Source: Streptomyces sp. NRRL WC-3605 (GTDB lineage: Bacteria; Actinomycetota; Actinomycetes; Streptomycetales; Streptomycetaceae). Taken from it: a stretch of 64,000 bases of DNA. The stretch is from positions 62,001-126,000 of the forward strand of contig NZ_LLZN01000067.1 of NCBI RefSeq assembly GCF_001509795.1, in the 5' to 3' direction. Within the stretch, counting starts at the first letter, position 1; each line of letters begins with the position of its first letter. Shown one piece after another: positions 1-64,000 of this stretch. The position numbers were made by a program, and so were the translations under genes. Under the pieces are notes generated by a model. The model was not told the origin of the DNA. It saw only the letters and a list, made by a program, of their open reading frames with translations, and did not search any database.

Positions 1-344
1 GCGACGACGTCGGCGATCGGGTCGTCCACCGCGATGTCGGTGGTGATGGCGGGCGCGCGGCCCGACTCCTGCTGGGCGGCCAGGCCGGCCAGGGCGAGCC
101 GCAGGTCGCGGTAGCCGGGGTAGCCGAGGAGGCGGGCGGTGCGGACGACGGTGGCCTCGCTGGTGCCGGTGAGCTCGGCGAGTCCGGTGACCGTGAGGGC
201 GGCACAGCCCGCAGGGTCGTTCGCCACCGCTTCGGCGACGCGCTGCATGGAGCGGGTCATCGACGGGGCGAGCGTGCGCACCTTGGCCGCGAGGGCGGCG
301 GGCGCGGGCGCGCGGCCGAAAGTTTCCTTCACGTCATTGGTCAC
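1..344 (-). CDS. murR: MurR/RpiR-family transcriptional regulator, N-terminal part (runs off the window)
   Basis: The window holds the first ~114 residues. They form the family's N-terminal helix-turn-helix (LTVTGLAELTGTSEATVVRT, about residues 47-66), followed by GYPGYRDLRLAL. The family normally carries a C-terminal SIS domain binding a phosphosugar, which lies outside the window. In Streptomyces I recall this gene beside murQ (MurNAc-6-phosphate etherase), so a role in cell-wall aminosugar recycling is likely but inferred. I chose the GTG at 344 because a -35/-10 pair ends 6 nt before it, suggesting a leaderless mRNA; a GTG at 332 is the alternative. An inverted repeat over the -10 suggests autorepression. 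Confidence 0.85.
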   Translation of the reverse strand, partial: MTNDVKETFGRAPAPAALAAKVRTLAPSMTRSMQRVAEAVANDPAGCAALTVTGLAELTGTSEATVVRTARLLGYPGYRDLRLALAGLAAQQESGRAPAITTDIAVDDPIADVV

Positions 345-380
345 ATATGAAACGTATTTTCAATGCCGGGTCGTGGTCAA
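345..380 (-). promoter_or_regulatory. murR promoter with overlapping RpiR-type operator
   Basis: On the minus strand TTGACC (380-375) is followed after 18 nt by TACGTT (356-351), which ends 6 nt before the murR GTG. The exact inverted repeat TGAAA-N5-TTTCA (348-362) covers this -10. Half-sites of this form are typical of MurR/RpiR operators, so autoregulation is inferred. The divergent gene starting at 400 could share the control. Confidence 0.6.
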
Positions 381-399
381 GAGTGCGCACAATAGACGC

Positions 400-780
400 A
401 TGGACCCCGTCACCCCGCTCGAACAGGCGCTGCACACGGCCCGCGCCCTGGTGCTCGCCGACCTGGCCGCCGACGAGGTCGCCGAGTCGGACGTCGTCTC
501 CCTGGTGGAGCAGTCCGTCGCCGAACGGCGCTGGTGGGTGGAGCAGTGGCCGGAGGGTGCGGCGTACGTGGCGGGACTGGTCGCCCAGGACGTGCAGGAC
601 GCGCTGCTGGACCGGCACGGCCGCTGGCCGCTGTGCCCGGTGTGCGGCACCGGCGAGCCGCACGCGCTGGAGGTCGAGCCCGAGCTGGGCCCGGACCCGC
701 ACTGGGTGTGCCACAAGGCCGGCGTGAAGGTCGCGCAGGTCGGCTCGCTCGGGCCCGCGACCGGGAAGCCCTCCGCGTGA
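400..780 (+). CDS. Conserved hypothetical protein with CxxC zinc-ribbon-like motif
   Basis: A 126-residue acidic, mostly helical protein. Its C-terminal third has CPVCG (about residue 80) and a later WVCHK, a pattern suggesting one zinc site, though only three cysteines are visible. I do not recognise a named family and assign no function. ATG 400 is preferred because CACAAT (388-393) ends 6 nt upstream, as in leaderless Streptomyces mRNAs, and no Shine-Dalgarno sequence is present. The stop overlaps the next GTG by GTGA, so the two genes are probably co-translated. It is divergent from murR. Confidence 0.8.
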   Translation: MDPVTPLEQALHTARALVLADLAADEVAESDVVSLVEQSVAERRWWVEQWPEGAAYVAGLVAQDVQDALLDRHGRWPLCPVCGTGEPHALEVEPELGPDPHWVCHKAGVKVAQVGSLGPATGKPSA

Positions 781-1079
781 CGATCTACATCGACCCGCCC
801 ACCTGGCCGGGCCACGGCCGCCTCTGGTCGCACGTCGTCAGCGACGTCTCCTACGACGAACTGCACCGCTTCGCCGACGGCATCGGCGTCCCGCGCCGGG
901 CGTTCGAACGGGACCACTACGACCTCCCCGCGCACCGGTACGCCGACGCGGTCGGCGCCGGCGCGGTCGAGGTCAGCAGCCGCGAAGTGGTGCGGCTGCT
1001 GTACGGGGCCGGTCTGCGCAGGCGGAAGAAGGACATGCGTCACCGGCCGGACGGCGTGCCCGGGTCCCGGCGGACGTAG
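777..1079 (+). CDS. DUF4031 domain-containing protein
   Basis: A 100-residue protein beginning MTIYIDPPTWPGHGRLWSHV, the hallmark start of the DUF4031 family. It also has ELHRFADGIGVPRRAFERD and a basic tail RRRKKDMRH. The family is widespread in actinobacteria and has no established function; the conserved D-P-P, H and D residues suggest metal or nucleotide handling, but that is speculation. Its GTG overlaps the upstream stop (GTGA), giving a two-gene unit. Its last 40 bp overlap the convergent acetyltransferase fusion gene, so the 3' ends share sequence. Confidence 0.85.
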   Translation: MTIYIDPPTWPGHGRLWSHVVSDVSYDELHRFADGIGVPRRAFERDHYDLPAHRYADAVGAGAVEVSSREVVRLLYGAGLRRRKKDMRHRPDGVPGSRRT

Positions 1080-2164
1080 AGCAGGAGCGAGCCCTCCGAC
1101 TCGTGCCGGTCCTGGACCGCCCGCTCCTCCTCGGCGCCGGCGCGGACGTACCCGGCGCGCTCGGCGACGCGCTGGGAGGGGGCGTTGCCCTCCTCGACCG
1201 TCGCGCACAGGCTGTGGACGTCGTCGCGGGCCAGCGCCCACCGGGACAGGGCGTCCAGCGCCTCCGACGCGTAGCCCCGGCCGCGGGCGCCCTCCACCAG
1301 GTCGTAGCCGATCTCCGCGCGGCCCTCCTCGTCCGGGGCGCCGTGGAAGCCGATGCCGCCGACCGCGAGGCCGTCCTCCCGCCGCACGAGGACGAACACG
1401 CCGAACTCGGGGCGGTGCAGGCCCGCCTCGTACGCCTGCGTCAGCATCCCGGCGGCCTCGCGCGTCCCCTCGTAGGGGCCGCCGACGACCCAGTCGAACC
1501 CGCCGTCGCCGCCCTGGGCGAGATCGGTGGCGGTGGCCGGGGTGAGCCCCTGGAGGGTGAGCCGCTCGGACGGGAGGACGAGGTCGTTCTTCCAGCGCCA
1601 GGCGTCGACCGGGGCGCGGCCGGGCAGGTCGCCGCGGCCGGTGGCCCACAGCAGGGTGCGCCAGGGGTCCGCGTCCGGGCGGACCTCCGGGAAGATCGTC
1701 GTCAGCACGAACCGGGGGAGCGCGGCCGGGGGTTCGTAGGCCAGCCCCAGCCCGACGGCGATGTCATGGGTGTGCAGCAGCACCTCGGCGACGCCCATCG
1801 CGGCGAACCCCTCGCGGTTCGCGCTGCGGAACGGGTACGGGTGGAAGGCGCGCACCCCGGGCGGGGTGGTGCGCAGGGCCGCCGTGAGCAGGGCACCGGT
1901 CGTCTCGATGACGTCGAGCAGCCCGTCGTTGCCGGTGCCCTCGTCGAGGGTGATCTCGAAGGGGACGTAGGCGCGCTGCGCCCGCCCCGCGAGCTGCCCC
2001 GCGTAGGCGATGAGGTCACCGGCGACGTGCTCGGCCGTGGCGCGGCAACTCCAGTCCAGCCGCCCGGCCTTCACCCCGTCCCAGTCCCGGTCCGCCACCG
2101 TGCGCAGCAGCGCCACGGCATCCGCCACGGCCTCGGTCACGCGTTCCCCGCCCATGTGTCGCAT
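1040..2164 (-). CDS. Fusion of a DinB/maleylpyruvate-isomerase-like domain with a GNAT acetyltransferase
   Basis: A 374-residue two-domain protein. Residues ~1-200 resemble the DinB-fold mycothiol-dependent isomerase family (DWSCRATAEHVAGDLIAYA, then a VLLHTHDIAVGLGL segment). Residues ~203-374 are a GNAT domain with the acetyl-CoA loop EGARGRGYASEAL and the NAPSQRVAERAGY motif of RimJ/RimL-like enzymes. The substrate is unknown. ATG 2164 is favoured because TAGCCT (2177-2172) ends 7 nt upstream; an ATG at 2155 is in frame. No frame break separates the halves, so this is a genuine fusion. It converges on and overlaps the DUF4031 gene. Confidence 0.85.
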   Translation of the reverse strand: MRHMGGERVTEAVADAVALLRTVADRDWDGVKAGRLDWSCRATAEHVAGDLIAYAGQLAGRAQRAYVPFEITLDEGTGNDGLLDVIETTGALLTAALRTTPPGVRAFHPYPFRSANREGFAAMGVAEVLLHTHDIAVGLGLAYEPPAALPRFVLTTIFPEVRPDADPWRTLLWATGRGDLPGRAPVDAWRWKNDLVLPSERLTLQGLTPATATDLAQGGDGGFDWVVGGPYEGTREAAGMLTQAYEAGLHRPEFGVFVLVRREDGLAVGGIGFHGAPDEEGRAEIGYDLVEGARGRGYASEALDALSRWALARDDVHSLCATVEEGNAPSQRVAERAGYVRAGAEEERAVQDRHESEGSLLLYVRRDPGTPSGR

Positions 2165-2191
2165 GCCGTGCAGGCTACGGCGCCGTACGGC

Positions 2192-2839
2192 TCAGAGCGA
2201 CAGCATTTCCAGCTCCGAGGTGAGGTTGTAGCGGGCGGTCGCCTCCCAGTTCTTCCGGCCGTACGGCGTGCGGAACAGGCCGGGCAGGGCCAGGAGTTGG
2301 CGCAGCACGTCGGCGCGGCCGGCCCGGAAGGCGTCGTTCGGGACGAAGTGGTACTCCTCGCGGACGGCGGCCGTGTAGGCGGCGTACGCCGAGGGCGGCG
2401 CGGCGAGGATCGCGAGGTCGGCGTCGCACAGCACCTCGCCGTTCAGGTCGCCGGGCTCCGGATCGTGGGTGACGGTGAGCCGCACCAGCCGGGCCACCTC
2501 GGCGGTCCGCTCCGCGGGCACGCCGGCCTCGGGGAGCGCCCGCTCGGCGAGCCGGGCGGACCGCTCCTCGTTCTCGGACCGGTCGGGCAGGTACACCGCG
2601 TCGTGGAACCACGCGGCGAGCCGTACGGCCTCGACGTCCGTCGCGTACTCCGCCAGCTCGTCGACGTGGTCCAGCACCGCCGCCAGGTGGTCCACGGTGT
2701 GATAGCGCCGCTGCGGCTCGGACCAGCGCTTCAGGAGCGCGTCCCCGTACGGCTCGGGCGCGATCGCGCAGGAGTCGTCGTCGCGCGCGGCGAGCAGGGT
2801 GCGCAGCCAGCGGGCGCGGAGATCGTCGAGGTCGGCCAT
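2192..2839 (-). CDS. HD-superfamily metal-dependent phosphohydrolase-like protein
   Basis: A 215-residue protein with the HD pattern RRYHTVDHL (~44-52), AAWFHDAVY (~76-84) and a later CDADLAIL, matching the predicted HD hydrolases of the COG4339 type. His and Asp residues would bind a metal ion. The natural substrate is unknown; nucleotide or phosphate-ester hydrolysis is the family-level guess. ATG 2839 follows CAGAAT (2851-2846) by 6 nt with no Shine-Dalgarno sequence, so it may be leaderless. It is divergent from the maleylpyruvate-isomerase-like gene with only 46 bp between, so the two promoters must face each other. Confidence 0.85.
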   Translation of the reverse strand: MADLDDLRARWLRTLLAARDDDSCAIAPEPYGDALLKRWSEPQRRYHTVDHLAAVLDHVDELAEYATDVEAVRLAAWFHDAVYLPDRSENEERSARLAERALPEAGVPAERTAEVARLVRLTVTHDPEPGDLNGEVLCDADLAILAAPPSAYAAYTAAVREEYHFVPNDAFRAGRADVLRQLLALPGLFRTPYGRKNWEATARYNLTSELEMLSL

Positions 2840-2885
2840 GACGTCATTCTGCCCACCGGAGCTCACGGCCCCTAGCGTGGTCGCC

Positions 2886-3560
2886 ATGACTTCTGCAGAC
2901 GTGTACGACGTACGGGACCCGGAGCGGCCGGGGCGGCTGCTGGCCGTCGAGCGGGACACGCTGGTCCCGCTGCTGCGGGCGCGGCCCGACGAGGACTTCG
3001 CTCGGCAGACGGCCGCCTGTCCGGGGTGGTCGGTGCGGGACGTGCTGGCGCACTGCTCGGCCGCGCTGACCCGGGTGGTGGACGACCGGCTGGAGGAGGG
3101 CATGTTCTCGCCCGCGTCCAACGACCGCGACATCGCCGAGCGGAGCGAATGGAGCAACGCCCGGATCCTGGACGAACTGGAGCGCGCCATGACCGAGGCG
3201 GGGCCGGTGATCGCCAAGGCGGGCGGGGCCCTGGACGGCGTCGGGCTCGGCGAGTGGGTGCACGCCGGTGACGTGCGCGAGGCGCTGGGCGAGCCGGGGG
3301 CGTACGCCGGGGCCGGGCTGCCCGACGCGCTGGCGCTGCTGGCGTGGCTCACCCGCGAGCGCCGGCACGCGCCGCTCCACGCCGACCTCGACGACGTCGA
3401 CGAGCCTCTGCGGCTGGGCGACCCCGCCGCGCCCCGGCCCCCGGCGCGCTACATCGGGCAGGCCACCACGCTCGTACGGCTCTACGCGGGGCGCCCGACG
3501 ACCGGGACGTCGTACGAGCTGGCCGGGGCGGAACCGGCGGAGCTGAACATCTTCGCGTGA
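2886..3560 (+). CDS. Maleylpyruvate isomerase family mycothiol-dependent enzyme
   Basis: A 224-residue protein of the actinobacterial MDMPI/DinB-like family. It has TAACPGWSVRDVLAHCSAA (~43-61), which carries the conserved C-P-G-W-S-V-x-D-x-x-A-H metal/mycothiol segment, and ends in a typical C-terminal region (ELAGAEPAELNIFA). Members use mycothiol as cofactor for isomerisation or detoxification; this one's substrate cannot be told. ATG 2886 lies 7 nt after TAGCGT (2873-2878), arguing for a leaderless transcript and this start. A related domain is fused to an acetyltransferase two genes upstream. Confidence 0.88.
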   Translation: MTSADVYDVRDPERPGRLLAVERDTLVPLLRARPDEDFARQTAACPGWSVRDVLAHCSAALTRVVDDRLEEGMFSPASNDRDIAERSEWSNARILDELERAMTEAGPVIAKAGGALDGVGLGEWVHAGDVREALGEPGAYAGAGLPDALALLAWLTRERRHAPLHADLDDVDEPLRLGDPAAPRPPARYIGQATTLVRLYAGRPTTGTSYELAGAEPAELNIFA

Positions 3561-3615
3561 CCCCGTTACCGGCCCTGGGTTGAGCGGGACCCCGGATGGG
3601 CAGGCGTAGGCTTTG

Positions 3616-3631
3616 ATTGGACTAGACCTGT
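3616..3631. promoter_or_regulatory. DasR-like dre site upstream of cutC
   Basis: ATTGGACTAGACCTGT matches the dre consensus I recall for the GlcNAc-responsive GntR regulator DasR (ACTGGTCTAGACCAGT) at 13 of 16 positions, including the core CTAGACC. It lies 42 bp before the cutC ATG, where bound DasR could block transcription. Function is inferred from the match only. Confidence 0.5.
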
Positions 3632-3673
3632 AGTCGTCAGTAGCCGCCGTCGAATGCCGAGGAATGGGGTCCC

Positions 3674-4378
3674 ATGAGCGAGCGTGCAGTCCTGGAGGTG
3701 ATCGCCCTCGGCGTCGAGGACGCGGTCGCCGCCCAGGCCGGGGGTGCGGACCGGCTCGAACTCGTCACCGACATGGCGGCGGACGGGCTCACCCCGCCGG
3801 TCGGGACGTTCACGGGAATCCGCGCGGCCGTCGACATCGAACTGCGCGTGATGCTGCGGCTGGCCGACGGGTTCGCGGTCGGAGACGTCGAACGGGTCGT
3901 CCGCGCGGCGCGCGAGCTGCGGGACGCCGGCGCCGAGGAGTTCGTGCTCGGCTTCCTCGACGCCGACGGCCGCGTGGACCTCGCCGCCATGGAGCGGGTC
4001 GTGGCGGAGCTGGACGGGTGCCGGTGGACGTTCCACCGGGCGATCGACCGCGCCGCCGACCGGGACGCCCTGCGCAAGCAGCTCGACGGCATGCCCGGCC
4101 TGGACACGTACCTCACGGCGGGGTCGGCCGACGGCGTCGACGACGGCATGCCCACGCTCCTCGCGGAGGCGGCACGGGACGGCGAGCCCGGCTACGAACA
4201 GCGCGTCCTGGTCGGCGGCGGCCTCCGCCTCGACCACGTCCCGGACCTCCTGGCGGCGGGCATCGACGCCTTCCACATCGGCGGCGCGGCCCGCCCGGAC
4301 GGCTGGACGGGCCCGGTCTCGGCAGAGGCGGTCTCCACCTGGAGAACGGCCCTGGACGCCCCGGCAAAGGTCTTTTAG
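3674..4378 (+). CDS. cutC: CutC family TIM-barrel protein
   Basis: A 234-residue protein matching CutC throughout: LEVIALGVEDAVAAQAGGAD at the start, RLELVTDMAADGLTPPVG, MLRLADGF, FVLGFLDADGRVD, WTFHRAIDR and VGGGLRLDHVPDL. The fold is a TIM barrel in the cytoplasm. The family name comes from a copper-tolerance phenotype in E. coli that is no longer accepted, and its reaction is unsettled. Length fits the short actinobacterial version (E. coli CutC is ~248 residues). ATG 3674 is preceded by GAGGAA at good spacing. The DasR-like site upstream and the murR neighbourhood hint at an aminosugar-related role. Confidence 0.9.
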   Translation: MSERAVLEVIALGVEDAVAAQAGGADRLELVTDMAADGLTPPVGTFTGIRAAVDIELRVMLRLADGFAVGDVERVVRAARELRDAGAEEFVLGFLDADGRVDLAAMERVVAELDGCRWTFHRAIDRAADRDALRKQLDGMPGLDTYLTAGSADGVDDGMPTLLAEAARDGEPGYEQRVLVGGGLRLDHVPDLLAAGIDAFHIGGAARPDGWTGPVSAEAVSTWRTALDAPAKVF

Positions 4379-4389
4379 GGCCTGCTGAG

Positions 4390-4502
4390 GGCGCGGGCAC
4401 TGCTTTTCACCGGTCGCGGGGAGGTGCTTTCGCTGGGCGCGGGGCATTGCCTTTCATGGGGCGCCGGGAGGTGCTCTTTAGGGGCGCGGGGAACTGCGCG
4501 AC
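4390..4502 (+). repeat. Degenerate tandem GC-rich repeat between cutC and helR
   Basis: About five imperfect units of 22-25 bp, each of the form GCGCGGGG-N-TGC followed by a short T-rich stretch. The last unit carries GGGGCGCGGGGAACTGCGCG, a motif I recall as abundant in Streptomyces intergenic DNA. It sits between two convergent genes, so it may fold and help termination. Confidence 0.6.
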
Positions 4503-4566
4503 CGGCCCCCACCGGCCGGCACCCGGCACACAAAGCCAACCCCCCGTCCGCGTAGCCGCCCCAAAC

Positions 4567-6615
4567 TCACAGCAACTGCGCAGGCAACGCCCCCGTGTGG
4601 GTCACGGTCAACCCCGACACCGCCCGCGTCAACGCCACGTACAGCCGCCGCAGCCCCGCCCGCTCGTCCGGCTCCCCGTCCACCACGGCCGCCGGTTCGT
4701 CCAGGACCACGTAGTCGTACTCCAGGCCCTTCGCCAGCGACGCCGGCACCAGCGTCAGCCGGGACTGCCGGGTCGTCTCCTCACCCGGCGCCAGATACTC
4801 GAGCCCCGCCGCCTTCAGCGCCTCCGCCAGCACCGGCACCCGCGCGTCCGCGGCGATCAGCCCGACCGACCCCTCGTGCCGCAGCGACTCCGCGCACGCC
4901 GCGGCCACCTCCGCCGCCTCCGCGACCGTACGGATCTCGAAGAACCCGGGGTTGTCACGGATCGACGCCACCGGCGTCAGCCCCGGCGCGATCGACGGCA
5001 GCAGCCGCGACGCGTACGTGATCACGTCCGTCGGCACACGGAAACCGGCCGTCAGCTCCTCGATCACCCCGTCCCGCTTGCCGAGGTGCGTCAGCGCCTC
5101 CTCCCAGCTGCGGGTCGCCCACGGAGTCGTGCCCTGCGCCAGATCGCCGAGGACCGTCGCCGACCCGGTCGTGCAGCGCCGCCCCACCGCCCGGTACTGC
5201 ATCGGCGACAGGTCCTGCGCCTCGTCCAGCACCACATGTCCCAGCGACGGCGTCCGCGTCACGAGGTCGCTCGCCTCGTCGATCAGCACCGCGTCCGCCG
5301 CCGACCACTTCGCCGACCTCACCGACCGCGCCGGCTTCGCCCACAGGATCGTCCGCCGCTCGTCCTCGTCGAGTACGCCGTCCGCGTGCTCCGCCAGGAA
5401 CTCCGCGTCCGACAGCAGCCGCAGCACCAGCTTCGCCGGGTCCACCGGCGGCCAGACCGCCTTGACGGCAGCCTTCACGGCCGCGTTGCGGGCCACCGCG
5501 TCCTGCACCCGGTCGTCCGGCGCCTCGCCCGACCGCTCCATCTGCACCAGCACCGCGTGCGCGATCCGCTGCGGCAGCGCCTCACGGGCGGCGCCGTACC
5601 GGATGCCGCGGTCCAGCAGCTCGCGGACGATCTCCTCGACCTCGTACGCCGGCACCCGCCACCGCCGTGACCCCCGCACCACGACGACCGCCTCGGCCGG
5701 CATGCTCACATGCGAGTACAGCGCCCGCCGCAGCACCTCGGCCATCCGCGCGTCCCCCTTGATCACCGCGGCCGCCGCCTCGTCGGTGCCGCGCACCTCG
5801 ACGTGGGCCACGAGATCGTCGACCGTGGCCTGGCGGACCGTCAGCTCGCCGAGCGCGGGCAGCACCTGCTCGATGTAGTGCAGGAAGGACCGGTTCGGCC
5901 CGATCACCAGCGTGCCGGTGCGGGCCAGCCGCTCCCGGTGCGCGTACAGCAGATACGCCACCCGGTGCAGGCCGACGGCCGTCTTGCCGGTGCCCGGGCC
6001 GCCCTGCACACACACGGTCCCGCCGAGCCCGGACCGTACGATCTCGTCCTGCTCGGGCTGGATCGTCGCCACGATGTCCCGCATGGGGCCGACGCGCGGC
6101 CGCTCGATCTCCTGCTGGAGCAGCCTGCTGGTCCGCGCCGCCTCCGCCGGGTCGGAGAGGTGCTCGTCCTCGTATGCGGTCAGGTCGCCGCCCGTGTAGC
6201 CGAAGCGGCGGCGCAGCGCGATGTCCATCGGGTCCTTCTTCGAGGCCCGGTAGAACGGCTGGGACACCGGCGCACGCCAGTCGATGACCATGGGGTCGCC
6301 CTCGGCATCGTGCACATGCCGCCGCCCGATGTAGAAGCGCTCGCCCTCGGCGCCCTCCGCCCCGTCGGCACCGGGGGCGTGCAGATAGTCGAGGCGGCCG
6401 AAGAACAGCGGGGTGTCGCTGAGGTCGGCCAGGGCCTTGATGCGTTCGTCGATCTGCCGGGTCAGCACCTCCGCGTTGACCCAGTTCGCGGTGACGTCGC
6501 GGATGTCGAGGGACTCGACGTCCTCGCGCATGGCGCGCAGCGCGGCACGCGAGGACGCCAGATGGGAGCGCTCTCGCTCGAGCGGATCGAGGCTGTCGCC
6601 GACGGGCCTGGACAA
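4567..6615 (-). CDS. helR: HelR/HelD-type RNA polymerase recycling ATPase (UvrD-like superfamily 1)
   Basis: A 682-residue SF1 motor. The N-terminus is a charged helical arm (LERERSHLASSRAALRAMRE). Then come GGPGTGKTAVGLHRVAYLL (Walker A, ~213), VVLDEAQDLSPMQYRAVGRR (Walker B, ~465), TAGFRVPTDVI, LAKGLEYDYVVLDEP and RLYVALTRA (motif VI). The layout matches HelD/HelR proteins, which enter RNA polymerase and release stalled or rifamycin-bound enzyme; HelR gives rifampicin tolerance in S. venezuelae. The start is TTG 6615, with GGAGG 7 nt upstream and no better codon. I recognised no rifamycin-associated element upstream. HelR versus generic HelD is judged from overall resemblance. Confidence 0.85.
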   Translation of the reverse strand: MSRPVGDSLDPLERERSHLASSRAALRAMREDVESLDIRDVTANWVNAEVLTRQIDERIKALADLSDTPLFFGRLDYLHAPGADGAEGAEGERFYIGRRHVHDAEGDPMVIDWRAPVSQPFYRASKKDPMDIALRRRFGYTGGDLTAYEDEHLSDPAEAARTSRLLQQEIERPRVGPMRDIVATIQPEQDEIVRSGLGGTVCVQGGPGTGKTAVGLHRVAYLLYAHRERLARTGTLVIGPNRSFLHYIEQVLPALGELTVRQATVDDLVAHVEVRGTDEAAAAVIKGDARMAEVLRRALYSHVSMPAEAVVVVRGSRRWRVPAYEVEEIVRELLDRGIRYGAAREALPQRIAHAVLVQMERSGEAPDDRVQDAVARNAAVKAAVKAVWPPVDPAKLVLRLLSDAEFLAEHADGVLDEDERRTILWAKPARSVRSAKWSAADAVLIDEASDLVTRTPSLGHVVLDEAQDLSPMQYRAVGRRCTTGSATVLGDLAQGTTPWATRSWEEALTHLGKRDGVIEELTAGFRVPTDVITYASRLLPSIAPGLTPVASIRDNPGFFEIRTVAEAAEVAAACAESLRHEGSVGLIAADARVPVLAEALKAAGLEYLAPGEETTRQSRLTLVPASLAKGLEYDYVVLDEPAAVVDGEPDERAGLRRLYVALTRAVSGLTVTHTGALPAQLL

Positions 6616-6758
6616 AGGGGTGCCTCCGGATGACCTGTGAGCAGGTGGACGAGAGAGAGCCGGCCGGTTTCCGTCCGGGCGGCGGCACTCCGCGAGGGGA
6701 GGCGGGCAGGAGCGGAGATTTTAGGCGAGCGCCCGCTGCCGGTGCCAACCGATTTCCC

Positions 6759-6795
6759 GCCGGGAGCCCGGCATGATCGGCAAGACACCCCCTAG
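6759..6795. repeat. Truncated copy of a dispersed palindromic element
   Basis: Positions 6759-6795 match the core (GCCGGGAGCCCGGC) and right arm (GATCGGCAAGACACCCCC then TAG) of the full palindrome at 62727-62786, with one change in the arm. The left arm is missing or eroded. It lies between helR and the small gene at 6910 and indicates a family of short dispersed elements. Confidence 0.75.
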
Positions 6796-6909
6796 GGGAC
6801 GCCGTCCTCCTTCAGGGCGGGCCGTCCGCCCCGAGATGTACGGGAGCGGCACCCGGCTTCGGCCTGGGGACCGATGCGGGCTTTACGGACACCGACGCAT
6901 CATGGAGAC

Positions 6910-7089
6910 ATGAGCGCAGCAACCATCCACCCGGCCCCCGCGGCCCCCCGCGGAGCGACCGCGCTCCAGGGGAGCCACCGTCATCGACTCGGTGAAGCCC
7001 TGCGTGCCGTCAAGGTGTTCGTGGGCGCCGCCTTCGACGTGATCGTCCTCGGCGAGTACCGGGAGGAGGCGGGCGTCCGCCACAAGTGA
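6910..7089 (+). CDS. Small conserved hypothetical protein (59 residues)
   Basis: A 59-residue basic protein with an alanine/proline-rich N-terminus and a C-terminal half reading ALRAVKVFVGAAFDVIVLGE, which is amphipathic and moderately hydrophobic. I recognise no domain. ATG 6910 has a short GGAGA directly upstream, and CATCAT ends 6 nt before it, so either a weak SD or a leaderless start is possible. Third-position G/C bias looks coding, and I recall a small gene beside the XPB-like helicase in streptomycetes, but the call rests mainly on frame quality. Confidence 0.6.
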   Translation: MSAATIHPAPAAPRGATALQGSHRHRLGEALRAVKVFVGAAFDVIVLGEYREEAGVRHK

Positions 7090-7167
7090 CGGCCCCGCCG
7101 GTCACGGTGACATACCGTCAGTGACCGTGACCGTACGGAATCACCGGCCCCTCTCGCGCCACAGCCC

Positions 7168-8823
7168 TCAGGCGCCCTCGGCGCCCTCCGCCAGGATCTC
7201 GTCGGCGTCCACGATCCGGTACGCGTAGCCCTGCTCCGCCAGGAAGCGCTGGCGGTGGGCGGCGAAGTCCTGGTCGATCGTGTCCCGGGCGACCACCGAG
7301 TAGAAGTGCGCCTGGTGCCCGTCCGACTTCGGCCGCAGCACCCGGCCGAGCCGCTGCGCCTCCTCCTGGCGCGAGCCGAACGTCCCCGACACCTGGATGG
7401 CGACCGTCGCCTCCGGCAGGTCGATGGAGAAGTTCGCGACCTTGGACACCACCAGCACGTTGATCTCGCCCTGCCGGAACGCCTCGAACAGCTTCTCCCT
7501 CTGCGCGTTGGACGTCTCGCCCTTGATCACCGGCGCGTCCAGATGCTCGCCCAGCTCGTCGAGCTGGTCGATGTACTGGCCGATCACGAGGATCTGCTGC
7601 CCGGCGAACCGGCGCACCAGGGCCTCGGTGACCTTCCGCTTCGTGTCGGTCGTCGCGCAGAAGCGGTACTTCTCCTCCTGCTCGGCGGTCGCGTACGCCA
7701 GCCGCTCGGACTCCGTGAGGTTCACCCGGACCTCGACACAGTCCGCGGGCGCGATGTAGCCCTGCGCCTCGATCTCCTTCCACGGAGCGTCGAACCGCTT
7801 CGGGCCGATCAGGGAGAACACGTCGGACTCCCGGCCGTCCTCCCGCACGAGGGTCGCGGTCAGCCCGAGCCGCCGCCGCGCCTGGAGGTCGGCGGTGAAC
7901 TTGAAGACCGGCGCGGGCAGCAGGTGCACCTCGTCGTAGACGATCAGGCCCCAGTCCCGCGAGTCGAACAGCTCCAGGTGCGGATACACGCCCTTCCGCC
8001 GGGTCGTCAGCACCTGGTACGTGGCGATCGTGACCGGGCGGATCTCCTTGCGGGTCCCGCTGTACTCGCCGATCTCCTCCTCGGTCAGCGAGGTCCGCTT
8101 CACCAGCTCGTGCTTCCACTGCCGGGCCGAGACGGTGTTCGTGACGAGGATCAGCGTGGTCGACTTCGCCTGCGCCATGGACCCGGCGCCCACCAGCGTC
8201 TTCCCGGCGCCGCACGGCAGGACCACGACACCGCTGCCGCCGTGCCAGAAGTTCTCCACGGCCTGCCGCTGGTACGGCCGCAGCGCCCAGCCGTCCTCGG
8301 CCAGCTCGATCGGGTGCGCCTCGCCGTCCACGTACCCGGCCAGGTCCTCGGCGGGCCAGCCCAGCTTCAGCAGCGTCTGCTTGATCTGCCCCCGCTCCGA
8401 AGGGTGCACGGCGACCGTGTCCGCGTCGATGCGGTTGCCGACCAGGGGCGCCACGCGCTTGGAGCGCAGCACCTCCTCCAGGACGGGCCGGTCGGTGGTG
8501 GTCAGGACGAGGCCGTGCGTGGGGTGCTTGGACAGCGTGAGCCGGCCGTAGCGGTCCATCGTCTCGGCGATGTCCACCAGCAGGGCGTGCGGCACGGGAT
8601 AGCGGCTGTACGTCACCAGCGCGTCCACGACCTGCTCCGCGTCGTGCCCCGCCGCGCGCGCGTTCCACAGACCGAGCGGCGTCACCCGGTAGGTGTGGAT
8701 GTGCTCGGGCGCCCGCTCAAGCTCCGCGAAGGCCGCGATCGCCCGACGGCACGCGTCGGCCTGCTCGTGATCCACTTCCAGGAGCAGGGTCTTGTCCGAC
8801 TGGACGATCAGTGGTCCGTTCAC
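7168..8823 (-). CDS. XPB-like superfamily 2 DNA repair helicase
   Basis: A 551-residue protein of the bacterial XPB family. It has an N-terminal damage-recognition-like region (~1-170), then LRPYQRQAVENFWHGGSGVV with PCGAGKT (Walker A), ATYQVLTTRRKG, IVYDEVHLLPAP (DEVH box) and GLTATLVREDGR. The second RecA domain has ISV-type EEAQRLGRVLRPK (motif VI). XPB unwinds DNA 3'-5' during repair in eukaryotes and archaea; the bacterial form is common in actinobacteria. Start is GTG 8823 after GGAAGGACGG. It lies 69 bp downstream of the helicase-associated gene, probably as one operon. Confidence 0.92.
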   Translation of the reverse strand: MNGPLIVQSDKTLLLEVDHEQADACRRAIAAFAELERAPEHIHTYRVTPLGLWNARAAGHDAEQVVDALVTYSRYPVPHALLVDIAETMDRYGRLTLSKHPTHGLVLTTTDRPVLEEVLRSKRVAPLVGNRIDADTVAVHPSERGQIKQTLLKLGWPAEDLAGYVDGEAHPIELAEDGWALRPYQRQAVENFWHGGSGVVVLPCGAGKTLVGAGSMAQAKSTTLILVTNTVSARQWKHELVKRTSLTEEEIGEYSGTRKEIRPVTIATYQVLTTRRKGVYPHLELFDSRDWGLIVYDEVHLLPAPVFKFTADLQARRRLGLTATLVREDGRESDVFSLIGPKRFDAPWKEIEAQGYIAPADCVEVRVNLTESERLAYATAEQEEKYRFCATTDTKRKVTEALVRRFAGQQILVIGQYIDQLDELGEHLDAPVIKGETSNAQREKLFEAFRQGEINVLVVSKVANFSIDLPEATVAIQVSGTFGSRQEEAQRLGRVLRPKSDGHQAHFYSVVARDTIDQDFAAHRQRFLAEQGYAYRIVDADEILAEGAEGA

Positions 8824-8891
8824 GTGGGGTCCGTCCTTCCGCTCACCACTCGGCCAAACGTCCAGTGTGCCTGATCGCTTCCCGGCCGCTC

Positions 8892-11513
8892 TCAGATCTG
8901 GTCGTCCGCCAGCTCGGCGACCCCGGTGATCCGGTGCAGCGGATACGTCCGCACCTCGTCCGCGGTGTGGTCGTACGCCGTCACGAACCCGCCCTCGACC
9001 CGGACCGGCGCGATCACGCGCTGGCTGGCGGCGCCCTCGGCGTTGACGTACCCGATCCACAGCGCCTCGCCGGTCAGCACGGCCGCCTGCATCGTGGCCA
9101 GCGTCTCGGCGGACGTCGTGCGGGGCAGCTCGCCCCCGCTCGCGGCGGGCGCGGCACCGCTCGGCCTGCGCGGGGCGGTGGACGCCAGATCGCCCGCGCG
9201 GATGGCGCGGATCGCCGCGGTCAGCAGCGTGGCGTCCGGCGCGGGCGGGCCGTCCGGCACCGGCTCGGGGGCGGTGCGAGGCGGGGTGCGATGGGCGTCG
9301 GCCCGGGTGATCAGGACGTCGCCCTCGGCCGACTCGGCGGCCGGCGCGAAGCCCATCGCGCGCAGCCCCTCCAACAGCGTCGCCGGGTCGCTCTGCGCGG
9401 CCAGCACGGTCGGCGCGAGACGGCGCAGCCGCAGCCCGGCCGCCCGCTTGTCGGCGAGGATCTCGTTCAGCAGGGCGTCGTCGTCGCACCGGACGTACGC
9501 CGACGCCGCGCCCACCCGCAGCTGCCCGTGCCGCCGGGCCACATCGTCGATCAGATAGGCCAGCGGCTGCGGCACCGGGGTGCGGGAGTGCTGAGCCAGG
9601 AAGGCGTGCAGGTCGGAGGCGCTGCGCCCGGCGTCCAGGGCCCGGCGCACCGACCCCGGCGTGAACCGGTACACGGTCGCGCCGCCCTTGGACTCGACGT
9701 CCGCGAGCACCCCGAGCGTGTCCGCGAGCGGACGCCGCAGCGGGCCGGGCGCCACGGCCGTCAGGTCCGCCTGGAGCAGGACGTGGTCCAGCGGCTCCGG
9801 CAGCAGCGGCGCGAGGAGCCGGGCGGCCGCGGCCGCAGCGGCGGCCTGCTCGGCCGGCGGGAGCGGATCGAGGCGCTCGACGGGGCGCGGGTGCTCGTGG
9901 TGCACGGGCAGCTTGTCGCCGGGCCCGGTGGGCTCGCCGGCCGGGGCGCCGTGCGGGGCCCCGGCGGGGCCTTCCGCGATCGGACCGGTCGCCGAGGGAC
10001 CCGCGGTGACGTCCGCCGTCCCGGCAGGCGGGGCCGAGGGCGCGCCCAGCAGCGCCCGCCCGTGCGACGACAGGGCCCCGCGCCCCGTCACACCCAGCCG
10101 CTCGGCCTCGTCCAGGGTCCACCGGGCCAGCCGCCCACGCAGATCGTCGTCACGCTGAGGCCCGCGCAGGGGCCGCTCCCAGCGCAGCCGGGCCAGCACC
10201 GAGTCGGCCGCCGGGGCCGACCCCTCCGGCAGCGCGGCGAGCAGCGCCAGCACCCGGTGCCGCACCTCCGGCGCCGCGGAGCGGTCCAGACCCGGACCCA
10301 GCGCCGACAACGTGCGGTCCTTCGCGTCCCGTCCGCCCACCACGCCCGCCGTCCGGGTCGCCGCCAGCCACGCGCGGGCCAGCGCCGTCCAGCGCTCGGC
10401 GGCCGGCCGCTCCAGCCACTCGTCGTAGGCAGGGGTCGCCGCGTACCGCTCGTCGGCCTCGCCGTCGGAGGCCACGAGCCCGGCGGCGTAGGCGAGCTCC
10501 ACCCAGAACGCGGCCACCGGCTCCGGCACGTCCAGGGCGACCGCCGTCCGCTTCAGGTCGCGCACGCTCAGACCGCCCGCCCGCAGCACCGGCGGCCCAC
10601 CCTCGTGCCAGTCCTTCAGCAGCTCCTCGACGGTGGCGAGCGCGGTGTACGCCTGCCCGGCCGCCGTCGCGTCCACGACCTGCGCGCTGTGCGTGGCGGC
10701 CGGCTCCACCGACGGCGGCAGCGGCTCGGTGGCGCGGTGCGCGCGCCCGCCGCGCAGATGCAGCGCCGCCTCGCGGGGCAGCACGACCGTGCCGGGCGCG
10801 GTCGGCAGCAGCAGACCACGGTCCATCAGCCAGCGCAGCCGGGGCGCCGGATCCGCGGTGACCTGCCCGTACGGCGGCCCCCACACCAGCCGCGACAGCA
10901 CCTCCAAGGAGTCCACCGGAGCCTCGTCGAGCAGCGCCGCCATCCGCCGCCGGTCGGTGAACAGCGCGGTGAGCGCGTCCAGCGCGGACACCGCGTCGTG
11001 AGTGGACGGCAGCCCCGCCGCCGTCACGATCTCCTGGATCCGGCCCGGCGACATCCCGGCCGCCGCCTCCCGCACGGTCGGCCCCAGCCCGGTCGGCGAC
11101 GGATGCTGCGGCGAGGGGGCCAGCAGTTCACGGGCGGTGCGCACGAGCCGCAGCCGGTCGTCGCCGCCCCACACCAGCGCCTGGTCCCGCAGCGTCCCCA
11201 GAGCCTGCGGCAGGGCGCCCGCGACCACCGGGTCGCCGTCGGCACCGGCCATCAGCCCCAGCAGTTCCGCGTACGTCGCCGGGTCCGCCGCCACGGCCAG
11301 CGCCTCCGCCGTCTGCAGCGCGAACCGGTCCAGCCGCTCCAGGGCACGGACGACGGACGCCCGGGTGCCGGCCCGCGTCGCGAGCTGTGTCAGATCCGTG
11401 GGGACGGGCGTGACGAGATCGGGCCGGCTGCGCAGGAGCACGGCCAGCGAGGCGTCGTCCCGCGCGCGGAGCGCCTCCGCGAGGGAACGGGGCGGTGTAG
11501 CCGGTTCGCTCAT
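8892..11513 (-). CDS. Helicase-associated (XPB/Ssl2-like N-terminal) protein with WYL-like C-terminus
   Basis: An 873-residue protein resembling the large actinobacterial helicase-C-domain-associated family (XPB/Ssl2-like N-terminal type). The N-terminal two-thirds are alanine-rich helical repeats that look like winged-helix modules. A Pro/Gly/Ala linker spans ~530-590. The C-terminus (~815-865: GEALWIGYVNAEGAASQRVI, then YDHTADEVRTYPLHRITGV) resembles a WYL ligand domain. There is no Walker motif, so it is not itself a helicase. ATG 11513 lies 7 nt after TAGATT (11526-11521), a likely leaderless start. The XPB gene follows on the same strand; I infer a physical or regulatory partnership. Confidence 0.85.
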   Translation of the reverse strand: MSEPATPPRSLAEALRARDDASLAVLLRSRPDLVTPVPTDLTQLATRAGTRASVVRALERLDRFALQTAEALAVAADPATYAELLGLMAGADGDPVVAGALPQALGTLRDQALVWGGDDRLRLVRTARELLAPSPQHPSPTGLGPTVREAAAGMSPGRIQEIVTAAGLPSTHDAVSALDALTALFTDRRRMAALLDEAPVDSLEVLSRLVWGPPYGQVTADPAPRLRWLMDRGLLLPTAPGTVVLPREAALHLRGGRAHRATEPLPPSVEPAATHSAQVVDATAAGQAYTALATVEELLKDWHEGGPPVLRAGGLSVRDLKRTAVALDVPEPVAAFWVELAYAAGLVASDGEADERYAATPAYDEWLERPAAERWTALARAWLAATRTAGVVGGRDAKDRTLSALGPGLDRSAAPEVRHRVLALLAALPEGSAPAADSVLARLRWERPLRGPQRDDDLRGRLARWTLDEAERLGVTGRGALSSHGRALLGAPSAPPAGTADVTAGPSATGPIAEGPAGAPHGAPAGEPTGPGDKLPVHHEHPRPVERLDPLPPAEQAAAAAAAARLLAPLLPEPLDHVLLQADLTAVAPGPLRRPLADTLGVLADVESKGGATVYRFTPGSVRRALDAGRSASDLHAFLAQHSRTPVPQPLAYLIDDVARRHGQLRVGAASAYVRCDDDALLNEILADKRAAGLRLRRLAPTVLAAQSDPATLLEGLRAMGFAPAAESAEGDVLITRADAHRTPPRTAPEPVPDGPPAPDATLLTAAIRAIRAGDLASTAPRRPSGAAPAASGGELPRTTSAETLATMQAAVLTGEALWIGYVNAEGAASQRVIAPVRVEGGFVTAYDHTADEVRTYPLHRITGVAELADDQI

Positions 11514-11692
11514 CCGACCCAATCTAGCGGGTGCACGGCCGGGGCAGGGGAGGCTGCGGACCCCCGGATCGCGCGCGGCGACCAGGGCCGGCGCCGCGGG
11601 CGGCACCGCCCCCGCGTCCCGTGCGCCACGCGCACCCTGCGCTACCGTCGTGCCACGGGGTATCACAACGCGTCCACCCCGGAGGGGACTTC

Positions 11693-12682
11693 GTGGGGAT
11701 CGAGAGCGACCAGGTCGTCTACGAGTATCTGAGCCGCGTCGGGGACGTGGCCCAGCAGCGGCAGCTGCCGTCGGCCACCCGGATGCGCCTGGTGAACGAG
11801 TTGCGCGGCGAGATCGACCGGCGCCGCGCCAAGGCACCCGTCGACAGCCCCGCCGCCGTGCGCCGCATCATCGACCGGCTCGGCAGCCCCGACGACGTCG
11901 TCACCGCCGCCGGCGGCGGCGCCCCCGCCTCCGCCCCGCAGGGCCCCGTCACCGCCGTGCCCGCCCAGCCGTCCGGCGACGACACCGCGACCGCCCGGCG
12001 CCCCAAGGGCCTGCGCCGGATCGTGCCGCGCCCGCGTCCCGCCGAGCCCGCTCCGCGTTCCGACGTACCCCCGCCGCCCCACCTGGCGACCGCGGCCGAC
12101 CTGGGCGGCAGCGCGCTGCGGCCCGACTGGTGGCAGGTGGACAGCACCCCGCTCGGACCCGGCGAGGACATCCCGGGGTTCGTCGGCGGCGTCGAGATCC
12201 CCGAGATGCTCCGCCGACCGCCCGCGAAGGAGGCGCCCGGGACGCAGGACCCCCAACCGGCCGCCGCGGAGCGGGCCGAGGACACCGCCGTGGACGATGC
12301 GCCCCGGCGCCGCCGCCTGCTGCGCCGCCCGGCCCTCCCCGAGAGCCGCTGGAACAACCCGCTGCTGCTGGCCGCCGCCGCCCTGCTCGTCGCCGGGGCG
12401 GTCCTCGGCAACGTCCTCGTCCTCCTCCTGGGCTGGCTCATCGCCTGGGGCTCCCGGCGCCTGAGCGACAACGAGACCAAGTGGGCCGTCGTGATCCTGC
12501 CCGGCCTCTCGCTCACCGCCGGCGTCGTCTGGCTCTGGGGCCGCGCCACCGGCCGCTGGGGCGAGGCGCTGCTCCCGGGCGAGACCAACGCGGCGGTCGT
12601 CGAGACCTGGCCCTGGGTGGTGCGCGGCGCCGCCGTGGCGTCCGCCCTGTTCATCGTGTGGCGCTCCCAGCGGCGCACCTAA
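11693..12682 (+). CDS. Membrane protein with HAAS-like N-terminal signalling domain
   Basis: A 329-residue protein. Residues 1-75 (DQVVYEYLSRVGDVAQQRQL, then RRIIDRLGSPDDVV) resemble the three-helix HAAS/permease-prefix domain found in signalling membrane proteins. A Pro/Ala-rich linker (~75-215) follows, then three hydrophobic segments (~220-250, 265-285, 300-320). The N-terminal domain should face the cytoplasm. Start is GTG 11693 with GGAGGGGAC just upstream. Function is unknown; protein-protein sensing at the membrane is a family-level guess. It is divergent from the helicase-associated gene. Confidence 0.8.
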   Translation: MGIESDQVVYEYLSRVGDVAQQRQLPSATRMRLVNELRGEIDRRRAKAPVDSPAAVRRIIDRLGSPDDVVTAAGGGAPASAPQGPVTAVPAQPSGDDTATARRPKGLRRIVPRPRPAEPAPRSDVPPPPHLATAADLGGSALRPDWWQVDSTPLGPGEDIPGFVGGVEIPEMLRRPPAKEAPGTQDPQPAAAERAEDTAVDDAPRRRRLLRRPALPESRWNNPLLLAAAALLVAGAVLGNVLVLLLGWLIAWGSRRLSDNETKWAVVILPGLSLTAGVVWLWGRATGRWGEALLPGETNAAVVETWPWVVRGAAVASALFIVWRSQRRT

Positions 12683-12741
12683 AGGCTGCCCGCCCGGGCC
12701 CGCGGGACGGCCCCGCGCGGCGGCTCGGCACAATGATGCAT

Positions 12742-13350
12742 ATGGCACTCACCGTCGGCTTCGACCTCGACATGACCCTCATCGACTCCCGCCCCGGCAT
12801 CCACGCCTGCTACCGGGCGCTGACCGAGCGGACCGGGACGTACATCGACGCCGACCTCGCGGTCACCCGGCTCGGGCCGCCGCTGGAGGAGGAGCTGGCG
12901 AACTGGTTCCCGGCCGAGCGGATCGCGGCCGTCGCCGAGCAGTACCGGGCGATGTACCCGGCGTTCGCCGTCACCGCCACCACCGCGCTGCCCGGCGCCG
13001 GCGAGGCGATAGCCGCCGTACGGGAGGCGGGCGGACGCGCGATCGTCGTCACCGCCAAGCACGAACCGAACGCCAAGCTGCACCTGGAGCACCTCGGCAT
13101 CGAACCCGACGTGGTCGTCGGCGACCTGTGGGCCGAGCGGAAGGCCGTCGCCCTGCGCGAGCACGGGGCGAGCGTCTACGTCGGCGACCACCAGGGCGAC
13201 ATCCGGGCGGCCCGCGCGGCGGGCGCGCTGTCGGTCACCGTGGCCACCGGGCCGTTCGACGCCGCGCAGCTCGCCGAACTGGGCGCGGACGTCGTCCTGG
13301 CGGACCTGACCGGATTCCCGGACTGGCTGGCCGGCTACCGCACGGCCTGA
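12742..13350 (+). CDS. HAD-superfamily hydrolase (phosphoglycolate-phosphatase-like)
   Basis: A 202-residue HAD protein with motif I FDLDMTLIDSR (both Asp residues present), a helical cap (~20-80), motif II/III around VVTAKHEPNAKLHLEHLG and motif IV YVGDHQGDIRAAR. It should dephosphorylate a small phosphate ester; phosphoglycolate is the usual assignment, not proven. Of three in-frame ATGs (12733, 12736, 12742), the last is preferred because CACAAT (12729-12734) ends 7 nt before it, indicating a leaderless mRNA. Its 3' end overlaps the convergent small membrane gene by 16 bp. Confidence 0.88.
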   Translation: MALTVGFDLDMTLIDSRPGIHACYRALTERTGTYIDADLAVTRLGPPLEEELANWFPAERIAAVAEQYRAMYPAFAVTATTALPGAGEAIAAVREAGGRAIVVTAKHEPNAKLHLEHLGIEPDVVVGDLWAERKAVALREHGASVYVGDHQGDIRAARAAGALSVTVATGPFDAAQLAELGADVVLADLTGFPDWLAGYRTA

Positions 13351-13586
13351 CGCGCCTGGCGCCGGCCGGCCGCGATCGACCGGAACACCCCGGCGCCGGC
13401 GACGAGGAATCCGACGCCCATGAGCATGCTCAGACCGAACATGAAGGTCGGGAAGGGCGTCGTCCCGAGCAGGAACGGGGCCACCGTGACCAGTGTGGCC
13501 ACGGCGCCGACGAAGAAGACGATCGCGCCGGCCCGGATCAGCCGGTCTCCGGGCGCGGCGGAATTCGTTTGGGTTTTGTCACGCAC
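13335..13586 (-). CDS. Small two-segment membrane protein
   Basis: An 83-residue protein with two hydrophobic stretches (AGAIVFFVGAVATLVTVAPF and a second around MFGLSMLMGVGFLVAGAGVF) separated by a short loop, and a basic tail RRQARQAVR predicted inside the cell. No family is recognised. GTG 13586 is supported by TACCCT (13598-13593) ending 6 nt upstream, another leaderless pattern. It converges on the HAD gene with a 16-bp overlap and is divergent from the cold-shock gene. Confidence 0.75.
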   Translation of the reverse strand: MRDKTQTNSAAPGDRLIRAGAIVFFVGAVATLVTVAPFLLGTTPFPTFMFGLSMLMGVGFLVAGAGVFRSIAAGRRQARQAVR

Positions 13587-13631
13587 CGGACCAGGGTAGT
13601 TCCCTGCGCGAGGGAACGACCCGGTGACGTC

Positions 13632-13659
13632 TTGTCACCGGCCCGGGGACCATTAGCCT
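13632..13659 (+). promoter_or_regulatory. Probable promoter of the cold-shock gene
   Basis: TTGTCA (13632-13637), a 16-nt spacer and TAGCCT (13654-13659) form a good housekeeping-type promoter. Transcription from about 13666 would give an ~88-nt 5' leader containing a T6 run near 13710, fitting the long structured leaders typical of cold-shock mRNAs. Confidence 0.55.
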
Positions 13660-13753
13660 GGGTACCGGCGGGTCGGGGCCGACCCGCTGCAGTGCTGTCA
13701 AGAGCCGTTTTTTAAGAAGCAGTTTCCCGACGAGTACGAGGACGAGGACAGAC

Positions 13754-14137
13754 GTGCCCACCGGCAAAGTCAAGTGGTTCAACAGCGAGAAGGGCTTCGG
13801 CTTTCTCTCCCGTGACGACGGCGGTGACGTCTTCGTCCATTCCTCGGTCCTCCCCGCCGGCGTCGACGCGCTCAAGCCGGGCCAGCGGGTGGAGTTCGGC
13901 GTCGTCGCCGGTCAGCGCGGGGACCAGGCGCTGTCGGTCGTCCTGCTCGATCCGACGCCGTCCGTCGCGGCCGCCCAGCGCAAGAAGCCGGACGAACTGG
14001 CGTCCATCGTCCAGGACCTGACGACCCTCCTGGAGAACATCACGCCCATGCTTGAGAAGGGCCGTTACCCCGAGAAGAACTCCGGCAAGAAGATCGCGGG
14101 CCTGCTCCGGGCCGTCGCCGACCAGCTCGACGTATAG
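13754..14137 (+). CDS. Cold-shock domain protein with C-terminal extension
   Basis: A 127-residue protein. Residues 1-65 are a cold-shock domain with RNP1 (GKVKWFNSEKGFGFLS) and RNP2 (DVFVHSSVL) motifs, which bind single-stranded RNA or DNA. Standard Csp proteins stop near residue 67; this one adds ~60 residues predicted helical (DELASIVQDLTTLLENITPM) and ending LLRAVADQLDV, perhaps for oligomerisation. Start is GTG 13754, weakly preceded by GAGGACGAGGAC. The upstream promoter and long leader suggest post-transcriptional control. Confidence 0.92.
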   Translation: MPTGKVKWFNSEKGFGFLSRDDGGDVFVHSSVLPAGVDALKPGQRVEFGVVAGQRGDQALSVVLLDPTPSVAAAQRKKPDELASIVQDLTTLLENITPMLEKGRYPEKNSGKKIAGLLRAVADQLDV

Positions 14138-14152
14138 GCGGCGGGGGCGGGG

Positions 14153-14180
14153 GGATTTCCGGGATTTCTAGGGGAAATCC
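14153..14180. terminator. Hairpin between convergent csp and mqnD
   Basis: GGATTTCC (14153-14160) and GGAAATCC (14173-14180) form an exact 8-bp stem with a 12-nt loop. The mqnD stop codon lies in the loop. Position between two convergent 3' ends makes a bidirectional terminator plausible. No clear T-tract follows. Confidence 0.45.
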
Positions 14181-15016
14181 AGTGCGTGCGGGTCGAGGGG
14201 CGGGAGCAGTCCCTCGGCCGCCGCGCGGGTCAGCAGGCCGCGCACGGCCGCGTATCCGTCCTCACCGAGATCCGCCGTGAACTCGTTGACGTACAGACCG
14301 ATGTGCTGGTCCGCGACCGCCGGGTCCATTTCCTGCGCGTGTTCCATGACATAGGGCCGGGAGATCTCCGGGTCGTCCCACGCGGCCCGCACCGAGGCGC
14401 GGATCGCGTCCGCCAGGCCGGTCAGCCGCTCGGCGCCCAGCGACCGCTTCGCGATGATCGCGCCCAGCGGGATCGGCAGCCCGGTGGTGTCCTCCCAGTG
14501 CTCGCCCATGTCGGCGAGCTTGTGCAGCCCGTAGTTCCGGTACGTGAACCGCGCTTCGTGGATGACGAGTCCCGCGTCGACCTTGCCGTCGCGTACGGCG
14601 GGCATGATCTCGTGGAACGGCATCACCACGATCTGCCCGACGCCGCCGGGCACCGTGTCGGCGGCCCACAGCCGGAACAGCAGATACGCCGTCGACCGCT
14701 CGCTCGGCACCGCGACCGTGCGCCCGGCCAGATCGGTGCCGGCCTCGCGGGTCAGCACCAGCGGCCCGCAGCCCCGGCCCAGCGCGCCGCCGCAGGGCAG
14801 CAGGGCGTACTCGCCGAGGACGTACGGCAGCACGGCGTACGAGACCTTCAGCACGTCGAACTCGCCGCGCTCGGCCATGCCGTTGGTGATGTCGATGTCC
14901 GCGAACGTGACGTCCAGGGCGGGGGCGCCGGGGACACGGCCGTGGGCGAGGGCGTCGAAGACGAACGTGTCGTTGGGGCAGGGGGAGTACGCGATCTGCA
15001 ACGGGTCACCGGTCAT
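14168..15016 (-). CDS. mqnD: 1,4-dihydroxy-6-naphthoate synthase (futalosine menaquinone pathway)
   Basis: A 282-residue MqnD. It starts LQIAYSPCPNDTFVFDALAH and carries GCGPLVLTR, VPSERSTAYLLFRLW and IHEARFTYRNYGLHKLADMG, all diagnostic of the family. It converts cyclic dehypoxanthine futalosine to 1,4-dihydroxy-6-naphthoate, an intermediate of menaquinone synthesis in the cytoplasm. The fold is a periplasmic-binding-protein type II fold. Its ATG (15016) overlaps the mqnB stop by 11 bp, so translation is coupled. Streptomyces lacks the classical MenF-D route, and mqnA and mqnC lie elsewhere. Confidence 0.95.
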   Translation of the reverse strand: MTGDPLQIAYSPCPNDTFVFDALAHGRVPGAPALDVTFADIDITNGMAERGEFDVLKVSYAVLPYVLGEYALLPCGGALGRGCGPLVLTREAGTDLAGRTVAVPSERSTAYLLFRLWAADTVPGGVGQIVVMPFHEIMPAVRDGKVDAGLVIHEARFTYRNYGLHKLADMGEHWEDTTGLPIPLGAIIAKRSLGAERLTGLADAIRASVRAAWDDPEISRPYVMEHAQEMDPAVADQHIGLYVNEFTADLGEDGYAAVRGLLTRAAAEGLLPPLDPHALDFP

Positions 15017-15707
15017 GTGGGTTCCAACTCGAAAGGACGGGGGTGATCTTCCCGAAGCCCTCGGCGAGTGCGGCCAGCGCGTCCCCGATCCGCCAGGCGG
15101 CGCGGTCGCGCGGGCCGACGGGGTTGGAGACGGCGCGCAGCTCCAGCACGGGGGTGCCGTGCGCGGCCGCGGCCTCGGCGACACCGAAGCCCTCCATGGC
15201 CTCGGCGAGGGCGGTGGGGTGGCGTTCGCGCAGGTGGGCGGCGCGTGCGGCGGTGCCGGTGACGGTGGAGACGGTCAGGACGGCGCCGGGGCGGGCGCCC
15301 GTCGCGGACGCCACCTCGCGCACGAGTGCCTCGGGCGGGCGGTGGGTGACGGTGCCGAAGCCCAGTTCGGTGACCGGCAGGAAGCCGTCGGGGGTCTCCG
15401 CGCCGAGGTCGGCCGCCGTGATCTCGTCGGCGACGACGAGGGAGCCGACGGGCGCGTGCGGCGCGAAGCCGCCGGCGATGCCCGCCGAGACGACCAGCCC
15501 GAAGGGGCGGCCGCTCAGGGCGGCGGTGGTCAGGGCCGTGGCGGTGGATGCGGCGGCGAGGGCCGGGCCGACACCGGCGGCGATCACCTCCGCGCCCGGC
15601 AGGTGGAGCGCCGGGGCCACCGCGTCCCGCTCGGCGGGGACCGCGGTGGCCACGAGGATCCGTACAGCGGACGTGATCAGCTGTCCTTCTTGAGCTTGAA
15701 GGACCAC
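15006..15707 (-). CDS. mqnB: Futalosine hydrolase
   Basis: A 233-residue (as drawn) nucleosidase of the MTA/SAH-nucleosidase fold, with VRILVATAVPAERDAV at the start, GVGPALAAASTATAL, VVSAGIAGGFAP and EAMEGFGVAEAA, which contains the catalytic-loop Glu-Met-Glu type segment. It removes hypoxanthine from futalosine before the MqnC/MqnD steps. The start is uncertain. GTG 15707 has no SD and overlaps the lipoprotein gene by 31 bp; a CTG at 15680, overlapping the upstream stop as CTGA with AAGGA just before it, would fit the protein family's length better. Operon order is lipoprotein-mqnB-mqnD. Confidence 0.88.
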   Translation of the reverse strand: MVLQAQEGQLITSAVRILVATAVPAERDAVAPALHLPGAEVIAAGVGPALAAASTATALTTAALSGRPFGLVVSAGIAGGFAPHAPVGSLVVADEITAADLGAETPDGFLPVTELGFGTVTHRPPEALVREVASATGARPGAVLTVSTVTGTAARAAHLRERHPTALAEAMEGFGVAEAAAAHGTPVLELRAVSNPVGPRDRAAWRIGDALAALAEGFGKITPVLSSWNPHDR

Positions 15708-16153
15708 AGGCCGGTGACGCCCCGCTCGCCCTCCTTAATGGAGACGAGCGTCGAGTTGCCGCTGGCGCCGTACTGGGCGTTGAAGAACACGCTGCCCGGG
15801 ACGGTCCGGTAGGTCTTGGTGCTGGAGTCGGTGAGCGGCTGGCCGTTCATGAGGATGGTCCAGCCCTCGTCGGCGATCTCCGGGTCGACACCGAAGCGCA
15901 CGGTCTCGTCCGGGTCGACCTTGATGGACTTGATGTCCTTGTCCTTGAGGCACTTGGCGAGGTCCGAGGTCTTCACGGTCTCGCCGCCCTCGCCACCGCA
16001 GGTGGCCTCCGCGTGGACGGAGTCGGTTCCTACGGTCACCGTGGCGAGCGGCGTCGGCTTGTCGCAGGCCGACAGGACGAGCAGTCCGGCGGAAACGGCG
16101 CCGGCGGCGGCGAGCGCGCGGCGGCGTCGCACAACGGATTGCAGCGTGGTCAT
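15677..16153 (-). CDS. DUF2771-type lipoprotein
   Basis: A 158-residue lipoprotein: basic RRRR, hydrophobic ALAAAGAVSAGLLV and lipobox LSAC with Cys at ~30, after which CDKPTPLATVTVGTDS begins the mature protein. The sequence agrees with the DUF2771 family; function unknown. It should be anchored outside the membrane. ATG 16153 lies 6 nt after TAGCCT (16165-16160), a leaderless pattern. It heads an operon with mqnB and mqnD, but a role in menaquinone synthesis is not implied by the sequence. Confidence 0.85.
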   Translation of the reverse strand: MTTLQSVVRRRRALAAAGAVSAGLLVLSACDKPTPLATVTVGTDSVHAEATCGGEGGETVKTSDLAKCLKDKDIKSIKVDPDETVRFGVDPEIADEGWTILMNGQPLTDSSTKTYRTVPGSVFFNAQYGASGNSTLVSIKEGERGVTGLWSFKLKKDS

Positions 16154-16245
16154 GGGCGAAGGCTATCGGGCGTGTGTCGTGCTCTCTCCATGCGGGGGCG
16201 GCGTGCCGTGTCGCGGGCGCGGTGCGGCCGGCCGCCGGGGTCCCG

Positions 16246-17673
16246 TCATTCGACCCGTGTCCGCACCTGCCCGCCGTGCCGCGCCGAGCCGAGCAGGCCC
16301 TTGACGGTGGTCAGCCAGCCGGTGGCGACGATGGCGGCGCCGACCAGCAGGCCCAGTGAGCCGCGCAGCGGCAGCACGATGCCGATGGCTCCGCCGAGCA
16401 CCCACGACACCTGCAGCAGGGTCTCGGAGCGGGCGAACGCCGAGGTGCGCACCGACTCCGGCACGTCGCGCTGGATCAGCGCGTCCAGGGACAGCTTGGC
16501 CAGTGCCTGCGCGAACCCGGCGACGGCCGCGAGACAGGCCACCATGACCGCCCCGAACAGGGCCGCCGCCGTGAGTGCCACGGCCATCACCAGGCCCACG
16601 ACGGTCACGATGATGATCTCCGGTGCCCGGGATCTGAGCCAGGCGCCGACCGCGGTGCCCAGGGCGTTGCCGGTGCCGGCCGCCGCGGCGACTATCCCGA
16701 GGGACACGGCGGCGCTCTGCCCGGACATCGGGTGCTCCCGCAGCAGGAACGCCAGGAAGAAGATCAGGAACCCGGACAGGCAGCGCAGGGCGGCGTTGGC
16801 GCCCAGGGCGTGGGTGACCGCGATGCCGACCGTGCGCAGGTTCGGGCGTTTGACGGGCTGCCGGTGGGGGCCGTGCAGATGCTGCTCGTCGGCGGCGAGC
16901 AGCGCCCGGTCCTCGCCCTTGGCCGAGTCGACCTTCCGGGGCAGTGTGAACGACAGGACGGTACCGGCGATGAAGATCGCGCAGGCGCCGAACAGGGGCC
17001 AGCGCGGTCCGATCGTCTGGAGGCCGGCGCCGATCGGCGCGGCGACCCCCGTGGCGAGCAGCCCGCCCAGGGTGACCCGTGAATTGGCCTTCACCAGCGA
17101 GAACCCCGGTGGCAGCAGCCGGGGCACGACGGCACTTCTGACCACGCCGTACGCCTTGGAGGCGACCAGCACCCCCAGGGCGGCCGGATACAGCTGCAGG
17201 TCGCCGCTGACGACCGAGCTGGACAGCACCAGGGCGAGCAGCGCGCGGGCCAGCATCGCGCCCGCCATGGCGGCGCGCCGGCCGTGCGGGAGGCGGTCGA
17301 GGAGCGGTCCGATCACGGGGGCCAGGAGAGTGAACGGGGCCATGGTGATGCCGAGGTAGAGCGCGACCCGGCCGCGAGCCTCGTCGGTGGGGACGGAGAA
17401 GAACACGGTGGAGGCGAGCGCGACGGTGATCATGACGTCGCCCGCGCCGTTCACCCCGTGCAGCTCGATCAGTTTGCCGAGGCCGGACTCGCCCGCCCCG
17501 TGGGCGTGCGTGGCCTTGCGGATGCCGCGCGCCGGTCCGGTGAAGGGGAAGTGCAGGGCACGGCCGATCGTGCGGAGGGAGCCGCGCTGCCGGCCCGATC
17601 CGCCACGTAGGTTGCGGCCGCCCTCGGGCCCACCTGCGCCGGTGGCTCCTTCGGGCTGCCTCGCGGTCGCCAC
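16246..17673 (-). CDS. MFS transporter
   Basis: A 475-residue integral membrane protein with about twelve hydrophobic segments and a ~60-residue hydrophilic glycine-rich N-terminal tail. The signature LLDRLPHGRRAAM between helices 2 and 3 is the MFS loop. There is no periplasmic domain. Substrate unknown; export of a small molecule is the family default. GTG 17673 is chosen because CACTAT (17685-17680) ends 6 nt upstream. It is divergent from the DUF3027 gene across 291 bp. Confidence 0.85.
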   Translation of the reverse strand: MATARQPEGATGAGGPEGGRNLRGGSGRQRGSLRTIGRALHFPFTGPARGIRKATHAHGAGESGLGKLIELHGVNGAGDVMITVALASTVFFSVPTDEARGRVALYLGITMAPFTLLAPVIGPLLDRLPHGRRAAMAGAMLARALLALVLSSSVVSGDLQLYPAALGVLVASKAYGVVRSAVVPRLLPPGFSLVKANSRVTLGGLLATGVAAPIGAGLQTIGPRWPLFGACAIFIAGTVLSFTLPRKVDSAKGEDRALLAADEQHLHGPHRQPVKRPNLRTVGIAVTHALGANAALRCLSGFLIFFLAFLLREHPMSGQSAAVSLGIVAAAAGTGNALGTAVGAWLRSRAPEIIIVTVVGLVMAVALTAAALFGAVMVACLAAVAGFAQALAKLSLDALIQRDVPESVRTSAFARSETLLQVSWVLGGAIGIVLPLRGSLGLLVGAAIVATGWLTTVKGLLGSARHGGQVRTRVE

Positions 17674-17964
17674 GACGCAATAGTGCCCCGTAATGGGGGT
17701 GGCTAGTGCGGTTACGGCGCGTATGGAGGGCACGGGCGGCCGCTCGGCGGGCATCGCGGAGCGCCGAGAAGCACCGTCGGTGTAGGCCCAGCGCCCGCGA
17801 ACAGGTAGCGTGCGTATCTCAGCCATCCCGCACAATGGATGACGTAGGTGCGCCCGAGCGCGATTCGGACGCGGACGTCGACGCGGCCCACAGGTCCGCT
17901 CCGTCCGCTCCGCCGCCTTGAGGCACCCGCACCCGTAAGACGGCGTAGGAGAGAAGCGATACCT

Positions 17965-18891
17965 GTGAGCGCAGCGACCACGCGAAGCCGCACCCCCGAT
18001 CGTCTGTGCGCCGAGGCCGTCGACCTCGCCAGGAGCGCCGCGGAGGAGGCCGCCGCACCCGGTGTCGTCGGCGAGCACGCGGGCGTGGTGTCCGAGGGCG
18101 ACCGTGTGGTCACGCACTTCTTCGAGTGCAAGGAGCTCGGGTACCGCGGCTGGCGCTGGGCGGTGACGGTGGCCCGCGCCTCCCGCGCCAAGGTCGTCAC
18201 GCTCGACGAGGTCGTCCTGCTGCCCGGCCCCGACGCCCTGCTGGCCCCGGAGTGGGTGCCGTGGAGCGAGCGGCTGCGCCCCGGCGACATGGGCCCCGGC
18301 GACCTGCTGCCCACCGACGCCGACGACCTGCGCCTGGAGCCCGGCTACACGGGCGTGGACGAGCCCGGCCCGGACTCGCCCGTCTCGGACGAGATGGCCG
18401 AGCTGGTCGAGGCGGAGGACGCCGAGGTCGCGGGCGGCACCCCGGCGAACCTGCCGATCGCCCCGTCCCGCGGCTCCATCGCCGCCCTCGCGGACGAACT
18501 GGGCCTGCGCCGCGCCCGGGTCCTGTCCCGCTACGGCCTGCACATCGCCGCCGACCGCTGGGAGGAGGCGTTCGGCGCGAAGACGCCCATGGCGCAGGCG
18601 GCCCCCGCCACCTGCGTCAGCTGTGGCTTCCTCACTCCGATCGGCGGCTCGCTCGGCCAGGCCTTCGGCGTCTGCGCGAACGAGTTCTCCCCGGCCGACG
18701 GGCATGTGGTGTCCCTGACCTACGGCTGCGGCGGGCACTCGGAGGCGGCCGTCATGCCCAAGCCGCCCCGCCCGGCCCCGCCGGTCGTCGACGAGACCCG
18801 CGTCGACCCGTTCCCGCTGCGCCCGTCCCCCGACTCGGGCTCGGTCCCGGCCACGACGGACGAGGACTCGGCGGAACTCGGCCACTCCTGA
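17965..18891 (+). CDS. DUF3027 domain-containing protein
   Basis: A 308-residue acidic protein of the actinobacterial DUF3027 family. It contains VVTHFFECKELGYRGWRWAV (~46-65), PEWVPWSERLRPGDMGPGD and a C-terminal cysteine cluster (CVSCGFLTP, CANEFSPADG, YGCGGHSE) able to bind zinc. No reaction is known. GTG 17965 has GGAGAGAAG upstream with ~12-nt spacing, and CACAAT at 17831 suggests a promoter giving a leader of about 120 nt. The large GHKL ATPase gene follows 110 bp downstream on the same strand. Confidence 0.85.
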   Translation: MSAATTRSRTPDRLCAEAVDLARSAAEEAAAPGVVGEHAGVVSEGDRVVTHFFECKELGYRGWRWAVTVARASRAKVVTLDEVVLLPGPDALLAPEWVPWSERLRPGDMGPGDLLPTDADDLRLEPGYTGVDEPGPDSPVSDEMAELVEAEDAEVAGGTPANLPIAPSRGSIAALADELGLRRARVLSRYGLHIAADRWEEAFGAKTPMAQAAPATCVSCGFLTPIGGSLGQAFGVCANEFSPADGHVVSLTYGCGGHSEAAVMPKPPRPAPPVVDETRVDPFPLRPSPDSGSVPATTDEDSAELGHS

Positions 18892-19001
18892 CCGGTGCGC
18901 CCGCGGCCCTCCCGGCCTCCGCGGGGGGCCCGGTGGGACGCCCCGCGCATCGGCCGTCCATGAGCGGTACCTTCGTCGCGACGGCGATGAGGAGTGTCAA
19001 C

Positions 19002-22000
19002 GTGAGCAAGTTCGTGCGGCCCGCGGCCGAGGGCGCCGACCCGTTCGGTACGGCGCGTCTGCGGCGTGGAGTGCTGGACGCGTGGGCGACCAGCCCCGCC
19101 CGGTTCCGGGAGGACGCCAACGCCGAGGAGGACCTCGTCCTCGGCGGGTACCGGGACCGGCTGGTCGTCGAGCTCGCGCAGAACGCCGCCGACGCCGCCG
19201 GCCGGGCCGGGGTGCCCGGGCGCCTGCGGCTCACCCTGCGCGAGGGCGTGCTCGTGGCCGCCAACACCGGTGCGCCGCTGGACGCGGCCGGTGTCGAGTC
19301 GCTGTCCACGCTGCGCGCCTCCGCCAAGCGTGACAGCGAGGCCGTCGGACGGTTCGGCGTCGGCTTCGCCGCCGTGCTCGCCGTCACCGACGAGCCCGCC
19401 GTCGTCGGACGGCACGGCGGGGTGCGCTGGTCGCTCGCCGAGGCGCGCGAACTGGCCCAGGACACCGCCCGCCACAGCCCGGGGCTGGGCGACGAGATCC
19501 GGCGCCGGGACGGGCATGTGCCGCTGCTGAGGCTGCCGTTCGCCGCCGAGGGCACCGCCCCCGACCCGTACGACACCGCCGTCATCCTGCCGCTGCGCGA
19601 CACCGCCGCCGCCGACCTCGCGGAGCGGCTGCTGGGTGGCGTCGACGACGCGCTGCTGCTCGCCCTGCCCGGCCTGGAAGAGGTCGTGGTGGAGGTCGGC
19701 GACGCCCCCGCGCGCACGCTGCGCCGGAGCACCGACGGCCCCTTCACCGTCGTGGAGGACTCGGCGTCCGGCGTCACCCGCTGGCGCACTGCCACCGCCC
19801 ACGGCCCGCTCACCGCCGACCTGCTCGCCGACCGCCCCGTCGAGGAACGGCTGCGGCCGCACTGGTCGCTGACCTGGGCCGTCCCCGTGGACAGCGCCGA
19901 CGGCAGCCCCGCCCGCCCCCGCACCGCGCCCGTCCTGCACGCCCCCACCCCCAGCGACGAGCCGCTCGGCGTGCCCGCGCTGCTCATCGCCTCGTTCCCG
20001 CTCGACACGACCCGCCGGCACGCCGCGCCCGGCCCGCTCACCGACTTCCTCGTGCAGCGCGCGGCCGACGCCTACACCGAACTGCTCGCCGGCTGGCGTC
20101 CCGTGGACGAGGGAGTCATCGCGCTCGTGCCCGGCCCGCTCGGCAGGGGCGAGCTGGACGGCGCTCTCCGTCAGGCGGTCCTGGAGCGGCTGCCGCGGAC
20201 CTCGTTCCTGCCGCCCGCCCTGCGCCCGCAGGAGCCGGACTCCGAGCTGCCCGAGTCGATCCCGCTGCGCCCCCGTGACGCCGAGGTCGTGGAGGGCGCC
20301 GGCGCCGACACCGTGCGGGTGCTGGCCGAGGTGCTGCCCACCCTGCTGCCCGCCGGTCTGGAGCGGCGGGTGGAGCTGCGCACCCTCGGGGTCGCCCGGG
20401 TGCCGCTCACCGACGCCGTGGACCGGCTCGCCGGGCTGGACAAGGAGCCCGGCTGGTGGCACCGCCTGTACGACAGCCTCGCCGGGGTCGACCCCGACCG
20501 GCTGTCCGGGCTGCCGGTGCCGCTGGCCGGGGGTACCTCCGAGACGTTCGGGACCGGGGGAGGCCGTACGGCCATCGGCCCCCGGCACGTCCTGCTGCCC
20601 AGCCCCGGCGGCACCTCCGTCGCCCCGGACGTCCTGGCCCGCCTCGGCCTCAAGGTCGCCCACCCGGACGCCGCGCACCCGCTCCTGGAGAAGCTCGGCG
20701 CCCTCGCGGCCACCCCGCGCGCCGTCCTGACCACGCCTCAGGTGCGGGCCGCCGTCGCCGCCTCCCTCGAGGAGGACGCCGTGCCGAGCTGGGAGGAGGG
20801 CGCGCCCGACGCCGAGGAACTGGCCGACACGGTGCTCGCCCTCGTCCGCGACGCCGGACTGGAGCCCGGTGACGAGCCGTGGCTGGGGGCGCTCGCCCTG
20901 CCCGACGAGGACGGGGAGCTCGCGGCGGCCGGCGAACTGGTGCTGCCCGGCAGTGCCTTCGCCGAGGTCATGCGGGAGGGCGAACTGCCCTTCGTGGACG
21001 CGGAACTGGCCGAGCGCTGGGGCGAACAGCCGCTCGCGGCCTGCGGGGTGCTCGCCGGATTCGCCCTGGTGCGCGCCACCGACGTCGTCCTCGACCCGGA
21101 CGAACTGGAGCCGAGGGACGGCGACTTCGCCGAGCCGGACGACGCGGGCCTGCTGGACGCCGTCGACGTGTGGTGCGAGGACGTCCTGGACCGGTTCCCG
21201 GACACCCCGGTGCCGCCGGTCGCCACCGAGCTCGTCGCCGTACGCGACCTGGAACTGGTCGACGACGACAAGTGGCCGCGGGCCCTGTCCCTCCTCGCGC
21301 GGCCGCCGCTGCGGGACGCCCTCACCCAGCCGGTGCGGATCCTGCTCCCCGACGGCACGCACGAGGTCGTACGGCCGTACACGGCCTGGTGGTTGCGGGG
21401 GCACCCGGTGCTGGACGGCCGCCGTCCCGCGGGCCTGCTGGCCGCCGGCGGCGACCCGCTGCTGCGCGGCCTGTACGAGGAGGCCGACGCGACCGGCTTC
21501 GACGACGAGCAGGTGCTGCGGGCCCTCGGCGTGCGCACCTCGGTCGCCGCGCTGCTGGACGAGCCGGGCGGCGCCGCCGAACTCCTGGACCGCCTCGCCG
21601 ATCCGGAGCGGACCGTCACCGCCGCCCAACTGCACGCCCTGTACGGGGCGCTGGCCGAGCTGGACCCGGACCAGGTGACCCTGCCGGACGACCTGCGGGC
21701 CGTCGTGGACGGGCAGGTGGAGGTGGTCGACGCGGCCGACGCGGTGGTCGTCGACTCGCCCGACCTGCTGCCGTTCACCGCGGGCGTACCGCTGCTGCCG
21801 GTGCGTCCGGCGAGGGCGGCGGAACTCGCCGAGCTGTTCCAGGTGCGGCGGCTGAGCGAGTCCGTCACGGGCGGTGTGGACTCCGAGGGCACCGAGCACG
21901 AGGTGCCGGAGGCGGTGCGGGTGCTGCTCGGGGCGCGGACCCCGGCGTCGTACGTCGAGCACGAGGAACTCGTCGTGGACGGCGTGGAGATCGACTGGCG

Positions 22001-22160
22001 GCTGACCGGCGACGGCGTCCTGCACGCGGCCACCCTGGAGGGTGTGGCCGCCGGGCTCGCCTGGGCGGCCGGGCAGTGGCCGCGCCGCTTCGAGGTGGCG
22101 GCACTGCTGGAGGATCCGTCCCGGACGGGGGAGCTGGCGCGCGACCGCTGGTTCGACTGA
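19002..22160 (+). CDS. Large GHKL ATPase, sacsin N-terminal-like
   Basis: A 1052-residue protein. Residues ~50-180 form a GHKL ATP-binding domain: ELAQNAADA (N box, ~53), VLVAANTGAPL (G1) and GRFGVGFAAVLAV (G2), as in Hsp90/sacsin ATPases. The remaining ~850 residues are acidic and rich in leucine and alanine, with no recognised motif. Sacsin-like bacterial proteins are often thought of as chaperones or defence components, but no partner defence genes are nearby. GTG 19002 is chosen because GAGGAG sits 8 nt upstream; ATG 18960 and 18987 are in-frame alternatives. Confidence 0.85.
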   Translation: MSKFVRPAAEGADPFGTARLRRGVLDAWATSPARFREDANAEEDLVLGGYRDRLVVELAQNAADAAGRAGVPGRLRLTLREGVLVAANTGAPLDAAGVESLSTLRASAKRDSEAVGRFGVGFAAVLAVTDEPAVVGRHGGVRWSLAEARELAQDTARHSPGLGDEIRRRDGHVPLLRLPFAAEGTAPDPYDTAVILPLRDTAAADLAERLLGGVDDALLLALPGLEEVVVEVGDAPARTLRRSTDGPFTVVEDSASGVTRWRTATAHGPLTADLLADRPVEERLRPHWSLTWAVPVDSADGSPARPRTAPVLHAPTPSDEPLGVPALLIASFPLDTTRRHAAPGPLTDFLVQRAADAYTELLAGWRPVDEGVIALVPGPLGRGELDGALRQAVLERLPRTSFLPPALRPQEPDSELPESIPLRPRDAEVVEGAGADTVRVLAEVLPTLLPAGLERRVELRTLGVARVPLTDAVDRLAGLDKEPGWWHRLYDSLAGVDPDRLSGLPVPLAGGTSETFGTGGGRTAIGPRHVLLPSPGGTSVAPDVLARLGLKVAHPDAAHPLLEKLGALAATPRAVLTTPQVRAAVAASLEEDAVPSWEEGAPDAEELADTVLALVRDAGLEPGDEPWLGALALPDEDGELAAAGELVLPGSAFAEVMREGELPFVDAELAERWGEQPLAACGVLAGFALVRATDVVLDPDELEPRDGDFAEPDDAGLLDAVDVWCEDVLDRFPDTPVPPVATELVAVRDLELVDDDKWPRALSLLARPPLRDALTQPVRILLPDGTHEVVRPYTAWWLRGHPVLDGRRPAGLLAAGGDPLLRGLYEEADATGFDDEQVLRALGVRTSVAALLDEPGGAAELLDRLADPERTVTAAQLHALYGALAELDPDQVTLPDDLRAVVDGQVEVVDAADAVVVDSPDLLPFTAGVPLLPVRPARAAELAELFQVRRLSESVTGGVDSEGTEHEVPEAVRVLLGARTPASYVEHEELVVDGVEIDWRLTGDGVLHAATLEGVAAGLAWAAGQWPRRFEVAALLEDPSRTGELARDRWFD

Positions 22161-22224
22161 CGGACGCCGAAGGTCATGCGATCACCAAATCTTCACCACT
22201 CGTACAACCATTCGTCTCCGCCGG

Positions 22225-22250
22225 TGATCTGATCACGCGAGTCAACAGGC
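22225..22250 (+). promoter_or_regulatory. Palindrome and conserved block upstream of the first secreted paralogue
   Basis: GTGATC-T-GATCAC (22225-22237) is an exact odd palindrome. The block ATCTGATCAC-N2-G-N-GTCAACAGGC (22227-22250) recurs before the second paralogue at 23294-23317. It lies 83 bp before the ATG. A shared operator or leader element is likely; the binding factor is unknown. Confidence 0.5.
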
Positions 22251-22333
22251 TCCACTCTCACCTGGGCCGGCCGGCGGCGTCCTTCTTCGGTCAGGACGGC
22301 CGCGGCCGGGCCCTCTTCCCACCAGGGGAGCGC

Positions 22334-23197
22334 ATGCGCATTCGAGCCACTGTGGCCGCCGTCTCCGGCGCCCTGGCCCTCTCCGCCCTCGCCGTCCCGG
22401 CCGCGCAGGCCGGCAATGACAGCGACATGGCCGCGAACAAGCCGAGCGCCGCCGAGCGCTTCGGCAGCTCCAAGCACCGCTCGGCGTTCAGCGCGGCCGC
22501 GGCCGCCGAGGCCGAGCCCGTCGTGTCCAAGGTGTCGATCAATTCCGGCGCCGGTCTGGCCGTCGGAACCACCTACGCGAAGACCTTCACCATCTCGGTG
22601 ACGGCGAGCCACCCGTCCGGCGTCGAGGACGCGTACGTCGACCTGTGGCACGGCAGCGACCTCGACCACATCGACGGCCTGCTCATGACGAACGAGGACG
22701 CCGCCACCTGCACCGCGTCCAGCGCCACCACGTCGACCTGCAAGCTCACCGTCACGGCCACCCCGGGCAGTGACCTGTACATGAACGCCCTGGCCGGCAC
22801 CTGGCACGTGACCGCCGGTGCGCTCGCGAGCGACGGCAGCATCTACTGGAACGACTTCCACACGACCCACACGGTCCAGCGCTACTCGAAGCTCACGGTC
22901 AACGCCTCTCCCGAGCCGGTGAAGAAGGGCAAAACCATCACCGTGACCGGCAAGCTCTCGCGGGCGAACTGGGAGGACTTCAAGTACCACGGCTACACCA
23001 ACCAGTCGGTGAAGCTGCAGTTCCGCAAGAAGAGCAGCAGCACCTACACCACGGTGAAGACCATCAAGTCGAACTCGACGGGTGACCTGAAGACCACGGT
23101 CACGGCGTCCGTGGACGGCTACTACCGCTGGTCCTTCGCGGGCACCACGACGACCCCGGCGGTCAACGCCGCGGGTGACTTCGTCGACGTGCAGTAG
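22334..23197 (+). CDS. Secreted protein, tandem paralogue 1
   Basis: A 287-residue exported protein. A Sec signal peptide covers ~1-26 (MRIRATVAAVSGALALSALA, cleavage near AAQA-GN). The middle domain (~65-180) has a Cys pair (ATCTASSATTSTCKL) that may form a disulfide. The C-terminal ~100 residues are an Ig-like beta domain shared with the next gene (SPEPVKKGKTITVTGKLSRA). Start ATG 22334 follows GGGGAG. No enzyme motif is present; a wall-associated or binding role is plausible but unproven. A strong hairpin follows the stop, so it is probably transcribed alone. Confidence 0.85.
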   Translation: MRIRATVAAVSGALALSALAVPAAQAGNDSDMAANKPSAAERFGSSKHRSAFSAAAAAEAEPVVSKVSINSGAGLAVGTTYAKTFTISVTASHPSGVEDAYVDLWHGSDLDHIDGLLMTNEDAATCTASSATTSTCKLTVTATPGSDLYMNALAGTWHVTAGALASDGSIYWNDFHTTHTVQRYSKLTVNASPEPVKKGKTITVTGKLSRANWEDFKYHGYTNQSVKLQFRKKSSSTYTTVKTIKSNSTGDLKTTVTASVDGYYRWSFAGTTTTPAVNAAGDFVDVQ

Positions 23198-23208
23198 GCC
23201 GCGCGGTG

Positions 23209-23237
23209 CCAACCCCCGGAAGCCGTCCGGGGGTTGG
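23209..23237 (+). terminator. Hairpin terminator after secreted paralogue 1
   Basis: CCAACCCCCGGA (23209-23220) and TCCGGGGGTTGG (23226-23237) form an exact 12-bp stem with a 5-nt loop, beginning 11 nt after the stop codon. No T-tract follows, which is usual for Streptomyces terminators. Confidence 0.75.
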
Positions 23238-23293
23238 TGACGAAGGTCACTGAATCGGCCCGCCGGTGAGACAACCGGCACCGGCGGGCGCGT

Positions 23294-23317
23294 ATCTGAT
23301 CACATGGGTCAACAGGC
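23294..23317 (+). promoter_or_regulatory. Conserved block upstream of the second secreted paralogue
   Basis: This 24-bp block differs from the one at 22227-22250 at only three positions (ATCTGATCAC, two or three variable bases, then GTCAACAGGC). It lies 59 bp before the ATG. The left half of the palindrome seen in copy 1 is degraded here, so the GTCAACAGGC part is the better conserved. Confidence 0.45.
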
Positions 23318-23376
23318 CCCCGATCACCCGGGCCCCGTCACGACCAGCGGGGCCCCTTTCCGTACCAGGGGAACGC

Positions 23377-24285
23377 ATGCGCATCAGAGCCACCGTGGCC
23401 GCCGTCTCCGGCGCCCTGGCCCTCTCCGCCCTCGCCGTCCCGGCCGCGCAGGCCGACGGCTCCTCCGTGGACCGCGCGGACGTGGCGAAGGTCCGCCGGG
23501 CCGCCATCGCCGCCACCGGCCGCGCCGCGGCCGCCGAGGGCAGGCCGTACGCCCTGAACGTCTCCTTCTCCAACTTCAAGATCGCCAAGACGGTCCAGGT
23601 GGGCACCACCAACCACGTCGCGACAAACGTCAGTTACACGCTGACCCACGGCGCGGACGTCGACATCAAGGCCGACGACTTCGTCACCGACCCGATCCTC
23701 TACAAGGGCTCCTTCACCGCCCCGGAGAACCGGCTCTACGGCAACAAGCCCGCCACCTGCACGGCCACCTCCGCGACGACGGCCACCTGCAAGGGCACCA
23801 TCGACGTCTACCCGGCCCAGAGCGAGCTGATCAACTCCGACGCGGGCAGCTGGAAGGCGTCGGCGGAGGCCACCGCCTTCAACGGCGAGGACCCGGACGC
23901 CGAGCTCTTCGACATCACCAAGGTCGGCTACAAGAGCCAGGGCGACCTGGGCACCACGCTCCTGCAGCGCTACTCCAAGCAGACGGTGAACGCCTCGCCG
24001 GAGCCGGTGAAGAAGGGCAAGACCATCACGGTCAGCGGCAAGCTCTCCCGGGCCAACTGGGAGGACAACAAGTACCACGGCTACACCGTTCAGCCCGTGA
24101 AGCTGCAGTTCCGCAAGAAGAACAGCAGCACCTACACCACGGTGAAGACCGTCACCACCAACGGGACGGGCGAGCTGAAGGCCACCGTCACCGCCACCGT
24201 GGACGGGTACTTCCGCTACACCTTCGCGGGCACCAGCACCACGCCGGCCGCCACCGCCGCGGGCGACTACGTCGACGTGCGCTAG
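23377..24285 (+). CDS. Secreted protein, tandem paralogue 2
   Basis: A 302-residue exported protein with the same signal peptide as its upstream neighbour; ~60 nt of the signal region are identical in DNA. The C-terminal Ig-like domain (~200-302, SPEPVKKGKTITVSGKLSRA) is also nearly the same, but the middle domain (~55-195) is quite different and contains its own Cys pair (ATCTATSATTATCKG). This is a duplication with exchange or fast change in the centre. Start ATG 23377 follows AGGGGAA. No catalytic motif is seen. The P-type ATPase gene converges 16 bp downstream. Confidence 0.85.
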   Translation: MRIRATVAAVSGALALSALAVPAAQADGSSVDRADVAKVRRAAIAATGRAAAAEGRPYALNVSFSNFKIAKTVQVGTTNHVATNVSYTLTHGADVDIKADDFVTDPILYKGSFTAPENRLYGNKPATCTATSATTATCKGTIDVYPAQSELINSDAGSWKASAEATAFNGEDPDAELFDITKVGYKSQGDLGTTLLQRYSKQTVNASPEPVKKGKTITVSGKLSRANWEDNKYHGYTVQPVKLQFRKKNSSTYTTVKTVTTNGTGELKATVTATVDGYFRYTFAGTSTTPAATAAGDYVDVR

Positions 24286-24301
24286 GCACACACCCCGCGG
24301 C

Positions 24302-26698
24302 TCAGCACGGGACCCGGCGGTCGACCCACTTCCACAGGAACTCCAGGGCGGCCGCCGCCACCGCCGCGATGCCGACCGCGACCCACGGCAGTGTCATCCC
24401 CACCAGCCGCAGCGCGAAGAACTCCTGCAGCCAGGGCACGACCAGCACCAGCAGGAACGCGAAGCCCATCGCGGCGACCAGCGCGATCCGCCACCACGTG
24501 TACGGGCGGGCGATGATCGCCAGCACCCAGATCGAGATCAGGAACAGCGTCAGCGTGGCCGCGCTGGTCTCCGCGGGGAGACTGTCCGGCCCCGTGTAGT
24601 GGTGGCGGGCGATCAGATACGTCGCGAACGTCGCCACCCCCGCCACCACACCGCCCGGGAGCGCGTAGCGCATGACCCGCCGCACGAAGTGGGGCTGCGC
24701 CCGCTCCCGGTTCGGCGCGAGGGCCAGGAAGAAGGCGGGGACCCCGATGGTGAGCGTGGACAGCAGGGTCAGATGGCGTGGCAGGAAGGGGTACTCCACC
24801 TGCCAGAACACCACCAGCAGCGCCAGCAGCACCGAGTAGACCGTCTTGACCAGGAACAGGGTCGCCACGCGGGTGATGTTGCCGATCACCCGCCGCCCCT
24901 CGGCCACCACCGACGGCAGCGACGCGAAGCTGTTGTCCAGCAGCACGATCTGCGCGACGGCCCGGGTCGCCTCCGACCCCGAGCCCATCGCCACCCCGAT
25001 GTCGGCGTCCTTCAGCGCCAGCACGTCGTTCACGCCGTCGCCGGTCATCGCGACGGTGTGCCCGCGCGACTGGAGCGCCCCCACCATGTCCCGCTTCTGC
25101 TGCGGGGTGACCCGCCCGAAGACGGTGGCGTCCTCGATGGCGCCCGCCATCTCGTCCCGCTCCCGGGGCAGCCGGCGCGCGTCGACGGTCGTACCGGCCA
25201 GCCCCAGCTTGGACGCGACCGCGCCCACCGAGACCGCGTTGTCCCCGGAGATCACCTTGGCCTTGACGTCCTGCTCGGCGAAGTAGCGCAGGGTGTCGGC
25301 GGCGTCGGGCCGCAGCCGCTGCTCCAGGACGACGAGGGCGGCCGGTTCGGCGCCCTGCGCGACGTCGGGGTCGTGCAGCTCGCGGCCGGCGCGGGCGAGC
25401 AGCAGCACCCGCAGGCCCTGCTCGTTCAGCCGGTCGGTCTCACCGAGCGCCGGGTGCCCGTCGGGGAGCAGCACGTCGGGCGCGCCCAGCAGCCACGTGC
25501 CGGACTGCCCGTCGCTCTCGCTGAAGGTGGCGCCGCTGTACTTGCGGGCGGAGGAGAACGGCAGGGCGGCGGTGGAGCGCCAGTCCTCCGCGTCGGGGAA
25601 GGCGGCGACGACCGCCTTGAGCGAGGCGTTGGGACGGGGGTCGGACTCACCGAGGGCGCCGAGGACCGTACGGACGTAGGGCTCGTCGAATCCGTCGAGC
25701 GTGCGCAGGGCGGTGACGTCCATGCCGCCCTCGGTGAGTGTGCCGGTCTTGTCGAGGCAGACCGTGTCGACGCGGGCCAGGCCCTCGATGGCGGGCAGCT
25801 CCTGCACCAGGCACTGTTTGCGGCCCAGCCGGACGACGCCGATGGCGAAGGCGACGGAGGTGAGCAGCACCAGCCCTTCCGGGACCATCGGCACGATGCC
25901 GCCGACGGTCCGGGCGATCGAGTCGTCGAGGTCGTTCTCCTTGACGAACAGCTGGGTGATGATCAGGCCGATCGCGGCCGGGACCATCATCCAGGTCACG
26001 TACTTGAGGATCGTCGAGATGCCCGAGCGCAGCTCGGAGTGGACGAGGGTGAACCGGGACGCCTCCTCGGCGAGCTGGGCGGCGTACGCCTCACGCCCGA
26101 CCTTGGTGGCCTGGAAGGCGCCGCCCCCGGCGACGACGAAGCTGCCGGACAGGACCGGGTCGCCGGGCCGTTTGACCACCGGGTCCGCCTCGCCGGTGAG
26201 CAGCGACTCGTCGATCTCCAGCCCGTCGGCCTCGACGCACACCCCGTCCACGACGGCCTTGTCCCCGGGCCCGATCTCCACCAGGTCGTCGAGGACGATC
26301 TCGGCGGTCGCGATCTCGCCGGCCACCCCGTCCCGGCGCACCGTGGGCCGTGTCTCGCCGATCACCGCGAGCGAGTCCAGGGTCTTCTTGGCCCGCCACT
26401 CCTGGACGATCCCGATACCGGTGTTGGCGATGATGACGAACCCGAACAGGCTGTCCTGGATCGGCGCGACGAACAGCATGATCAGCCAGAGCACGCCGAT
26501 GATCGCGTTGAAGCGGGTGAAGACGTTGGCGCGGACGATCTCGGCCATCGACCGGCTGCTGCGCACCGGTACGTCGTTGACGTCTCCCCGCGCGACCCGT
26601 TCGGCCACCTGGGCCGCGGTGAGTCCGCTCGCCGCGACGGTGACGGAGGCGCTGTGCACGGTGTGGTTGACATCGGTGCCCGCGTCGGCATGCGTCAT
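24302..26698 (-). CDS. CtpE-like cation-translocating P-type ATPase
   Basis: A 798-residue P-type ATPase. Landmarks: LLTGEADPV (A domain TGE, ~165), MVPEGLVLL in the membrane (~275), CLDKTGTLTEGG (phosphorylated Asp, ~312) and TGDGVNDVLALKDADIGVAMG hinge (~550). There are no N-terminal heavy-metal CxxC motifs. The P-E-G-L membrane motif and short length match mycobacterial CtpE, reported to take up calcium; Ca2+ as substrate is therefore inferred. ATG 26698 lies 7 nt after TACCGT (26711-26706), so the mRNA is probably leaderless. It is monocistronic or read from the DUF2530 gene. Confidence 0.9.
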   Translation of the reverse strand: MTHADAGTDVNHTVHSASVTVAASGLTAAQVAERVARGDVNDVPVRSSRSMAEIVRANVFTRFNAIIGVLWLIMLFVAPIQDSLFGFVIIANTGIGIVQEWRAKKTLDSLAVIGETRPTVRRDGVAGEIATAEIVLDDLVEIGPGDKAVVDGVCVEADGLEIDESLLTGEADPVVKRPGDPVLSGSFVVAGGGAFQATKVGREAYAAQLAEEASRFTLVHSELRSGISTILKYVTWMMVPAAIGLIITQLFVKENDLDDSIARTVGGIVPMVPEGLVLLTSVAFAIGVVRLGRKQCLVQELPAIEGLARVDTVCLDKTGTLTEGGMDVTALRTLDGFDEPYVRTVLGALGESDPRPNASLKAVVAAFPDAEDWRSTAALPFSSARKYSGATFSESDGQSGTWLLGAPDVLLPDGHPALGETDRLNEQGLRVLLLARAGRELHDPDVAQGAEPAALVVLEQRLRPDAADTLRYFAEQDVKAKVISGDNAVSVGAVASKLGLAGTTVDARRLPRERDEMAGAIEDATVFGRVTPQQKRDMVGALQSRGHTVAMTGDGVNDVLALKDADIGVAMGSGSEATRAVAQIVLLDNSFASLPSVVAEGRRVIGNITRVATLFLVKTVYSVLLALLVVFWQVEYPFLPRHLTLLSTLTIGVPAFFLALAPNRERAQPHFVRRVMRYALPGGVVAGVATFATYLIARHHYTGPDSLPAETSAATLTLFLISIWVLAIIARPYTWWRIALVAAMGFAFLLVLVVPWLQEFFALRLVGMTLPWVAVGIAAVAAAALEFLWKWVDRRVPC

Positions 26699-26795
26699 GC
26701 CTTCGACGGTACGTGCGGAGCCGGGAGTTCACCCGCCGAGTGCGCGGAAGTTCCGACCGGGGGAGGAGCGGGGTCGTACCAGGGGTGTACGGCCG

Positions 26796-27095
26796 CTATT
26801 CGGCGGAGGGGGCTGCGGGCTGCCCGGCGCGGGTGCCGGAGGTCTCCTGCTCCGCCGCCGCCCGCCTGATGGCCGCGTCGCGCCTGCGGACGTACCAGAT
26901 GCCGATGAGGCCGAGGCCGCCGCCGGCCAGGCAGGTCCACACCCACCAGGTGTGCCCGTGGTCGTCGAACCAGCCGTAGAACGGCAGCTGCACGACGAAG
27001 AGGACGAACCAGATGATGGTGCCGCCGGTGATGGTCGCGACGACGGGGCCCTCCAGGGGCTCCGGCGCCTCGTGCTTGGGGGTCCACTTCGCCAT
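26796..27095 (-). CDS. DUF2530 domain-containing membrane protein
   Basis: A 99-residue protein with two hydrophobic segments (TIIWFVLFVVQLPFYGWF and WWVWTCLAGGGLGLIGIWYV) and a positively charged end YVRRRDAAIRRA, so both termini are likely cytoplasmic. It matches the actinobacterial DUF2530 family; function unknown. ATG 27095 lies 7 nt after TAAGCT (27108-27103). It precedes the ctpE-like gene on the same strand by 97 bp and is divergent from the purine permease gene; the second relation is the family's usual neighbourhood as I recall it. Confidence 0.85.
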   Translation of the reverse strand: MAKWTPKHEAPEPLEGPVVATITGGTIIWFVLFVVQLPFYGWFDDHGHTWWVWTCLAGGGLGLIGIWYVRRRDAAIRRAAAEQETSGTRAGQPAAPSAE

Positions 27096-27213
27096 GCGTC
27101 ACAGCTTACGAGGTGATCAGGTCTACGCGCGGAGATGGCTCTTCCGGCCTTTATATGTTCATACTGAAACGGTTTGAATCTGACCACTTCTCTTCGTAGG
27201 AAACACCAAAAGC

Positions 27214-28665
27214 ATGTCCACCTCGGCTCCTGCCAAGGCCCCCACCCCTGAACAGCCGGGAGCCGGGCCCACCTACGGCGCACTCGACCGCTTCTTCAAG
27301 ATCTCCGAACGCGGCAGCTCCCTGCCGCGCGAGATCCGCGGCGGTCTCGCCACCTTCTTCGCGATGGCGTACATCGTCGTGCTGAACCCGATCATCCTGG
27401 GCAGCGCGAAGGACATGTACGGGCATCAGCTGGACAACGGCCAGCTGGTCACCGCGACCGCCCTCACCGCCGCCTTCAGCACCCTGCTGATGGGCGTCAT
27501 CGGCAACGTGCCGATCGCGCTCGCCGCCGGCCTCGGTGTGAACTCCGTCGTCGCCCTCCAGCTCGCCCCGCGCATGTCCTGGCCCGACGCGATGGGCATG
27601 GTGGTCCTGGCCGGTTTCGTGGTCATGCTGCTCGTCGCCACCGGTCTGCGCGAGCGCGTCATGAACGCCGTGCCGTTCGGTCTGCGCAAGGCCATCGCCA
27701 TCGGTATCGGCCTGTTCATCATGCTGATCGGCCTGGTCGACTCCGGCTTCGTCACCCGTATCCCGGACGTCGCCCAGACCACGGTCCCGCTCCAGCTCGG
27801 CACCGGCGGGCACCTCAACGGCTGGCCCGTGCTGGTCTTCGTGCTCGGCGCGCTGCTCACCCTTGCGCTCATCGTCCGCAAGGTGCCCGGCGCGATCCTC
27901 ATCTCGATCGTCGCGATGACCGTGGTCGCCGTCGTCATCGAGGCCGTCGCGAAGGTGCCGTCCTGGGGTCTCACCACCCCGAAGTGGCCCGGCAACCCGG
28001 TCGCCAGCCCCGACTTCGGCCTGATCGGCGAGGTCAGCCTGTTCGGCGGGTTCGGCAAGGTCGGCGTGCTGACCGGAATCCTGTTCGTCTTCACCGTCCT
28101 GCTGTCCTGCTTCTTCGACGCCATGGGCACGATCATGGGCGTCAGCGACGAGGCGAAGCTGACCGACGCCCGCGGCCAGATGCCGGGCATCAACAAGGTG
28201 CTGTTCGTCGACGGCCTCGCCGTCGCCGCGGGCGGCGCCAGCTCCTCCTCGGCCACGACGGCGTTCGTGGAGTCCACGGCCGGCGTCGGCGAGGGTGCCC
28301 GGACGGGCCTGGCCAACGTCGTCACCGGCGGTCTGTTCGGGGTCGCGCTGTTCCTCACGCCGATCGCCACGATGGTGCCGTCCCAGGCGGCCACCCCGGC
28401 CCTGCTCGCGGTGGGCTTCCTGATCCTCGCGAACTCCGTCAAGGAGATCGACTGGGCCGACTACACGATCGCGATCCCGGCCTTCGTGACGATGGTGATG
28501 ATGCCGTTCACCTACTCGATCACCAACGGCATCGGCATGGGCTTCATCACCTTCGCGGTCCTGCGGCTGGCCGCCGGACGCGGCCGGGAGGTCCCGGCCG
28601 CGATGTACGTGGTGGCGGCGGTCTTCGGCTTCTACTACCTGATGCCGGCGCTGGGCCTCACGTGA
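27214..28665 (+). CDS. NCS2-family purine permease (AzgA/GhxP-like)
   Basis: A 483-residue transporter of the NCS2 azaguanine/hypoxanthine-guanine type. It has REIRGGLATFFAMAYIVVLN, GLGVNSVVALQ and GASSSSATTAFVESTAGVGEGARTG split over TM8-TM10, the substrate-binding stretch. It imports guanine or hypoxanthine with protons. Start ATG 27214 is preceded by AGGA at a long 12-nt spacing. The leader region (27150-27180) is unusually A/T-rich and holds the near-palindrome TGAAACGGTTTGA, a possible operator; I see no purine riboswitch fold. Confidence 0.9.
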   Translation: MSTSAPAKAPTPEQPGAGPTYGALDRFFKISERGSSLPREIRGGLATFFAMAYIVVLNPIILGSAKDMYGHQLDNGQLVTATALTAAFSTLLMGVIGNVPIALAAGLGVNSVVALQLAPRMSWPDAMGMVVLAGFVVMLLVATGLRERVMNAVPFGLRKAIAIGIGLFIMLIGLVDSGFVTRIPDVAQTTVPLQLGTGGHLNGWPVLVFVLGALLTLALIVRKVPGAILISIVAMTVVAVVIEAVAKVPSWGLTTPKWPGNPVASPDFGLIGEVSLFGGFGKVGVLTGILFVFTVLLSCFFDAMGTIMGVSDEAKLTDARGQMPGINKVLFVDGLAVAAGGASSSSATTAFVESTAGVGEGARTGLANVVTGGLFGVALFLTPIATMVPSQAATPALLAVGFLILANSVKEIDWADYTIAIPAFVTMVMMPFTYSITNGIGMGFITFAVLRLAAGRGREVPAAMYVVAAVFGFYYLMPALGLT

Positions 28666-28840
28666 CGCCGTAGAACTTCTCGGTCTCCTCGACGGCGGTC
28701 TTGAACCGCTCGTCGAAGTCATCGCGGATGAGCGTCCGGACGACATAGTCCTGGACGCTCATTCCTCTTTTCGCGGCATGCTCGCGCAGCCGGTCGAGCA
28801 GCTCGTGGTCCATCCGCAGGCTGAGCACGCTGGTCCCCAT
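28658..28840 (-). CDS. Ribbon-helix-helix (CopG/Arc-like) DNA-binding protein
   Basis: A 60-residue protein. SVLSLRMDHELLDRLREHAA is the beta strand and first helix of a ribbon-helix-helix fold, followed by KRGMSVQDYVVRTLIRDDF (second helix). It should bind DNA as a dimer. Antitoxins often have this fold, but no toxin ORF lies alongside. ATG 28840 is chosen; GTG 28846 is in frame. Its stop overlaps the convergent permease gene by 8 bp. It faces away from the marR gene. Confidence 0.78.
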   Translation of the reverse strand: MGTSVLSLRMDHELLDRLREHAAKRGMSVQDYVVRTLIRDDFDERFKTAVEETEKFYGVT

Positions 28841-28964
28841 GCACACGAGGGTCGCGGCACCTTCCGGTGCGACGTGTCACGTTCCGCCGATGGATCACCC
28901 ATATGAGTGACGGCAGGATGACGTGGCGGGAGTCACGGGGGGCGCATGTCATCCCGAGTGGTAT

Positions 28965-28990
28965 TTAGCCAGAGTAATGAGTTACGCTAA
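28965..28990. promoter_or_regulatory. Dyad overlapping the marR promoter
   Basis: TTAGC (28965-28969) and GCTAA (28986-28990) form an outer inverted repeat around GTAAT-GA-GTTAC. It overlaps TACGCT (28983-28988), the probable -10, and ends 5 nt before the ATG at 28996. Its place and A/T richness suggest an autoregulatory MarR operator. Confidence 0.45.
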
Positions 28991-28995
28991 TGAAC

Positions 28996-29433
28996 ATGTC
29001 GGACCTCACCCATGGCGACGACGCTGCCGCCGTGAACTCCCTGCGCTCCGCGGTCATGCGCCTCTCCCGCCGGCTCAAGCACCAGCGGGTCGACGAGTCG
29101 CTGAGCCCCACCGAGATGTCGGTGCTCGGCACCCTCTCCCTCTGCGGCAGCGCCACCCCCGGTGAGCTGGCCCGCAAGGAGCACGTCCAGCCGCCGTCGA
29201 TGACCCGCATCGTCGCCCTGCTGGAGGCCAAGGGCCTGGTCCGGCTGGAGCCGCACCCGGAGGACCGGCGCCAGAAGGTCGTCTCGAAGACCGAGCAGGC
29301 CGAGACGATGCTCGCCGAGAGCCGCACCAAGCGGAACGCCTTCCTGGCCACCCTCGTCGAGGGCCTCGACGAGGAGGAGTGGGCGGCCCTGCGCGCCGCC
29401 GCCCCCGTGCTGGAGAAGCTCGCGCACCTGTAA
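28996..29433 (+). CDS. MarR-family transcriptional regulator
   Basis: A 145-residue winged-helix regulator: LSPTEMSVLGTLSLCG (helix 2), ATPGELARKEHVQPPSMTRI (recognition helix region) and RLEPHPEDRRQKVVS (wing). MarR dimers commonly repress themselves and an adjacent exporter, binding small phenolic or toxic ligands. ATG 28996 is preferred over 28990 because TACGCT ends 7 nt before it, giving a leaderless start. The MFS transporter gene follows after 25 bp, so the two form an efflux operon. Confidence 0.9.
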   Translation: MSDLTHGDDAAAVNSLRSAVMRLSRRLKHQRVDESLSPTEMSVLGTLSLCGSATPGELARKEHVQPPSMTRIVALLEAKGLVRLEPHPEDRRQKVVSKTEQAETMLAESRTKRNAFLATLVEGLDEEEWAALRAAAPVLEKLAHL

Positions 29434-29458
29434 GCAATCACCAAGGAGGCGACCACTT

Positions 29459-30811
29459 TTGAGTTCGGGACCCGGAGCAGACTCCGCCCCCGCACCGACC
29501 ACCCACGACTCCCCGCCCGTCCCCGAGCGCCGCTCCACGATGTTCAGCTCGCTCAGGATCCGGAACTACCGGCTGTTCTTCCTCGGCCAGGCCGTCTCCA
29601 ACACCGGGACCTGGATGCAGCGCATCGCCCAGGACTGGCTGGTGCTCAGCCTCACCGGCTCCGCCACCGCCGTCGGCATCACCACGGCCCTGCAGTTCCT
29701 GCCCATGCTGCTGCTCGGGCTGTACGGCGGCGTCCTCGTCGACCGGCTGCCCAAGCGCCCCACGCTGATCGTCACGCAGTCCGCGATGGCCCTCACCGGC
29801 ATCGCGCTGGCCGCCCTCACCCTCACCGGACACGTCCAGGTCTGGCACGTCTACCTGGCCGCCCTCTTCGTCGGCCTCGCGACCGTCCTCGACAACCCGG
29901 CCCGGCAGTCGTTCGTCTCCGAGATGGTCGGCCCCGGCCAGCTCCAGAACGCCGTCAGCCTCAACTCCGCGAACTTCCAGTCCGCCCGGCTCGTCGGGCC
30001 CGCCGTGGCCGGCCTGATGATCACCGGCGTCGGCACCGGCTGGGCGTTCCTCGCCAACGGCCTCTCCTTCGTCGCGCCCATCACCGGCCTGCTCCTGATG
30101 CGGGCCCGCGAGCTGCACGTCGTCGAACGGGCGCCGCGCCGCAAGGGACAGCTGCGCGAGGGCCTCCAGTACGTCGCCGGGCGCCCGGACCTGATCTGGA
30201 CCATCGTCCTCGCCGGGTTCGTCAGCACCTTCGGCTTCAACTTCCCGGTCTTCCTGTCCGCCTTCGCCGACGACGTCTTCGACGCGGGCGCCGGCTCGTA
30301 CAGCCTCTTCAACACCCTGATGGCCGTCGGCTCCCTCGCCGGCGCGCTGCTCGCCGCCCGGCGCGGCACGGCCCGGATGCGGGTGCTGATCGCCGGGGCC
30401 GTGGCCTTCGGCACGATGGAGATCGTGGCGGCCGTCGCCCCCTCGATGTGGCTCTTCGCCGTGCTCATGGTGCCCATCGGCATGTTCGGCATGACGGTCA
30501 ACGTCACGGCCAACAGCAGCATCCAGATGGGCACCGACCCGAGCATGCGCGGCCGGGTGATGGCCCTCTACATGATGGTCTTCATGGGCGGCGCCCCCAT
30601 CGGAGCGCCGATCGCCGGCTGGGTCACGGACGCGTACGGCGTCCGGGCCGGCCTCGCGTCGGGCGGCGCCGTCACCGCCGCCGCGGCCGTCGCGGTCGCC
30701 CTGGTCCTGGCCCGCCTCGGCGGACTGCGCCTCGCGGTCGGCTGGTGCCACGGGCACCCGAAGGTGCGGTTCGTGCCGCGCGAGCGGGAGCGGCTGGCGA
30801 CGGCCGCCTGA
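29459..30811 (+). CDS. MFS transporter (EntS/MFS_3-like), MarR-linked exporter
   Basis: A 450-residue transporter with twelve hydrophobic segments. RNYRLFFLGQAVSNTGTWMQ begins helix 1, VDRLPKRPTLI is the MFS loop and DNPARQSFVSEMVG the family-typical motif after helix 4. It resembles the EntS/MFS_3 branch of exporters. The start is TTG 29459 with a perfect AAGGAGG (29443-29449) 9 nt before it; no ATG or GTG fits this SD. It is co-transcribed with the upstream marR, which likely controls it. The substrate is unknown. Confidence 0.9.
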   Translation: MSSGPGADSAPAPTTHDSPPVPERRSTMFSSLRIRNYRLFFLGQAVSNTGTWMQRIAQDWLVLSLTGSATAVGITTALQFLPMLLLGLYGGVLVDRLPKRPTLIVTQSAMALTGIALAALTLTGHVQVWHVYLAALFVGLATVLDNPARQSFVSEMVGPGQLQNAVSLNSANFQSARLVGPAVAGLMITGVGTGWAFLANGLSFVAPITGLLLMRARELHVVERAPRRKGQLREGLQYVAGRPDLIWTIVLAGFVSTFGFNFPVFLSAFADDVFDAGAGSYSLFNTLMAVGSLAGALLAARRGTARMRVLIAGAVAFGTMEIVAAVAPSMWLFAVLMVPIGMFGMTVNVTANSSIQMGTDPSMRGRVMALYMMVFMGGAPIGAPIAGWVTDAYGVRAGLASGGAVTAAAAVAVALVLARLGGLRLAVGWCHGHPKVRFVPRERERLATAA

Positions 30812-30852
30812 GTTCCCGGGACGGAACCGGGCACGGCGGCGAGACTCTCCCC

Positions 30853-31425
30853 ATGAGACTCTTCGCCGCCGTGCTGCCGCCGGACGACGTGGTACGGGAA
30901 CTGGACACCGAGGTCACCGCCCTGCGCGGCCTGCCCGGCGCCGACCGGCTGCGCTGGACCGACCGGCCCGGCTGGCACCTCACCCTCGCCTTCTACGGCG
31001 AGGTCGACGACGCGCTCCTCCCCGACCTGTCCGCCCGCCTGGAGCGCGCCGCGCACCGGACCGCCCCCTTCCCGCTGGCGTTGCGCGGAGGGGGCCAGTT
31101 CGGGCACGGACGGGCCCTGTGGACGGGCGCGCGGGGCGATGTGCCCGCCCTGCGGGTGCTGGCCGGGCGCTGTGAGGCGGCCGCCGCGAAGGCGGGCGTC
31201 CCGATGGGGGAGCACCGCCGGTACAAGGCCCATCTGACGCTGGCCCGCAGCCGTACCGCCGTGGACACCCGGCCGTATGTGACCGCCCTCGCGGAGTTCG
31301 CCGGCCGCACCTGGACGGTGACGGAGCTGGCGCTCGTCCGCAGCCACCTGCCCACCTCCGGCGTGCCGGGCGAGCAGCCCCGCTACGAGGTGGTCGCCCG
31401 CCGGCCGTTCGGCGGCGCCGGTTAA
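30853..31425 (+). CDS. thpR: RNA 2',3'-cyclic phosphodiesterase (ThpR/LigT)
   Basis: A 190-residue 2H phosphoesterase. The two His-x-Thr motifs are HLTLAF (~41) and HLTLAR (~127), at the expected ~85-residue spacing. It starts MRLFAAVLPPDDVV, typical of the family. It hydrolyses 2',3'-cyclic phosphates to 2'-phosphates in vitro; its role in cells is unclear. ATG 30853 has no clear SD. It follows the MFS gene by 41 bp on the same strand. Confidence 0.9.
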   Translation: MRLFAAVLPPDDVVRELDTEVTALRGLPGADRLRWTDRPGWHLTLAFYGEVDDALLPDLSARLERAAHRTAPFPLALRGGGQFGHGRALWTGARGDVPALRVLAGRCEAAAAKAGVPMGEHRRYKAHLTLARSRTAVDTRPYVTALAEFAGRTWTVTELALVRSHLPTSGVPGEQPRYEVVARRPFGGAG

Positions 31426-31435
31426 CCTCGATGGC

Positions 31436-31525
31436 GTGGACCCGAAAACCCGTAACCGGATCATGGCCGGTGCGCTCGTGCTGATGTTCGTCCTCGTGGC
31501 CCTGGCGGCGGCGCTCGGACGCTGA
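31436..31525 (+). CDS. 29-residue membrane peptide
   Basis: The frame encodes a 29-residue peptide: basic DPKTRNR, then one hydrophobic helix IMAGALVLMFVLVALAAALG and a final Arg, the layout of single-span bacterial small membrane proteins. GTG 31436 lies 7 nt after TAACCT (31423-31428), so a leaderless mRNA is possible; the same bases carry the thpR stop. No SD is present. A hairpin follows the stop by 18 nt. Function unknown; an alternative overlapping frame starts at 31431. Confidence 0.5.
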   Translation: MDPKTRNRIMAGALVLMFVLVALAAALGR

Positions 31526-31543
31526 CGCCCGCACGCCGCCCCC

Positions 31544-31560
31544 GGGCGCCTGAGGCGCCC
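31544..31560. terminator. Hairpin between convergent genes
   Basis: GGGCGCC (31544-31550), loop TGA and GGCGCCC (31554-31560) make an exact 7-bp stem. It abuts the stop codon of the aldo/keto reductase gene and follows the small peptide gene, so it can serve both directions. Confidence 0.5.
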
Positions 31561-32552
31561 TACCAGGCGAACGCCTCCGGTGACGGCCCCGGACCCGGGA
31601 ACACCTCGTCCAGCCCGTCCAGCAGCTCCTGGCCGAGCTCCAGGTCCACGGCCCGCAGCGCCGACTCCAGCTGACCGGCCGTGCGGGGGCCGACGATCGG
31701 GCCCGTGACGCCGGGCCGGGTCAGCAACCAGGCCAGGGCGACCTCGCCGGGCTCCAGACCGTGCTTGTCGAGCAGGTCCTCGTAGGACTGGAGACGGGCG
31801 CGTGCCGCCGGGTCGGCGAGGGTGTCCGCCGCCCGCCCGGACGCCCGGCGCCCGCCCTCGGCCTGCTTCTTCAGCACCCCGCCCAGCAGTCCGCCGTGCA
31901 GCGGCGACCAGGGGATGACCCCGAGGCCGTAGTCCTGCGCGGCGGGGATCACCTCCATCTCGGCGCGGCGCTCGTAGAGGTTGTAGAGGCACTGCTCGCT
32001 GACCAGGCCGATGGTGCCGCCGCGCCGCGCGGCGGTCTCGTTGGCCTGGGCGATCTTGTAGCCGGGGAAGTTGGAGGACCCGACGTAGAGGATCTTGCCC
32101 TGCTGGACCAGCACGTCGATCGCCTGCCAGATCTCGTCGAACGGGGTGTCCCGGTCGATGTGGTGGAACTGGTAGACGTCGATGTGGTCGGTCTGGAGCC
32201 GCTTCAGGCTGGCGTCGACCGCGCGCCGGATGTTCAGTGCGGAGAGCTTGTCGTGGTTGGGCCAGGCCTCGCCGTCGGCGCCCATGTTGCCGTACACCTT
32301 GGTGGCGAGGACGACCTTGTCGCGCCGGTCGCCGCCCTGGGCGAACCAGTTGCCGATGATCTCCTCGGTGCGGCCCTTGTTCTCGCCCCACCCGTAGACA
32401 TTGGCGGTGTCGAAGAAGTTGATGCCGGCGTCCAGCGCCGCGTCCATGATCGCGTGGCTGTCGGCCTCGTCGGTCTGCGGTCCGAAGTTCATCGTGCCGA
32501 GGACGAGTCGGCTGACCTTGAGTCCCGTGCGTCCGAGCTGCGTGTACTTCAT
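31560..32552 (-). CDS. Aldo/keto reductase
   Basis: A 330-residue NADPH-dependent oxidoreductase. It has MKYTQLGRTGLKVSRLVLGT, then the catalytic tetrad residues in FFDTANVYG (Asp, Tyr), VVLATKVYG (Lys) and VYQFHHID (His). The C-terminal GPIVGPRTAGQLESAL binds NADP. It belongs to the YajO/Tas-like AKR group; substrate unknown. ATG 32552 gives the usual family start; GTG 32558, two codons earlier, is possible. No SD at good distance is visible. Confidence 0.92.
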   Translation of the reverse strand: MKYTQLGRTGLKVSRLVLGTMNFGPQTDEADSHAIMDAALDAGINFFDTANVYGWGENKGRTEEIIGNWFAQGGDRRDKVVLATKVYGNMGADGEAWPNHDKLSALNIRRAVDASLKRLQTDHIDVYQFHHIDRDTPFDEIWQAIDVLVQQGKILYVGSSNFPGYKIAQANETAARRGGTIGLVSEQCLYNLYERRAEMEVIPAAQDYGLGVIPWSPLHGGLLGGVLKKQAEGGRRASGRAADTLADPAARARLQSYEDLLDKHGLEPGEVALAWLLTRPGVTGPIVGPRTAGQLESALRAVDLELGQELLDGLDEVFPGPGPSPEAFAW

Positions 32553-32595
32553 GACCACCTAGCCAACGGCTTGGAGTGCGCTCCAGGCAAGGGGA

Positions 32596-33189
32596 TCAGT
32601 CGCGGGGGAAGTCCTCGGTGACGAGGACCAGGTCGACGACCGTGCCGGTCAGGTCGACGTCGGTGCCGAAATCGACCCGGGTGCAGGTCGTGTAGTCGCC
32701 GTCCTTGGGGTCGGTGTGGACGTGACAGCGCCCCTGGTACGGATCGGCGATCAGGTACACGGGGACCTCGGCCTCGGCGTAGGCGAGACGCTTGGGGCCG
32801 TAGTCGTTGGCGGCGGTCCCCTGGGAGATGACCTCGGCGACGAACTCGACGTCCTGGTATCGCCAGTGGCCCCTGTCGTCCTCCTCGGCCACATCCTTGA
32901 GCAGGGCGACGTCAGGGCAGAAGCCGTTGTCGTGGCCCGGGAAATCGATACGCACGTCTGAGAACACGGCGGCGTCCATGCCGAACCTGTCCTCGAGGGC
33001 CCGCACGATTCGGCGGATGATGCCCCAGTGCGTGCTCCGCTGCGGTGTCATGTAGACGTTGCCCCCGACGATCTCGACCCGGTAACCCTCGGGGACGGGC
33101 ATACGCTCGAGCCGCTCGAACCACTCGTCCAGGCTCAGGTTGTTGGCGTCGGCGTCGGCCATCGCGATCCTGTCTTCGAGGACGGTCAT
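32596..33189 (-). CDS. Uma2-family restriction-endonuclease-fold protein (DUF820)
   Basis: A 197-residue protein of the Uma2/DUF820 family: LERMPVPEGYRVEIVGGNVY (~28-47), the PD-(D/E)xK-like VFSDVRIDF with CPDVALL (~98) and EFVAEVIS (~118), and a C-terminal strand region. The D and E-x-x-x pattern suggests a nuclease active site, but no member of this branch is well characterised and paralogues are abundant in Streptomyces. ATG 33189 is fixed by GGAGGAG 8 nt upstream. It is not linked to a methylase or toxin gene here. Confidence 0.85.
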   Translation of the reverse strand: MTVLEDRIAMADADANNLSLDEWFERLERMPVPEGYRVEIVGGNVYMTPQRSTHWGIIRRIVRALEDRFGMDAAVFSDVRIDFPGHDNGFCPDVALLKDVAEEDDRGHWRYQDVEFVAEVISQGTAANDYGPKRLAYAEAEVPVYLIADPYQGRCHVHTDPKDGDYTTCTRVDFGTDVDLTGTVVDLVLVTEDFPRD

Positions 33190-33293
33190 CGTGGCGCTCC
33201 TCCCCGGCTGCTCCACGGTCAGGTGCACCCGCGCTGTACAACGATACGCACGGTGACGGCGGCACGGAGACGAAGCTCACACGAGGGAGCAGG

Positions 33294-33974
33294 TCAGAGC
33301 GGGCCGTCGTACGGCTCGCCCAGGTCCCACGCCTGGTGCATCGCGTCCGCGAAGGCGGCGGCGATCTTGTGCTCGCCGCTCGCGTTCGGGTGGGTGCCGT
33401 CGTACGTGTCCAGGTCGATGGCGTACGACGGCGGCGGGGACGCCAGCAGCAGGGGGGAGCGGGGCTCGTCGAGGTCGGCGACCGCCTTCGCCAGGAGTTC
33501 GTTGAAGCGGGTGACCTGCGCGGCGAAGGGGGCGTCGTTCGTGGCCCGGACGTTCGGGATCACCGGCAGCACGACGATCCGCACGCGCGGGTTGGCCCTC
33601 CGGGCCTCGGCGACGAAGGCCCGCACGTTCTCGGCCGTCTGCTCGGCGTTCGTGTAGAAGCCCAGGTCGATCAGGCCCAGCGAGACGAGGAGCACGTCGG
33701 CCCGGTGCGCGCGGACCGCGTCGGCGATCAGGGGGGCCATGTGCTGCCAGCCCTCGCCCCAGCCGGCCAGATGGGCGCGGGGGAAGCCGGGGTCGGCGTA
33801 CTCGTACGAGCTCGGGGCCTCCATGGCCTTGTCGTACAGCGTCTCGCGCGGGCCGACGAGGGCGAAGGGGCCGCCGTAGGTGTCCCGCAGGTGCTGCCAC
33901 ATGCGGTAGCGCCATGTGTGTTCGCCGGCGCTGCCGATGGTCATCGAGTCGCCGACGGGCATGAACCTGAGCAT
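33294..33974 (-). CDS. SGNH/GDSL-family hydrolase
   Basis: A 226-residue esterase-like protein. FMPVGDSMTIG holds the nucleophile Ser in a GDS block, LVSLGLIDLG lies where the SGNH Asn block would be (the usual Asn is replaced), and YDGTHPNASG carries the Asp-x-x-His dyad. It has no signal peptide, so it is cytoplasmic or the start is further upstream. ATG 33974 is chosen; CATCAT ends 6 nt before it. It is divergent from the secreted propeller gene. Substrate is unknown. Confidence 0.85.
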   Translation of the reverse strand: MLRFMPVGDSMTIGSAGEHTWRYRMWQHLRDTYGGPFALVGPRETLYDKAMEAPSSYEYADPGFPRAHLAGWGEGWQHMAPLIADAVRAHRADVLLVSLGLIDLGFYTNAEQTAENVRAFVAEARRANPRVRIVVLPVIPNVRATNDAPFAAQVTRFNELLAKAVADLDEPRSPLLLASPPPSYAIDLDTYDGTHPNASGEHKIAAAFADAMHQAWDLGEPYDGPL

Positions 33975-34107
33975 CCGCTCATGATGGACGATCTCCGGGG
34001 GGCGCGAGGAGCCGGCGGGGTGTGAAGCCCGCCACGCGGTACCCCGTCCGGGACGGGCCCCGCGGACCCCGGCTCGGAACCCCCGGGCGGGATGGCAGGC
34101 TTGGGGC

Positions 34108-35079
34108 ATGCGCCGACCGCTCGCCATACTCGCCGGGGTCCTGCTCACCGGTGCGCTGACGCTGCCCGCGTCCGCCGCCGACGGAGCCGGGAACGAGGAC
34201 TTCACGATCAAGGACCCGCGGATCACCGAGTCCAGCGGCCTGGCCGCCTCCCGGCAGCACAAGGGCGTCTACTGGACGCACAACGATCAGGACACCGGTG
34301 CCTACCTGTATGCCGTCGACAGCGCCACCGGAAAGACGGTCGCCCGGATCACGATGACCGGCGTGGGCACCCCGCGGGACGTGGAGGCGATCTCCATGGG
34401 CCCCGACAACCAGCTGTACGTCGGCGACATCGGCGACAACGACGGTGTGGAGTGGCCCTACGTGTGGGTCTACAGGCTGCCCGAGCCGAAGGTGCTGAAG
34501 GACCAGGCGGTCCACGCCACGCAGTACGTCGTGAAGTACTCCGACGGCCCCCGCGACGCCGAGTCGATGGTGGTGCACCCGAAGACCGGGCGCGTCTACA
34601 TCATCGACAAGCAGGAGGACGGCGGGCACCTCTACGAGGGGCCGGCGAAGCTCTCCCCGTCCGGCGCGAACGTCTTCGAGCCGACCACGCCCGTCGATCT
34701 GTGGGCCACCGACGCCGCCTTCTCCCCGGACGGCAGGAGGCTCGTCGTACGCGGCTACTTCGGGGGTCTCGCCTACGACTGGAACGGCGGGAAGCTCAAG
34801 CGCCTGGAGCGGGTCAGCGTGCCGCTCGGGCAGGGGGAGTCCGTGTCGTACTCGCCCGACGGAAGCAGGATCATGCTGGGCAGCGAGGGCCTGAACAGCA
34901 CGGTGGTGGCGAAGGACGCGCCGGGGGACGGCGGCTCCGACGGGTCGTCGTCCGGGGGCAGTTCGGCCTCCTCGGACGGTGACGGCGGTACGGACGGCAC
35001 CCTCAAGGTCGGCGCGGTGGCCGTGGTGGCGGTCCTGGTGGTGCTCTTCGCGCTGCGGAGGCTGTTCCGGCGGGCGTGA
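34108..35079 (+). CDS. Secreted, membrane-anchored beta-propeller-like protein
   Basis: A 323-residue exported protein: signal peptide ~1-23 (RRPLAILAGVLLTGALTLPA), a propeller-like region with repeats such as YLYAVDSATGKTVA, LYVGDIGDND and AAFSPDGRRLVVRGYFGG, then a Ser/Gly/Asp-rich linker (~270-297) and a C-terminal helix VAVVAVLVVLFALRRLFRRA. The end is a membrane anchor, not an LPxTG sorting signal. Function unknown. ATG 34108 lies 6 nt after CAGGCT (34096-34101), a leaderless pattern. Confidence 0.85.
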   Translation: MRRPLAILAGVLLTGALTLPASAADGAGNEDFTIKDPRITESSGLAASRQHKGVYWTHNDQDTGAYLYAVDSATGKTVARITMTGVGTPRDVEAISMGPDNQLYVGDIGDNDGVEWPYVWVYRLPEPKVLKDQAVHATQYVVKYSDGPRDAESMVVHPKTGRVYIIDKQEDGGHLYEGPAKLSPSGANVFEPTTPVDLWATDAAFSPDGRRLVVRGYFGGLAYDWNGGKLKRLERVSVPLGQGESVSYSPDGSRIMLGSEGLNSTVVAKDAPGDGGSDGSSSGGSSASSDGDGGTDGTLKVGAVAVVAVLVVLFALRRLFRRA

Positions 35080-35268
35080 GGCCAGGGCCGGCGGTCTGTC
35101 CGGCTATGGCTGGAACTCCCCGTTTCTGAGGGGTTCTTGAGACCTGACTGTGCCTCGATTTGGTCAAGTCTTGCGCGAATTCGCACATAAGCGGTGCGCA
35201 CTTCCGCGACGATGCCGGACGGCCCGCGTCACTCGCGGGTCTGTCCCCTCACCGTTGCGAGAGATTCC

Positions 35269-36849
35269 ATGAGAAGAAGCGCAGCCGTACTGTGCGGCGC
35301 CACGGTCGTCCTGGCCGGGACGCTCACCGCCGTCCCCGCCAACGCCAGCGCGTCGCACTCCGCGAACACCGCCCTGGCCACCGCCGCGGCGAAGGTCACC
35401 TGGAAGAAGTGCGGGACGGACGACACCCCGACGCTCCAGTGCGGATCGATCAAGGTGCCGCTCGACTACGCGAAGCCGCACGGGAAGCAGATCAAGCTGG
35501 CTCTCTCCCGCGTGCCGCACACCGCGCGCACGTCCCAGGGCCCGCTGCTCGTCAACCCCGGAGGCCCCGGTGGAAGCGGCCTGGGGCTGGCCGAGTTCGT
35601 CGCCTCCTCCCTGCCCAAGGACGTCGCCGCCCAGTACGACGTCATCGGCTTCGACCCGCGCGGCGTGGGCGAGAGCGAGCCCGCCCTGGACTGCAAGCCG
35701 GGCCACTTCGACCCGGTGCGCCCCGACGCGGTGCCGAGCACCCCGGCGCTGGAGAAGGCCAACGTGGCGCGTGCCAAGGCCTTCGCCAAGGCGTGCGGCA
35801 CGAAGTACGCGGCCGTCCTGCCGTACATCGACACGGTCAGCGCCGTGAAGGACATGGACGCGATCCGCAAGGGCCTCGGCGCGTCGAAGATCAACTACTT
35901 CGGCTACTCGTACGGCACCTACCTCGGCGCCGTCTACGCCAAGCTGTTCCCCGAGCGGGTGCGGCGCCTGGTGCTGGACTCGATCGTCGACCCGACCGGC
36001 GTCTGGTACGAGGACAACATCCAGCAGGACTACGCCTTCGACAAGCGCCACAAGGCCTTCATGGCGTGGATCGCCAAGTACGACTCCACGTACAGGCTCG
36101 GCACGAACGCGAAGAGGATCGAGGCCAAGTGGTACGCCATGCGGGCGGCCGTGGCCAAGAAGCCGGCCGGCGGCAAGGTGGGCGCCTCCGAGCTGGAGGA
36201 CATCTTCATACCGGGCGGCTACTACAACGGGTACTGGCCCACGCTCGCCAAGACGTTCGCGGCGTACGTCAACGACCACGACTCGGCGGCGCTGGTCACG
36301 GCGTACGACAACATCGCGGCGATCGACGCCTCCGGTGACAACGGCTACAGCGTCTACGCGGCCGTGCAGTGCCGTGACGCCTCCTGGCCGCGCGACTGGA
36401 AGCAGTGGCGCAAGGACACCTGGGCGGTGCACGAGAAGGCCCCGTTCATGGCGTGGAACAACGCCTGGTACAACGCGCCGTGCGCGTTCTGGCCGACGAA
36501 GACGCTGAAGCCGGTGAACGTCGCCAACAGCAAGCTCCCGCCCGTGCTGCTGTTCCAGGCCACGGACGACGCGGCCACGCCCTACCAGGGCGGTGTCACC
36601 ATGCACCGGCTGCTGAAGGGCTCCAGCCTGGTGGTGGAGCAGGGCGGCGGCAACCACGGCATCACGCTGAGCGGCAACGCCTGCCTCGACAAGCACCTCG
36701 CGACGTACCTCACCAACGGCAAGGTCCCGCACGGCAAGGGCGTGGCCGACGCGGTATGCGAGAAGCTCCCCGACCCCACCCCGCAGCCGGCGGCGCAGAA
36801 GGCGGCGGCGGGCAACAGCCTGCGCGCCCTGCTGCGTTCGGCGCGGTGA
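35269..36849 (+). CDS. Secreted tripeptidyl aminopeptidase-like alpha/beta hydrolase (S33)
   Basis: A 526-residue exported peptidase. After the signal peptide (~1-27) come LLVNPGGPGGSG (oxyanion hole, ~105), FDPRGVGESE, YFGYSYGTYLG (nucleophile Ser, ~225), a helical lid (~250-400), LLFQATDDAATP (acid, ~425) and GGGNHGITL (His, ~465). The layout matches Streptomyces Tap/SlpD/SlpE enzymes, which remove tripeptides from secreted proteins. Cys residues in the lid and tail (AVQCRDASW, NAPCAFW, NACLDKH) probably form disulfides. A strong terminator follows. Confidence 0.92.
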   Translation: MRRSAAVLCGATVVLAGTLTAVPANASASHSANTALATAAAKVTWKKCGTDDTPTLQCGSIKVPLDYAKPHGKQIKLALSRVPHTARTSQGPLLVNPGGPGGSGLGLAEFVASSLPKDVAAQYDVIGFDPRGVGESEPALDCKPGHFDPVRPDAVPSTPALEKANVARAKAFAKACGTKYAAVLPYIDTVSAVKDMDAIRKGLGASKINYFGYSYGTYLGAVYAKLFPERVRRLVLDSIVDPTGVWYEDNIQQDYAFDKRHKAFMAWIAKYDSTYRLGTNAKRIEAKWYAMRAAVAKKPAGGKVGASELEDIFIPGGYYNGYWPTLAKTFAAYVNDHDSAALVTAYDNIAAIDASGDNGYSVYAAVQCRDASWPRDWKQWRKDTWAVHEKAPFMAWNNAWYNAPCAFWPTKTLKPVNVANSKLPPVLLFQATDDAATPYQGGVTMHRLLKGSSLVVEQGGGNHGITLSGNACLDKHLATYLTNGKVPHGKGVADAVCEKLPDPTPQPAAQKAAAGNSLRALLRSAR

Positions 36850-36866
36850 CCCGCTCCTGACGGAAC

Positions 36867-36909
36867 GACGGAGGGGCGCCCGGCGACAGTCGCCGGGCGC
36901 CCCTCCGTC
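36867..36909. terminator. Strong bidirectional hairpin terminator
   Basis: Positions 36867-36886 pair exactly with 36890-36909 (20 bp) around a 3-nt loop; the stem begins GACGGAGGGG. It lies between the convergent aminopeptidase and serC genes and is the strongest terminator in the window. Confidence 0.9.
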
Positions 36910-36924
36910 ACGTGCGGGAGAAGG

Positions 36925-41086
<4,162 letters not shown>

Positions 41087-41171
41087 GCTGACGATCAGTG
41101 GAATGCCGCCCTCCGGTAAGGGCGGGCACCCTTTCCCGGACGGTTGCGTCCGGTCGTCGACAGGAGCCCCC

Positions 41172-42296
41172 ATGCCCCTCCTCCTCCGGCCCATCACGCG
41201 CGACGAGCATCTGGCGTTCGTCGCGGCCCGCCGCTCCGCCAGCCACACCCAGGTCCCGTCCTGGGGCGACGTGAAGCCGGACTGGACGGCGGAGAGCCTG
41301 GGGTGGTTCGACGACGAGGGGCGGCTGCTGGGCGCGGGCCTCGTGCTCTACCGCCCGCTGCCCCGCCTGAAGAAGTACCTGGCGTATCTGCCGGAGGGCC
41401 CGCTCATCGACTGGCACGCGCCCGACCTGGCCGAGCGGTGGCTGGAGCCGATGGTGGCGCACGTCAGGCGCAAGGGCGCCTTCTCGGTACGGATGGGCCC
41501 TCCCGTCGTCGCGCGCCGGTGGAGCCCCGACACGGTGAAGGCGGCCATCGCCGACCCCGCCGCGCACCGGCTGCGGGACGTGGAGCCCACGGCGTACGAC
41601 CCGCGCGCCGCCGAGGTCGAGGAGCGGCTGCAAGCCGCAGGATGGCGGCGGTCCGAGCCGGCGGGCGAGGAGGGGTTCGCCGCGGGGCAGCCCCGGTACG
41701 TCTGCCAGGTGCCGCTGGCCGGGCGGTCGCTGGACGACGTCCACCAGGGGCTCAACCAGCAGTGGCGGCGCAACATCAAGAAGGCGGAGAAGGCGGGCGT
41801 CAAGATCGTGCGGGGCGGCCGGGAGGACCTGCCCGTCTTCCACGAGCTGTACCGGGAGACCGCCGAGCGCGACCGGTTCGTCCCGCGTCCGCTGCCCTAC
41901 TTCGAGCGCATGTGGGCCGCGCTCACCGCCGAGCACCCCGACCGGATGCGGCTCTACCTCGCCCACCACGACGGCGAGGTCCTGGCCGCCGCCACGATGC
42001 TCACCGTCGGCGAGCACGTCTGGTACTCCTACGGTGCCTCCACCAGCCGCCGGCGCGAGGTCCAGCCGAACAACGCGATGCAGTGGCACATGATCGCCGA
42101 CGCGCACGCGGCGGGTGCCGCCGTCTACGACTTCCGGGGCATCACCGACACCCTGGAGGAGTCCGACCACCTGCTGGGCCTGCTCCGGTTCAAGGTGGGC
42201 GCGGGCGGCGAGGCCGTCGAGCACCTGGGCGAGTGGGACCTCCCGATCAACCGGCTGCTGCACCGGGCCCTGCATCTGTACATGGCCCGCAGGTAG
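41172..42296 (+). CDS. FemAB-family aminoacyltransferase-like protein
   Basis: A 374-residue protein made of two GNAT folds: residues ~1-160 (LPRLKKYLAYLPEGPLIDW) and ~190-365 (HQGLNQQWRRNIKKAEKAG, the FemX signature, and VWYSYGASTSRRREVQPNNA). FemAB proteins add amino acids from tRNA to the peptidoglycan cross-bridge, on lipid II at the membrane. Streptomyces uses a single glycine bridge and has several paralogues, so the exact role here is open. ATG 41172 follows CAGGAG. It ends 191 bp before the EamA gene. Confidence 0.9.
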   Translation: MPLLLRPITRDEHLAFVAARRSASHTQVPSWGDVKPDWTAESLGWFDDEGRLLGAGLVLYRPLPRLKKYLAYLPEGPLIDWHAPDLAERWLEPMVAHVRRKGAFSVRMGPPVVARRWSPDTVKAAIADPAAHRLRDVEPTAYDPRAAEVEERLQAAGWRRSEPAGEEGFAAGQPRYVCQVPLAGRSLDDVHQGLNQQWRRNIKKAEKAGVKIVRGGREDLPVFHELYRETAERDRFVPRPLPYFERMWAALTAEHPDRMRLYLAHHDGEVLAAATMLTVGEHVWYSYGASTSRRREVQPNNAMQWHMIADAHAAGAAVYDFRGITDTLEESDHLLGLLRFKVGAGGEAVEHLGEWDLPINRLLHRALHLYMARR

Positions 42297-42374
42297 GGGT
42301 CAGGAGGAACCGGCAAGGGCCGGGGAGGCCCGCGCCCACGAAGGTTGCCGGGGCAGGGCCGGGGAGGCCCCGGC

Positions 42375-42443
42375 GTCCATACTCTGGGACAGTGGCATGA
42401 CGGGTTCACACGCCTGACCGAGTCCATTACTCTGGACTTGGCA
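42375..42443 (+). repeat. Imperfect direct repeats upstream of the EamA gene
   Basis: GTCCAT-ACTCTGGGACAGTGGCA (42375-42397) recurs as GTCCATTACTCTGGACTTGGCA (42422-42443), 47 bp apart. Two such same-facing sites before a promoter often mark a GntR/MocR-type or other activator site. Just upstream, the 14-mer GGGCCGGGGAGGCC also occurs twice (within 42315-42370). Confidence 0.5.
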
Positions 42444-42487
42444 GTACAGCACGCTGAACGAATCCCCCGTCAAGCCCAGGAACGCCC

Positions 42488-43450
42488 GTGAGCATCCCCG
42501 AAGCCGCCGCCGCACCCGCGTACACCGGCGCCCCGGCCCCCTCCGCGACGGCCGCCGGCGCCCCCGGCGGACGGGGCTCCCTCGGCCCGGTGGGCCTGGT
42601 GCTCGCCGGCGGTATCTCGGTCCAGTTCGGCGGCGCCCTCGCGGTGAGCCTGATGCCGCGCGCCGGTGCGCTCGGCGTCGTGGCGCTGCGGCTGCTGGTC
42701 GCCGCCGTCGTCCTGCTGCTGGTCTGCCGGCCCCGGCTGCGCGGCCACTCCCGGACCGACTGGGGCACGGTGGTCGTCTTCGGCGTCACCATGGCCGCGA
42801 TGAACGGCCTGTTCTACCAGTCCGTCGCCCGCATCCCGCTCGGCCCCGCCGTCACCCTGGAGGTGCTCGGCCCGCTCGCCCTGTCCGTGCTGAGCTCGCG
42901 GCGCGCCCTCAACCTCGTGTGGGCCGGGCTGGCCCTCGCCGGTGTCTTCCTGCTCGGGGGCGGCGGCTTCAGCAGCCTCGACCCGCTCGGTGTGGCCTTC
43001 GCCCTGGGCGCGGGCGCCATGTGGGCGGCCTACATCGTCTTCAGCGCCCGCACGGGCCGGCGCTTCCCGCAGGCCGACGGTCTCGCGCTGGCGATGGCGG
43101 TGGGGGCGGTGCTGTTCCTGCCCCTGGGCCTGGCCGAGTCGGGCGCCAAGCTCGCCGATCCGGTGACCATCGGGCTGGGTGCGGCCGTGGCGATGCTCTC
43201 CTCGGTCCTGCCCTACACGCTCGAACTCCTCGCCCTGCGCCGCCTGCCCGCGGGCACCTTCGCGATCCTGATGAGCCTGGAACCGGCGATCGCCGCGACC
43301 GCCGGGTTCCTCGTCCTGGACCAGGCCCTGTCCACCGCCCAGGCGCTCGCCATCGCACTCGTCATCGCGGCGAGCATGGGGGCGGTGCGGACGCAGGTGG
43401 GCCGGGGGCGCAAAAAGAAGGCCGGGTCCCCGGTGGGCGACGCGGCCTAG
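42488..43450 (+). CDS. EamA-family (RhtA-like) transporter
   Basis: A 320-residue membrane protein with about ten hydrophobic helices in two EamA repeats (~35-165 and ~170-305), e.g. [19 protein letters not shown] and [19 protein letters not shown]. RhtA-like members export amino acids such as threonine or homoserine; the substrate here is not known. Start GTG 42488 follows AGGA by 7 nt. The N-terminal ~33 residues are Ala/Pro-rich and probably unstructured. Two direct repeats precede it (42375-42443). Confidence 0.9.
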
Positions 43451-43473
43451 GTCGTGTCCTGCGAGGCGCTCGC

Positions 43474-44388
43474 CTAGCGCATCAGCAGCCCTCGCATCCC
43501 CAACCCGTAGTGCACGCGCAGCCGGTGCAGCTCCCACAGGCCCACCGCCGTCACGGAGAGCGGGGCGCCCAGGATGAACACGTACCGGATCACCGTCGGC
43601 ACGCCCTCGTGGGCGCCGGTGAACACGTCGATCAGCGCCGTCTCCCACGTCAACGCCATGATCAGCAGCGGCGGCACCGTCTCGTGGATGTCGGCGGTGC
43701 GGAACACGTGCTGGACGGCCAGTCCCACGCCCCAGACGATGAACGGCAGCACCCAGAAGAAGATGAAAAGGTTGGCCGCGAGGAGGAGGCCCTTCGTCAC
43801 GGTGAACTGCCCCTCCGTGAGAGGTTCGCCCTCGAAGACCCCCGACAGCACGGTGATCGGGAAGACGGAGGCCGCCGCCATCATGGCCACGATCGCGCCG
43901 AAGCACCGCGCCGCCCGGCGCAGCAGGTCCCGTCGCGCCGCCGGGGCGGCCAGGGCGTACAGGACGCCGACGACGACCGGGAGGGTCGCCGCCAGTACGA
44001 GGGCGCTGGTCCACGACTTGTCGACCTGCTCGTCCGCCGCGTCGCTGAGCTTGGGGGCGAGCTTGTAGGCGTAGGACATCCACAGGAACGCGCCCACGCC
44101 GACCAGGGTCCTGATCTTCCGCATCCGGGCCACCTCGGGGTCCGAGACGATGCCCGGCCGGGACGGTGTGAAGACCCTGCGCGCGGTGTGGATGGGGCCG
44201 ATCCGCCGCCGCAGCCGGGTGACCGGCCCGCCCGGCGGCGGAACCGGCGGCCCCGGGTACGGCGGCTGGGGCTGCGGCGGCACATAGGGCTGGGACGGAT
44301 CGGGCTGTGGCGGATAGGGCCGCGGTGGCTGCGGCTGGTAGGGATGGGGCCCCTGAGGCGGCTGTCCGCCCGGGTTCCAGTTGCTCAT
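43474..44388 (-). CDS. Membrane protein with proline-rich N-terminus
   Basis: A 304-residue protein. Residues 1-60 are a Pro/Gln/Tyr-rich tail (about half proline), a type often cytoplasmic and interaction-prone. Then follow five or six hydrophobic segments, including [19 protein letters not shown] and [19 protein letters not shown]. No family recognised. ATG 44388 has GGGGGA upstream. It converges with the EamA gene across 23 bp containing a short AGGCG/CGCCT hairpin, and is divergent from the acyl-CoA operon. Confidence 0.8.
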
Positions 44389-44504
44389 CGTTCGTCCCCC
44401 GATATGCGAGTGTGCGCCGCGATGGGCGCGATCGCCGAGTGTATTGAGCACACAGGGTCCGCACAGCCCTCACCTCGGGTCGTGCACCGAACGATCGCAA
44501 TTAT

Positions 44505-44518
44505 GCAAGCATGCTTGC
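44505..44518. promoter_or_regulatory. Palindromic operator for the acyl-CoA operon (probable TetR site)
   Basis: GCAAGCATGCTTGC is an exact 14-bp palindrome, 68 bp before the first gene. It overlaps TTGCTT (44515-44520), which with a 17-nt spacer and CATGCT (44538-44543) could be the promoter. The operon ends with a TetR gene at 54035, the obvious candidate repressor, released by an acyl-CoA. I infer this from symmetry and context. Confidence 0.65.
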
Positions 44519-44586
44519 TTGTTTTCTTCGGCGCTGCCATGCTCCTCAGCACGCCGCACACCGCCGTGCCCCGAGGGGAGCGTCCC

Positions 44587-45381
44587 GTGTCCGATCCGAC
44601 GCCCGTGTTCGACGACCTGCGCGAGGAGAGCGAGGAACTCGACCGGCTGGTGGCCGGTTTGAGCCCCGCGCAGTGGGCGCTCGCCACCCCCGCGCCCGGC
44701 TGGACCGTCGCCCACCAGATCGCGCATCTCGCCTGGACGGACCACTCGGCGCTGCTGGCCGCGACCGACACGGACGCCTTCCACGCCCTGGTGGAGAAGG
44801 CGCTGGTGGCGCCGGGCTCCTTCGTCGACGACGGGGCCGAGGAGGGGGCCGCGCTGCCGCCCGACGAGCTGCTGGCGCGCTGGCGGGACGGCAGGGTGGC
44901 CCTGGACAAGGCGCTGCGCGCGGCACCCGGGGGAGGCAAGCTCCCCTGGTACGGCCCGCCCATGTCGGCGGCCTCCATGGCCACGGCCCGGCTCATGGAG
45001 ACCTGGGCCCACGGACTGGACATCGCCGACGCCCTCGGTGTGGTGCGCCCACCCACCGACCGGCTGAGGCATGTGGTGTGGATCGGGGTGCGCACCCGTG
45101 ACTTCGCCTTCGGCGTCCATGGACTGCCCGTGCCGTTCGAGCCGTTCCGGATCGAACTGACCGCCCCGTCCGGCGAGCTGTGGACCTACGGCCCCGAGGA
45201 CGCCGACCAGCGCGTCACCGGCTCGGCCGTCGACTTCTGCCGGCTGGTCACCCAGCGCGCCCACCGCTCCGACCTGGACCTGCGCGCCGAAGGCCCGGAC
45301 GCCGACCGCTGGTTCGACATCGCCCAGGTCTTCGCGGGCCCGCCCGGCGCCGGACGCGGCCCGAAGGGGGACGCCCGGTGA
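44587..45381 (+). CDS. TIGR03084-type metal-binding protein (MDMPI-like)
   Basis: A 264-residue protein of the TIGR03084 metal-binding family, related to mycothiol-dependent isomerases. It contains [20 protein letters not shown] (~32-51), with the His residues for the metal site, [16 protein letters not shown] (~138) and a wHTH-like C-terminus. Start is GTG 44587, 7 nt after GGGGAG. It is the first gene of an eight-gene operon whose members overlap or nearly touch, next to acyl-CoA enzymes; its exact reaction is unknown. Confidence 0.88.
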
Positions 45382-47066
45382 CGGCGGCCGCCCGGCCGCT
45401 GCGGATCGGCAACGCCTCCGGCTTCTACGGCGACCGCTTCGACGCCATGCGCGAGATGCTGACCGGCGGCGAACTGGACGTCCTCACCGGCGACTACCTC
45501 GCCGAGCTGACCATGCTCATCCTCGGCCGCGACCGGCTGAAGGACCCCGGCGCCGGGTACGCCCGCACCTTCCTGCGGCAGCTGGAGGAGTGCCTCGGCC
45601 TCGCGCGGGAGCGGGGCGTGCGGATCGTCGCCAACGCGGGCGGGCTCAACCCGGCCGGGCTCGCCGACGCCGTACGGGCCCTTGCGGACCGGCTCGGTGT
45701 CCCTGTGCGCGTCGCCCATGTGGAGGGCGACGATGTGGCGGACCGCCACCCCGGCAGCCTCGCCGCCAATGCCTACCTCGGCGGCTTCGGCATCGCCGCC
45801 TGCCTGCGGGAGGGCGCGGACGTCGTGGTCACCGGGCGGGTGACCGACGCGGCCCTGGTGACCGGGCCCGCCGCAGCCCACTTCGGCTGGCGGCCCGGCG
45901 ACCACGACCGGCTCGCGGGCGCCGTCGTCGCCGGACACGTCCTGGAGTGCGGGGCGCAGGCGACCGGCGGCAACTACGCCTTCTTCGACGCGGCCTCCGC
46001 GACCCGCCCCGGCTTCCCCCTCGCCGAACTGCACGAGGACGGGAGCTGCGTCATCACCAAGCACCCCGGAACCGGCGGCCTCGTCGACGTCGGCACGGTC
46101 ACCGCCCAGCTGCTCTACGAGACGGCCGGCGCCCGCTACCCGGGACCCGACGTCACCGCCCGGCTGGACACCGTACGGCTCACCCAGGACGGACCCGACC
46201 GGGTGCGGATCGACGGGGTGCGCGGCGAGGCCCCGCCCCCCGACCTGAAGGTCGGCGTGAACCGGCTCGGCGGCTTCCGCAACGAGGTCGTCTTCGTGCT
46301 GACCGGACTGGACGTCGAGGCGAAGGCGGCGCTCGTACGGCGGCAGATGGACGACGCGCTCGCCGCGTCCCGGCCCGCCGAGACGCGGTGGGACCTGGTC
46401 CGCACCGACCGGCCCGACGCGCCGACGCAGGAGACGGCGAGCGCCCTGCTCCGGCTGGTCGTGCGGGACCCGGCCCAGGAGAACGTCGGACGGGCGCTCA
46501 GCGGGGCGGCCATCGAGCTGGCGCTCGCCAGCTACCCCGGCTTCCATGTGCTCGCGCCACCCGGAAAGGGCACGCCCTATGGGGTGTTCGAGGGTGTGTA
46601 CGTCCCCCATGGTGCCGTCGACCAAGTGGCGGTCCTCCACGACGGACGCCGGATCACTGTGCCCCCGCCCCAGGAGACGGCCGTGCTCGACGCCGTCCCG
46701 GAGCCGCCGCTGCCCGAGCCCCTGCCCGCCGGACCCACCCGGCGCGCTCCGCTCGGCCTGGTCGCGGGCGCCCGCAGCGGCGACAAGGGCGGGGACGCCA
46801 ACGTCGGCGTCTGGGCCCGCACCGACGACGCCTGGCGATGGCTCGCGCACACGCTCACCGTGGACCGGTTCCGGGAGCTGATCCCGGAGAGCTGCGATCT
46901 GAAGGTGACCCGGCACGTCCTGCCGGAGCTGCGCGCCCTGAACTTCGTCGTCGAGGGCGTCCTCGGCGAGGGCGTCGCCGCCCAGCACCGCTTCGACCCG
47001 CAGGCCAAGGCCCTCGGTGAATGGCTGCGCAGCCGCCACCTCGACATCCCGGAGAGTCTGCTGTGA
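45378..47066 (+). CDS. AtuA-like (DUF1446) protein
   Basis: A 562-residue protein of the DUF1446/AtuA family: [54 protein letters not shown] and [11 protein letters not shown]. The C-terminal ~100 residues ([20 protein letters not shown]) match the AtuA tail. AtuA is needed for citronellol use in Pseudomonas, but its biochemical role is not known. GTG 45378 overlaps the preceding stop (GTGA). Its place beside a two-subunit carboxylase is the same as in Atu-type clusters. Confidence 0.9.
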
Positions 47067-48661
47067 CCGTCCTGCCCACCGCCCTGGACCCCACGAGCCC
47101 CGACCACCGGGCCAACCGCGAGGCCATGCTCGCCAAGCTGGCCGACCTCGACGCCGAGCACGCCAAGGCCCTCGCGGGCGGCGGCGAGAAGTACGTCCAG
47201 CGGCACCGCAAGCGCGGCAAGCTGCTCGCCCGCGAACGCATCGAGCTGCTCCTCGACCCCGACGCCCCCTTCCTGGAGCTGTCCCCGCTGGCTGCCTGGG
47301 GCAGCGACTACACCGTCGGCGCCTCCCTGGTCACCGGCATCGGGGTGGTCGAGGGCGTCGAGTGCCTGATCACCGCCAACGACCCGACCGTGCGCGGCGG
47401 CGCGAGCAACCCGTGGTCGCTGAAGAAGGCGCTGCGCGCCAACGACATCGCGCTCGCCAACCGGCTGCCCGTGATCAACCTCGTGGAGTCCGGCGGCGCC
47501 GACCTGCCCTCCCAGAAGGAGATCTTCATCCCCGGGGGCGCCATCTTCCGGGACCTGACCCGGCTGTCGGCCGCCGGCATCCCCACCGTCGCCGTCGTCT
47601 TCGGCAACTCGACGGCCGGCGGCGCCTACGTACCCGGCATGAGCGACCACGTGATCATGGTCAAGGAGCGCGCCAAGGTGTTCCTCGGCGGCCCGCCCCT
47701 GGTGAAGATGGCGACCGGTGAGGAGAGCGACGACGAGTCGCTGGGCGGCGCCGAGATGCACGCGCGCGTGTCGGGCCTCGCCGACTACTTCGCCGTGGAC
47801 GAGCCGGACGCCCTGCGCCAGGCCCGGCGCGTGGTCGCCCGCCTCAACCACCGCAAGGCGTACCCCGATCCGGGCCCGGTCGAGCCGCCCAAGTACGACC
47901 CGGAGGAACTCCTCGGCATCGTCCCCGGCGACCTGAAGACCCCCTTCGACCCGCGCGAGGTCGTCGCCCGGATCGTCGACGGCTCCGACTTCGACGAGTT
48001 CAAGCCGCTGTACGGGACAAGCCTGGTCACCGGCTGGGCGAGCCTGCACGGCTACCCGGTCGGCGTCCTCGCCAACGCGCAAGGCGTCCTGTTCAGCGAG
48101 GAGTCGCAGAAGGCCGCCCAGTTCATCCAACTGGCCAACCAGCGCGACATCCCGCTGCTGTTCCTGCACAACACCACCGGCTACATGGTCGGCAGGGAGT
48201 ACGAGCAGGGCGGCATCATCAAACACGGCGCGATGATGATCAACGCGGTCTCCAACTCCCGCGTCCCGCACCTGTCCGTCCTCATGGGCGCCTCCTACGG
48301 TGCCGGGCACTACGGCATGTGCGGCCGGGCCTACGACCCGCGCTTCCTGTTCGCCTGGCCGAGCGCCAAGTCCGCGGTGATGGGGCCCCAGCAGCTCGCC
48401 GGGGTGCTGTCGATCGTCGCCCGGCAGTCGGCGGCGGCGAAGGGGCAGCCGTACGACGACGAGGCGGACGCCGCGCTGCGGGCCATGGTGGAGCAGCAGA
48501 TCGAGTCGGAGTCGCTGCCGATGTTCCTGTCCGGGCGGCTGTACGACGACGGCGTCATCGACCCCCGCGACACCCGCACCGTCCTCGGCCTGTGCCTGTC
48601 CGCCGTCCACACCGCCCCCTACGAGGGCGCGCGCGGCGGCTTCGGCGTCTTCCGGATGTGA
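47063..48661 (+). CDS. Acyl-CoA carboxylase carboxyltransferase (beta) subunit
   Basis: A 532-residue carboxyltransferase of the methylcrotonoyl/geranyl-CoA carboxylase type: KYVQRHRKRGKLLARERIEL, NDPTVRGGASNPWSLKKALR, ESGGADLPSQ and NTTGYMVGREYEQGGIIKHG. It transfers CO2 from carboxybiotin to an unsaturated acyl-CoA. The last two motifs distinguish this branch from propionyl-CoA carboxylase. Start GTG 47063 overlaps the upstream stop by GTGA. The biotin subunit follows after 10 bp, so both form one complex. Confidence 0.93.
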   Translation: MTVLPTALDPTSPDHRANREAMLAKLADLDAEHAKALAGGGEKYVQRHRKRGKLLARERIELLLDPDAPFLELSPLAAWGSDYTVGASLVTGIGVVEGVECLITANDPTVRGGASNPWSLKKALRANDIALANRLPVINLVESGGADLPSQKEIFIPGGAIFRDLTRLSAAGIPTVAVVFGNSTAGGAYVPGMSDHVIMVKERAKVFLGGPPLVKMATGEESDDESLGGAEMHARVSGLADYFAVDEPDALRQARRVVARLNHRKAYPDPGPVEPPKYDPEELLGIVPGDLKTPFDPREVVARIVDGSDFDEFKPLYGTSLVTGWASLHGYPVGVLANAQGVLFSEESQKAAQFIQLANQRDIPLLFLHNTTGYMVGREYEQGGIIKHGAMMINAVSNSRVPHLSVLMGASYGAGHYGMCGRAYDPRFLFAWPSAKSAVMGPQQLAGVLSIVARQSAAAKGQPYDDEADAALRAMVEQQIESESLPMFLSGRLYDDGVIDPRDTRTVLGLCLSAVHTAPYEGARGGFGVFRM

Positions 48662-48671
48662 GGGAACACCA

Positions 48672-50516
48672 GTGATCACTTCTGTCCTCGTCGCCAACCG
48701 GGGCGAGATCGCCTGCCGCGTCTTCCGCACCTGCCGCGACCTGGGCGTGCGCACGGTCGCCGTGTACTCGGACGCCGACGCGAACGCCCTGCACACCCGC
48801 GAGGCCGACACCGCCGTACGGCTGCCCGGGGCGGCGCCCTCCGAGACGTACCTGGACGGCGCCCTGATCGTGAAGGCGGCGCTGACCGCCGGCGCGGACG
48901 CCGTGCACCCCGGCTACGGGTTCCTCTCCGAGAACGCCGGCTTCGCGCGGGCCGTCCTCGACGCGGGCCTCGTCTGGATCGGACCGCCGCCGGAGGCCAT
49001 CGAGGCGATGGCGTCCAAGACCCGGGCCAAGGAGCTGATGGGCCTCGCCCCGCTCGGCGAGGTCACCGAGGCCGACCTGCCCGTCCTGGTGAAGGCCGCC
49101 GCGGGCGGCGGCGGACGCGGGATGCGGATCGTGCGCCGCCTGGACGAGCTCGACGCGGCGCTCGCGAGCGCCCGCGCGGAGGCGGCGAGCGCCTTCGGCG
49201 ACGGCGAGGTCTTCGTCGAGCCGTACGTCGAGGACGGCCGCCATGTCGAGGTGCAGATCCTCGCCGACACCCACGGCACGGTGTGGCCGCTGGGCACCCG
49301 GGACTGCTCGCTGCAGCGCCGCCACCAGAAGGTGATCGAGGAGTCCCCGGCGCCCGGACTGTCCGGCACGCTCACCGACGAACTGCACGCCCTCGCGGTC
49401 CGGGCCGCCCGCGCCGTCGACTACGTGGGCGCCGGCACCGTCGAGTTCCTGGTCGCCGGCGGCACCGCGCACTTCCTGGAGATGAACACCCGGCTCCAGG
49501 TCGAACACCCGGTGACCGAGGAGGTGTTCGGCGTCGACCTGGTCGCCGGGCAGCTGCGGATCGCCGAGGGCCACGCCCTGGACCCCGAGCCGCCGCCCGC
49601 GCGCGGGCACGCCGTCGAGGCCCGCCTGTACGCGGAGGACCCGGCCCGCGACTGGGCGCCGCAGACCGGGCGCCTGCACCGCCTCGAAGTGCCCGGCGCC
49701 GTGCGCCTGGACACCGGCTTCACCGACGGCGACGACATCGGCGTCCACTACGACCCGATGCTCGCCAAGGTGATCGCCCACGCCCCCACCCGCGCCGAGG
49801 CCGTCCGCAGGCTGGCGTCGGCGCTGGAGCGCGCGGTGATCCACGGCCCCGTCACCAACCGCGACCTGCTCGTCCGCTCCCTGCGCCACGAGGAGTTCGG
49901 GCGGGCCCGGATGGACACCGGCTTCTTCGACCGGCACCTGGCCGCCCTGACCGCGCCCGCCCCCGACCCGTACGCCCCGCTCGCCGCCGCCCTGGCCGAC
50001 GCGCACGGCCGCTCCCGGTTCGGCGGGTTCCGCAACGTCCCCTCCCAGCCGCAGGTCAAGCGGTACACCGTCGGGGACGAGGAGCACGAGGTCCGCTACC
50101 GGCACACCCGCACCGGCCCGGAGGCCGACGGCGTGCGGGTCCTGCACGCCGACGCGCACCGGGTCGTCCTCGAGGCCGACGGCGTACGGCGGACCTTCGA
50201 CGTGGCACGGTACGGCGACGAGGTGCACGTGAACGGCACCCGTCTCACCGCGCTGCCCCGCTTCCCCGACCCCACGGCACAGCTCGCCCCGGGGTCGCTG
50301 GTGGCCCCCATGCCGGGGACGGTCGTCCGGGTCGCCGACGGCCTGGCGGAGGGCGTGGCCGTGGAGGCCGGCCAGCCGCTGCTCTGGCTGGAGGCGATGA
50401 AGATGGAGCACCGGATCACCGCACCCGGCGCGGGCACGCTCACCGCCCTGCACGCCGCCCCCGGACAGCAGGTGTCCGTCGGAGCCCTCCTGGCGGTCGT
50501 CCAGCCGTCCGACTGA
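48672..50516 (+). CDS. Acyl-CoA carboxylase alpha subunit (biotin carboxylase + BCCP)
   Basis: A 614-residue biotin protein. Residues ~1-440 are biotin carboxylase: VANRGEIACRVFRTCRDLG, VHPGYGFLSENAGFA, KAAAGGGGRGMRIVR (ATP-grasp lid), FLEMNTRLQVEHPVTE. Residues ~540-614 are BCCP with the biotinylated Lys in LEAMKMEH. After SKTRAKELM the segment that normally includes G-V-P-x-x-P-G is ~8 residues shorter than in relatives I recall. It carboxylates biotin with ATP and bicarbonate for the subunit encoded upstream. Start GTG 48672 follows GAGGGAA. Confidence 0.92.
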   Translation: MITSVLVANRGEIACRVFRTCRDLGVRTVAVYSDADANALHTREADTAVRLPGAAPSETYLDGALIVKAALTAGADAVHPGYGFLSENAGFARAVLDAGLVWIGPPPEAIEAMASKTRAKELMGLAPLGEVTEADLPVLVKAAAGGGGRGMRIVRRLDELDAALASARAEAASAFGDGEVFVEPYVEDGRHVEVQILADTHGTVWPLGTRDCSLQRRHQKVIEESPAPGLSGTLTDELHALAVRAARAVDYVGAGTVEFLVAGGTAHFLEMNTRLQVEHPVTEEVFGVDLVAGQLRIAEGHALDPEPPPARGHAVEARLYAEDPARDWAPQTGRLHRLEVPGAVRLDTGFTDGDDIGVHYDPMLAKVIAHAPTRAEAVRRLASALERAVIHGPVTNRDLLVRSLRHEEFGRARMDTGFFDRHLAALTAPAPDPYAPLAAALADAHGRSRFGGFRNVPSQPQVKRYTVGDEEHEVRYRHTRTGPEADGVRVLHADAHRVVLEADGVRRTFDVARYGDEVHVNGTRLTALPRFPDPTAQLAPGSLVAPMPGTVVRVADGLAEGVAVEAGQPLLWLEAMKMEHRITAPGAGTLTALHAAPGQQVSVGALLAVVQPSD

Positions 50517-50555
50517 CGGCCCCCACTGCACGGTCAGCCACGACGAAGGAGTCAC

Positions 50556-51692
50556 ATGGCCATGATCGAGACCGACGAGCACAAGGCCCTGCGGGCCGCC
50601 GTGGCCGCCCTGGGCAAACGCCACGGCCGTGAGTACGACCGGGAGACCCTCTGGGCGGAGGCGGCCAAGCTCGGCTACCTCGGCGTCAACCTGCCCGAGG
50701 AGTACGGCGGCGGAGGCGGCGGCATCACCGAACTCTCCATCGTCCTGGAGGAACTGGGCGCCGCGGGCTGCCCGCTGCTGCTGATGGTCGTCTCCCCGGC
50801 GATCTGCGGCACGGTCATCGCCCGCTTCGGCACCGAGGAGCAGAAGCGACACTGGCTGCCCGGCCTCGCCGACGGCTCCCTCACCATGGCCTTCGGCATC
50901 ACAGAGCCGGACGCCGGGTCCAACAGCCACCGCATCACCACCACCGCCCGCCGCGACCCGGACTCGGGGGACTGGATCCTCAACGGGCGCAAGGTGTTCG
51001 TCTCCGGCGTCGACATCACGGACGCCACCCTCATCGTCGGGCGTACCGAGGACGCCCGCACCGGCAAGCTCAAACCGTGCCTGTTCATCGTCCCGCGCGA
51101 CACCGAGGGCTACGGGCGCCGCCAGATCGACATGGAACTCAGCGCGGTGGAGAAGCAGTTCGAGCTGACCCTGGACGACGTCCGGCTGCCCGCCGACGCG
51201 CTCGTGGGCGACGAGGACGCGGGGCTGCTCCAGCTCTTCGCCGGCCTCAACCCCGAACGCATCATGACGGCCGCCTTCGGCATCGGCATGGGCCGCTTCG
51301 CGCTCGCCCGCGCCATCGAGTACGCCCGCGACCGTACGGTCTGGAAGACGCCCATCGGAGCCCACCAGGCCATTGCCCACCCCCTCGCGCAGGCGCACAT
51401 CGACCTGGAGATGGCCCGCCTGATGATGCAGAAGGCGGCGTACCTGTACGACGCCGGGGACGACGTGGGCGCCGGCGAGGCGGCCAACATGGCCAAGTAC
51501 GCGGCGGGGGAGGCCTGCGTGAAGGCCGTCGACCAGTCCGTGCACACCCTCGGCGGCAACGGCCTCACGCGCGAGTTCGGCCTCGCCTCGCTGATAACCG
51601 CCGCGCGCGTGTCTCGTATTGCCCCGGTGAGCCGGGAGATGATTCTCAACTACGTCTCCCACCAGACCCTGGGTCTGCCCAAGTCGTACTGA
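50556..51692 (+). CDS. Acyl-CoA dehydrogenase
   Basis: A 378-residue flavoenzyme: YLGVNLPEEYGGGGGG, AFGITEPDAGSNSHRI (FAD/substrate signature, ~125), LNGRKVFVSGVD and VHTLGGNGLTREFGL (~330). The catalytic Glu of this family would lie near ~245 or in the C-terminal GNGLTRE region. It introduces the 2,3-double bond that the carboxylase or hydratase then acts on. Start ATG 50556 follows GAAGGAG. Closest in style to citronellyl/isovaleryl-CoA dehydrogenases, though the acyl chain cannot be told from sequence. Confidence 0.92.
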   Translation: MAMIETDEHKALRAAVAALGKRHGREYDRETLWAEAAKLGYLGVNLPEEYGGGGGGITELSIVLEELGAAGCPLLLMVVSPAICGTVIARFGTEEQKRHWLPGLADGSLTMAFGITEPDAGSNSHRITTTARRDPDSGDWILNGRKVFVSGVDITDATLIVGRTEDARTGKLKPCLFIVPRDTEGYGRRQIDMELSAVEKQFELTLDDVRLPADALVGDEDAGLLQLFAGLNPERIMTAAFGIGMGRFALARAIEYARDRTVWKTPIGAHQAIAHPLAQAHIDLEMARLMMQKAAYLYDAGDDVGAGEAANMAKYAAGEACVKAVDQSVHTLGGNGLTREFGLASLITAARVSRIAPVSREMILNYVSHQTLGLPKSY

Positions 51693-51729
51693 CCGGCAGC
51701 CGACCGGCACCGTGTCGCGAGGAGGAACC

Positions 51730-53307
51730 GTGTTCCGCAGCGAGTACGCAGACGTCCCGGCCGTAGAACTCCCCATCCACGAGGCGGTGCTGGGCCGGGC
51801 CGCCGAGTTCGGGGACACCCCCGCGCTGATCGACGGCACCGACGGCACCACCCTCAGCTACGAACAGCTCGACCGATTCCACCGGCGGGTCGCCGCCGGT
51901 CTGGCCGAGGCAGGCGTGCGCAAGGGCGACGTGCTCGCCCTGCACAGCCCGAACACGGTCGCCTTCCCCACCGCGTTCTACGCGGCCACGCGCGCGGGTG
52001 CCTCCGTGACCACGGTGCATCCGCTCGCCACCCCCGAGGAGTTCGCCAAGCAGCTCGAGGACTGCGCGGCCCGGTGGATCGTCACCGTGTCGCCGCTGCT
52101 CCCGGCGGCCCGCCGGGCCGCCGAACTCGCGGGCGGCGTCCAGGAGATCTTCGTGTGCGACAGCGCGCCCGGGCACCGGTCGCTGATCGACATGCTGGGC
52201 TCCACCGCCCCCGAGCCGCGGGTCGCCATCGACCCCGTGGAGGACGTCGCGGCCCTGCCGTACTCCTCCGGCACCACCGGCATCCCCAAGGGCGTGATGC
52301 TCACCCACCGGCAGATCGCCACCAACCTCGCCCAGCTGGAACCGGCGATCCCGTCCGGGCCCGGCGACCGCATCCTCGCCGTGCTGCCGTTCTTCCACAT
52401 CTACGGCCTCACCGCGCTGATGAACGCGCCCCTGCGGGTCGGCGCCACCGTCGTCGTGCTGCCCCGCTTCGACCTGGAGACGTTCCTCGCCGCCATCCAG
52501 AACCACCGCATCACCGGCCTGTACGTGGCCCCGCCCATCGTGCTGGCACTGGCCAAGCACCCGCTGGTCGCCGAGTACGACCTGTCGTCGCTGGAGCACA
52601 TCGTCAGCGCCGCCGCGCCCCTGGACGCGGGGCTCGCCGCCGCCTGCTCCCAGCGGCTCGCCCTGCCGCCGGTCGGCCAGGCGTACGGCATGACCGAGCT
52701 GTCGCCCGGCACCCATGTCGTCCCGCTGGGCGCCATGGCCGACGCGCCGCCCGGGACCGTCGGCAAGCTCATCGCCGGCACCGAGATGCGCATCGTCTCC
52801 CTCGACGACCCGGACAAGGACCTCGGCGTCGGCGAGTCCGGCGAGATCCTGATCCGCGGACCCCAGGTCATGAAGGGCTACCTGGGCCGCCCCGACGCCA
52901 CCGCCGCGATGATCGACGCGGACGGCTGGCTGCACACCGGCGACGTGGGCCATGTGGACGCCGACGGCTGGCTGTTCGTGGTCGACCGGGTCAAGGAGCT
53001 CATCAAGTACAAGGGCTTCCAGGTGGCCCCCGCCGAACTGGAGGCGCTGCTGCTCACCCACCCCGGCATCGCCGACGCGGCCGTGATCGGCCACTACAAC
53101 GACGAGGGCAACGAGGTCCCGCACGCCTTCGTGGTCCGCCAGCCGTCCGCGCCGGAGCTGACCGAGGGCGACGTCATGATGTACGTCGCCGAACGCGTCG
53201 CCCCCTACAAGCGGGTCCGCCGGGTCACCTTCATCGACGGCGTCCCGCGGGCCGCCTCCGGCAAGATCCTGCGCCGCGAACTGCGGACGCCGAAGGAGAG
53301 CGCATGA
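51730..53307 (+). CDS. 4-coumarate/cinnamate:CoA ligase-like AMP-binding enzyme
   Basis: A 525-residue adenylate-forming ligase: PYSSGTTGIPKGVMLTHRQI (P-loop, ~180), GQAYGMTELSPGTHVVPLGA (A5), WLHTGDVGHVDADGWLFVVD (A7), VKELIKYKGFQVAPAELEAL (A8) and the final PRAASGKILRREL with catalytic Lys. I recall the S. coelicolor counterpart (SCO4383) as a characterised cinnamate/4-coumarate:CoA ligase. It would activate the free acid entering the operon's pathway. Start GTG 51730 has GGAGGAA just upstream. The ECH gene overlaps its stop (ATGA). Confidence 0.92.
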   Translation: MFRSEYADVPAVELPIHEAVLGRAAEFGDTPALIDGTDGTTLSYEQLDRFHRRVAAGLAEAGVRKGDVLALHSPNTVAFPTAFYAATRAGASVTTVHPLATPEEFAKQLEDCAARWIVTVSPLLPAARRAAELAGGVQEIFVCDSAPGHRSLIDMLGSTAPEPRVAIDPVEDVAALPYSSGTTGIPKGVMLTHRQIATNLAQLEPAIPSGPGDRILAVLPFFHIYGLTALMNAPLRVGATVVVLPRFDLETFLAAIQNHRITGLYVAPPIVLALAKHPLVAEYDLSSLEHIVSAAAPLDAGLAAACSQRLALPPVGQAYGMTELSPGTHVVPLGAMADAPPGTVGKLIAGTEMRIVSLDDPDKDLGVGESGEILIRGPQVMKGYLGRPDATAAMIDADGWLHTGDVGHVDADGWLFVVDRVKELIKYKGFQVAPAELEALLLTHPGIADAAVIGHYNDEGNEVPHAFVVRQPSAPELTEGDVMMYVAERVAPYKRVRRVTFIDGVPRAASGKILRRELRTPKESA

Positions 53308-54038
53308 CGATGGTCGGCCGCGCGCACGCGCGCGGTGTGCACACCCTGAGCCTCGACTCCCCGGACACCCGCAACGCGCTGTCGGCGGCCCTCGCGGGCG
53401 AGCTGGCCGACGCGCTGGACGCGTGCGCCAAGGACACCGAGGTGCGCGCGGTCGTGCTCACCCACACCGGGAACACCTTCTGCGCGGGCGCCGACCTGCG
53501 GGACCCGCCGGACCCGGACGCGCTGGTGGCGCTGCTGCGGCGGATCGTCGCCCTGCCGAAACCAGTCGTCGCCCGCGTCACCGGCCACGTCCGCGCGGGC
53601 GGCCTCGGGCTCCTCGCGGCGTGCGACATCGCGGCCGCCGCCCGCACCGCCACGTTCGCGTTCACGGAGGTCCGCATCGGGGTGGCCCCGGCGGTGATCT
53701 CGCTGCCCGTGATGCCCCGCGCCGACCCGCGCGCCCTCGCCCGCTACTACCTCACCGGGGAGCGGTTCACCGCGCCGGAGGCGGTCCGCGTCGGCCTGCT
53801 CACGGCCGAGGGCGACGACGTGGACGCCGTGCTGGAACCCGTCCTGGACGGCCTGCGCAGGGCCGCCCCCCAGGCCCTCGCCGAGACGAAGGCGCTGCTC
53901 GCGGCTAAGGTGCTGGAGACCTTCGACCGGGACGCGGCCGGACTGACCGCGCTCTCGGCCCGGCTGTTCGCCTCCTCCGACGCCCGTGAGGGGATGACGG
54001 CCTTCCTCGAAAGACGGGATCCGGAATGGGTGGTGTGA
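53304..54038 (+). CDS. Enoyl-CoA hydratase/isomerase-family protein
   Basis: A 244-residue crotonase-fold enzyme: DSPDTRNALSAALAGELADA, NTFCAGADLRDPP (oxyanion-hole GAD, ~59-65), RVTGHVRAGGLGLLAACDIA (second oxyanion loop, ~95) and FTEVRIGVAPAVISLPVMPR. The usual catalytic Glu of hydratases near the third motif is E in FTEVRIGV; it may act as hydratase or, as in AtuE/LiuC systems, on a carboxylated enoyl-CoA. ATG 53304 overlaps the ligase stop as ATGA; its stop in turn overlaps the tetR GTG. Confidence 0.9.
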   Translation: MTMVGRAHARGVHTLSLDSPDTRNALSAALAGELADALDACAKDTEVRAVVLTHTGNTFCAGADLRDPPDPDALVALLRRIVALPKPVVARVTGHVRAGGLGLLAACDIAAAARTATFAFTEVRIGVAPAVISLPVMPRADPRALARYYLTGERFTAPEAVRVGLLTAEGDDVDAVLEPVLDGLRRAAPQALAETKALLAAKVLETFDRDAAGLTALSARLFASSDAREGMTAFLERRDPEWVV

Positions 54039-54640
54039 GCACGGCCGGCGACCGGGTGGACCGCGTGCCCAAGCAGGACCGCAGCCGCGTCACCCGGCAG
54101 CGGCTCCTGGAGGCAGCCGTGGCCTGCCTGGCCGAGCACGGCTGGGCGGGTTCCACGGTGTCCGTCGTGGCCGAGCGGGCCGGCGTCTCCCGGGGCGCGG
54201 CCCAGCACCACTTCCCGACCCGCGAGGACCTGTTCACGGCGGCCGTCGAGTACGTCGCCGAGGAGCGCTCCACCGCCCTGCGCGCCCTCTTCCCCGAGGG
54301 CGCGTCCGGCGACCGGCACGCGGTCGTCGCCGCCCTCGTGGACCTCTACACCGGCCCGCTGTTCCGTGCCGCCCTGCACCTGTGGGTCGCCGCGTCCGAC
54401 GAGGAGCAGCTGCGTCCCCGGGTCACCGAGCTGGAGGCCCGCGTCGGCCGGGAGACCCATCGCATCGCCGTGGAGCTGCTGGACGCCGACGAGTCGCGGC
54501 CCGGTGTCCGGGAGTCCGTGCAGGGCCTGCTCGACATGGCCCGCGGCCTGGGTCTGGCCAACCTGCTCACCGACGACACCGGCCGCCGGGCCCGCGTGGT
54601 GGCGCAGTGGGCCCGGCTGCTGGACGACACCCTGGGCTGA
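54035..54640 (+). CDS. TetR-family regulator of the acyl-CoA operon
   Basis: A 201-residue TetR regulator. The N-terminal HTH covers ~12-58 (SRVTRQRLLEAAVACLAEHG, VAERAGVSRGAAQHHFPTRE); the rest is a helical ligand/dimer domain. It is the last gene, translationally coupled by GTGA to the hydratase. ATG 54026, nine bases earlier, is in frame; I prefer 54035 for the overlap, but both are possible. It should bind the 14-bp palindrome at 44505-44518, with an acyl-CoA as likely inducer; neither is shown. Confidence 0.9.
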   Translation: MSTAGDRVDRVPKQDRSRVTRQRLLEAAVACLAEHGWAGSTVSVVAERAGVSRGAAQHHFPTREDLFTAAVEYVAEERSTALRALFPEGASGDRHAVVAALVDLYTGPLFRAALHLWVAASDEEQLRPRVTELEARVGRETHRIAVELLDADESRPGVRESVQGLLDMARGLGLANLLTDDTGRRARVVAQWARLLDDTLG

Positions 54641-54660
54641 GCGCCCTGGGGGGCGGAGCC

Positions 54661-55908
54661 TCAGTCGTCGCCGTCCGCGTCACCGTCCGCGTCGTCCTGG
54701 GCGGCGGCCGGGGACGGCTGCACCGCCGGGTCCGAGGCGCCCGTGGTCGGCGGGGCCTCCGACGTCGTCCCCGCGCCCCCGGTGTCGTCCGGCGCGAACC
54801 ACATCATGCCGAGCAGCATCGCGGCCACGAACAGCAGCGCGCCCCCGGCCGTGGCGGCGATCCGGCGCGCGCCGAACCGGGTGGGGGCCGCGGACCGGCT
54901 CCGGGCCCGCGCACGCGACCGCCCGGGCGCCTGGGCCCGGGGGCGCGGCTCGGGGGCCGACTGTGCCGAGGGCAGCATGTACGTGGTCGGGCCGCCGGCG
55001 CCGCGCCGCCGCGACACGGGGGCGGGAGCGGGAGCAGGGGCGGCGGGTGCGGGGCGGGGGGACCGGGCGGCCGGCTCGGGGAGCGGCTCGGGGCGGCCCT
55101 GCCAGGCGCCGGCGGCGAACCAGTCGGCGGCCTGCTGGGCGCCCGGCCGGTGCTCGGGGTCCTTGGCGAGCAGACCCAGCAGATAGTTCTCGAAGGCGGG
55201 CGGCAGCCCGGCGACACCCAGCTCGCGCGGTGGCACGGGGGTGGCGTCCAGGTGCTGGTGCAGGATGGCGACGGCCGTGTCGGCGTTGAACGGCGGGCGC
55301 CCGGTGAGCAGTTGGTAGAGCACGCAGCCCAGCGCGTACACGTCGGAGGCGGGCCCCGCCGGCTTGCCCAGCGCCCGCTCCGGGGCGAGGTAGAGGCTGG
55401 TGCCGACGATCTGCCCGGTGGCGGTCAGTGCGGCACCGGGGTCGTCGAGGAAGCGGGCGATGCCGAAGTCGCCGATCTTGAGGGTGCCGTCGGCGTCCAG
55501 CAGCAGGTTGCCGGGCTTGATGTCCCGGTGGACGACGCCCTGCCGGTGCGCGGCGGCGAGTCCGGCGGCGGCCTGGGCGGCCATCCGGGCCACCCGGTCG
55601 GCGGGCTGGGCGCCGGACTGCGTGAGCACCCGCGCGAGGCTGTCGCCCTCGACGAGCTCCATCACCAGGTAGAGCTGGTTGTCGTGCTCGCCGAAGTCAC
55701 GGACCCCCACCACGTTGGGGTGGCCGATCCGTGAGGCGGTCCGGGCCTCCAGCCGGAACCGGGAGGCGGCGGTCGGGTCGGAGTCCTGGGGCAGCAGCAG
55801 CTTGACGGCCACCTGCCGGTCCAGGGTCTCGTCGTAGGCCCGCCAGACCTCCCCCATGCCACCGCGCCCGATCGACTCGATCAGCCGGTAGCGGCCCGCT
55901 ATCAGCAC
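54661..55908 (-). CDS. Hanks-type Ser/Thr protein kinase, membrane-anchored
   Basis: A 415-residue kinase: Gly loop IGRGGMGEVW (~13-22), VAVKL (Lys 36), HRDIKPGNLLL (catalytic loop), IGDFGIARFL (DFG), GTSLYLAPERALG and DVYALGCVLYQLL. A Pro/Ala/Arg linker (~275-345) leads to one membrane helix (GALLFVAAMLLGMMWFA, ~353-369) and a short acidic outer tail ending DDADGDADGDD. There are no PASTA repeats, so the signal is not peptidoglycan as in PknB. Start is GTG 55908. It converges with tetR over 20 bp. Confidence 0.92.
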   Translation of the reverse strand: MLIAGRYRLIESIGRGGMGEVWRAYDETLDRQVAVKLLLPQDSDPTAASRFRLEARTASRIGHPNVVGVRDFGEHDNQLYLVMELVEGDSLARVLTQSGAQPADRVARMAAQAAAGLAAAHRQGVVHRDIKPGNLLLDADGTLKIGDFGIARFLDDPGAALTATGQIVGTSLYLAPERALGKPAGPASDVYALGCVLYQLLTGRPPFNADTAVAILHQHLDATPVPPRELGVAGLPPAFENYLLGLLAKDPEHRPGAQQAADWFAAGAWQGRPEPLPEPAARSPRPAPAAPAPAPAPVSRRRGAGGPTTYMLPSAQSAPEPRPRAQAPGRSRARARSRSAAPTRFGARRIAATAGGALLFVAAMLLGMMWFAPDDTGGAGTTSEAPPTTGASDPAVQPSPAAAQDDADGDADGDD

Positions 55909-56075
55909 CTGTTCCCATCCTCATGCCGGGGGACGTGTGGGTCGCCGCGGCCACAACTCGCCCCGTGGGAAAGGGCGATGACTGGGGGTGCCGCAGCCGC
56001 CCCAGCATACTGGCGCAGTGGATCACCGGTGCCGCGTCCGCCGCCCGCCCGCCGGCCGCCCCACGGCCGGTCCGG

Positions 56076-57176
56076 TCAGTGCGCGATGGCGGCGTACCCC
56101 TCGACCTCGCGCGGGTCGCGCGGGCCGGGCCCCACATAGCGCGCGGAGGGGCGGACGAGGCGGCCGGTGCGCTTCTGCTCCAGGATGTGCGCGGACCAGC
56201 CCGCCGTACGGGCGCACGAGAACATGGACGTGAACATGTGCGCCGGGACCTCGGCGAAGTCCAGCACGATCGCGGCCCAGAACTCGACGTTGGTGGCGAG
56301 CACCCGGTCCGGGCGGCGGCTGTGCAGCTCCGCCAGGGCCGCCTTCTCCAGCGCCTCGGCGACCTCGAAGCGGGGGGCGCCGAGCTCCCGCGCGGTGCGG
56401 CGCAGCACCCGCGCGCGGGGGTCCTCGGCACGGTAGACGCGGTGCCCGAAGCCCATCAGGCGCTCGCCCCGGTCGAGCGTCTGCCGCACGTACGCCTCGG
56501 CGTCCCCGGTGCGCTCGATCTCCTCGATCATGTGCAGCACCCGGGAGGGTGCCCCGCCGTGCAGCGGACCGGACATGGCGCCCACGGCACCGGAGAGCGC
56601 CGCCGCCACGTCGGCGCCGGTGGAGGCGATGACGCGGGCCGTGAAGGTGGAGGCGTTCATGCCGTGCTCGGCGGCGGACGTCCAGTAGGCGTCGACGGCG
56701 GCCACGTGCTTGGGGTCGGGCTCGCCGCGCCAGCGGATCATGAAGCGCTCGACGACGGACTGCGCCTTGTCGATCTCGCGCTGCGGCACCATGGGCAGGC
56801 CCTGGCCGCGCGCGGACTGGGCGACGTAGGACAGGGCCATGACGGCGGCCCGGGCGAGGTCGTCGCGCGCCTGCCGCTCGTCGATGTCCAGGAGCGGTTT
56901 CAGGCCCCACACGGGCGCCAGCATGGCGAGCGCGGACTGCACGTCGACGCGGATGTCGCCGGAGTGCACGGGGATCGGGAAGGGCTCGGCGGGCGGCAGC
57001 CCGGGACGGAAGGCGCCGTCGACGAGCAGCCCCCAGACGTTGCCGAACGAGACGTGACCGACGAGGTCCTCGATGTCGACGCCGCGGTACCTGAGCGCGC
57101 CGCCCTCCTTGTCGGGTTCGGCGATCTCCGTCTCGAACGCGACGACTCCCTCGAGCCCGGGTACGAAGTCGGACAT
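56076..57176 (-). CDS. Citrate synthase (second, short type)
   Basis: A 366-residue citrate synthase: VPGLEGVVAFETEIAEPDKE at the start, GPLHGGAPSRVLHMI (His, ~220), MGFGHRVYRAEDPRARVL (His, ~260) and FTSMFSCARTAGWSAHILEQ near the end (the catalytic Asp position is not obvious in this quote). It condenses oxaloacetate and acetyl-CoA; the short form equals what is called citrate synthase 2 in S. coelicolor, and a methylcitrate activity cannot be excluded. ATG 57176 follows GAGGAG. It is divergent from pdxH across 331 bp. Confidence 0.9.
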   Translation of the reverse strand: MSDFVPGLEGVVAFETEIAEPDKEGGALRYRGVDIEDLVGHVSFGNVWGLLVDGAFRPGLPPAEPFPIPVHSGDIRVDVQSALAMLAPVWGLKPLLDIDERQARDDLARAAVMALSYVAQSARGQGLPMVPQREIDKAQSVVERFMIRWRGEPDPKHVAAVDAYWTSAAEHGMNASTFTARVIASTGADVAAALSGAVGAMSGPLHGGAPSRVLHMIEEIERTGDAEAYVRQTLDRGERLMGFGHRVYRAEDPRARVLRRTARELGAPRFEVAEALEKAALAELHSRRPDRVLATNVEFWAAIVLDFAEVPAHMFTSMFSCARTAGWSAHILEQKRTGRLVRPSARYVGPGPRDPREVEGYAAIAH

Positions 57177-57507
57177 CAGGCGGCTCCTCGTGACGGTTGC
57201 GGCGGATGGTGTTGTGGTGGTGGGACGACACTCGTGCGGCCGGTGGAACGGGATCGCGCCCCCGGCGGATCCACGGTCACGGACCCGCCTCCCGGATCGT
57301 CCGGGTGCCGCGGGCCTCGTCGGACTCGCGGTCCGGGGCGTATCCCTGTGATGCCCCGTGCGCCCGGTGCTCATCCAACCCGGGCCACATCCCCGAACGA
57401 TATCCCTGAGTGCCACTTTTGGGGAGGTCTCGCGGCACTCAGTGCCATGCGGGGACCCGGCGGCGACCGTCCCCTGCGCCACGTCCGTCATACGGCAGGA
57501 TGACCGC
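57177..57507. promoter_or_regulatory. 331-bp divergent control region between citrate synthase and pdxH
   Basis: Contains inverted repeat CTGAGTGCC (57406-57414) and GGCACTCAG (57434-57442), and the latter is also the left part of GGCACT-C-AGTGCC (57434-57446), so three half-sites of GGCACT/AGTGCC occur within 41 bp. A related TATCCCTG-N-G block occurs twice (near 57340 and 57400). Near pdxH, CAGGAT (57496-57501) ends 6 nt before the GTG. No gene is seen here. Confidence 0.5.
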
Positions 57508-58197
57508 GTGACCGACCCAGACGCCTCCCTCGATCCCGCCGCGCCCGATCTCGACCCGGCCGCGATGCGCAAGCACTACCGGGCCGAGGGCCTCGCCGAG
57601 CGCGACCTGGCCGACGGCCCGGTGGAACAGTTCGCGCGCTGGTTCCGGCAGGCCGCGGCACAGGCCCACCTCTTCGAACCCAACGCCATGATCGTCTCCA
57701 CGGCCGACGGCGACGGCCGGCCCAGCGCGCGCACCGTCCTGCTGAAGCAGTTCGACGAGCGGGGCTTCGTCTTCTACACCAACTACGAGTCCCGCAAGGC
57801 CCGCGACCTCGCCGAGAACCCGTACGTCTCGCTGCTGTTCCCCTGGCATCCGATGGCCCGCCAGGTGATCGTCACGGGCGTCGCGCGGCGCACCGGGCGG
57901 GACGAGACCGCCGCCTACTTCCGCACCCGGCCGCACGGCTCCCAGCTGGGGGCCTGGGCCAGCGGCCAGTCGTCCGTCATCGCCTCCCGCGCCGAGCTCG
58001 ACGCGTCGTACGCGGAGCTCGCGGCCCGCTATCCCGAGGGTGTGGAACAGGTGCCGGTGCCGCCGCACTGGGGGGGCTTCCGGGTCGCGCCGAGCACGGT
58101 CGAGTTCTGGCAGGGCCGGGAGAACCGGCTGCACGACCGGTTGCGGTACGTGGCGGAGCCCGACGGCGGCTGGCGGGTGGAGCGGCTCAGCCCCTGA
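57508..58197 (+). CDS. pdxH: Pyridoxine/pyridoxamine 5'-phosphate oxidase
   Basis: A 229-residue FMN flavoprotein: [20 protein letters not shown] at the N-terminus, [39 protein letters not shown] (FMN site), [16 protein letters not shown] and [20 protein letters not shown] with C-terminal [19 protein letters not shown]. It oxidises PNP or PMP to PLP, vitamin B6 cofactor. GTG 58197's opposite end: the start is GTG 57508, 6 nt after CAGGAT, so probably a leaderless mRNA. Its neighbour ridA (58540) detoxifies reactive products of PLP enzymes, an attractive functional link. Confidence 0.95.
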
Positions 58198-58239
58198 GCG
58201 GTCCGGCCCCGGGCGGCCGGGGCGGCCCCGGAAACGCAG

Positions 58240-58310
58240 CGACCCGCGAGCTCTGGTCCCTCCGCCGGGGCGGGGGAGCCGGCCGGACGTACCGGCGAGC
58301 TCGCGGGTCG
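58240..58310 (-). repeat. Inverted repeat forming a large stem at the 3' end of the minigene transcript
   Basis: CGACCCGCGAGCTC (58240-58253) is exactly repeated in reverse complement at 58297-58310, enclosing 43 nt that can pair further (CCGCC/GGCGG-rich). It lies after pdxH and, on the minus strand, downstream of the 12-codon minigene, so it may end that transcript or pdxH. A smaller hairpin (GCGTGT/ACACGC) lies near 58335-58355. Confidence 0.55.
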
Positions 58311-58388
58311 GGTGACTGCGTGGAATTGGCCGGCTGCGTGTATCACTCACACGCTGGTCCGGCACCGCACGTGGTGGGTGACGGGCCG

Positions 58389-58427
58389 CTAGCCCGCAGC
58401 CACCTCTTCCGTCCGGTATGCATACAT
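58389..58427 (-). CDS. Candidate minigene encoding a 12-residue peptide
   Basis: The minus strand has GGAAAGGAGGTG (58448-58437), a match of 10 or more bases to the 16S rRNA 3' end, 9 nt before an ATG (58427-58425). The frame reads M-Y-A-Y-R-T-E-E-V-A-A-G then TAG. A consensus promoter lies just upstream and stable hairpins downstream (58240-58310). Such strong signals on a 12-codon frame suggest a leader peptide, a regulatory peptide or an sRNA that titrates ribosomes. No larger downstream gene follows on this strand (pdxH converges). The peptide resembles nothing I know. Confidence 0.5.
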   Translation of the reverse strand: MYAYRTEEVAAG

Positions 58428-58460
58428 CTGCCGAACCACCTCCTTTCCGAAGTACAGCCC

Positions 58461-58489
58461 ACCTTAAGAACCCCACCGGCCACGCTCAA
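58461..58489 (-). promoter_or_regulatory. Consensus promoter for the minus-strand minigene
   Basis: TTGAGC (58489-58484), a 17-nt spacer and TAAGGT (58466-58461) give a near-ideal HrdB-type promoter reading left. The start would be about 58454, only a few nt before the Shine-Dalgarno sequence. It is back to back with the ridA promoter (TTGGAC 58502-58507, TAGCGT 58527-58532). Confidence 0.65.
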
Positions 58490-58539
58490 CCCCTTTTTTT
58501 CTTGGACGCCGGCGACCCCTCTCACCTAGCGTTCCGCGC

Positions 58540-58950
58540 ATGACGGAGCGAGGCGGGGTGCGGACGGCGATCCTGAGCGGATCGACGTTCGAGGAGCAGA
58601 TCGGGTACGCGCGGGCGGTGGTCGACGGCGACCGGGTGCACGTGTCCGGCACGACCGGGTTCGACTACACGACGATGACCATCTCCGAGGACGTGGTGGA
58701 GCAGGCCGAGCAATGCCTGCGCAACGTGGGGGCGGCGCTCCAGGAGGCGGGGGCCACCTTCGCCGACGTGGTGCGGGTGCGCTATCTGCTGCCCGACCGG
58801 GACGACTTCGAGCCCTGCTGGCCGGTGCTGCGCCGGTACTTCGGCGAGGTGCGCCCGGCGGCGACGATGATGGTGTGCGGGCTCTCCGACCCGCGGATGC
58901 GCATCGAGATCGAGGTCTGTGCCAGGAAGGGGAGTGGGACGGGTGCCTGA
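58540..58950 (+). CDS. RidA-family enamine/imine deaminase
   Basis: A 136-residue RidA/YjgF protein: RVHVSGTTGFDYTTMTISED, VVEQAEQCLRNVGAALQEAG and PAATMMVCGLSDPRMRIEIE. The last stretch usually holds the catalytic Arg (R in PRMRIEIE). It hydrolyses reactive enamines made by PLP enzymes. ATG 58540 lies 7 nt after TAGCGT, leaderless by appearance. The GNAT gene overlaps its 3' end by 8 bp, giving a two-gene unit, and pdxH lies upstream. Confidence 0.9.
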   Translation: MTERGGVRTAILSGSTFEEQIGYARAVVDGDRVHVSGTTGFDYTTMTISEDVVEQAEQCLRNVGAALQEAGATFADVVRVRYLLPDRDDFEPCWPVLRRYFGEVRPAATMMVCGLSDPRMRIEIEVCARKGSGTGA

Positions 58951-59440
58951 GCCGAGGATCGTGCCGGTGGACGGCGAGAAGGCGCTCCAGGAGTGGCGGC
59001 ACGTCCACAACGTCATCGTGCCGCCCGCCGCGCTGAGTCTCGACGAGGTGCGCGAGCGCGCCGGACGGTACCGCCTGCGCAACGCGTACGTGGGCGACGT
59101 CCTCGTCGGCTGCTCGACCGTGCGTCCGCCGCAGGGGGAGGACGCGGTCGCCACGGTCATCGCGCGCGTGCTGCCCGGCCACCGGGGGAGCGGGTACGGC
59201 ACGGCCCTCTACGTGGACGGGCTCGCCCACGCGCGGGCGCTGGGGGCCCGGGCCGTCGAGACGTGCGTACTGGCCGTCAACGAGGACGGGCTGCGGTTCG
59301 CGCGGGCCCGGGGCTTCGTCGAGACCGACCGCTATGTGCTGGACGGAGCCACCGAAGAATGGGTGGACCTGCGGCTGGAGCTGCCGGAGGCGCCCGGTAC
59401 AACGATTCCTTCAATCTTGCGGGAACCCGGTGTGTGCTGA
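58943..59440 (+). CDS. GNAT-family N-acetyltransferase
   Basis: A 165-residue acetyltransferase with the acetyl-CoA loop VLPGHRGSGYGTALYVDGLA (~75-94) and the downstream NEDGLRFARARGFVETDRYV. The substrate is unknown. GTG 58943 is chosen because it overlaps the ridA stop; a start at 58919 in the same frame lies inside ridA. It is translationally coupled to ridA. Confidence 0.88.
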   Translation: MPEPRIVPVDGEKALQEWRHVHNVIVPPAALSLDEVRERAGRYRLRNAYVGDVLVGCSTVRPPQGEDAVATVIARVLPGHRGSGYGTALYVDGLAHARALGARAVETCVLAVNEDGLRFARARGFVETDRYVLDGATEEWVDLRLELPEAPGTTIPSILREPGVC

Positions 59441-59518
59441 GTCACGTTCCAGTTAGATGAGGGTGAGTGAGCGAACCGGCGCGCCGTACCGACGGGCGCG
59501 GCTTGGCAGGGGGTCCAG

Positions 59519-60949
59519 GTGAGTGCTTCCCGGCGTAGTGGGACCACCGACGAGCTGGGACCGGACGAACCCGAGCGGGACGGTCCGGACGAGTCGTCGG
59601 CCGGTGGCGAGGGTTCGGCGGGCGGGTCCGATCTGCTGGCCGCCCTGCTGGACGGGATGGACGCGGCCCTGTGCGCCTTCGACGCGGACGGCGTCCTGAC
59701 CCACTGGAACCGCGAGGCGGAGCGCATCCTCGGCTGGACCGCCGCCGAGGCCGTCGGCCGGCACGGCTTCGCCGGCTGGGCTGTGCGCCCTGCGGACGCG
59801 GAGGAGGTCGAGACGCGGCTGATGTCCGCGATGCGCTCCCCCGGCCGCCAGGTGCACGAGTTCGCCCTGCTGACCAAGGACGGCGGCCGGGTCCTGGTGC
59901 GCACCCAGTCGGCCGCCGTGCGCGGCCCGGACGGCGAGCCCGCCGGGGTGTACTGCGCCTTCAGCGAGGTGCACACCCAGATCGACCTGGAGCGGTCCAT
60001 CGCGCTGAGCGAGGCGCTCTTCGAGGACGCGTCCTGGGGCGTGGTGCTCGTCGACGCCGACCTGCGCCCCGCCGTCGTGAACGCCCACGCGGCCCGCGCC
60101 CTCGGCATCGGCCGCACCTCCGTGCTCGGCCGGCCCCTCGGCGATCTGCTCGCCCAGGGCGTGGAGGAGCTGGAGAGCGCCCTCACCCATGTGCTGGCGG
60201 AGGGCGCGCCGCCCGCCCCGGCCGAGATCTGGGTGAGCGTGCGCACCCCGGAGGGCGACCGGCGCCGCTGCTGGCGGTGCGGGTTCGTCCGGCTCGCCTC
60301 GCCGCTCGCGGAGGAGCCGGTGCCGCTCGGCGTCGGCTGGTTCTTCCAGGACGTCACCGAGGCCAAGCAGACCAAGCAGGAGGCGGCGCTCCTGCGCTTC
60401 CGGGCCAACCAGCTGCACCGCGCGGCGCGGGCCGCCGCCGAGTGCGAGGACCCCGCCGAGGCGGCGACCGTCCACCTGGACTTCGCGCTCGCCGGCTTCG
60501 CCGACCACGCCCTGATCGACCGGGTCGCGGGCGGCGCGCTGCGCGACGCGGAGACCGCGGACCCGGTCCGGCTGGTCCGGGTCGCGGTGACGCCGTCCGG
60601 CAGCCCGGGCCCCTCCCGGCTCGGCGGCGAGGCCGGTCTGCCCGTGCGCTACGGCGAGGGGCACCCGGCGCTCCAGTGCGTGGCACGGACGGGGTCGGTC
60701 CGGGCGGCGGCCGGCGACGTGCCGCCCGAGCGGGCGCGCGCCTGGGCCGTGAGCCGGCAGTGGCCGGCGGACGCGGTGTACGCCCTGTGCGCGGTGCTGC
60801 GCAGCCGGGGCCGGACGCTGGGCGTCGTGACGTTCCTGCGCGGCGCGGGCCGCACCGCGTTCGAGCGGAGCGACGCCGTGTACGCGGAGGACGTGGCGGT
60901 GCGCATCGCCTCCGCGCTGGACCTGGCGGGAGCGGCGGACACCCCGTAG
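59519..60949 (+). CDS. Sensor protein with two PAS domains and a GAF-like C-terminus
   Basis: A 476-residue protein. PAS1 covers ~40-160 (DAALCAFDADGVLTHWNREA, ILGWTAAEAVGRHGFAGW), PAS2 ~175-285 (SWGVVLVDADLRPAVVNAHA) and a GAF-like region ~320-470. No kinase, phosphatase, GGDEF or DNA-binding domain is present, so it must act through a partner; in Streptomyces similar front ends usually precede PP2C phosphatase or kinase domains. GTG 59519 has GGGGGTCCAGGTG directly before. The stop codon lies in the first of three 25-bp tandem repeats. Confidence 0.85.
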   Translation: MSASRRSGTTDELGPDEPERDGPDESSAGGEGSAGGSDLLAALLDGMDAALCAFDADGVLTHWNREAERILGWTAAEAVGRHGFAGWAVRPADAEEVETRLMSAMRSPGRQVHEFALLTKDGGRVLVRTQSAAVRGPDGEPAGVYCAFSEVHTQIDLERSIALSEALFEDASWGVVLVDADLRPAVVNAHAARALGIGRTSVLGRPLGDLLAQGVEELESALTHVLAEGAPPAPAEIWVSVRTPEGDRRRCWRCGFVRLASPLAEEPVPLGVGWFFQDVTEAKQTKQEAALLRFRANQLHRAARAAAECEDPAEAATVHLDFALAGFADHALIDRVAGGALRDAETADPVRLVRVAVTPSGSPGPSRLGGEAGLPVRYGEGHPALQCVARTGSVRAAAGDVPPERARAWAVSRQWPADAVYALCAVLRSRGRTLGVVTFLRGAGRTAFERSDAVYAEDVAVRIASALDLAGAADTP

Positions 60950-61002
60950 GGCGGGAGCGGCGGACACCCCGTAGGACGGGACCGGCGGACACCCCGTGGG
61001 AG
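60928..61002 (+). repeat. Three 25-bp tandem repeats spanning the PAS gene stop codon
   Basis: Copies at 60928-60952, 60953-60977 and 60978-61002 read GGGAGCGGCGGACACCCCGT plus five variable bases. The first copy ends the coding sequence (stop TAG at 60947-60949); the others are 3' non-coding and diverge at one to four positions. The pattern looks like replication slippage; number of copies may vary between strains. Confidence 0.85.
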
Positions 61003-61030
61003 TGCCCGCGCCCGGCCGGTGCCGAGGTGG

Positions 61031-61786
61031 TCAGTGCCGGTAGAAGATCCGGTCGCCGTACTCCTCGAAGATCGAGCGGTTCCACTCGTGGCCGCCGTCC
61101 ACGTTGCCCGAGCGCAGCAGCGGGACCTCGATGCCGCGGGCGGCCAGCGAGGCGGCGGCGGTCGCCATGACGGCCTGCATCAGCGCCGAGGTGACCACCG
61201 TGGACGCCGGGGCGAAGGGCGCCGGGATGGTGTCGAGGGTCAGCTCCGCGTCGCCGACCGCGATCTTCGAGTCGAGGACGACGTCACAGTGGTCCTTCAG
61301 GAAGGTGCCCGAGGAGTGCCGGGACGTCGTCTGCGCGGCGTACGCCACCGACGTCAGGCCGACGACCCGCACCCCGAGCGAGCGCGCGTGCCGGGCCATC
61401 TCCACCGGCAGCGCGTTGCGGCCGGACAGCGAGACGACCACGAGCGCGTCGCCCGCGCGCAGCGGCGAGCTGTCCAGCACGGCGGTCGCGAGCCCGTCGA
61501 CGCGTTCGAGGGCGGAGCCCAGCGTGGCGGGCACGACGTCCACGCCCACGGCGCCCGGCACCGCGAGCAGGTTCATCAGGGCGAGGCCGCCCGCGCGGTA
61601 GACGACGTCCTGGGCGGCGAGGGAGGAGTGCCCGGCGCCGAAGGCGAACAGCCGCCCCCCGCCGGCGACCGTGTCCGCGAGCAGGGTGCCGGCCGCCTCG
61701 ACGGCCTCCGCCTCCTCGGCACGGGCCCGCTGGAGCAGGCCGATCGCGGCGTCGAAGAACTGCTCGGCCGGCGTGCTGTCGCTCAT
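61031..61786 (-). CDS. SIS-domain (UPF0309-type) sugar-phosphate-binding protein
   Basis: A 251-residue SIS protein: LLADTVAGGGRLFAFGAGHSS (~37-57), VVSLSGRNALPVEMARHA (~121, phosphosugar loop), VVGLTSVAYAAQ and MATAAASLAARGIEVPLLRS. It matches the UPF0309 family, uncharacterised sugar isomerase-like proteins; the S. coelicolor counterpart I recall is SCO4393. ATG 61786 follows GGAGGG. It is divergent from dmdR1 over 251 bp. It belongs to the same superfamily as the MurR SIS domain at the window's start but lacks an HTH. Confidence 0.9.
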   Translation of the reverse strand: MSDSTPAEQFFDAAIGLLQRARAEEAEAVEAAGTLLADTVAGGGRLFAFGAGHSSLAAQDVVYRAGGLALMNLLAVPGAVGVDVVPATLGSALERVDGLATAVLDSSPLRAGDALVVVSLSGRNALPVEMARHARSLGVRVVGLTSVAYAAQTTSRHSSGTFLKDHCDVVLDSKIAVGDAELTLDTIPAPFAPASTVVTSALMQAVMATAAASLAARGIEVPLLRSGNVDGGHEWNRSIFEEYGDRIFYRH

Positions 61787-61832
61787 GCGGGGCCCTCCGG
61801 GGTGCCGGGTGTGCGTCGGGGTGTGCCGCGGA

Positions 61833-62591
61833 TCACCGTGCGGTCTGGACCACTGCGGTGTCAATACGGGGTGCCGGCGCGGCGGCCGGGCCCCCGGGCG
61901 CCGGGCGGCGTCCGGGTTTCGGTGGCGCGGCACGGTTGTCAGTGCCATCCGGCAGAATTGAGTCAGGGCCAGCGCACGCGCCGCGGAGCTGTCTCGCTTC
62001 CGGCTGAGCCAAACGCAGAGCTAATCGAGGGGCACGTATGTCCGGACTGATCGACACCACGGAGATGTATCTCCGCACCATCCTCGAGCTGGAGGAGGAA
62101 GGTGTGGTCCCCATGCGCGCCCGGATCGCCGAGCGGCTGGACCAGAGCGGGCCGACCGTGAGCCAGACCGTGGCCCGGATGGAGCGGGACGGCCTGGTGT
62201 CCGTCGCCACCGACCGGCACCTGGAGCTCACCGACGAGGGGCGCCGCCTGGCCACGCGCGTCATGCGCAAGCACCGCCTGGCCGAGTGTCTGCTGGTCGA
62301 CGTGATCGGCCTGGAGTGGGAGCAGGTGCACGCCGAGGCGTGCCGCTGGGAGCACGTGATGAGCGAGGCCGTGGAGCGGCGCGTGCTGGAGCTGCTGCGC
62401 CACCCCACGGAGTCGCCGTACGGCAACCCCATCCCGGGCCTGGAGGAGCTGGGCGAGAAGGACGGCGCCGACCCCTTCCTCGACGAGGGCATGGTGTCGC
62501 TGGCCGACCTGGACCCGGGCGCCGACGGCAAGACGGTGGTCGTGCGCCGGATCGGCGAGCCGATCCAGACCGACGCCCAGCTGATGTACAC
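61833..62591 (-). other. Antisense ORF over dmdR1 (possible Adm-like gene)
   Basis: An open frame of 252 codons (GTG 62591) runs antisense to most of dmdR1 and into the upstream region. In S. coelicolor an antiparallel gene pair dmdR1/adm has been described, with adm affecting siderophore and antibiotic production. The protein here is Ser/Arg-rich (e.g. SSSSTRRSTAS) and looks like a GC-driven shadow frame, so coding is not established by sequence alone. Confidence 0.25.
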
Positions 62592-62730
62592 GCTGCGCCG
62601 GGCGGGCGTGCAGCCCGGCTCGGTGGTGAGCGTGACCGAGTCGGCGGGCGGTGTCCTGGTCGGCAGCAGCGGCGAGGCGGCCGAGCTGGACTCGGAGGTC
62701 GCCTCCCACGTGTTCGTCGCGAAGCGCTAG
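62038..62730 (+). CDS. dmdR1: DtxR-family iron-dependent regulator (DmdR1)
   Basis: A 230-residue DtxR/IdeR regulator: wHTH ~1-65 (IDTTEMYLRTILELEEEGVV, QSGPTVSQTVARMERDGLV), dimer/metal domain with HRLAECLLVD and EACRWEHVMSEAVERRV (metal ligands Cys, Glu, His), and a C-terminal SH3-like domain (~140-230). With Fe2+ it represses siderophore genes such as those for desferrioxamine. ATG 62038 follows GAGGGG. The stop TAG is inside the palindromic element at 62727-62786. No iron box is seen in front of it. Confidence 0.95.
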   Translation: MSGLIDTTEMYLRTILELEEEGVVPMRARIAERLDQSGPTVSQTVARMERDGLVSVATDRHLELTDEGRRLATRVMRKHRLAECLLVDVIGLEWEQVHAEACRWEHVMSEAVERRVLELLRHPTESPYGNPIPGLEELGEKDGADPFLDEGMVSLADLDPGADGKTVVVRRIGEPIQTDAQLMYTLRRAGVQPGSVVSVTESAGGVLVGSSGEAAELDSEVASHVFVAKR

Positions 62731-62786
62731 GGGGTGTCTTGTCGATCGCGCCGGGAGCCCGGCCTGATCGACAAGACACCCCCTAG
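62727..62786. repeat. Full palindromic element with CTAG ends after dmdR1
   Basis: The arms 62727-62747 and 62766-62786 are exact 21-bp inverted repeats, starting and ending with CTAG, around GCGCCGGGAGCCCGGCCT. The left end supplies the dmdR1 stop codon (TAG 62728-62730). A truncated copy is at 6759-6795. Shape and dispersion suggest a MITE-like or REP-like element; as RNA it would be a strong terminator. Confidence 0.85.
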
Positions 62787-62858
62787 TGCTGTGACCGGGA
62801 AGGTTCGCCGGGAAGCTGCCGGGCGCCGCGAGCCGGTGAAGCTTTCCGGTCACAGCAC
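62786..62858. repeat. Second long inverted repeat, abutting the first
   Basis: GTGCTGTGACCGG-(G)AAGGTTCGCCGG (62786-62810) pairs with CCGGTGAAGCTTTCCGG... ending at 62858, leaving three or four mismatches over ~25 bp and a GC-rich 22-nt loop. It begins exactly where the first element ends. It is a different sequence, so two element types sit end to end after dmdR1. Confidence 0.75.
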
Positions 62859-63030
62859 CGGACGTACCCGCCGTCCGGCAAGATCCAGTGCTCCGAATCG
62901 CAGCGCGAGGCCCGCGCGCGTGCGAGGCTGTCGGCTGAGGCATCCGACCTGAGAGCTCTTGGCCGTGACCCGGCGCCGCCGTGTCCGGCCGGGGAAGGGG
63001 CGGGAGGAGATGTGCCGTCGCCGTGGAGAG

Positions 63031-63058
63031 GGCCCCGGCGCCGTGTGGCGCCGGGGCC
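63031..63058. terminator. Perfect GC hairpin in the long intergenic region
   Basis: GGCCCCGGCGCC (63031-63042), loop GTGT and GGCGCCGGGGCC (63047-63058) form an exact 12-bp stem. It lies 300 bp after dmdR1 with no obvious gene before it; it may end a small transcript. The rest of 62859-63222 holds no ORF I can support. Confidence 0.55.
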
Positions 63059-63222
63059 TGTCCTCCCCTGCTGACCCGGAGCCCCGAGCTCCCAGGGTCA
63101 TCCCCCTCGGACCGTTTTCCCCGAGCGGTCCGCCTCCCGATGAAGGTCTCCCCCCGGCGAAGGCGATCAATCACGACGAGGGGTCACCCGAAGGTGGGGT
63201 GTTGTCCGCGAGAACCGCGTTT

Positions 63223-63244
63223 TCGAATGAGGGTTCGATAGTCT
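63223..63244 (+). promoter_or_regulatory. LexA-like SOS box abutting a -10 element
   Basis: TCGAAT-GAGG-GTTCGA (63223-63238) matches the actinobacterial LexA consensus TCGAAC-N4-GTTCGA at 11 of 12 positions. TAGTCT (63239-63244) follows directly and could be the -10 of a promoter reading right. The next gene starts at 63466, giving a leader of ~215 nt. LexA control is inferred. Confidence 0.5.
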
Positions 63245-63465
63245 GCGGTGACAGGTCGGGCGGACCGTGCGCTGCAGAGGTGTGCGCATAAGATCACGTC
63301 GGACACACAGGACATGCACACCGTTCGCGAGGGGGTCGTCACCGCGGGGGACGCGGGCGGCGGCGAGGTGCGCGGACGGGTGACGGCGGATACGGCAGGC
63401 ACAGACGGAGCAGGCGGACGCGGAGCACAGGACCGCCCACGAGCGGTCCGAGTGGAGCTAGGGGG

Positions 63466-64000
63466 GTGCCAGGACCAATGGCGCGGCGCATCGACGTGAC
63501 CGGGACGGACGGCGTACGTCTCGCGGCCTGGGAGTTCGGCGACCCCCCGAAGTCCGGCCTCCATCCGGCACCCCAGGACACCCCCGGAGTGCTGTTACTG
63601 CACGGCCTGATGGGCCGCGCCTCCCACTGGGCCTCCACCGCCCGCTGGCTCTCCGAGCGGCATCGCGCGATCGCCCTCGACCAGCGGGGCCACGGCCGCA
63701 GCGACAAGCCCACCGGGGCCGCCTACACACGCGAGGCGTACGTCGACGACGCCGAGGCGGCCCTCGAACAGCTCGGCCTGAGCCGGGCCGTCCTCATCGG
63801 GCACGCCATGGGCGCCCTGACCGCCTGGCAGCTCGCCGCCCGCCGCCCCGACCTGGTGAGCGGCGTCGTCATCTGCGACATGCGGGCCTCCGCGCTCGGC
63901 GCGGCCTCGCAGCGCGTGTGGGCGGAGTGGTTCAAGGCCTGGCCGGTCCCCTTCGCCACCCTCGCCGACGTCCGCAAGTGGTTCGGCGAGGACGACCCGT
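63466..64000 (+). CDS. Alpha/beta-hydrolase-fold protein, N-terminal part; nucleophile Ser replaced by Ala
   Basis: The first ~178 residues are in the window. VLLLHGLMGRASHW (oxyanion hole HG), AIALDQRGHGRSDKP and LIGHAMGALTAWQLAARRPD lie where an alpha/beta hydrolase has its first strands and elbow. The elbow reads G-H-A-M-G; the usual G-H-S-M-G serine is Ala (codon GCC, 63802-63804 region), so a normal esterase reaction seems lost. It may be a non-catalytic or cofactor-free relative. GTG 63466 follows GGAG; ATG 63478 is the alternative. The gene continues beyond the window. Confidence 0.85.
   Translation, partial: MPGPMARRIDVTGTDGVRLAAWEFGDPPKSGLHPAPQDTPGVLLLHGLMGRASHWASTARWLSERHRAIALDQRGHGRSDKPTGAAYTREAYVDDAEAALEQLGLSRAVLIGHAMGALTAWQLAARRPDLVSGVVICDMRASALGAASQRVWAEWFKAWPVPFATLADVRKWFGEDDP

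Follow-up and report, generated by a model that had tools for sequence, protein, structure and literature searches.

A conserved actinobacterial RNA, RF02471, carries a short reading frame that is also a predicted strand of its fold

The 12-codon minigene on the minus strand of the 64-kb Streptomyces stretch analysed here (the window) is the 5′ portion of a conserved RNA belonging to the known family RF02471 (Ms_IGR-5). In a cmscan search against Rfam 15, RF02471 is the sole window match over gathering score (95.2 bits, cut-off 45; E 4.9e-20), and the match is full length, covering model positions 1–184 of 184 at window positions 58453–58234 of the minus strand. From sequence comparison we propose, with confidence about evenly balanced, that the locus is an autonomous structured RNA gene whose conserved job needs ribosome binding and passage through about 10–17 codons, the peptide being a by-product. 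The promoter, Shine-Dalgarno (SD) sequence, ATG and 12-codon frame ending in TAG that a first-pass annotation of this DNA had described are all present at their places on the minus strand, as is its long-armed hairpin. The features of the locus are as follows.

58461–58489, minus strand: promoter, from the sequence, with −35 TTGAGC (58489–58484), a 17-nt spacer and −10 TAAGGT (58466–58461)
58234–58453, minus strand: whole small RNA RF02471 / Ms_IGR-5, about 220 nt, from cmscan and model R1
58433–58447, minus strand: extended SD GAAAGGAGGTGGTTC, which pairs with nearly the whole single-stranded 16S tail
58389–58427, minus strand: ORF, from the sequence, with start ATG 58427–58425, 12 codons MYAYRTEEVAAG and stop TAG 58391–58389
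58410–58416, minus strand: P_A box CCGGACG within the ORF, with seven Watson-Crick pairs to 58289–58283 in the terminal-hairpin loop
58401–58406, minus strand: internal SD-like GAGGTG, from conservation, ending 9 nt upstream of the stop codon
58396–58404, minus strand: P_B 5′ arm GGTGGCTGC, codons 8–11, pairing with 58319–58311, from covariation outside the training set
58382–58396, minus strand: small hairpin CGGGC-UAGCG-GCCCG, from the sequence, whose loop holds the stop codon
58322–58327, minus strand: conserved AAUUCC linker ahead of the P_B 3′ arm, from the alignment of relatives
58311–58319, minus strand: P_B 3′ arm GCAGTCACC, from covariation with the ORF arm
58240–58310, minus strand: terminal hairpin with 14-bp arms (58310–58297 and 58253–58240), from the sequence and the Rfam alignment
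58283–58289, minus strand: P_A partner CGTCCGG in the inner loop of the terminal hairpin, from the sequence
57508–58197, plus strand: pdxH (PNPOx domains), convergent, from a domain search
58540–58950, plus strand: RidA-type gene (Ribonuc_L-PSP), divergent, from a domain search

Relatives of the RNA were collected with two models. RF02471 finds 60 of 61 genomes of the genus (Streptomyces) with a single match each, the missing one being a 740-contig draft, and 70 of 396 genomes of the phylum, again with a single match each, 35 of them over cut-off. Our own covariance model, R1, was built from 68 sequences, among them the window copy, which it scores at 88.4 bits. At E 0.001, R1 finds 153 of the 396 phylum genomes, a count that includes at least ten matches below 33 bits that may be chance; G066 and G282 have two matches each. 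R1 separates genuine from chance sequences, giving 39.9–90 bits to 15 genuine sources (14 outside the training set) and at most 22.6 bits to chance sequences selected by pattern. The nearest named loci are Streptomyces, and the window copy fits the family description, 'Actinobacteria'.

Sequences were read for all 60 genus matches, 61 of the 70 phylum RF02471 matches and 60 further R1 matches. Frame and fold were analysed in 131 non-redundant relatives, which the GAGGUG element helped to locate, and in a later set of 60, found by R1 and fetched without regard to frame. Frame selection is not wholly absent from the 131, as nine of the 118 named pattern matches were left out as chance partly for a missing stop (they are also coding-like, and R1 gives 10.9 bits to one and no match to eight); the later 60 are unfiltered for frame. 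The element finder missed six of 118 genus and other phylum loci, all found by R1 but outside the 131, and two of the remaining 221 sequences have a weak P_B call, with R1 scores of 56.1 and 84.6 bits. Within the later set, L289 and L290 duplicate two members of the 131, L333 is a near-repeat of L310, and L340, which is cut by a contig end, was left out of the P_A and P_B tests (later n = 59).

The 5′ end of the RF02471 match in the window agrees with the promoter, from whose position transcription would be expected to start at about 58453–58455. The promoter form TTGN3-N16–19-TAN3T lies upstream in 80 of the 131 non-redundant relatives, compared with none of 510 control stretches. Directly 5′ of the −35 box is an A-tract (58494–58500, minus strand), a region that by eye is A-rich in other Streptomyces too, and which may be a UP-like element common to the RNA and the divergent RidA-type gene.

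The pattern GAAAGGAGGTGRTYC, the complement of the 16S tail, has a single exact match in the 7.58-Mb draft genome, located at the SD site, with no site at one mismatch and 16 at two (27 for a reversed control pattern). When both strands of the 64-kb window were scanned in windows every 2 nt, the SD site gave the best duplex energy with the 16S tail, −26.9 kcal/mol, followed by −25.3. The mean duplex in the 131 relatives is −28.9 kcal/mol, some of them carry a perfect complement over the 16S tail (for example GAAAGGAGGTGATCC in L004), and GGAGGTGRTCC is present in 56 of the 59 later relatives tallied. Of nine other genomes searched, seven have the 16S 3′ end GGATCACCTCCTTTCT, among them both that belong to the same genus; it was not found in the source draft genome with a 20-mer and a 17-mer ending in GGATCACCTCCTTTCT. 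The view of the first-pass annotation that such signals are not expected by chance is borne out by the unique SD pattern, the E-value of the family match and the promoter counts.

A start-type codon at SD distance, followed by an open frame and a stop, is found in all 131 non-redundant relatives and in all 60 later ones, compared with 53.4 and 24.2 (about 40%) when the SD-to-box spacer is shuffled and 7.2 and 4.0 when the stop region is shuffled as well, in tests that are inflated by relatedness among the sequences. Canonical ATG, GTG or TTG starts account for 112 of 131 and 52 of 60 (24.6 and 11.1 with a shuffled spacer). Specifically, the distance from SD to element modulo 3 takes all values among the 131 (75, 32 and 24), yet 129 starts lie in the GAG frame (55 ATG, 37 TTG, 19 GTG, 10 CTG, 4 ATC, 2 ATT and 2 ACG) and only two in another. 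Stops at the expected place are TAG in 90, TGA in 28 and TAA in 11; a stop interrupts the GAG frame in one of the 131, and the other two frames in 91 and 113. Among the later 60, eight have non-canonical starts (ATT, ATC, ATA and CTG, two each), 50 are in the GAG frame and 10 are read one base out of it while retaining start and stop. The first-pass annotation had made its reading depend in part on conservation of start, frame and SD across species, and all three are conserved in both sets.

The peptide behaves differently from its start and stop, drifting from MYAYRTEEVAAG to, for example, LHSTSGGGSS and LLKTSGGDCR. The frame-shifted peptides (10 of 60) end in GGGSS, GGDCR, GGDCS or GGGS, and the box codon varies in its first base among CGG, AGG, GGG and TGG (Arg, Gly, Trp). 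From the frame counts set against those of shuffled sequences we infer selection on start and stop but, over the long run, none on the peptide; movement of a ribosome along the RNA, rather than the peptide, may thus be the point. A functional micro-peptide, regulatory or signalling, with an efficient ribosome site is in our judgement distinctly improbable. It would fit the conserved start, frame and stop, the common occurrence of RTREV or GTLEV, and the Glu-Val present in all 50 later GAG-frame sequences. However, the Glu-Val codons lie within P_B, and in L300 and L334 a change of GTG to GTA is accompanied, by eye, by a matching change in the partner; moreover, the variable box codon and the lineage with an unrelated peptide in another frame speak against it, and we found no amino-acid conservation beyond the RNA constraint. 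The regulatory peptide offered by the first-pass annotation thus lacks support, because the sequence drifts while start and stop stay.

The internal GAGGTG is present in 55 of the 59 later relatives; its invariance within the 131 is no evidence, because the element was used to locate them. Its GGTG is part of P_B and its GA lies outside both helices, and it may be kept for P_B alone.

In the predicted fold, helix P_B joins GGUGRCYG in the ORF to CRGYCACC directly 5′ of the terminal hairpin. P_B was assessed on 67 distinct sequences that lie outside the R1 training set and are not nearly identical to any of its members. In an alignment that was fitted to the P_B model, which favours P_B, paired cells amount to 83.8% (68.5% shuffled), the covariation score is 0.456 (0.180 shuffled; slid structures at most 0.078), and 93 cells are changed on both sides (25.4 shuffled). 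The number of pairs with changes on both sides, 6 compared with 5.0 shuffled, is not distinctive. Two pairs adjacent to the closing one are kept in roughly half of the rows only, in our opinion because bulged copies slip out of register. In a free search, a sequence's own P_B arm scores 22.5, the arms of other sequences 17.7 and a shuffled region 16.4, and the own arm is better in 178 of 190 sequences and in 57 of 59 later ones. Partner-shuffle z-scores are 16 for P_B and 12.9 for P_A, and we do not rely on them because they ignore relatedness and the helix positions were chosen by pairing.

Helix P_A connects the ORF's GGAC box with the terminal-hairpin loop. An exact 6-mer complement of the ORF box lies downstream in 67 of 131 sequences, compared with 22.2 expected from the boxes of other sequences, and in 33 of 59 later relatives, compared with 6.8 expected. 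In addition, five of six GGAT boxes face ATCC loops in place of GTCC. P_A is not universal, because 29 of 190 sequences have no exact partner of at least five pairs, a length that can itself arise by chance; these 29 include 11 of the 12 frame-shifted sequences and six of the seven from metagenome-assembled genomes (MAGs) that are unclassified or carry the label of another phylum. The 12 sequences with the frame shifted by one base (L112, L116, L287, L295, L298, L310, L318, L323, L331, L332, L333 and L337) are actinobacterial, and all but L323 lack an exact P_A partner of at least five pairs, so that the two traits, frame shift and P_A loss, coincide.

The stop-codon hairpin at 58382–58396 is similar, by eye, in other Streptomyces, and beyond Streptomyces a longer stem, P_C, holds the stop codon in its 5′ arm (also by eye). 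The AAUUCC linker (58322–58327), which is unpaired, separates the middle stem from the P_B 3′ arm and reads AAUCC in many relatives. With pseudoknots disallowed, the minimum-energy fold of the window RNA lacks P_B, at −121.1 kcal/mol compared with −117.1 kcal/mol when P_B is forced. The Rfam structure of RF02471 likewise contains neither P_A nor P_B; there, the ORF is paired with a portion of the SD. We rejected this SD:ORF stem as the dominant structure, given that the ORF bases in question covary with the 3′ arm. The SD extension could also form a hairpin with the GGAC box (GUUCGG:CCGGAC here), in competition with P_A.

Because the coding strand is part of P_B, and of P_A in many Actinomycetota, a translating ribosome and the fold would be mutually exclusive. 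On our proposal of a ribosome-dependent RNA gene, the SD would capture a 30S subunit whose path is blocked by the folded core, and a ribosome passing through would open P_A and P_B. At the end of its passage the ribosome would have the stop codon in its A site, and GAGGUG would lie 5–6 nt upstream of the P-site codon, a spacing like that of an SD, at which, on geometry, the element could pair with the anti-SD and hold the ending ribosome. The RNA may thereby trap or report free, initiating 30S subunits, toggling between an open form bound by a ribosome and a folded one.

The ribosome-dependent reading has to be weighed against a plainer one, in which the RNA acts in trans as a base-pairing sRNA, or as an anti-SD decoy simply titrating 30S subunits, and the ORF is incidental. 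Rfam classes RF02471 as an sRNA, its SD is the sole exact 16S-tail match in the genome, and Streptomyces transcripts have been reported: the RNA is present in S. lividans as SLIV_16488, with RNA-seq validation given as 'yes' (PMC8079986), and is listed as an sRNA unit in S. avermitilis (PMC8780764). We nonetheless consider the plainer reading rather unlikely, since an incidental frame would not hold in every sequence of both sets when about 40% of shuffled ones pass. The 'sRNA' named among the options of the first-pass annotation proved apt, inasmuch as the RNA is RF02471.

Other portions of the published record bear on transcription and ribosome occupancy. In M. smegmatis, the transcript ncMSMEG15794c overlaps IGR-5 (PMC10454040), and ribosome footprints lie on the RNA in M. 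abscessus and M. smegmatis, in a study which cautions that most E. coli ncRNAs are also footprinted (PMC4974804). Ribo-seq in S. coelicolor places ribosomes on 31 of 230 sRNAs (PMC4895711). Term searches of the main texts on sRNA-coded peptides (PMC5521070) and mycobacterial Ribo-seq (PMC4633059) returned nothing on the RF02471 RNA. An identity with scr2736 was dropped, as S. lividans carries both at separate loci according to the relevant portions of PMC8079986 and PMC8388888. The literature searched, as far as its text was accessible, gave no function for RF02471, and the published texts searched, supplements aside, gave no description of its ORF, P_A or P_B; the ORF, both helices and the broader distribution thus appear to be new as far as searched.

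No gene lies directly downstream on the minus strand, as the first-pass annotation had said, because pdxH is convergent and the RidA-type gene divergent; a citrate synthase gene lies beyond pdxH in the window. The neighbours of the RNA differ between genera. By tblastn of the fetched stretches, pdxH is present at 45 of 69 genus loci and ridA at four of 69, and both are absent from all 49 other phylum loci. Among the named loci listed, of which up to 8 kb was covered in each case, pdxH lies nearby in 18 of 118 and ridA in none. A vitamin B6 or PLP-stress element tied to pdxH and ridA, as the first-pass annotation had supposed, would suit the site between these two genes and the frequency of pdxH nearby in the genus. 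The scarcity of ridA and the lack of either gene at the 49 loci leave that link unsupported, and we regard it as very improbable indeed.

The same neighbourhoods bear on a leader peptide or attenuator, in which translation of the frame would control termination or translation of a downstream gene. A short frame that is translated, alternative pairing and an immediately following hairpin all resemble such a device, and in some relatives a same-strand gene does follow the RNA, including two Bryobacterales MAGs, where we take it by eye to be rpmE-like, and the L128/L188 pair, where it is presumably YtoQ-like. However, no same-strand downstream gene is conserved: the next gene in the window is the convergent pdxH, which is itself missing from all 49 other phylum loci, and the neighbours vary by genus. 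Furthermore, the Streptomyces reports give the RNA as a separate sRNA (PMC8079986, PMC8780764). A leader or attenuator is therefore improbable. The 'leader without a downstream gene' suggested by the first-pass annotation comes close, because translation is what is conserved.

The range of the RNA extends beyond the Actinomycetota, a statement that rests on the named matches listed and on MAG labels, single ones of which may be wrong. Among the matches listed are MAGs labelled Nitrospinae, Deltaproteobacteria, Sumerlaeota, Bryobacterales (two), Zixibacteria and Spirochaetia, and an unclassified bacterium; by eye, these copies have an SD, a frame, P_B (in weaker form in some) and a hairpin resembling a terminator. 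With RF02471 at E 0.1, five of eight such copies (L128, L154, L168, L188, L191, L232, L176 and L205) give no match, the Zixibacteria-labelled copy scores 55.9 bits, above the Rfam cut-off, and two further copies score 28–29 bits, from which we conclude that the Rfam model under-covers the family. R1 gives 43.4, 40.2 and 39.9 bits to three of the eight that were outside its training set. An Acidobacteriota-labelled copy (L214) resembles an acidimicrobial sequence. Ten nearly complete genomes of the same class (G068, G272, G283, G315, G326, G374, G401, G365, G197 and G346) have neither an RF02471 nor an R1 match, and are apparent losses. Carriage by viruses was considered and rejected: none of 18 viral-contig pattern matches has a stop at the expected place, and the 17 scored by R1 reach at most 22.6 bits.

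The RNA described here is the same as Rfam RF02471 in its full-length match above cut-off, its 5′ end and its terminal hairpin, and differs from the Rfam account in having P_A and P_B and in its range, 70 of 396 phylum genomes with the Rfam model compared with 153 with R1. Leader peptides and translated uORFs show that the act of translation can outweigh its product and that RNA structure can compete with the ribosome; the RF02471 RNA, in contrast, has no conserved downstream gene and is described as a separate transcript. At the rpsO operator, ribosomal protein S15 entraps the 30S subunit at a pseudoknot. The SD and start of the RF02471 RNA would similarly adjoin a pseudoknotted fold that may be capable of holding a 30S subunit, whereas no protein ligand or encoded ribosomal protein is known for it. 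Structured RNAs with a short translated frame also include tmRNA, SgrS and RNAIII, which code for a functional tag or peptide; the RF02471 RNA is likewise a structured RNA with a short frame, but its peptide is not conserved. It differs from tmRNA further in showing neither the tRNA-like domain nor the tag, and ARAGORN found no tRNA or tmRNA gene in the window. A structural precedent for the SD itself is the extended SD of S. aureus, in which start-proximal extension of the pairing tolerates a G:U pair and non-canonical start codons (PMC13009471). The SD of the RF02471 RNA shares the start-proximal extension and the tolerance of G:U and odd starts, whereas the S. aureus cases are ordinary mRNAs, and here almost the whole 16S tail is covered ahead of a tiny frame.

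Taken further, the comparisons allow the tentative suggestion of a new RNA class, a stand-alone ribosome-operated switch or trap, whose obligatory micro-ORF encodes a freely drifting peptide and forms one strand of the core fold, and which may sense or store initiating 30S subunits, being ancient, wide in the Actinomycetota and reaching other phyla. RF02471 would thereby be recast as neither a plain non-coding RNA nor a peptide gene, with being translated as its conserved trait. If true, the supply of initiating ribosomes would be tied directly, at the molecular level, to the shape of an RNA that is usually single-copy in Streptomyces, mycobacteria and many other lineages, and sRNA catalogues may hold further RNAs whose translation, not product, is functional.
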